Virus record (IMG/VR): IMGVR_UViG_3300003873_000080
Location: 1-20,326 of that record
Strand: one strand, 5' to 3'
DNA from: a virus
Length of the DNA: 20,326 nucleotides
Positions 1 through 20,326 of this stretch are shown here, piece after piece; within the stretch, counting starts at the first letter, position 1, and each line of letters begins with the position of its first letter. The translations under genes were made by a program, and so were the position numbers. The notes under the pieces were generated by a model. That model was given only the letters and a program-made list of their open reading frames with translations. It was not told where the DNA came from and ran no database searches.

Positions 1-332
1 ATTTAACTTAAATACTCTAATAGAATTCAACGATTTAGATTATTTTGAATTAATCGTTGATTACATTGACGAAGTTCATGAAATTTATTTAACTTAATTG
101 TTCTATATAGAGATTAACGATTTAAATTATTTTGAATTAATCGTTGACGAAGTTCATGAAATTCATTTAACTTAATTGTTCTATATAGAGATTAACGATT
201 TAAATTATTTTGAATTAATCGTGATGAAGTTCATGAAATTTATTTAACCACTTATTCTGAATTGTTCTATATAGTGATTAACGATTTAAATTATTTTGAA
301 TTAATCGTTGAGTATATTGACGAACTTCTTGA
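1..332. repeat. four tandem imperfect repeats, each with a hairpin
   Basis: Four copies of a unit of about 78-95 bp run through this otherwise gene-free stretch. The best-conserved core begins at 29, 116, 194 and 280. Each core is an imperfect 30-nt inverted repeat: AACGATT pairs with AATCGTT (the last base is changed in copy 3), with an inner AATT/AATT pair around ATTTTG. Copies 2 and 3 share the flank TTGTTCTATATAGAG, and copy 4 has TTGTTCTATATAGTG. Copies 1 and 2 also keep the same reading frame and a stop codon, whereas copy 3 has a one-base frameshift. It could be decaying duplications of a gene's 3' end, an array of RNA hairpins, or protein-binding iterons. Confidence 0.8.
2..97 (+). 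CDS. possible 3' end of an upstream gene (partial)
   Basis: An open frame enters from the left edge and stops with TAA at 95-97. Its last residues read NDLDYFELIVDYIDEVHEIYLT, an acidic and hydrophobic helix-like tail. No start is visible because the window begins inside it. The case for coding is indirect: the same reading frame is preserved, stop codon included, in the next repeat copy (frame 98-175). All other genes nearby are on the minus strand, so this would be a convergent gene ending before the terminator at 345-380. It may instead be non-coding repeat sequence that happens to be open. Function unknown. Confidence 0.3.
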   Translation, partial: FNLNTLIEFNDLDYFELIVDYIDEVHEIYLT

Positions 333-344
333 AATTTATTTCAA

Positions 345-380
345 TCAAAAAAAACGCCCAACCGTGAAGTTGAGCGTTTT
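345..380 (-). terminator. rho-independent terminator of the early operon
   Basis: Read on the minus strand, AAAACGCTCAAC, a loop, then GTTGGGCGTTTT form a 12-bp stem containing one G-T wobble, followed by a run of T (the A-run at about 348-355 on the plus strand). It lies just past the stop of the MazG-like gene at 413, where the minus-strand operon should end. In the plus direction the stem has a C-A mismatch and only TTTT follows, so any bidirectional action would be weaker. Confidence 0.8.
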
Positions 381-412
381 ATACTGTGGTTTAAGAACCG
401 GTATTAATCGAT

Positions 413-844
413 TTACGCATGCGAATCTAAGATGGCATTAATTTGCGGTGGTACCCAGCCGATAGGTTTAAGCACATCTTCCGCGTGACGTGGTTTCTTT
501 AATGTTTTAATATTATTTTCAAGTGCTTCTTTACCAGAAACTTTTGCGAGGTTTGACCGTTGAACTTCATCCCAGATTTCTGTAAATGGAATACCCATAA
601 CATCGGCCATCCCAACAGCAACGTAAACAATATCGACGAGTGCATCTGCGACTTCAACCATATCTTTTTCTTTTACCGCTTTTTTCAATTCGTCAAATTC
701 TTCTTGAATAAAACCAACGCGGAATTTCATCAAGTCATCATCAACGAAACCCGGTTTATTCAATGTTTTTACACTAAATTTCGAATGAAAATCTTTAATG
801 TCTTGTTCAACGCCAGTCAAGTTTGTGTGTTTGTTTTGGTTCAT
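413..844 (-). CDS. MazG-like all-alpha NTP pyrophosphatase
   Basis: A 143-residue protein of the all-alpha NTP pyrophosphatase superfamily, which hydrolyses nucleoside triphosphates to monophosphate and pyrophosphate using Mg2+. The metal-binding helices are visible: EEFDEL at 48-53 (E48, E49, E52) and DALVDIVYVAVG at 67-78 (D67, D71), followed by EVQRSNLAK at 93-101, a stretch shared with phage MazG/HisE-like enzymes. The tail IGWVPPQI is also familiar from phage members. The start is ATG at 844, with AAAGGAT about 8 nt upstream. It is the last gene of the operon, 54 bp after the methyltransferase. T4 dCTPase (gp56) has the same fold, so in this context a role in removing dCTP is attractive, but the exact substrate is not readable from sequence. 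Confidence 0.85.
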   Translation of the reverse strand: MNQNKHTNLTGVEQDIKDFHSKFSVKTLNKPGFVDDDLMKFRVGFIQEEFDELKKAVKEKDMVEVADALVDIVYVAVGMADVMGIPFTEIWDEVQRSNLAKVSGKEALENNIKTLKKPRHAEDVLKPIGWVPPQINAILDSHA

Positions 845-898
845 ATATTTATCCTTTTTCCATATTTGAATTATACTATATCAGTATTTAAAAATTAC

Positions 899-2131
899 TT
901 AAAAACTATCATTTAACGTATGTACATATAGTTCTTTAATTACGGTTTTTTCATGCCAGTTATCTTGCATAATATATCTTGAATTGGACAATTCTAATTC
1001 ATCATTAATGAATTTGACCATTTCATTTATCAAGTCTGATGCAGTACACACCGGTACATTTTGTGCAATCATATTGATTTTACTAACACCACCAACTAAT
1101 TCAAAATCATTTGGAAACCCCATTAAATGAAAGCATTCGCGAACATTTAATGAACGTTCTTCGTACGGGTGCAACGAGTCATTCATGTTACGACCAATAA
1201 TCGCGTTTGTTAATGTACACGGAATTTTCGTTGAGCAATCCCAAACGCCAAGACCGATTTTTTTCTTTTCAATTAATCTCGAGCAATGTTTGATGCCGCG
1301 TTTATCGTTAGTATTTTGAAAATACTCCAGTGCTTCATTAACGAGTCCTTTTTTTTGAATGCAGTGTAGTGTTGACATATCACCAGCATCACGGACGAAT
1401 GCACGCGGATTATCAAATTTAAATTTCAAGAACTTATAATATGATTCATCTTTAAGTTTCTTATTAACGACTAAATCGCGTTGTAACGAATCGTTTTCGC
1501 ATGATTTAACGTATTCATCAAAATCAATGCACGGTTTCTTAATGAAATTAAGGATTGGTGCAGTTTTTGACTTATACATCATATAAAATGTTCTATCACG
1601 TCTTTGAGGAATACCATGAAAGTGAGTACTTGTTTTATATGTTGCGAACGCGTAGCCGTGTTCCTTCGCTATTTCATTAAGTTTATCTCTAACTGGTTTT
1701 CCTTTTTTAGTTCCCAAGGCAGGTGCGTTTTCACCAATAATAACTTTTGCGTCAAATAGTTCAATCGAATCTCTTGCAGAATTATATAAATGTTCATTTT
1801 GTTCAGCGCTTTCACCGCGTTTCGATTCGTTTTTACTGGTGTTCAAGTTTGACAACCCAGCGCACGGACATGTTAACACGATTAAATCGATTGGTGTTTT
1901 AATTGATTCTTTAATACTATTTCTGTTTTCATTTGAAATAGTGATATAATCAATATCATTACCGAGCGTATTATTTTGATAATTCATGTATTGTGAATCA
2001 TTTGCAAGAAATCCGTCATACGAGTATACAGCCATTGGTTTACGCCCGGTTACTTTTTCTGCTGATAGTGGCATACCACCAATTAACGGTACGAACGCAA
2101 TCCAATTGACGGTTGCATCGTTTGCATTCAT
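899..2131 (-). CDS. C5-cytosine DNA methyltransferase, divergent phage type
   Basis: A 410-residue enzyme expected to transfer a methyl group from AdoMet to C5 of cytosine in DNA. Motifs appear in the usual order: a motif-I-like FVPLIGG at 13-19, catalytic motif IV PCAGLS at 89-94 (nucleophile Cys90), motif VI GENAP at 133-137 (Glu134), motif VIII QRRDR at 176-180, then RECFHLMGFP, and a motif-X-like QNVPVCTASDLI near the C-terminus. Motif I departs from the FxGxGG consensus, keeping only the last two Gly. I start it at ATG 2131 (AGGA about 10 nt upstream) rather than at an in-frame TTG at 2140, whose Shine-Dalgarno would be too close. It follows the glycosyltransferase by 2 bp. It could mark phage DNA against host restriction or feed a 5mC-based hypermodification route. 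Confidence 0.85.
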   Translation of the reverse strand: MNANDATVNWIAFVPLIGGMPLSAEKVTGRKPMAVYSYDGFLANDSQYMNYQNNTLGNDIDYITISNENRNSIKESIKTPIDLIVLTCPCAGLSNLNTSKNESKRGESAEQNEHLYNSARDSIELFDAKVIIGENAPALGTKKGKPVRDKLNEIAKEHGYAFATYKTSTHFHGIPQRRDRTFYMMYKSKTAPILNFIKKPCIDFDEYVKSCENDSLQRDLVVNKKLKDESYYKFLKFKFDNPRAFVRDAGDMSTLHCIQKKGLVNEALEYFQNTNDKRGIKHCSRLIEKKKIGLGVWDCSTKIPCTLTNAIIGRNMNDSLHPYEERSLNVRECFHLMGFPNDFELVGGVSKINMIAQNVPVCTASDLINEMVKFINDELELSNSRYIMQDNWHEKTVIKELYVHTLNDSF

Positions 2132-2133
2132 AT

Positions 2134-3360
2134 TTACCAATCCTCATCACATGGCACTGGTTTTTTTAAAACCGGCGCTTTGTAGTTATCATAAATTTCA
2201 GACATTACGATATTATTAACTATAGAACCGTCATAATATCCTGGTACACAATATTTGTTACGTAACCAATTAATTTTTTCTAAATACAATGTATCATCGG
2301 ATAGCATTTCAACGCGTTGTACCAGCTCTTCCGGAGTTTTCGGTTTGAAAAAATCCGGAAATTCTAAATGGTTTTGTTCGTCATAAGTTGGGTGCAAAAA
2401 CGGAACTACACCAGCGTGAATCATTTCAATATATTTTGACGTGACCCATCCTTTCTTAATTGGAATGATGAACGTGCTTCTAACGTTAAGTAAAATTTCT
2501 TGCAACTCGAATATTTTTTTTGAGCCCCGAAATCTGCAATCGGTACCAATTACGTCGGACCATCTTCCATATATAGAAACATCATTAAACTGGTTAAGCA
2601 CCCATTCATTAAGTAACTTGTACCTTGATGGTTTACCTTCGTTAAGAACGATCATGAATGGTACTGGTCTGTCGATTACTTTATTATCTAACGTAATTGC
2701 TGGCAATGTTTTATCATACAAAAACAGCGTTTCCATTTGCGAGTACGTGGACCTAATAGTTTCTTGTTTTCTGTTTTGGTTTTCATATGAAATTATTGAG
2801 TTTTTTGTATATTCAAAATCATATTGTCCCAATGATACCTTAGGAGTCGCAATGAAATCCCGAACAGATTGCCCACACGTATATCTTGGGTCATTAACGA
2901 TTTCAATAATTTTCACCTCCGGTTGCTCATTAACGAATGCCAGAACCGGTGTACTATACAAAAGTGCCATATTTAGAACCATCGCACACTCATCAGGTAT
3001 TTTGACTTTTTTAATCCTATTTGGAATATTAACCGTTGCGATTTGCCCGACTAACATAACGACCGTATCTAGTTTAACGCCAAGTTCAGTTAAACGCCGG
3101 TCAACGAACGTAGTGCATTCTTCGATTGTTAAACGTTCATCAAACAGGTCGATAACGTTATTATAATCGAATAATTTAGATAGTGTATGTTCGGTTTGTT
3201 TTGAGAAATCAGATCTTCCAATTAAATAAAACGTGTCATCCGGGTTATGATTCGCTAATAATCTGAGCATATTAACCGGGTCGATGTCACCACCGGTTGG
3301 TTGAAACGTGCTTTCTAAAAATTTGATAGATTTCCCAACTTTACAAAACCCGATATTCAT
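2134..3360 (-). CDS. GT-B fold glycosyltransferase
   Basis: A 408-residue protein that looks like a GT-B glycosyltransferase. The C-terminal half has the family's donor-binding pattern: SKYIEMIHAGVVPFL at about 308-322, then a TPEEL and LSDD stretch at about 342-356, as seen in GT4-like sugar-nucleotide enzymes. The N-terminus starts with a beta strand (MNIGFCKVG). There is no signal peptide or membrane segment, so it is cytosolic. The ATG overlaps the preceding micropeptide stop (ATGA), and the next gene, the cytosine methyltransferase, begins 2 bp after its stop. Size and layout recall T4 DNA alpha-glucosyltransferase, though I see no clear sequence identity with it. Sitting between a dCMP-type TS-fold enzyme and a DNA methyltransferase, its acceptor is plausibly a modified base in phage DNA. 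Donor sugar and acceptor are inferred. Confidence 0.7.
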   Translation of the reverse strand: MNIGFCKVGKSIKFLESTFQPTGGDIDPVNMLRLLANHNPDDTFYLIGRSDFSKQTEHTLSKLFDYNNVIDLFDERLTIEECTTFVDRRLTELGVKLDTVVMLVGQIATVNIPNRIKKVKIPDECAMVLNMALLYSTPVLAFVNEQPEVKIIEIVNDPRYTCGQSVRDFIATPKVSLGQYDFEYTKNSIISYENQNRKQETIRSTYSQMETLFLYDKTLPAITLDNKVIDRPVPFMIVLNEGKPSRYKLLNEWVLNQFNDVSIYGRWSDVIGTDCRFRGSKKIFELQEILLNVRSTFIIPIKKGWVTSKYIEMIHAGVVPFLHPTYDEQNHLEFPDFFKPKTPEELVQRVEMLSDDTLYLEKINWLRNKYCVPGYYDGSIVNNIVMSEIYDNYKAPVLKKPVPCDEDW

Positions 3361-3500
3361 TGTTTCTTCCCAAAAATACGTTCGTAATTTTCACGGTATT
3401 CTTTATTCGTTTCTTTCTGATTCTCGTTAATCATTTTTTTTCTCCATTTTGTATTCATTTTGTATTCAGTGTCCGTAAAATATGCGCGATAATTCAACAT
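3357..3500 (-). CDS. small charged protein of unknown function
   Basis: A short frame of up to 47 residues ending KKQ, whose TGA overlaps the glycosyltransferase ATG. It is rich in Lys, Glu and Asn. The start is uncertain. ATG at 3500 or 3458 has little Shine-Dalgarno, while ATG at 3434 has TGGAG about 8 nt upstream and would give a 25-residue peptide (MINENQKETNKEYRENYERI...). The first part contains the direct repeat GAATACAAAATG twice. It may be a real micropeptide, or a ribosome-loading leader that couples translation into the glycosyltransferase. No family recognised. Confidence 0.45.
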   Translation of the reverse strand: MLNYRAYFTDTEYKMNTKWRKKMINENQKETNKEYRENYERIFGKKQ

Positions 3501-3534
3501 GTTACGCCGATTTAAGTTTAAACTGGATTCATTG

Positions 3535-3726
3535 TTATTTTTTATCAAGCATATTCCCAATAACAGCGAAAGCGCAACAGACCATAATTGCACTAGCAAC
3601 GAAAACTGAGGTTATCCCAAATACTAGTACCGCTAAACAGACAAGCGCGAATATGAAGATACACCCGATAATTGTTTCGGACATATTAACAGAAGAATTA
3701 GCGATTGTATTAAACAAATTATGCAT
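3535..3726 (-). CDS. small two-span membrane protein
   Basis: A 63-residue hydrophobic protein with two predicted membrane helices, about 17-37 (TIIGCIFIFALVCLAVLVFG) and about 40-58 (SVFVASAIMVCCAFAVIG), and a Lys-rich end (DKK). The ATG at 3726 overlaps the end of the TS-fold gene by 8 bp (ATGCATAA), with a weak upstream TGGAT, suggesting translational coupling. An in-frame upstream start at 3762 would run well into the TS-fold gene and is less likely. Small early membrane proteins in phages often alter the host envelope or block superinfection (T4 Imm is one), but nothing here fixes a function. No family recognised. Confidence 0.6.
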   Translation of the reverse strand: MHNLFNTIANSSVNMSETIIGCIFIFALVCLAVLVFGITSVFVASAIMVCCAFAVIGNMLDKK

Positions 3727-4540
3727 GTGCAGCAATCCATTTCGAAAGATTATCTTTACCATTAAGCATGTCTGAAATAGACCGGTTGACCAACGATTCA
3801 GACATCAACGGCAGTTCATCGGGTGTGAAGTCTTCATTCAACATTTGTTTTGTTAAAGTAAAATCGTTTTCGTATACATGCGAGCTGTTTAATAACATCG
3901 TTAACGAGCCAATTTCAAGGTTCGGATATGTGTCATGTAATTCTAACAGCATTGCTTGCTGTAGCATTGAGAAAAACGGAAAATCGAATGTTAAACCTTT
4001 TATACAATCGGATGAGCGCATATTAACGAAAAATTTCAGTTTGTTTTCACGAATTTGGAAAACTGAATTTAATGTACAAACGAAATCTTTATTTTCAGTA
4101 AACGAATGTACCGGTTTATTAAAACGCATGATTGCTTGACGAGAATCTTCAGAACTAATTAACGATTGTTTAGCCCATTCCCATTCTGTGAAGCCGTGTT
4201 CATTTTTAACATTCCATAATTGGTAACCGTACGCGGAATTACACGTACCATCTGTATTAGTAATATGCTTCCAGAACTTTGAATATTTTGAAATAAACGC
4301 TAAATCGTTGCTCCCTGAAAAATACCACAAAAATTCGCCAGCTAAGTACCGAGCCGGTGGACACCTAGCGTCGTTTTTAAATAAATTTGAAATCGGGTCA
4401 ATCACTGTAAAATATACATCCGTGATTTCTTTGATTTTTAAACCTCGCGGCGCGCATTCATATTCTGGCTTATAATATACCGAATGCAACAATTTATGAT
4501 ACGCATTAGCGAATGAATCCCCTATAATAATTTTTTCCAT
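3719..4540 (-). CDS. thymidylate-synthase-family enzyme, probable dCMP hydroxymethylase/methylase
   Basis: A 273-residue cytosolic enzyme of the thymidylate synthase fold, which transfers a one-carbon unit from methylene-tetrahydrofolate to C5 of a pyrimidine dNMP. Visible features are GEFLWYFSGSNDL at 68-80, SAYGYQLW at 102-109, DSRQ at 132-135, catalytic Cys155 (FVCTLNSVFQI), the phosphate-binding RSSD at 175-178, and SSHVYEND at 219-226. The residue aligning with E. coli TS Asn177 is Asp186 (GLTFD instead of GLPFN). Asn selects dUMP. Asp at this place is the known mark of dCMP enzymes such as T4 gp42 and of engineered N-to-D TS. I therefore favour dCMP hydroxymethylase over dTMP synthesis; dCMP methylation is also possible. 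The start ATG at 4540 overlaps the kinase stop, with GGAGGT 4 nt upstream. Confidence 0.8.
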   Translation of the reverse strand: MEKIIIGDSFANAYHKLLHSVYYKPEYECAPRGLKIKEITDVYFTVIDPISNLFKNDARCPPARYLAGEFLWYFSGSNDLAFISKYSKFWKHITNTDGTCNSAYGYQLWNVKNEHGFTEWEWAKQSLISSEDSRQAIMRFNKPVHSFTENKDFVCTLNSVFQIRENKLKFFVNMRSSDCIKGLTFDFPFFSMLQQAMLLELHDTYPNLEIGSLTMLLNSSHVYENDFTLTKQMLNEDFTPDELPLMSESLVNRSISDMLNGKDNLSKWIAAHA

Positions 4541-5112
4541 TATACCTCCGGTGTGTTTTCGATAGTGCGTTCGATAGTGCGTTCGATAGTGTGTTCGATG
4601 GCGTTTTCGATGTATTCGTCAAGTGCCGCGAAATTGTCTGAATCAACATCGATAAACGTTTTGCTTCCAATAACGGATTGTTTAAACGCATTATAAAATA
4701 ACGTTCGTTCTTGTGAAAACTGTTCGGTACTAATCGATTTACCGTCATCACGTGCAAACAATCCATCAGTCGTGCCAACCAGCACCAATAAACGAACATC
4801 GTGCATTTCATTAATATTTAATTCAGATTCGATCTCTAATGCATGGTGAAACGCAGTGCTTCTGTACATTGACCCGTAAACGCATTCTCCGATATGAGCT
4901 CTATCAAAATAAATGTCCCAGCCCGAGTCATTTAATTCTTTTGCCTTTGACAACAATGATGTATAATATTCGTGTGACCAATTTTGGTCAACACCCGTGG
5001 GTGGTTTTGCACAATGAATCAACATTTGTTTGGTGTTCTTGTTGAATTTCATAATTTTTTCTATAGTGGTTGATTTTCCACAATTATCCATACCTTCAAA
5101 AATGTAAATCAT
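4540..5112 (-). CDS. deoxynucleoside monophosphate kinase (thymidylate kinase-like)
   Basis: A 190-residue P-loop kinase that should phosphorylate dNMPs to dNDPs with ATP. The Walker A loop is EGMDNCGKSTT at 6-16, and the substrate-site FDRAHIGECVYG at 69-80 matches the DR(Y/H) region of thymidylate kinases. A LID-like segment with Arg is visible (FARDDGKS). The C-terminus ends in a low-complexity tail (EHTIERTIERTIENT) encoded by a 12-bp tandem repeat at 4553-4612. The start is ATG at 5112 with GAGGT about 9 nt upstream, and its stop overlaps the TS-fold gene start (TAATG). In this operon it would be well placed to phosphorylate hydroxymethyl-dCMP or another modified dNMP, as T4 gp1 does, but specificity is inferred. 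Confidence 0.85.
   Translation of the reverse strand: MIYIFEGMDNCGKSTTIEKIMKFNKNTKQMLIHCAKPPTGVDQNWSHEYYTSLLSKAKELNDSGWDIYFDRAHIGECVYGSMYRSTAFHHALEIESELNINEMHDVRLLVLVGTTDGLFARDDGKSISTEQFSQERTLFYNAFKQSVIGSKTFIDVDSDNFAALDEYIENAIEHTIERTIERTIENTPEV
4553..4612. repeat. 12-bp tandem repeat, five copies
   Basis: Five adjacent 12-bp units of the form GTGCGTTCGATA with a few changes, in phase with the kinase reading frame, encode a repeating (T/A)IE(R/H/N) tail. Slippage would add or remove four residues at the very C-terminus without changing the frame. Confidence 0.85.
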
Positions 5113-5130
5113 AATAACCTCGATGCATGA

Positions 5131-5544
5131 TTATTTATGACTAGAGCTGTTAAGATTCGGAAACGAAGCTAATTTAGCTGCGGAAAAGTCAACATATTTT
5201 GTGCTATCGTGTGTTTCCCAAAATGACCGTTCTTCTTGTTCGGAATCAAACGCTGGCACCTTCAGCAACTTATTTAGTTTTTTAAGTTCTTCAGCCTTTT
5301 CTTCACGACGCTTTTTACGAAGCGCGATACAACAAGTTCTTAAAAATGATGATGCATCGTCGTAAGTACTAAACCGTTCATCGTCAACGGTGATGTTTAC
5401 ATTATTCCCCTTTCGCGGAATCGCGACTCTGTACACTTTAAAACCTGTAATATCGTACGCTGCTGCGATTTGTGTTAAATCATCAACCCGTAGTTGGGCT
5501 TTTGCTGCGGTTTCAGTGTTTTCGTACGTCCAATTTAGAATCAT
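5131..5544 (-). CDS. unknown protein with CopG-antitoxin-like C-terminal peptide
   Basis: A 137-residue protein in three parts. Residues 1-70 look like a small beta-rich domain, about 75-95 is a very basic/acidic helix (LRKKRREEKAEELKKLNKLL), and 96-131 matches from memory the conserved segment of CopG-type (PF12441-like) type II antitoxins: VPAFDSEQEERSFWETHD, ST.Y.D, then FPNL. In those antitoxins this segment precedes a ribbon-helix-helix DNA-binding domain. Here the protein simply ends (NSSSHK). The start ATG at 5544 overlaps the DHH gene stop (TAATG), with GGAG 7 nt upstream. It might bind a host toxin as a decoy antitoxin; this is inference. I do not recognise the N-terminal domain. Confidence 0.7.
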   Translation of the reverse strand: MILNWTYENTETAAKAQLRVDDLTQIAAAYDITGFKVYRVAIPRKGNNVNITVDDERFSTYDDASSFLRTCCIALRKKRREEKAEELKKLNKLLKVPAFDSEQEERSFWETHDSTKYVDFSAAKLASFPNLNSSSHK

Positions 5545-6557
5545 TATCGTTCTCCGTTAATTTTTGTTATTACGCGTTGTGCTTCTTGTACTAAATCATC
5601 AACGTTTTTGTTATCGATTTTATATGTAAATGCATTCATATGACCGGTATATTTAGTGCCAGTTAACGCTAACCGAATCATGTCTTTGCTTGAATTAGAC
5701 ATGTTACAATCTTCATTAATCCTAACACGAATGATGCCATACGAGTTAATGCCAATGACGAAGTTCTGGCCGGTACTCATTTCTTTAATAAGTACAGCAT
5801 TAAATATATCGTCAATAAAACATAACGTAATATCGTCGCATTTACTTATTAATCCCCGCGCTTCGTAATCGACGATCTTGTCAGCACTTCGTTTATTAAT
5901 TGCATTAGTGATTTCAACAAAATCAGCCGGTAATTTATAATCTCGATTAATAATAACATTCATCAGATCTTCAATAGTATGTTCTTTTCCCCTCGTATAA
6001 TCCCAAAAATACTCGTTAATATTTTGAGACGTTCCGAATTCAGGCGCTTTAACTTGCCACAAATCGTAAACATCAATAAATCTTGTTAATGCTCGTAAAT
6101 TTTTGTTCGCTGAATTTTCTGAATCGGTTGAACTCAACCCAAAGTATTCATTGGATATTAATGTTGCTGATTTTGTTTTGTCATGCGAAACTCGCATATT
6201 CGGAAATTCGTCAAAAAAACCGTCGGGATATAAATGATGGTCAATAAAAATAATATTTTTGAAAGATTCATATAACGATTTGAGACATTGCTTGTTATCG
6301 CTAAATGAAACATCCATGATAATGAGCTTTGGCTTAATGCCGTTCCCGACTTGTTGAGCATTCGCAACTTTAATTATTTCTGTAGTGATTTGCTTAATAT
6401 TGCCATAATTAGTATGAAAATAATGTTTTTTGATGCCTTTCGTCACTGTTTCGAGATTCAACATACAACCTAACGCGTCCAAGTCATTATGCGTAAATAA
6501 TATAAGTTCATTTGTTTGCGTTGTTTGCGTTGTTTGCGTTGTTTGCGTTGTTTGCAT
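5544..6557 (-). CDS. DHH/DHHA1-family phosphoesterase
   Basis: A 337-residue metal-dependent phosphoesterase of the DHH superfamily, the family of RecJ, NrnA (nanoRNase/pAp phosphatase) and cyclic-dinucleotide phosphodiesterases. Motif I is THNDLDALG at 22-30 (H23, D25, D27), motif II IIMDVSF with D82, motif III FIDHH at 104-108, and motif IV SHDKTKSAT with D126. The C-terminal part has a weak DHHA1 glycine-histidine segment (TKYTGHMNAF). The first 15 residues are a Gln-Thr run (QTT repeated) from a 9-bp tandem repeat. Its length is close to NrnA. Likely substrates are short oligonucleotides or pAp; degrading a cyclic-nucleotide defence signal is also conceivable. Start ATG at 6557, after a GAGA-type site. 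Confidence 0.85.
   Translation of the reverse strand: MQTTQTTQTTQTTQTNELILFTHNDLDALGCMLNLETVTKGIKKHYFHTNYGNIKQITTEIIKVANAQQVGNGIKPKLIIMDVSFSDNKQCLKSLYESFKNIIFIDHHLYPDGFFDEFPNMRVSHDKTKSATLISNEYFGLSSTDSENSANKNLRALTRFIDVYDLWQVKAPEFGTSQNINEYFWDYTRGKEHTIEDLMNVIINRDYKLPADFVEITNAINKRSADKIVDYEARGLISKCDDITLCFIDDIFNAVLIKEMSTGQNFVIGINSYGIIRVRINEDCNMSNSSKDMIRLALTGTKYTGHMNAFTYKIDNKNVDDLVQEAQRVITKINGER
6513..6553. repeat. 9-bp tandem repeat encoding QTT
   Basis: On the plus strand the 9-bp unit GTTTGCGTT recurs in tandem four times, with a partial fifth. It encodes the Gln-Thr-Thr repeats at the N-terminus of the DHH phosphoesterase, directly after its start codon. Copy changes would stay in frame. Confidence 0.85.
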
Positions 6558-6558
6558 G

Positions 6559-6777
6559 TTATTCTCTCATTTCTCTTAAAAGTTTTTCACCGTATTTGAC
6601 CACGGTACATTTAACTATTTCATAATTATTATCAATGACTAGAACATTGCCGGATTTATCAAACCCGACAAACTTCGAATCAGTGTTTAAATTAATGTAA
6701 TCGTCGGTCCAATGATTCGTTTTTACTGGCAACAATTGGGGGTGCAACCGTTGCACCCCATCAACCGTTTCATTCAT
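6559..6777 (-). CDS. small protein of unknown function
   Basis: A 72-residue protein, not recognised. It begins MNETVDGVQRLHPQLLP and has a beta-rich middle (FVGFDKSGNVLVIDNNYEIVKCTVV) that could be a small barrel or hairpin domain, followed by a charged helix (KLLREMRE). The start overlaps the previous gene's stop (ATGA at 6774-6777), so translation is probably coupled. A perfect 21-bp GC-rich inverted repeat lies inside its first 15 codons. It belongs to the early operon upstream of the DHH phosphoesterase. Confidence 0.6.
   Translation of the reverse strand: MNETVDGVQRLHPQLLPVKTNHWTDDYINLNTDSKFVGFDKSGNVLVIDNNYEIVKCTVVKYGEKLLREMRE
6739..6759. repeat. perfect GC-rich inverted repeat inside a gene
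   Basis: GGGGTGCAAC, one central base, then GTTGCACCCC: two 10-bp arms with no mismatch. It lies near the 5' end of the 6559-6777 gene in a very AT-rich background. In mRNA it would form a strong hairpin about 20 nt after the start codon; in DNA it resembles an operator. No T-run follows on either strand, so it is not a typical terminator. Confidence 0.75.
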
Positions 6778-6983
6778 GACAAGTCCAATTTGTCTAAATT
6801 TACATACGGTACGCCATTTTGAACTTTAACCATTACGCCAAATTCGTCCTGGTTGTATACAGGATTACGTCCAGCGTAATTAGTTCCTGCAATTTTCATG
6901 CGGTCACCAGAATTAATCGAAAACTGATGAATCAGCGTTGGTTTCTTTGGTACTCGATCTTTCATTGCGATTTTCTTAGCCAT
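6774..6983 (-). CDS. small basic protein of unknown function
   Basis: A 69-residue protein, not recognised. The first 16 residues are rich in Lys and Arg (MAKKIAMKDRVPKKP), followed by a predicted beta-rich part (GDRMKIAGTNYAGRNPVY, then FGVMVKVQNGVPYVNLDKL) that could be a small SH3-like barrel. The ribosome site is strong (AAGGAGG 7 nt upstream of ATG at 6983), so it is probably well expressed. It is the second gene of the early operon, and its TGA overlaps the next start. Confidence 0.65.
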   Translation of the reverse strand: MAKKIAMKDRVPKKPTLIHQFSINSGDRMKIAGTNYAGRNPVYNQDEFGVMVKVQNGVPYVNLDKLDLS

Positions 6984-7034
6984 TTTTGGCCTCCTTGAGT
7001 TACTGCTTTGGTACTTTGTTGTCTTGTTACTAAA

Positions 7035-7334
7035 TTAAATGAAAAATTCTGGGTATTTGTTTATTGCATCTTCTTTGGTTTCAAAAACCTCGTCAATGAT
7101 TTCCCCTGATATTGTCGTACCAAGTACGTCATAGACAATTCCAAAACGTTCAGTTGGAAAAAATGTTGAAACCTCTACAATTAGGTCAGTCTCTTCAAAC
7201 TTCGTTTTGTCAATTATAGCAAATACACGACCAGCATCATTAGAAGACGGATAAGTTATACAATTGCCCGGTTTAACATCATGTTTGTCTTCTATTCGAT
7301 TGGTCATTAACAGCATCAATTGCATCAATTGCAT
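7035..7334 (-). CDS. first gene of the early operon, unknown function
   Basis: A protein of up to 99 residues with no family I recognise. It is acidic and predicted to mix strands and helices (GRVFAIIDKTKFEETDLIVEV...). The start is uncertain. ATG at 7334 begins with a 9-bp repeat (ATGCAATTG twice, then ATGCTG) coding MQLMQLMLLM, while ATG at 7307 gives MTNRIEDKHDVKPG, a more ordinary N-terminus. Neither has a clear Shine-Dalgarno, which is unusual here. The strong promoter at 7357-7385 would start RNA near 7350, leaving a leader of only about 12-45 nt. Being first after this promoter suggests very early expression. Confidence 0.6.
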   Translation of the reverse strand: MQLMQLMLLMTNRIEDKHDVKPGNCITYPSSNDAGRVFAIIDKTKFEETDLIVEVSTFFPTERFGIVYDVLGTTISGEIIDEVFETKEDAINKYPEFFI

Positions 7335-7356
7335 CCATTTAAATTAGTATACGATA

Positions 7357-7385
7357 ATTATATACTAATGTAATCGAGTTGTCAA
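7357..7385 (-). promoter_or_regulatory. strong sigma-70-type early promoter
   Basis: On the minus strand, TTGACA (7385-7380), a 17-bp spacer and TATAAT (7362-7357) match the bacterial consensus exactly. It points into the early operon. The sequence TTAGTATATAATTATCGTAT around the -10 box recurs exactly in the promoter at 10976-11004. Around the -10 box the 8-bp arms TTAGTATA and TATACTAA (7344-7351 and 7361-7368) form a perfect inverted repeat with 9 bp between them, a possible operator. Confidence 0.85.
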
Positions 7386-7401
7386 CTATTTTTTAAAAAA
7401 A

Positions 7402-7409
7402 TATAAATA
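7402..7409 (+). promoter_or_regulatory. candidate T4-like late promoter box
   Basis: TATAAATA, the T4 late-promoter -10 sequence, occurs 20 bp before the ATG of the tail-fibre gene, with no sigma-70 -35 box at the right distance. The position suits a late promoter for the plus-strand tail cluster. In an AT-rich genome this 8-mer can arise by chance: it also occurs inside genes at 15476-15483 and 18003-18010 on the other strand. Confidence 0.4.
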
Positions 7410-7428
7410 ATCGAAATAAGGAGTTTAT

Positions 7429-8646
7429 ATGAGTAGAATTGAAGATATTAAGCCGTGGCTTCGACCAGTCAGCGGAACTACATTAGAAAAAGGCAAACAA
7501 TTGCCGAAGTTAAATGATACGTTTTTTGATTCCGACTTGGGTGTGCTTCAATACTGGAGCGGTACCGCTTGGCAAAATGACAGAACCGTTCATTTTTCTT
7601 CTGTTGGTACAACATCAGGCGCTTTTTCGATAGGAAAGGGGTCAACAACCGCAGACACTTCGGACGTAGTAATTGGGAATTACTCGACATCTAATGGAAC
7701 AGGTCGTCCAACGGTCATCGTTGGGAGCAATTCAACATCACACGGTTACAGAAACGAGATTGTTGGTAATAATGTTACGATTAATGGAAGTTATACTGTT
7801 GCTATTGGGGACAGCACCGGTGACAGCTCAACGAATGGCAGTACTGGTCGTGCGACAATGGTCGGTTATTATGCGCGTTCGTACGGAAAATTCGCAACTT
7901 CGATTGGTTCGTACTCTCAAGCTTCTAAAGGTGATGCAGTGCTAGGTTATGCTAGCTATACGACTGGAGCTTTTTACGATACGCGAATTGGTTATAACAC
8001 GCAAAACAACGCTGCAGCTTCTTACTGCGTTGTCATTGGATCGAGCGCAAAAATAAATGCAGTAGCTGGTATTACAAACACCGGTTACTCAATTACAATT
8101 GGTGCGCATTCACAAACGCTCGGTGCAAATGATTCCATCTCAATTGGTTCTCATTCAACAAATCGTGTTTCACAAACAACAGCAATTAACAACCCAATTA
8201 TTGTAAGGAAAGATGTTGGTTCCGCCAATATCATTAAAGACTTCGCCGGAACTGATGCAGTCATCATGTCAAATAACATGACGTTGACATCGTTATCAAG
8301 TACCGTGTTTTCGATTCCTGCTGGATGCGTGATTTTGCCAACAGAAATTGGCATTGTGTGTAATTCGTTACCTGCTCATGCAGCAGCAACGTTCGTTTCG
8401 CCAACTGTAACCGTTCAAGGTTCACAAGATGGTGTTACTTACACAAACATTTCTAATGCAGTAATTACAAATTTAACTGCTAACAGAATGTTCGAAGTAT
8501 TGGCTCCTATCGCACCATATAATCAAGCATTCACACATATTAAAATATCGGTAACCTCAGTTGGGACTGCATTAGATGCAGTCACCGCCGCTACTGTAGC
8601 ATATACTGGGCGCGCCTTTATCAAAGGCATATTCTTGGAGGAATAA
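7429..8646 (+). CDS. tail fibre / adhesin with YadA-head-like repeats
   Basis: A 405-residue virion protein, probably a tail fibre or receptor-binding adhesin. The N-terminus (about 1-50) ends in FFDSDLGVLQYWSGTAWQ, a module common at the start of phage fibres. Residues about 60-250 carry repeats of the YadA-head type (left-handed beta-roll), for example FSIGKGSTTADTSDVVIG, VAIGDST, SIGSYSQASKGDAVLG, and ITIGAHS followed by ISIGSHS. These trimerise in bacterial adhesins. The rest (about 260-405) is a beta-rich C-terminal domain that may bind the host. It starts at ATG 7429 with AAGGAG upstream and is the first gene of the plus-strand cluster. It is Ser/Thr/Gly-rich, as expected for a fibre. 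Confidence 0.8.
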   Translation: MSRIEDIKPWLRPVSGTTLEKGKQLPKLNDTFFDSDLGVLQYWSGTAWQNDRTVHFSSVGTTSGAFSIGKGSTTADTSDVVIGNYSTSNGTGRPTVIVGSNSTSHGYRNEIVGNNVTINGSYTVAIGDSTGDSSTNGSTGRATMVGYYARSYGKFATSIGSYSQASKGDAVLGYASYTTGAFYDTRIGYNTQNNAAASYCVVIGSSAKINAVAGITNTGYSITIGAHSQTLGANDSISIGSHSTNRVSQTTAINNPIIVRKDVGSANIIKDFAGTDAVIMSNNMTLTSLSSTVFSIPAGCVILPTEIGIVCNSLPAHAAATFVSPTVTVQGSQDGVTYTNISNAVITNLTANRMFEVLAPIAPYNQAFTHIKISVTSVGTALDAVTAATVAYTGRAFIKGIFLEE

Positions 8647-8647
8647 A

Positions 8648-8923
8648 ATGGCATTTACTTATAAAAATAACAACAAAACGATGTATGTTAGAATTAAAAA
8701 GCTTAAGCACGACAATAACAGCAAAACTATCGAGTACGTATATAACGAACACGAGTACGTACTAGCGAGTACACAGCAAGGTACAGCAAATCCGATATAT
8801 ATCAAGGGTTCTCAACTTAATCGTGGTACAGGCACTATTTCAGCGAGCACAGTCATTGGTTCTGAGATTCAAGCTGCTTATGCGGATTTAATGACCAAGT
8901 TCACAAGCGCGAAGAAAGTATAA
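8648..8923 (+). CDS. small protein in tail-fibre cluster, unknown
   Basis: A 91-residue protein, not recognised. The first half is basic with alternating strands (KTMYVRIKKLKHDNNSKTI), and the second half ends in a short helix (EIQAAYADLMTKF). The ATG lies 1 bp after the fibre stop, with GGAGGAA before it. Its stop directly touches the sulfotransferase ATG. The position suggests a minor virion component or a fibre partner. Confidence 0.65.
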   Translation: MAFTYKNNNKTMYVRIKKLKHDNNSKTIEYVYNEHEYVLASTQQGTANPIYIKGSQLNRGTGTISASTVIGSEIQAAYADLMTKFTSAKKV

Positions 8924-9709
8924 ATGATTTTCGTTTCCGGACTACCGCGTTCTTGTAGCACGCTGTTGATGAATTTGTTAGCACAAAACGACGAGTTTTA
9001 TTGTACGCCCACATCGTGCACGATTTCGTTATTAGAAGGTATGCAAAATCAGTTCAGTACTGCACAATCGGTCAAAGCACAGCCAAGACACCAATTAGAA
9101 CAGAAGTTTGTGTCAGCTGCTCGTGGTATGATGGATGGTTTTTATAGTTCAAATAAAGACAAAATTATTATCGATAAAAATCGCGGTTGGTTGTCAAAGT
9201 ACTATTTGTTAAAGAAAATGTATTCTGACGTGAAGATTATCGTGTGTATTAGGGATTTAGCTGGTGTTCTTGAATCGATGGAAAAAAGAACAAGACGTAA
9301 TCCTGAGTACATCGAACAAACCAACCGCGGTTCAATTGTTACAAGAACAAAACAGCGATTGGATAGCCCAATGATTAAAGATTGTATCGAGAACGTTTAC
9401 GATGCATTAACTTTTGACCAAAACGATGTACTGTTTATAAGAGCTGAAGATTTGTGTTTAAATCCGTTTCGTGAGCTTGACCGGATTTATTCGTTTATTG
9501 GGAATTCAACCGAAACTGTTCAAAAAACGCATTCAAAAACTGTGATACAAAAAACACACGAGCACGATTCGGTAAACATGCCGTATGGTTCACACGATAT
9601 TTCGACGATAATTGAACCATTAAAAGAAACAAATATTTTAAATATTGAATTAGTGCAATACATACAAGACATGTATCCGTGGTACTTTTCAACATTTTAT
9701 CCGAGGTAA
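8924..9709 (+). CDS. sulfotransferase (PAPS-dependent)
   Basis: A 261-residue enzyme of the sulfotransferase family, which moves sulfate from PAPS to a hydroxyl or amine on sugar, lipid or protein, releasing pAp. The 5'-phosphosulfate loop is SGLPRSCSTLL at 5-15, close to the consensus PRSGSTLL, and the 3'-phosphate site is KIIVCIRDLAGVLESM at 104-119 with R110, D111 and S118. Length is normal for the family, and there is no membrane anchor. It starts directly after the preceding stop with only a weak AAGAAAG site, so translation is probably coupled. Being inside a tail-fibre operon, its acceptor could be a fibre protein or a host surface glycan; neither is shown by the sequence. Confidence 0.85.
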   Translation: MIFVSGLPRSCSTLLMNLLAQNDEFYCTPTSCTISLLEGMQNQFSTAQSVKAQPRHQLEQKFVSAARGMMDGFYSSNKDKIIIDKNRGWLSKYYLLKKMYSDVKIIVCIRDLAGVLESMEKRTRRNPEYIEQTNRGSIVTRTKQRLDSPMIKDCIENVYDALTFDQNDVLFIRAEDLCLNPFRELDRIYSFIGNSTETVQKTHSKTVIQKTHEHDSVNMPYGSHDISTIIEPLKETNILNIELVQYIQDMYPWYFSTFYPR

Positions 9710-9712
9710 AAA

Positions 9713-10207
9713 ATGGCGTATATACCAATTGACGTGTTCCCTGAAATCACCGGGGCGATGCTGAATCAAGATAGTAATATAATTGTAGCAGGACCGTTAA
9801 AAACTGGTAGGTTATCAATCAAAGAGTTAGCATTGTTGTTGAACGCAAATTCTGCAAGCGCAGCGCTTATACAAACTACAGTAACGAATACTGTAGCAAC
9901 AGCATTGGTTAACGTTCCGTCGCTGACTGTTTGGAATAATACCGTCGCGTCTGGTGTTTCAATAAAAGGAAACGGCTATTATGTTGATACATCAGTGAGT
10001 CCAATTACATTATCTTTGCCAGCAGCTGCGGCATCTGTAAACGGTGACAAAGTTGTGTTTAAAGATAAAGCAGGAACGTTTGCATTGAATCCGTTAACGA
10101 TCACAAGTGATACGACAATCGAAGGGTTAGCACAACCATTCGTTGTTGGTGTTAATAAAACGTATGTTGCTTTAGAATTTGTATTTGGTAATTGGGTAAT
10201 TGCTTAA
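9713..10207 (+). CDS. short tail/virion protein
   Basis: A 164-residue probable virion protein. The N-terminus (MAYIPIDVFPEITG, then LSIKELALLL) and an Ala/Thr/Val-rich middle lead to a C-terminal beta domain (TLSLPAAAASVNGDKVVFKD, NPLTITSDTTIEG) of a kind seen at the ends of phage tail-fibre and tail-spike proteins. GAGGT precedes the ATG at 9713. Its TAA overlaps the HAD gene start (TAATG). It could be a short fibre, a fibre tip or a trimeric collar. The exact role is inferred. Confidence 0.65.
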   Translation: MAYIPIDVFPEITGAMLNQDSNIIVAGPLKTGRLSIKELALLLNANSASAALIQTTVTNTVATALVNVPSLTVWNNTVASGVSIKGNGYYVDTSVSPITLSLPAAAASVNGDKVVFKDKAGTFALNPLTITSDTTIEGLAQPFVVGVNKTYVALEFVFGNWVIA

Positions 10208-10578
10208 TGAAACGGCTTGATGAACACGATCACATCGCGTATGATTTGGATGGAACGTTATTCGGTCAAAATATGCAATTACTTGTGAATTATATTAATT
10301 CACATCCCGAGAAAACGCATTCAGTATTAACATCGAGACAACGTTTTATGATTCCTCATACGACGATGACGTTAAACTCATTATTTGATAAATTGCCGTT
10401 TCTGCATATTATTCATTCATCAGATGAACGATTAGAAGGTCATCAAGTCAATCCTGATTTTAAAGGCATCGAATGTAAACGAATCGGTGCTTCTGTGTTA
10501 ATAGATGATTGGGAGTTCCATAGAACTGCTTGTAATAACCATAATATTGAATTTATTAATGTTCATTCTTTAACATAA
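10207..10578 (+). CDS. HAD-superfamily phosphatase-like protein, small
   Basis: A 123-residue haloacid-dehalogenase-fold protein. Motif I is IAYDLDGTLF at about 10-19 (nucleophile Asp and acid Asp two apart, DLDGT), motif II SVLTSR, and the acidic motif VLIDDW near residue 102. There is no room for a cap domain, so substrates could be large, such as a protein, nucleic acid end or glycan phosphate. I start it at ATG 10207, which overlaps the previous stop, instead of an in-frame TTG at 10192 inside that gene. It is the last gene before the terminator. Its link to the fibre genes or the sulfotransferase is unknown. Confidence 0.75.
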   Translation: MKRLDEHDHIAYDLDGTLFGQNMQLLVNYINSHPEKTHSVLTSRQRFMIPHTTMTLNSLFDKLPFLHIIHSSDERLEGHQVNPDFKGIECKRIGASVLIDDWEFHRTACNNHNIEFINVHSLT

Positions 10579-10579
10579 A

Positions 10580-10615
10580 AAAGGGGACTAGATTTTCATC
10601 TAGTCCCTTTTCTTT
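10580..10615. terminator. bidirectional rho-independent terminator
   Basis: GGGACTAGAT, a TTTC loop and ATCTAGTCCC form a perfect 10-bp stem flanked by A-rich sequence on the left and TTTTCTTT on the right. It separates the plus-strand tail cluster, ending at 10578, from the minus-strand gene ending at 10614, and so can stop transcription from both sides. Confidence 0.9.
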
Positions 10616-10928
10616 AATAATATAGTACAGTACTTCTTTCATTATAGTCCAAGTACACAATGTACTCGTTTGTGTTTGTAGTTAATACAATTGCGTGTTC
10701 TGAATTAAGAACCTTATTAAACCTACGGGATACTGATGCTTTTGAAACTTCATCGTTTGAGCATCGTGCCAATTCTGGGTGCATTGTTTTATAATTGCCG
10801 TTACAACCGCACATACATCCAGTTTTACCATTATACGCGCGTTTAACATTTTCAATGTTTAAAATGAATTCGCGTGCTTCGTCGTTACCTAATAAAAATT
10901 GTTCTAAAGTTTCTGTCTTTGCTGCCAT
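10614..10928 (-). CDS. small Cys-rich phage protein, unknown function
   Basis: A 104-residue protein with a compact GKTGCMCGCNGNY segment at about 34-46, where three Cys could bind a metal ion. I recall similar CMCGC segments in small proteins of other phages, but no assigned function. The N-terminal helix is acidic and the C-terminus beta-rich (AIVLTTNTNEYIVYLDYNE). It has AAGGAG before ATG 10928 and its own early-type promoter at 10976-11004, and ends at the shared terminator. It is therefore a separate one-gene unit between late clusters, consistent with an early regulatory or host-directed role. That role is inferred. Confidence 0.75.
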   Translation of the reverse strand: MAAKTETLEQFLLGNDEAREFILNIENVKRAYNGKTGCMCGCNGNYKTMHPELARCSNDEVSKASVSRRFNKVLNSEHAIVLTTNTNEYIVYLDYNERSTVLYY

Positions 10929-10975
10929 ATCAATCTCCTTCGTTCAGTTCAACTATTGATGTTGTCAATACGATA

Positions 10976-11004
10976 ATTATATACTAAATAACATCGGGTG
11001 TCAA
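10976..11004 (-). promoter_or_regulatory. second copy of the early promoter
   Basis: On the minus strand, TTGACA (11004-10999), 17 bp and TATAAT (10981-10976). Twenty bases around the -10 box, TTAGTATATAATTATCGTAT, are identical to the promoter at 7357-7385. Inverted GATGTT/AACATC sites (10990-10995 and 10958-10963) flank the -10 box, and another TTGACA lies just downstream. It drives the 10614-10928 gene. Confidence 0.85.
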
Positions 11005-11102
11005 CTAATTTATTCGGTTCTTCAGTATTTTAAGAAAATCCCTGAATACTACATCACAAAACAGCATAAAACTACGAAATTCCGTTTACCATTAAAATAA
11101 TT

Positions 11103-11180
11103 GTTATAAATCAACAAGTTATAAGAACCAAAAATAACGTTGCTAGTTTTAGATATATGTTATAAATCAACAAGTTACAT
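11103..11180. repeat. paired direct repeats in a gene-free stretch
   Basis: The 19-bp sequence GTTATAAATCAACAAGTTA occurs at 11103-11121 and again at 11159-11177. Inside, GTTATAA boxes lie at 11103, 11118 and 11159, with a variant GTTACAT at 11174, so each pair has a 15-bp step. The whole gene-free stretch 10929-11225 holds only these repeats, the promoter at 10976-11004 and a weak inverted repeat (AGTATT/AATACT) near 11026. I see no small gene or clear terminator for the operon ending at 11226. Confidence 0.7.
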
Positions 11181-11225
11181 CAAAAGTTTAAATTTTAAAG
11201 AATTCTCAGAGTTCATGATACAAGG

Positions 11226-11630
11226 TTAAACGGTTGTATTATGACGTACAATTTCTACATGAGAACAGTCAATAATTTCATCACGGTACGCATGATACCC
11301 AAAGAACTTCAAAGCATAGTACATTGCGTTTATTTTAATTTTATGGACTTGGTTATGTTCAAGCATTTCTTTAAACATCAGGTCTGATTCTTTTTTTGTT
11401 AGTGCATGCGATTTGTACAAACCATCATGGATAATAGCCGAACCGATATATTGTGCGTTTAATGGGCAACCAATAATACCCCAGAACATTTTTGGTATAG
11501 ACGCACCGTCGGTGATAAACCCAGGTTTAATTGTTATGATTATGCCAGTTTTTGACTTGAAAGACAACGTCGACTTTAATATGTAGTATTTTTTATCTAA
11601 CCGTTCTATAACAGTTTTCCCAACAAACAT
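11226..11630 (-). CDS. DUF1353-like phage protein
   Basis: A 134-residue protein with the hallmark order of DUF1353 (PF07087): a beta segment, then GFITDGASIPKMFWGI at about 37-52, then SAIIHDGLYKS at about 64-74, and helices to the end. The family occurs in many phages and prophages, often near tail or lysis genes, and has no agreed function. The conserved Asp and His might suggest a metal or catalytic site. AGAGAGGAT precedes ATG 11630, and it is the last gene of the long minus-strand block, following a small two-span membrane protein. Confidence 0.8.
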   Translation of the reverse strand: MFVGKTVIERLDKKYYILKSTLSFKSKTGIIITIKPGFITDGASIPKMFWGIIGCPLNAQYIGSAIIHDGLYKSHALTKKESDLMFKEMLEHNQVHKIKINAMYYALKFFGYHAYRDEIIDCSHVEIVRHNTTV

Positions 11631-11632
11631 GT

Positions 11633-11869
11633 TTAATCCTCTCTCGATTTATCGTTGTGCGTTGTACTCATCCAGTTTTTAACTACCCATCCGGATAACC
11701 CAATGATACTTGTATAGAATATGATCACATAACTTTCCATATCTTTGAAATGCAGGTTTACGAATTGGTAAGTGTCCCAACCCCAATACATCACGAACAC
11801 TGTTAGAACAACAGATATTATTCTGAAGTCTCTTATGAATTTCAACGTTTTATTATATGAAGAATTCAT
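11633..11869 (-). CDS. small two-span membrane protein (holin candidate)
   Basis: A 78-residue membrane protein with predicted helices at about 17-37 (ISVVLTVFVMYWGWDTYQFV) and 47-66 (YVIIFYTSIIGLSGWVVKNW), a basic N-terminus and a charged C-terminus (HNDKSRED). Length and shape fit class II holins, which puncture the inner membrane at lysis. The start overlaps the stop of the next upstream gene (ATGA at 11866-11869), another small membrane protein with a coiled coil. I see no endolysin in the window, so the holin reading remains a suggestion. Confidence 0.6.
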   Translation of the reverse strand: MNSSYNKTLKFIRDFRIISVVLTVFVMYWGWDTYQFVNLHFKDMESYVIIFYTSIIGLSGWVVKNWMSTTHNDKSRED

Positions 11870-12156
11870 TTGATTTGCGATTGAACTGATGTGATTTCTG
11901 TCTCAATTCGTTTTAACCGGTCGCTTATTAATTTTTTATTGAACTTATTCGTATTAATTTGAGAAAGCGCAGAATATTGACTCCATAACAAATCGACACG
12001 ATTCTTTAAAATCTTTTGATTCATCTGTGCCTGTTCTATATTATATTCAGTCCCTACAACATATCTTGAATCAATCGTAACTGCCGCACCAATAACTCCA
12101 GTTAATACACCTAACATTGTTGTTATTAGTTTTAAGTTTTGTTTTATTAGTAACAT
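11866..12156 (-). CDS. membrane-anchored coiled-coil protein
   Basis: A 96-residue protein with one N-terminal membrane helix (about 8-28, LKLITTMLGVLTGVIGAAV), the sequence TIDSRYVV, and a long predicted coiled coil from about 36 to the end (EYNIEQAQMNQKILKNRVDL). I start it at ATG 12156 (GGGAT 8 nt upstream) and not at an in-frame TTG at 12162. A single-span coiled-coil protein next to a two-span membrane protein resembles phage lysis-cassette accessory proteins such as an inner-membrane spanin. Similar proteins also occur with no known role. Confidence 0.6.
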   Translation of the reverse strand: MLLIKQNLKLITTMLGVLTGVIGAAVTIDSRYVVGTEYNIEQAQMNQKILKNRVDLLWSQYSALSQINTNKFNKKLISDRLKRIETEITSVQSQIK

Positions 12157-12168
12157 GATCAATCCCGT

Positions 12169-12642
12169 TTATTTTGATTTTTTTGCCTTTTTCGCCTCAG
12201 CTTTCAATTGGGTGTCGAGTACCAATTCACGTGATACGACACCTGATTCCATTAACAATTCGCGGTTGTTTAAATGTTCTGCTTTGACTAATGATTTACT
12301 TTTGCCGTGATATTTAACGCATTGGTGTTCTCTTAATAAAGTTTCGGTTAATGTGTCTCCGTTGTCAAATTTAATGTCACCAAGAATACGACCAAACTTG
12401 CCCATAAACTCGTTGCTCAATAAACGCACTTCTTTACTATTATTAAACAATTCGATTACTCTGTGTTTTGCTGCAAGTCCGAATATCTTTTCTACCTTGT
12501 TGCTCGTGCGCGATTCTGGTGTATCAATACCGAGGACTCGGACACGCTCGTTTTTTAGAACTACATTGAAACCTAAGTCAATGTCAATATCAACGGTATC
12601 GCCGTCGATGATTCTTACTAGTTTGCATTTATATTCGTGCAT
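12169..12642 (-). CDS. staphylococcal-nuclease-like (thermonuclease) protein
   Basis: A 157-residue SNase-family nuclease, which cleaves DNA or RNA with Ca2+. All expected active-site residues can be seen: IIDGDTV with D13 and D15, ERVRVLGIDTPES with R35, D40 and E43, and KFGRILGDI with R85. There is no signal peptide or lipobox, so it would act in the cytoplasm, or outside after lysis or with the virion. The C-terminus is Lys/Ala-rich (KAEAKKAKKSK). AGGAG lies before ATG 12642. Its place between virion genes and lysis-like genes suggests late expression. Possible jobs are host DNA degradation or DNA clearing during entry or packaging; the sequence does not choose between them. Confidence 0.85.
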   Translation of the reverse strand: MHEYKCKLVRIIDGDTVDIDIDLGFNVVLKNERVRVLGIDTPESRTSNKVEKIFGLAAKHRVIELFNNSKEVRLLSNEFMGKFGRILGDIKFDNGDTLTETLLREHQCVKYHGKSKSLVKAEHLNNRELLMESGVVSRELVLDTQLKAEAKKAKKSK

Positions 12643-12652
12643 GATTGTTCTC

Positions 12653-12946
12653 CTAACTAAAATAATCGTTTACTTGAAACGTGAATGCTTCGCCCCGGCC
12701 AGACCAATTCGGGAACGTCACTGTGGCTTGTGCAATATAAAATCCAGGCTGGTCAAAATCACCAATGCCTGCGACATATATAACATTGTTCTTTTGTAAC
12801 GGGTCAACTTTATCTACGTGACCTGCCCAATTAACAATCGTACCGTCTGGTTTTTTAACAACTAGACCGGCGATACTCGATGTAGTTACATCGACACCCG
12901 TATCTATCTCAAATCTAGTACCAACATCGTTTAAATATATTTTCAT
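12653..12946 (-). CDS. small virion protein, Ig-like/BppU-N-like
   Basis: A 97-residue all-beta protein (MKIYLNDVGTRFEID, then VVKKPDGTIVNW, then GFYIAQATVTFPNWSG, ending EAFTFQV). The pattern of a strand, a KPDG turn and a late Trp-containing pair of strands resembles the N-terminal domain of baseplate/tail proteins such as BppU and other Ig-like phage modules. This is judged from the pattern alone. It starts at ATG 12946, 3 bp after the previous stop, inside a series of small virion genes. Probably a tail or head decoration part. Confidence 0.5.
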   Translation of the reverse strand: MKIYLNDVGTRFEIDTGVDVTTSSIAGLVVKKPDGTIVNWAGHVDKVDPLQKNNVIYVAGIGDFDQPGFYIAQATVTFPNWSGRGEAFTFQVNDYFS

Positions 12947-12949
12947 AAT

Positions 12950-13132
12950 TTATGCCTTTATCTGCCCAATTACACTACGTCTGGCGTAAACGGTGTTTAT
13001 TAATCCAACATCGATATGTTTCATTTTTATTAACGATTTGTTTATATTGTTCATTTTTATTACTGAAACATCTTTGATACCGGTATGTATTAACGATTTG
13101 GCAACAATTATTTCTGGGTACGTAATTGCCAT
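12950..13132 (-). CDS. small protein of unknown function
   Basis: A 60-residue basic protein rich in Ile, Lys and Asn (VIKMNNINKSLIKMKHIDVG), with no family recognised and no membrane helix. Coding DNA contains repeated ATTAACGATTTG and TTCATTTTTATTA stretches (about 13017-13095), giving the internal echo KMNNINKSLI / KMKHIDVGLI. TTAGGA precedes ATG 13132. It lies 1 bp after the larger structural gene and 3 bp before the Ig-like one, so it is probably translated as part of the virion operon. Confidence 0.5.
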   Translation of the reverse strand: MAITYPEIIVAKSLIHTGIKDVSVIKMNNINKSLIKMKHIDVGLINTVYARRSVIGQIKA

Positions 13133-13133
13133 A

Positions 13134-13931
13134 TTATATTCCTAAATACGAACTCAATGCAGCATAATTGAATCCGCCGTGATTAACCGATAACGCGTGA
13201 ATCGTTTGAAGGTTGATTGTTACATCGCTATAATAAAACGAATAATGACTAACTGGTGCCAATAAATTATTCATCGTGTACGTAATCGCTAAATCTTCGT
13301 CAACATTATTCCAAACTTTGCCTGAAGATTGTTCAAGTACTGTACCAGCTCTTGTTTTAATATCGGTTATGACACCGTTATTGCCCAACGTTTGTAATTC
13401 GGTAGTATTATCAATAAGAACAACATATCCATTAATATCGATATTAGGAACTAATGTTGACAAATAAACTTCTCGAATAATCAACGCCAATTTTTTATCA
13501 GTCGAAATAAAACACATTTTCCCCATTTTTGGAACTGCATTAAATGTTATACGACGTTCGTTGAATTGTGCAACCCGTGGTCCTGCGACGGTATAGACCG
13601 GTTTAAATTCGTCATGCAAATACGGACCATAATAGGTAAGATTAGTAACTGATTTAGCAGTATTTAATAGTTGTAATAGACTTGGCGGCATAGCAACTAC
13701 TGGAGTTGCCAAAATTGTTGCGTTCGTTGTTTGTTGTTGTTTAATAACCGCGACATCCGCAGCATCATCAGAAGCTCCGTCAGTTCTTGCTATACCAGAT
13801 GATTTTGCTCTCGCAATAACGTCAAGCATGTTTTGCTCAGACGTAGTATCTTCATTTTTGATTTCGTCTTCGGTTTTTTTGTGTTTTGAATGGTGCGAAT
13901 CAGATGAATGTGAATGTGAATCAGAAGACAT
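13134..13931 (-). CDS. probable virion protein, unknown
   Basis: A 265-residue protein. Residues 1-30 are rich in Ser, His, Asp and Lys (SSDSHSHSSDSHHSKHKK), a disordered tail that may bind metal or simply act as a linker. About 35-80 is an Ala-rich segment, and about 90-265 is a beta-rich domain (FNERRITFNAVPKMGKMCFI, VVLIDNTTELQTLG). The middle of the latter, with IREVYL and YVVLIDNT spaced as in fibre-tip domains, could be a jelly-roll type fold. AAAGGAAC precedes ATG 13931. The setting among tail proteins suggests a tail or baseplate component. No family recognised. Confidence 0.6.
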   Translation of the reverse strand: MSSDSHSHSSDSHHSKHKKTEDEIKNEDTTSEQNMLDVIARAKSSGIARTDGASDDAADVAVIKQQQTTNATILATPVVAMPPSLLQLLNTAKSVTNLTYYGPYLHDEFKPVYTVAGPRVAQFNERRITFNAVPKMGKMCFISTDKKLALIIREVYLSTLVPNIDINGYVVLIDNTTELQTLGNNGVITDIKTRAGTVLEQSSGKVWNNVDEDLAITYTMNNLLAPVSHYSFYYSDVTINLQTIHALSVNHGGFNYAALSSYLGI

Positions 13932-13942
13932 GACGGGTTCCT

Positions 13943-14281
13943 TTACTGTATAAGACTTTTATATTTAAAAATAATCGGCGATCCGGGTGGTGCTATGGCC
14001 GGAGCATTCGCATTAACAATAATTCTTATATAAATTAGCTGCGGCAATTGCCATAATTCAGTATTTATAATTTCGATAATATAGTTGCCAACAACGGTAA
14101 AAATAAATGGTGCATGATATAATCCAGGAGTAACTTCGATTGGCGTAGATAATATTTTCGTTTTTACGTTTGTTGCGACGTCAGTAGAATTAAACGAAAA
14201 TGCCGCTGATTTATTTGTGTATAATATACCGGCATCTATTTTAACAAAAAACTCGGTATTTACCGTGTGCAAATAACTCAT
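13943..14281 (-). CDS. small beta-rich virion protein
   Basis: A 112-residue protein with a repeating strand pattern (TEFFVKIDAG, AAFSFNSTDV, TPGLYHAPFIFTVVGNYIIEI). The order of GLYHAPF, then VGNYIIEI, then YIRIIV resembles Ig-like phage modules and the 12653-12946 protein (GFYIAQATV). Its start overlaps the stop of the preceding gene (ATGA at 14278-14281). Probably a tail or baseplate component. The family assignment is not certain. Confidence 0.5.
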   Translation of the reverse strand: MSYLHTVNTEFFVKIDAGILYTNKSAAFSFNSTDVATNVKTKILSTPIEVTPGLYHAPFIFTVVGNYIIEIINTELWQLPQLIYIRIIVNANAPAIAPPGSPIIFKYKSLIQ

Positions 14282-14793
14282 GGTACAAATATAGCCTGTT
14301 TTTGTTGAAGTGCTGACATTGAGTCTAATGAAGTAATTTGTTGTATTAATTTGTTGAACCCAGCTTCTTTAAACGTGTACCCATCTTTCACGACAACTTT
14401 CAATTGTGCTAAAGTGTGCGGTACTGGGAACGTTAAACCGGTACTGACATCTTCACACATGTAACTGTATGGTCCCATCGCGATATTATTAATAGCAACA
14501 ATCATTATACTGTTTAAATCAGTTTGTGCTTCCATCGTACTATGATACATGTGAGGAGTTCCTAATCCAGAAGACAGATACCCCGATTTTATGTATTTTT
14601 CGTATCCAGCTGTCAATCTGGTAATAGCAGTTTTCTTTATTAACAATAACTCAACTTCGGGCATCAACAAGTCTAAATCCGAACGAGGAATTGCTGTTGA
14701 AATGAATTTAATAGAATTGTACGTTCTGCCTGAACCAGTCCATTGCGTATTGGGGAATTTGATTCTTAGTACTGATGAATAATCAACTGACAT
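14278..14793 (-). CDS. phage tail-associated protein, DUF4376-like
   Basis: A 171-residue protein. The central stretch YLSSGLGTPHMYHSTMEAQT at about 72-91, followed by DLNSIM and a HTLAQLKVVVKDG segment, follows a pattern I know from phage tail-fibre-associated proteins of the DUF4376 type (SS-LG-PH-Y--...Q--NL ... H---Q). The N-terminal 60 residues are mixed. The C-terminal 40 residues are helical (FNKLIQQITSLDSMSALQQK). AAAGGTAT precedes ATG 14793. It may be a fibre assembly or attachment protein. The assignment rests on remembered motif order. Confidence 0.55.
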   Translation of the reverse strand: MSVDYSSVLRIKFPNTQWTGSGRTYNSIKFISTAIPRSDLDLLMPEVELLLIKKTAITRLTAGYEKYIKSGYLSSGLGTPHMYHSTMEAQTDLNSIMIVAINNIAMGPYSYMCEDVSTGLTFPVPHTLAQLKVVVKDGYTFKEAGFNKLIQQITSLDSMSALQQKQAIFVP

Positions 14794-14796
14794 AAT

Positions 14797-15375
14797 CTAT
14801 ACCTTTAATATACTACACATAATATAAACTTCGGCTTCGTTGTCTGGCGTCGGTTCATATGATGTGTTTTCTTCAACAAATTGTTGAATCTCGAGTGCAT
14901 CAGTACCGTTAGATTTGATTAATCCTGTTAAGAATCCGTTTCCACCAACGATCGATGATGTTTGTGATGTTTCATTGAATATTCTCAATGTTCCTTCCTT
15001 ACATCTTGTAGTAATATCTATTACATACGTGCCTTGTTTTAAAATAAATTCGTCATCAACGATTGAAACGTTGTTGTCCATATCAGTTGCTATGTCAACG
15101 TGTAAAACATTCCAAATGTCTTTAATTAAAAATGTGCCGTATGAATTATTCGGTCTAATATCGTTTAAAATGATTGGTGATACTTTATATAGTGCCAACG
15201 GAACCCAATCGGGCATAGGAGAAACTAATACATACATAGCGTTATTGGATTTTACTAACGCGAGTTTGTACAAATCGGATATGCCTACATTAGATGAAAT
15301 CATATCATTATATGTACTAAATTCGAATGCGTGTGCAACATGCACGTTTTTACCAGATACTTCCCAATGTTTCAT
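14797..15375 (-). CDS. probable virion protein with C-terminal beta-sandwich
   Basis: A 192-residue protein. The C-terminal half (about 100-192) has alternating strands ending EAEVYIMCSILKV, with GTYVIDITTRC, GTLRIFNETS and DALEIQQFVEE, in the style of C1q/TNF-like or jelly-roll tips of phage fibres. The N-terminal half (WEVSGKNVHVAHAFEFSTYN) shows no motif I know. The ATG at 15375 overlaps the preceding TAA (TAATG), with GGGTGA upstream. A tail or fibre component is likely from context. The fold is only a pattern-based guess. Confidence 0.5.
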   Translation of the reverse strand: MKHWEVSGKNVHVAHAFEFSTYNDMISSNVGISDLYKLALVKSNNAMYVLVSPMPDWVPLALYKVSPIILNDIRPNNSYGTFLIKDIWNVLHVDIATDMDNNVSIVDDEFILKQGTYVIDITTRCKEGTLRIFNETSQTSSIVGGNGFLTGLIKSNGTDALEIQQFVEENTSYEPTPDNEAEVYIMCSILKV

Positions 15376-15707
15376 TAAATTTCACCCGTAATTATATCCC
15401 CGTCTATTGTCGTTAACATTTCTGGCTCGCAACAACGCATCGCCATAACTGGTTCGAGCGTAACCGGTTTTATGGTATTTATATTGCTTGTACCCGCGGA
15501 AGTACCAAATAATTTCCATGTTGAATCTAATTGTTTTTGATACAATGTACCATTTGTTTGTGCATATAATGAAGAAACTTGAATAGTTCCGTCGTCGAAT
15601 GTTTCAGGAGATTGCTTACCTGAAAAGAATGAGAATGCTGAACCATCTGCGGACTTGATGGTTAGACCATTTTTTAATGAGAATGTTCTGTTTATACTAG
15701 AGTTCAT
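15375..15707 (-). CDS. small virion protein
   Basis: A 110-residue protein, not recognised. It contains LTIKSADGSAFSFFSGKQSP and DGTIQVSSLYAQTNGTLYQK followed by WKLFGTSAG, a layout of short strands ending in a Trp, as in the N-terminal parts of phage fibre proteins. The Shine-Dalgarno is weak. Upstream lies the terminator of the large fibre gene (15727-15758), so this gene may depend on read-through or on an unseen promoter between 15708 and 15726. Confidence 0.5.
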   Translation of the reverse strand: MNSSINRTFSLKNGLTIKSADGSAFSFFSGKQSPETFDDGTIQVSSLYAQTNGTLYQKQLDSTWKLFGTSAGTSNINTIKPVTLEPVMAMRCCEPEMLTTIDGDIITGEI

Positions 15708-15726
15708 AAGTTAAGAAGTTAAGAAT

Positions 15727-15758
15727 AGAAAAATGGAGCGGTATATTTCAACCGCCCC
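15727..15758 (-). terminator. terminator after the large tail-fibre gene
   Basis: On the minus strand, GGGGCGGT, an 8-base loop and ACCGCTCC form an 8-bp stem with one G-T wobble, followed by ATTTTTC. It lies 15 bp past the stop of the 625-residue fibre gene and would end or reduce its transcript before the following smaller virion genes. Confidence 0.75.
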
Positions 15759-15772
15759 AAATTACCTTTATA

Positions 15773-17650
15773 TTATACAGTTACGCGAGTAACTTTTACA
15801 TCAACAGCACTAGTTGAAGCAACAGATAATTCCATCGCCTGTGCAGCACCGACGCCATTTACAGCAACAGAGAAACCGAAACCGGCAATAGGTGCACCAA
15901 GTTCCAATTCACTGTATTCGTTCCAATCGAAGAATGTTGCATCATTTACAGCATCACCATCATGAGAAGCGAATACTTTGAAAGCAACACGGTCTGAAGG
16001 AGTAACTGAATCAGAAACAACGATGTTCCATTCAACAGCAGTATCAACCTTAGTCAAAACAGCATCAACTACAGCATTAAGAATACCAGCAGCAGAAACA
16101 GTTGTGATTGTTCCAGACAACGCACTGTCCAATTTAGAAACAGCAACTGTCAAGGTATCAGCAGCAGCAATATTGTTAGTGCTTGTGTACGCGCCATCAC
16201 CCATAATACCAGTGAAACCAGCGTGTGCAGCAGCATTGGCAGTTTCGTTAGAAGCAATCAAACCAGCATTAGCAGATACTTGTGTATCCAACAATTGTGT
16301 AGCATTATGCAAAGATACAGAAGAACCGATATAAGCACCAGCAACATCAGGTACATAAGCACCAGCAATTGACAAACCAGAACCAGCTTCGATTGCATCA
16401 ACTTCAGCTTGCAAAGATGCTTGAACTGCTTGATTGTTTGACAGGTTAGTTGAAGCAGTTGCGCTCAACACAGCAATATCAGCAGCATTTTGAACAGCTT
16501 TGCCGTCAACGATAAGAATCTGACCGTCTAACAATACTGTTGCATTATGCAAAGATGTTGCACCAGCCACGTAGTTAGAACCAGCAGCAGGTACATAAGC
16601 GCCGCTTGTGTTCAAACCAGCACCAGCTTCAACAGCATTCAATTCAGAAACAATTGCAGGGTCAGTTGGAGTCAATAATTCTGTCCAATCAGACATAGTA
16701 CCAGTAGTACCACCATTATGAATGAACGATTTGGCCAAATCAGTACGAACAGCAACATCACCAGATTGAGAAGTCAATGCCAACTGAGCAGTTTGTGTAG
16801 CAACCAATGTAGTTGAGCTAATTGCCAAAGGAGGCAATTGTGCTGGCAAGATTAAACCAGATGCGTCAAGTGTAGCAACACCGTTAGCAGCAGCTTTTTC
16901 AGCAGCAGGAATTGCAGCAACTGCCAATGCGTCAGTACTAAACAATTTAGCATCAAGCAATTGTGTAGCATTATGGATAGAAGTAGCAGCACCCATGTAA
17001 TTTGAAGCAGCATCAACAACATAAGCACCAGTTACAGACAATCCAGCACCAGCTTCAGCAGCATCCAATTCAGCTTGAATTGCAGCAGAAGAATTAGAAG
17101 TTGTTGTGTTCTGAGCAGAAACAGAAGCACTCAAGTTAGCAATGTCAGCAGCATTTTGAACAGCTTTACCGTCAGTGCCAAATAATTGAGCATCCATCAA
17201 TTGTGTTGCATTATGCAATGATGTTGCAGTACTAATATAATGACCAGCAGCGTCAACAACGTACGCACCAGCAATTGAAAGTCCAGCACCAGCTTCGGTT
17301 GCATCCAATTCAGCTTGAATCGCTGTATCAGCAGCCGTACGAGCAGCCGTTTCAGAAGCTACAGAGCTCTGACGGTTGGTAACTTCAGTGGAAATTGAAG
17401 CGATATTTGTGTTAATTTGTGATTGCAAATTGGAGTTTTCAGTAACAGAAGAAAGTGCTACCCAATCAGATGGAGCGTTTACAGCACCAATCTTCATGTA
17501 TTTTACGCCAGCTTGTGAATCATTGTATTCTGAACCGATTGGTGAAGCATCTTGAAACGATCCGTCACCACCAGGTACACCAACGCCTGACAATTTGTGA
17601 ACGTTTGCATCAGCAAAACCAGCAGGAGCCTTGAATAACATAAGAGCCAT
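15773..17650 (-). CDS. large repeat-containing tail-fibre protein
   Basis: A 625-residue, Ala/Ser/Thr-rich fibre. The N-terminus (about 1-70) contains VGVPGGDGSFQDASPIGSEY and a W-containing strand, likely a virion-attachment region. A predicted coiled coil spans about 72-112. A module reading (A/S)E(L/V)(D/N)A.EAG(A/S)GL...GAYV...Y...SLHNAT.LLD recurs at about 113-156, 193-236, 336-378 and 416-458; the first and last pairs are each 80 residues apart. Between the pairs (about 256-328) is a different fibre module (NGVATLDASGLILPAQLPP ... DWTELLTP). The C-terminal domain (about 535-625) is beta-rich. GAGGT precedes ATG 17650, and a terminator follows. Codon use is much more uniform (many GCA/GCT, ACA, AAC) than in neighbours, in line with an abundant virion protein. 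Confidence 0.8.
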   Translation of the reverse strand: MALMLFKAPAGFADANVHKLSGVGVPGGDGSFQDASPIGSEYNDSQAGVKYMKIGAVNAPSDWVALSSVTENSNLQSQINTNIASISTEVTNRQSSVASETAARTAADTAIQAELDATEAGAGLSIAGAYVVDAAGHYISTATSLHNATQLMDAQLFGTDGKAVQNAADIANLSASVSAQNTTTSNSSAAIQAELDAAEAGAGLSVTGAYVVDAASNYMGAATSIHNATQLLDAKLFSTDALAVAAIPAAEKAAANGVATLDASGLILPAQLPPLAISSTTLVATQTAQLALTSQSGDVAVRTDLAKSFIHNGGTTGTMSDWTELLTPTDPAIVSELNAVEAGAGLNTSGAYVPAAGSNYVAGATSLHNATVLLDGQILIVDGKAVQNAADIAVLSATASTNLSNNQAVQASLQAEVDAIEAGSGLSIAGAYVPDVAGAYIGSSVSLHNATQLLDTQVSANAGLIASNETANAAAHAGFTGIMGDGAYTSTNNIAAADTLTVAVSKLDSALSGTITTVSAAGILNAVVDAVLTKVDTAVEWNIVVSDSVTPSDRVAFKVFASHDGDAVNDATFFDWNEYSELELGAPIAGFGFSVAVNGVGAAQAMELSVASTSAVDVKVTRVTV

Positions 17651-17707
17651 TTTAATAACCTCGAAAATTTATTTTCTCAGAATCAAAGCACAAACACAGA
17701 ATTTTTC

Positions 17708-17902
17708 TTATTTTAATAATTTACGCAAGTTGCATACTTCAGCATCGTGGTAAGAACAACATGAAGACAAATACTCGATTTGATAGGCTTGCTCAGTCTT
17801 ATCACTTTCAAATACAAACATCTTGTTTTTCACATCAACCAGTTTATCGCCTTGCATCTTAATATATGCTGCTAAACCGATACCCTTTATATATAAACGC
17901 AT
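17708..17902 (-). CDS. small DUF5659-like protein
   Basis: A 64-residue protein. IGLAAYIKMQGDKLVDVKNK followed by MFVFESD and AYQIEYLSS, then CNLRKLL, resembles the small DUF5659 type: an AAYL--G--L start, a short F-F strand, then a helix ending in Arg/Leu. The match is from memory and short. It has two adjacent Cys (CC at 48-49) and a further Cys at 57. It overlaps the end of the previous gene by 16 bp and comes before the 57-bp gap that precedes the large fibre gene. Confidence 0.5.
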   Translation of the reverse strand: MRLYIKGIGLAAYIKMQGDKLVDVKNKMFVFESDKTEQAYQIEYLSSCCSYHDAEVCNLRKLLK

Positions 17903-18213
17903 GCTAACTTCCCGTAAGACAATACCTCTTGAACATATACCGTTATTGTATCAGGCGTTTCGTTCACTACAGATAAAGTCAAAATATTATTATTTTCAAT
18001 CATATTTATAAAAGCTAACCCAATCTCTCCCAACTCAACTTGATTGTTTATAATACCTGTAGGAGTTAATATAACGGTAATGTCCTGAGTAATGCTTAAC
18101 AACGAAAATTCGTTAACTGCTGTTACTGATAATTTCGTTGGCGTACCCTTATATATCGCGGCACTGTATATGTCTACAGTACTAAACGGTAAAACAAACG
18201 TCTTAATCGACAT
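17887..18213 (-). CDS. small beta-rich virion protein
   Basis: A 108-residue protein, not recognised. It has many beta strands (KTFVLPFSTVDIYSAAIY, KLSVTAVNEFSLLSI, DITVILTPTGI, ILTLSVVNETPDTITVYVQE), as in a small coat-decoration or tail protein. The last stretch is close in style to cytochrome-like or Ig-like strands, but no family motif is visible. It overlaps the previous gene by 11 bp and the next by 16 bp, so translation is probably coupled. Confidence 0.5.
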   Translation of the reverse strand: MSIKTFVLPFSTVDIYSAAIYKGTPTKLSVTAVNEFSLLSITQDITVILTPTGIINNQVELGEIGLAFINMIENNNILTLSVVNETPDTITVYVQEVLSYGKLACVYI

Positions 18214-18616
18214 CGTAACGAACAGCTCTGGGGGTTCTAATCATTAAATCTTCAATGTCAGCAAATCCAATTTTGTCGGTTTTGTTCGATACGTTCCTAT
18301 AAATGCACGCAACACGATATGCTAAACGCAATGAATCACGATTCGTTAAATCAAACCACGTAAATGCTGACCGATTCTTCTTAATGAATCCGCGTTTAAC
18401 GAATTTTCCTGCTTTGATTCGTTCACCGCATTTCCACTCAACTGCATCCAAACCGTGGTAATCACCCTCGTTTACGTTAATAATACGTTCGCCTTTTGCA
18501 CTGTACCATTCATCGTATACTTCAACTACACAGTCTGTATATTCTTCGTTCAATAATATACTGCGAATCTTGTGCAATGGCCGTTTCCACGATGGTCTTA
18601 AAAATATAATTTTCAT
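18203..18616 (-). CDS. protein of unknown function
   Basis: A 137-residue basic protein with many aromatic residues (EVYDEWYSAKGERIINVNEG, YHGLDAVEWKCGERIKAGKF, AFTWFDLTNRDSLRLAYRVA). No family recognised. AGAGGAA lies before ATG 18616. Its neighbours are virion and fibre-assembly-like genes, so a tail-related role is possible. Confidence 0.55.
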   Translation of the reverse strand: MKIIFLRPSWKRPLHKIRSILLNEEYTDCVVEVYDEWYSAKGERIINVNEGDYHGLDAVEWKCGERIKAGKFVKRGFIKKNRSAFTWFDLTNRDSLRLAYRVACIYRNVSNKTDKIGFADIEDLMIRTPRAVRYDVD

Positions 18617-18635
18617 TAGTTCCTCTTAATACCAG

Positions 18636-19271
18636 TTAATCCCACTTCAAAATCATCAACATTTTAATCGATGATTGATTTTTATCGTTTGCATTATTTA
18701 TTGTTGATAATAATGCTTGTCGTTTCCCCATTAAAAAAGCAAGTTCAGTCTTTAATGTTTGCATCGCTTCTTCTAAATTAGCAATTAAAACATTAATAGA
18801 ATTCTTTGAATGCCTTGATAACTCAACTAAAAATGGTACATCTTTATCGCGTTTACGTCTTTTATACAATGCAATTTCGGACTCAATAATACTCCAGAAT
18901 TCGATTAAACCGTGCATCTGAGTTCGTTTCAGCTCTTCAAGCTTCAAGTTGTATGTATCATTAACTTCTTTTGTTTTGTGAATCTTTAAACTATTAATGT
19001 CAATGGACCACTTCTTCGTTTTTTCATCGAACGATTGGCCAACATGAGTTGGTTTAACATTAGTGTACCCTTCTGGCGTTCTAAAATGATCTTCATTGTA
19101 TAATTTTTCAGCTGTTATTTTATTGAATACGTACCCAGAAAAATCAGTCTTTTGAAATACTTTTCCAGACTCGAAATCGAACGTCTGAATCTTGCCTTCT
19201 TTTTCCGGTAATTTTTGACAATCGACTTCACTAATATCTAAAATTTTTCCAGTTTTATTATCTACAAACAT
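18636..19271 (-). CDS. probable fibre-assembly-like protein with coiled coil
   Basis: A 211-residue protein. The N-terminal part carries repeated short two-strand units (FVDNKTGKILDISEV, IQTFDFESGKVFQKTDF), and at about 75-96 has THVGQSFDEKTKKWSIDIN, a PxFDExTxxW-like element known from phage tail-fibre-assembly proteins. Residues about 103-190 form long helices and probably a coiled coil (SKNSINVLIANLEEAMQTLK). GGGGTT lies before ATG 19271. In context it may be a chaperone for, or part of, the fibre complex. Family not certain. Confidence 0.5.
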   Translation of the reverse strand: MFVDNKTGKILDISEVDCQKLPEKEGKIQTFDFESGKVFQKTDFSGYVFNKITAEKLYNEDHFRTPEGYTNVKPTHVGQSFDEKTKKWSIDINSLKIHKTKEVNDTYNLKLEELKRTQMHGLIEFWSIIESEIALYKRRKRDKDVPFLVELSRHSKNSINVLIANLEEAMQTLKTELAFLMGKRQALLSTINNANDKNQSSIKMLMILKWD

Positions 19272-19301
19272 TAGAACCCCAGTTTTATTGTTATTTATTA
19301 A

Positions 19302-19607
19302 TTACAAAGTATTATCGTGAACTCGTTGTTGAAGCAAGTAGCCCTCGAATCCCCATATCTTATCTCGTGCGTTCTTGCGTGAAATCTCTTTCCCAATATC
19401 TAGGTCGAAATTAGCAACGCTCACACAAGCTGACTCGCCTCTTACAGTGAATCCATTAACAAGCGTAAGCTCGCAAATGAGGCACTTACCGCTAGGGAGC
19501 TTCGTGAAAGTCTCACTAACGATAACACTATCAATTAGCTCGGGTGATAGTCGGGGTGCATTCAACCCTTTGTCCTGTAGTTTGTTTTCAATATCTTGTT
19601 CACTCAT
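19302..19607 (-). CDS. N4 gp49/Sf6 gp66-family phage protein
   Basis: A 101-residue protein of the phage gp49/gp66 family (PF13876). The conserved order is visible: ID.VIV.E.F..LP.GK, CELTLVNGFTVRGESACV at about 45-62, NFDLDIGKEISRKNARDKIW at about 66-85, and GFEGYLLQQR at the end. The family is common in tailed phages and prophages, usually near tail or fibre genes, without a proven function. AAGGAG lies 7 nt before ATG 19607, and the gene follows the tail-fibre-assembly gene by 12 bp. Confidence 0.85.
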   Translation of the reverse strand: MSEQDIENKLQDKGLNAPRLSPELIDSVIVSETFTKLPSGKCLICELTLVNGFTVRGESACVSVANFDLDIGKEISRKNARDKIWGFEGYLLQQRVHDNTL

Positions 19608-19619
19608 TTTGTTCTCCTT

Positions 19620-20312
19620 TTATAAAATTACGGCTTGTACTTGAGAAACTGTAGTAGCACTACGGATAGCAGCTTTAGCTTTCTGTAACCTCACGAACAA
19701 GTTGGCGTCCCGTGTGGCTATATCATTAGCTATGGTGTTCATTGTGGTTAGGTTGATTGGATGTGTACCATTTGTTGCATCGTACCACATACCAGCACCT
19801 ACTGGTGGCACCCAACCATTGTTCAGTCTGTTTATGCAAGCATCAATCTTTGTTCTAGATTGAGCATCAGCTTGGAACGCAGCTTTCAGAGAAGGGACTT
19901 TTATATTTACATGCAGGGAGGTTTGATATGCCACGTTTATTGTTGTTGTTGCGGAGCTTTGGTGTTTTCCTAAGTCTGCAACCCAGTTACTAAGAGTTGA
20001 ATCCCATTTCGACATAGCATCAGGAGGAGCAACATCTACTTTCCCAGCAGGTAATGCACCGAGCTTATCAAACATTGATTCTGCACCAGTTGTTGTGTCA
20101 TAAATTTTACCACGGTGGTCTTCAACGATAGTCCATGTATCTGTCTTTATATCAAACATAGCCATGCTTCCAGTTGGGATGCTAGAAGGTATAGTAATCA
20201 ATGTGGCATAAGCAGGGATAATTGGTTTATTTTCAATCGGGTCTAAGTCGGCAATATCAGAGCCGATGTATTCATTTGTTACTGCATCAAAATGATAAAT
20301 TGTTGTAGGCAT
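19620..20312 (-). CDS. tail-fibre assembly-like protein
   Basis: A 230-residue protein of the tail-fibre-assembly type. The N-terminus (YHFDAVTNEYIGSDIADLDP, IPAYATLITIP) and the core TWTIVEDHRGKIYDTTTG at 59-76 followed by LGALP match the caudoviral tail-fibre-assembly pattern (PF02413-like: W.vv.D.RG..y...tG). The C-terminal 120 residues are helical and DUF4376-like (NRLNNGWVPPVGAGMWYDAT). It contains a GWVPP motif. AAGGAG precedes ATG 20312. It would help fold or attach a fibre, but could also be a structural fibre part. It is the first complete gene of the block seen here; the operon probably begins beyond the window. Confidence 0.7.
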   Translation of the reverse strand: MPTTIYHFDAVTNEYIGSDIADLDPIENKPIIPAYATLITIPSSIPTGSMAMFDIKTDTWTIVEDHRGKIYDTTTGAESMFDKLGALPAGKVDVAPPDAMSKWDSTLSNWVADLGKHQSSATTTINVAYQTSLHVNIKVPSLKAAFQADAQSRTKIDACINRLNNGWVPPVGAGMWYDATNGTHPINLTTMNTIANDIATRDANLFVRLQKAKAAIRSATTVSQVQAVIL

Positions 20313-20326
20313 CTGTATGCTCCTTA

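Follow-up and report, generated by a model that had tools for sequence, protein, structure and literature searches.

A phage gene with the toxin-side half of a host-type antitoxin fused to a domain of its own: a candidate counter-defence against BrnT

The window analysed here, a stretch of 20,326 bases that makes up an IMG/VR virus record and is of phage origin, as seen from its tail-fibre, thyA and DHH genes, encodes a protein of 137 residues (g137) whose C-terminal part belongs to a family of host antitoxins. Only the presumed toxin-binding half of the antitoxin is present, and the DNA-binding ribbon-helix-helix (RHH) that follows it in bacterial homologues is lacking. We suggest, with a probability of roughly 0.6, that g137 is a phage counter-defence antitoxin directed against host BrnT, in which a captured antitoxin N-half has been joined to an N-terminal domain. 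The features on which the argument is based are as follows.

5131-5544, minus strand: g137, a 137-residue phage protein with an N-terminal domain and a C-terminal antitoxin half (open reading frame)
5143-5262, minus strand: residues 95-134, which match the N-half of PF12441 and presumably bind the toxin (VPAFDSEQEERSFWETHDSTKYVDFSAAKLASFPNL...; Pfam)
5263-5364, minus strand: residues 61-94, predicted long, basic and charged helix linking the two parts (low-confidence AlphaFold2 model; pI 9.45)
5365-5544, minus strand: residues 1-60, predicted N-terminal alpha/beta domain without detectable relatives (tblastn-based scans; low-confidence model)
5544-6557, minus strand: upstream DHH phosphoesterase gene, translationally coupled to g137 (PHROG 4771, E 9.5e-12)
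4540-5112, minus strand: thymidylate-kinase-like gene downstream of g137 (Pfam PF02223, E 6.5e-6, just under the cut-off)
7357-7385, minus strand: perfect sigma-70 promoter, matching the consensus at 12 of 12 bases (TTGACA-17-TATAAT) and preceding the leftward run of genes to which g137 belongs

An antitoxin half without its DNA-binding domain

The original prediction placed the open reading frame correctly at 5131-5544 and proposed an antitoxin motif near its C-terminus. The frame lies on the minus strand and encodes 137 residues. Its ATG start codon shares one base with the stop of the upstream gene (TAATG) and has a GGAGA ribosome site in front of it. The motif itself proved to be genuine. 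In an hmmscan search of Pfam, residues 95-134 matched PF12441 (CopG_antitoxin) with an E value of 2.3e-12 and 47.9 bits, well above the gathering cut-off of 28 bits; this is the sole Pfam match of g137, and it spans only positions 2-41 of a profile that is 79 positions long. A second profile, built from the N-halves of seven bacterial antitoxins without the phage sequence, scored g137 at 63.8 bits. Among 20,000 shuffles none exceeded 14.2 bits with this profile, which rules out a chance motif, and the best other open reading frame of the window reached 4.6 bits.

The signature of the PF12441 N-half, P-x-F...EExxFWExHDSTxYxD...FPNL, is present in g137. The conserved residues P97, F99, E102, E105, R106, F108, W109, D113 and S114 are kept, as are Y117, D119, S121, A123, P129 and L131, while the family W120 is replaced by F (DW to DF) and the K/P that follows FPNL has been lost. 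Rhizobial antitoxins annotated as BrnA-type share 55% identity with the C-terminal half, whose best identity to genomic homologues is 66-67%. Two outcomes contrary to the original prediction, the lack of a profile match and membership of an unrelated phage family, were looked for and neither occurred; the motif had no significant match to a known phage family in PHROGs or NCBIfam. A PADLOC match to PtuA (E 0.006, 12.8 bits) and some weak PHROG matches were taken as chance.

Homologues continue from FPNLKPS into ISLRLP... (KPSTKTISLRLP...), the RHH, whereas g137 ends with FPNLNSSSHK*. RHH coding is absent downstream of g137 in every frame, and the next gene begins 18 bases past the stop codon, ruling out a frameshifted or truncated form of a full antitoxin. 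Together with the partial extent of the profile match, this bears out the earlier claim that the RHH is lacking and that the non-DNA-binding half stands alone. Because both an RHH and a neighbouring brnT were tested for and found absent, g137 is not classed here as a BrnA-type antitoxin.

Gene context and the proposed role of g137

BrnT is a ribonuclease toxin of the RelE fold. A search of a genome collection confirmed 507 relatives, of which the closest 80, many from marine Gammaproteobacteria (Marinobacter, Halomonas), were kept. In 71 of these best 80 of 507 relatives brnT lies directly upstream of the antitoxin gene, and in one more (L088) the two are fused. Annotated plasmid loci display the same arrangement, brnT followed by an overlapping antitoxin gene, in six of seven cases. 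When 369 genomes from the class of Marinobacter were sampled, the segment was found in 18, with a BrnT match nearby at 16 of its 20 places. Since brnT adjoins most of the closest homologues, BrnT is the indicated partner, and judged from gene context the likely target is BrnT rather than RelE or HigB toxins generally. The original prediction had allowed for partners of the BrnT, HigB or RelE type; gene context upholds the first and narrows away the other two.

On the phage itself, the lineage is anchored, as far as sequence comparison goes, by the upstream DHH gene. Its product is 47% identical to that of Vibrio phages pv27, phiKT1024 and Va1, which have genomes of about 190 kb, and 40-51% identical to counterparts in 15 IMG/VR contigs. 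The genes that neighbour DHH in these contigs and in the Vibrio phages are almost wholly unlike those of the window. Further genes of the window encode a C5 cytosine methylase and a thymidylate synthase (both Pfam), a MazG-like protein, and tail-fibre, tail-fibre-assembly and other proteins. Among the tail-fibre genes, the protein encoded at 8924-9709 (plus strand) matches PHROG 27463 (no assigned function); its start (PRSCSTLLMNLLA) appears sulfotransferase-like by eye, which is unusual in this setting.

The promoter at 7357-7385 is compatible with, and at most suggests, early expression of g137 by the host polymerase. A second perfect sigma-70 promoter, with a 17-base spacer and likewise directed leftward, is found at 10976-11004 (minus strand). 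The sequence TTAGTATATAAT, extending to the -10 box, is common to the two, and they may be the early promoters of this phage.

BrnT (PF04365) was not found in the 20-kb fragment, and the DHH gene stands where brnT would be expected. It is conceivable that g137 is the antitoxin of a toxin-antitoxin pair of the phage's own, with brnT elsewhere in the genome: compared with the size of related phages (about 190 kb), most of the genome would lie outside the window, and one prophage does carry brnT and brnA as a complete pair (L012), which was the only other hit in viral collections (two scans of IMG/VR with antitoxin alignments). Nevertheless, we regard such a pair as highly improbable, as the brnT of this family is directly upstream of the antitoxin gene and overlaps it, whereas here that place is taken by the phosphoesterase gene and the fragment holds no BrnT. 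Moreover, the usual autoregulation would be impossible for an antitoxin that lacks an RHH.

The role that we propose is that of a counter-defence protein. From a BrnA-type (PF12441) antitoxin, the phage or an ancestor would have acquired only the N-half that binds the toxin, without the DNA-binding, autoregulatory RHH, and would have placed it after a domain of the phage's own. During infection, phage takeover would halt the resupply of the labile host antitoxin, and BrnT would be freed to cut RNA. g137, made from the phage's own transcript, would dock on BrnT through residues 97-131 and block it, so that translation could go on during infection. Binding and neutralisation, as well as when they occur and which host toxin is involved, are inferred, and a cognate host BrnT is assumed. 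If the proposal is right, modules of the BrnTA type should be able to defend against phages; the papers found describe no direct test or demonstration of BrnTA as an anti-phage system.

The contribution of the N-terminal part is less easily read. No relatives of residues 1-92 were detected in viral collections by tblastn-based scans. A single-sequence AlphaFold2 model of g137 (pLDDT 58) suggests a domain of alpha/beta type followed by a long basic helix at about residues 61-94, and no viral structure matched the model with an E value below 0.001. On account of this low confidence and the lack of a structure match, the fold was not used to assign a function. The N-terminal part may substitute for the RHH by stabilising or multimerising the segment, or it may act on the bound toxin. 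By analogy with TifA, it might even be that g137 binds BrnT to exploit it rather than to silence it, the N-terminal domain tethering or redirecting the host RNase. A plain inhibitor would need neither the extra domain nor the basic helix (pI 9.45), and TifA, which traps ToxN on RNA, provides a precedent (PMC10853763). This seems very unlikely, however, given a domain without known relatives, fold or activity whose structure is predicted with low confidence.

Natural partners without an RHH and the age of the phage copy

If g137 is to act as a counter-defence antitoxin, the N-half would have to suffice for holding the toxin; the prediction from g137 is that about 45 residues are enough. In general, antitoxins bind their toxins through domains other than the one that contacts DNA (PMC4803016). 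Bacterial loci that bear on the question are as follows.

L032, 1706-2177, and L036, 1706-2195: Chloroflexi BrnT modules with an N-half-only antitoxin
L088, 1695-2276: single BrnT-antitoxin open reading frame of a Desulfurellales MAG

Both Chloroflexi modules encode an intact BrnT (PF04365, E 2.8e-24 for L032 and 1.8e-22 for L036). Their antitoxins, of 61 and 67 residues, match PF12441 only over positions 1-41 and 1-40, respectively, and no RHH was seen in the other frames of either locus. Between the two N-halves dN is 0.047 and dS is 1.08 (dN/dS of about 0.04), with 14 of 20 differences at third codon positions, showing that an antitoxin without an RHH can persist under strong purifying selection beside its toxin. 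Such partners of BrnT are rare (one case in 400 Chloroflexi genomes, among good-score PF12441 matches). A lone non-DNA-binding half, as originally predicted for g137, is in these natural modules paired with a toxin.

The single open reading frame of L088, which may stem from a frameshift near the junction of toxin and antitoxin genes, allowed both partners to be modelled as one chain. With 36 aligned toxin or antitoxin rows, AlphaFold2 gave a mean pLDDT of 84.7 and a pTM of 0.69. The toxin part of the model resembles 7vd7 (Z 8.6, 2.7 A over 83 residues) and BrnT 3u97 (Z 7.3, 2.1 A over 75), and the RHH part, from residue 145, resembles CopG-like domains (Z up to 5.5). The N-half (about residues 105-144) is predicted to be ordered, with block means of pLDDT between 77 and 90 and a helix at 113-122. 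Such order would be expected of a segment that docks on the toxin; what the model shows is order beside BrnT, not contacts. A sequence search for a solved structure of a PF12441 antitoxin gave no credible match.

RHH-less PF12441 halves were also seen at places where no BrnT gene directly adjoins them, namely L051 (the same gene as L056), L050, L067, L079 and L011; in L051/L056 the half comes after an open reading frame with an HTH-like sequence. These could be orphan antitoxins or decaying genes. In addition, a small gammaproteobacterial genome contains an antitoxin-like open reading frame of 53 residues without an RHH (L190, 1474-1653, minus strand of the locus), which adjoins a short, perhaps broken, BrnT match.

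The antitoxin half of g137 resembles its phage neighbours in codon use. Its GC3 is 0.36, that of its own N-terminal part is 0.33, and other genes of the window range from 0.23 to 0.38. When compared with 80 homologous segments (79 genomic loci plus a prophage or repeats), codon positions were 68% identical at first, 74% at second and 36% at third positions. Silent sites are near saturation, while nearly all conserved residues have been kept. Phage-like codon use and near-saturated silent sites indicate that the acquisition was not recent, and the pattern fits an old acquisition maintained for its protein sequence.

Only one sequence of g137 is available. Searches of phages, of IMG/VR and of 37 contigs that share the DHH gene gave no relative of the N-terminal domain or of the protein as a whole; g137 is absent from all DHH-bearing stretches that were fetched, and PF12441 is absent from the seven records that were searched whole. 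As far as the collections show, g137 is accessory and confined to this phage.

This lack of conservation in related phages would agree with the captured half being a remnant without a toxin-neutralising role, either a recent accidental fusion or a structural segment. The bacterial RHH-less halves without BrnT (L050, L051/L056, L067, L079), being perhaps decaying genes, point in the same direction. However, the half in g137 is not recent, as judged from codon use and silent sites, and its conserved residues have been kept, whereas a useless tail would be expected to drift. For these reasons a remnant appears unlikely.

Comparison with known systems

The C-terminal 40 residues of g137 are homologous to the PF12441/BrnA-type antitoxins that occur with BrnT (PF04365), and are 55-66% identical to the nearest of them. 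g137 differs from these antitoxins in having no RHH, no adjacent brnT and about 92 extra residues in front.

Phage-encoded antitoxins are established, as exemplified by Dmd and AdfB/Gp145 (PMC11481870) and by TifA (PMC10853763). Dmd of T4, which acts against RnlA and LsoA, stands in for a host antitoxin by binding an RNase toxin directly, and by analogy g137 might do the same. The likeness is functional only, since Dmd is unrelated in sequence to the antitoxins that it replaces, with no apparent similarity to RnlB or LsoB (PMC11481870). By contrast, g137 is plainly homologous to host antitoxins, and the toxin families differ. AdfB (Gp145 of ICP1, against DarT) and AdfA (of RB69) are phage antitoxin mimics that serve counter-defence, the use proposed here for g137. 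AdfB has low identity to DarG and is presumed to be of independent origin (PMC11481870); its toxin also differs from the one suggested for g137. The origin of phage antitoxin mimics has been called uncertain, because Dmd, AdfA and AdfB are unlike the host antitoxins that they replace (PMC11481870).

TifA, from T4-like phages, is a further phage protein directed against an RNase toxin (ToxN), and it has a basic segment, as does g137. TifA acts together with RNA and does not descend from the host antitoxin (PMC10853763). Among bacterial systems, PaaA of the PaaR-PaaA-ParE module is a short antitoxin for which full repression is delegated to a third protein (PMC4803016). PaaA is, however, unrelated in sequence to g137 and belongs to a complete bacterial operon that includes the toxin.

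A review has already described partial matches of phage sequences to antitoxins, namely in orphan genes with likeness to about 30 residues at the toxin interface of a HigA antitoxin (E 1e-3 to 1e-4; PMC7354431). What is new here, as read from the protein sequence, is that a host antitoxin family is represented by its toxin-side half alone, in fusion with an N-terminal domain. This suggests that only the toxin-binding half of a host antitoxin was captured and that the regulatory half was lost. If g137 were a two-part device of the kind considered very unlikely above, in which the BrnT-binding segment delivers the host RNase to a phage domain, it would also be, to our knowledge, the first phage antitoxin built from the toxin-binding half of a host antitoxin alone.
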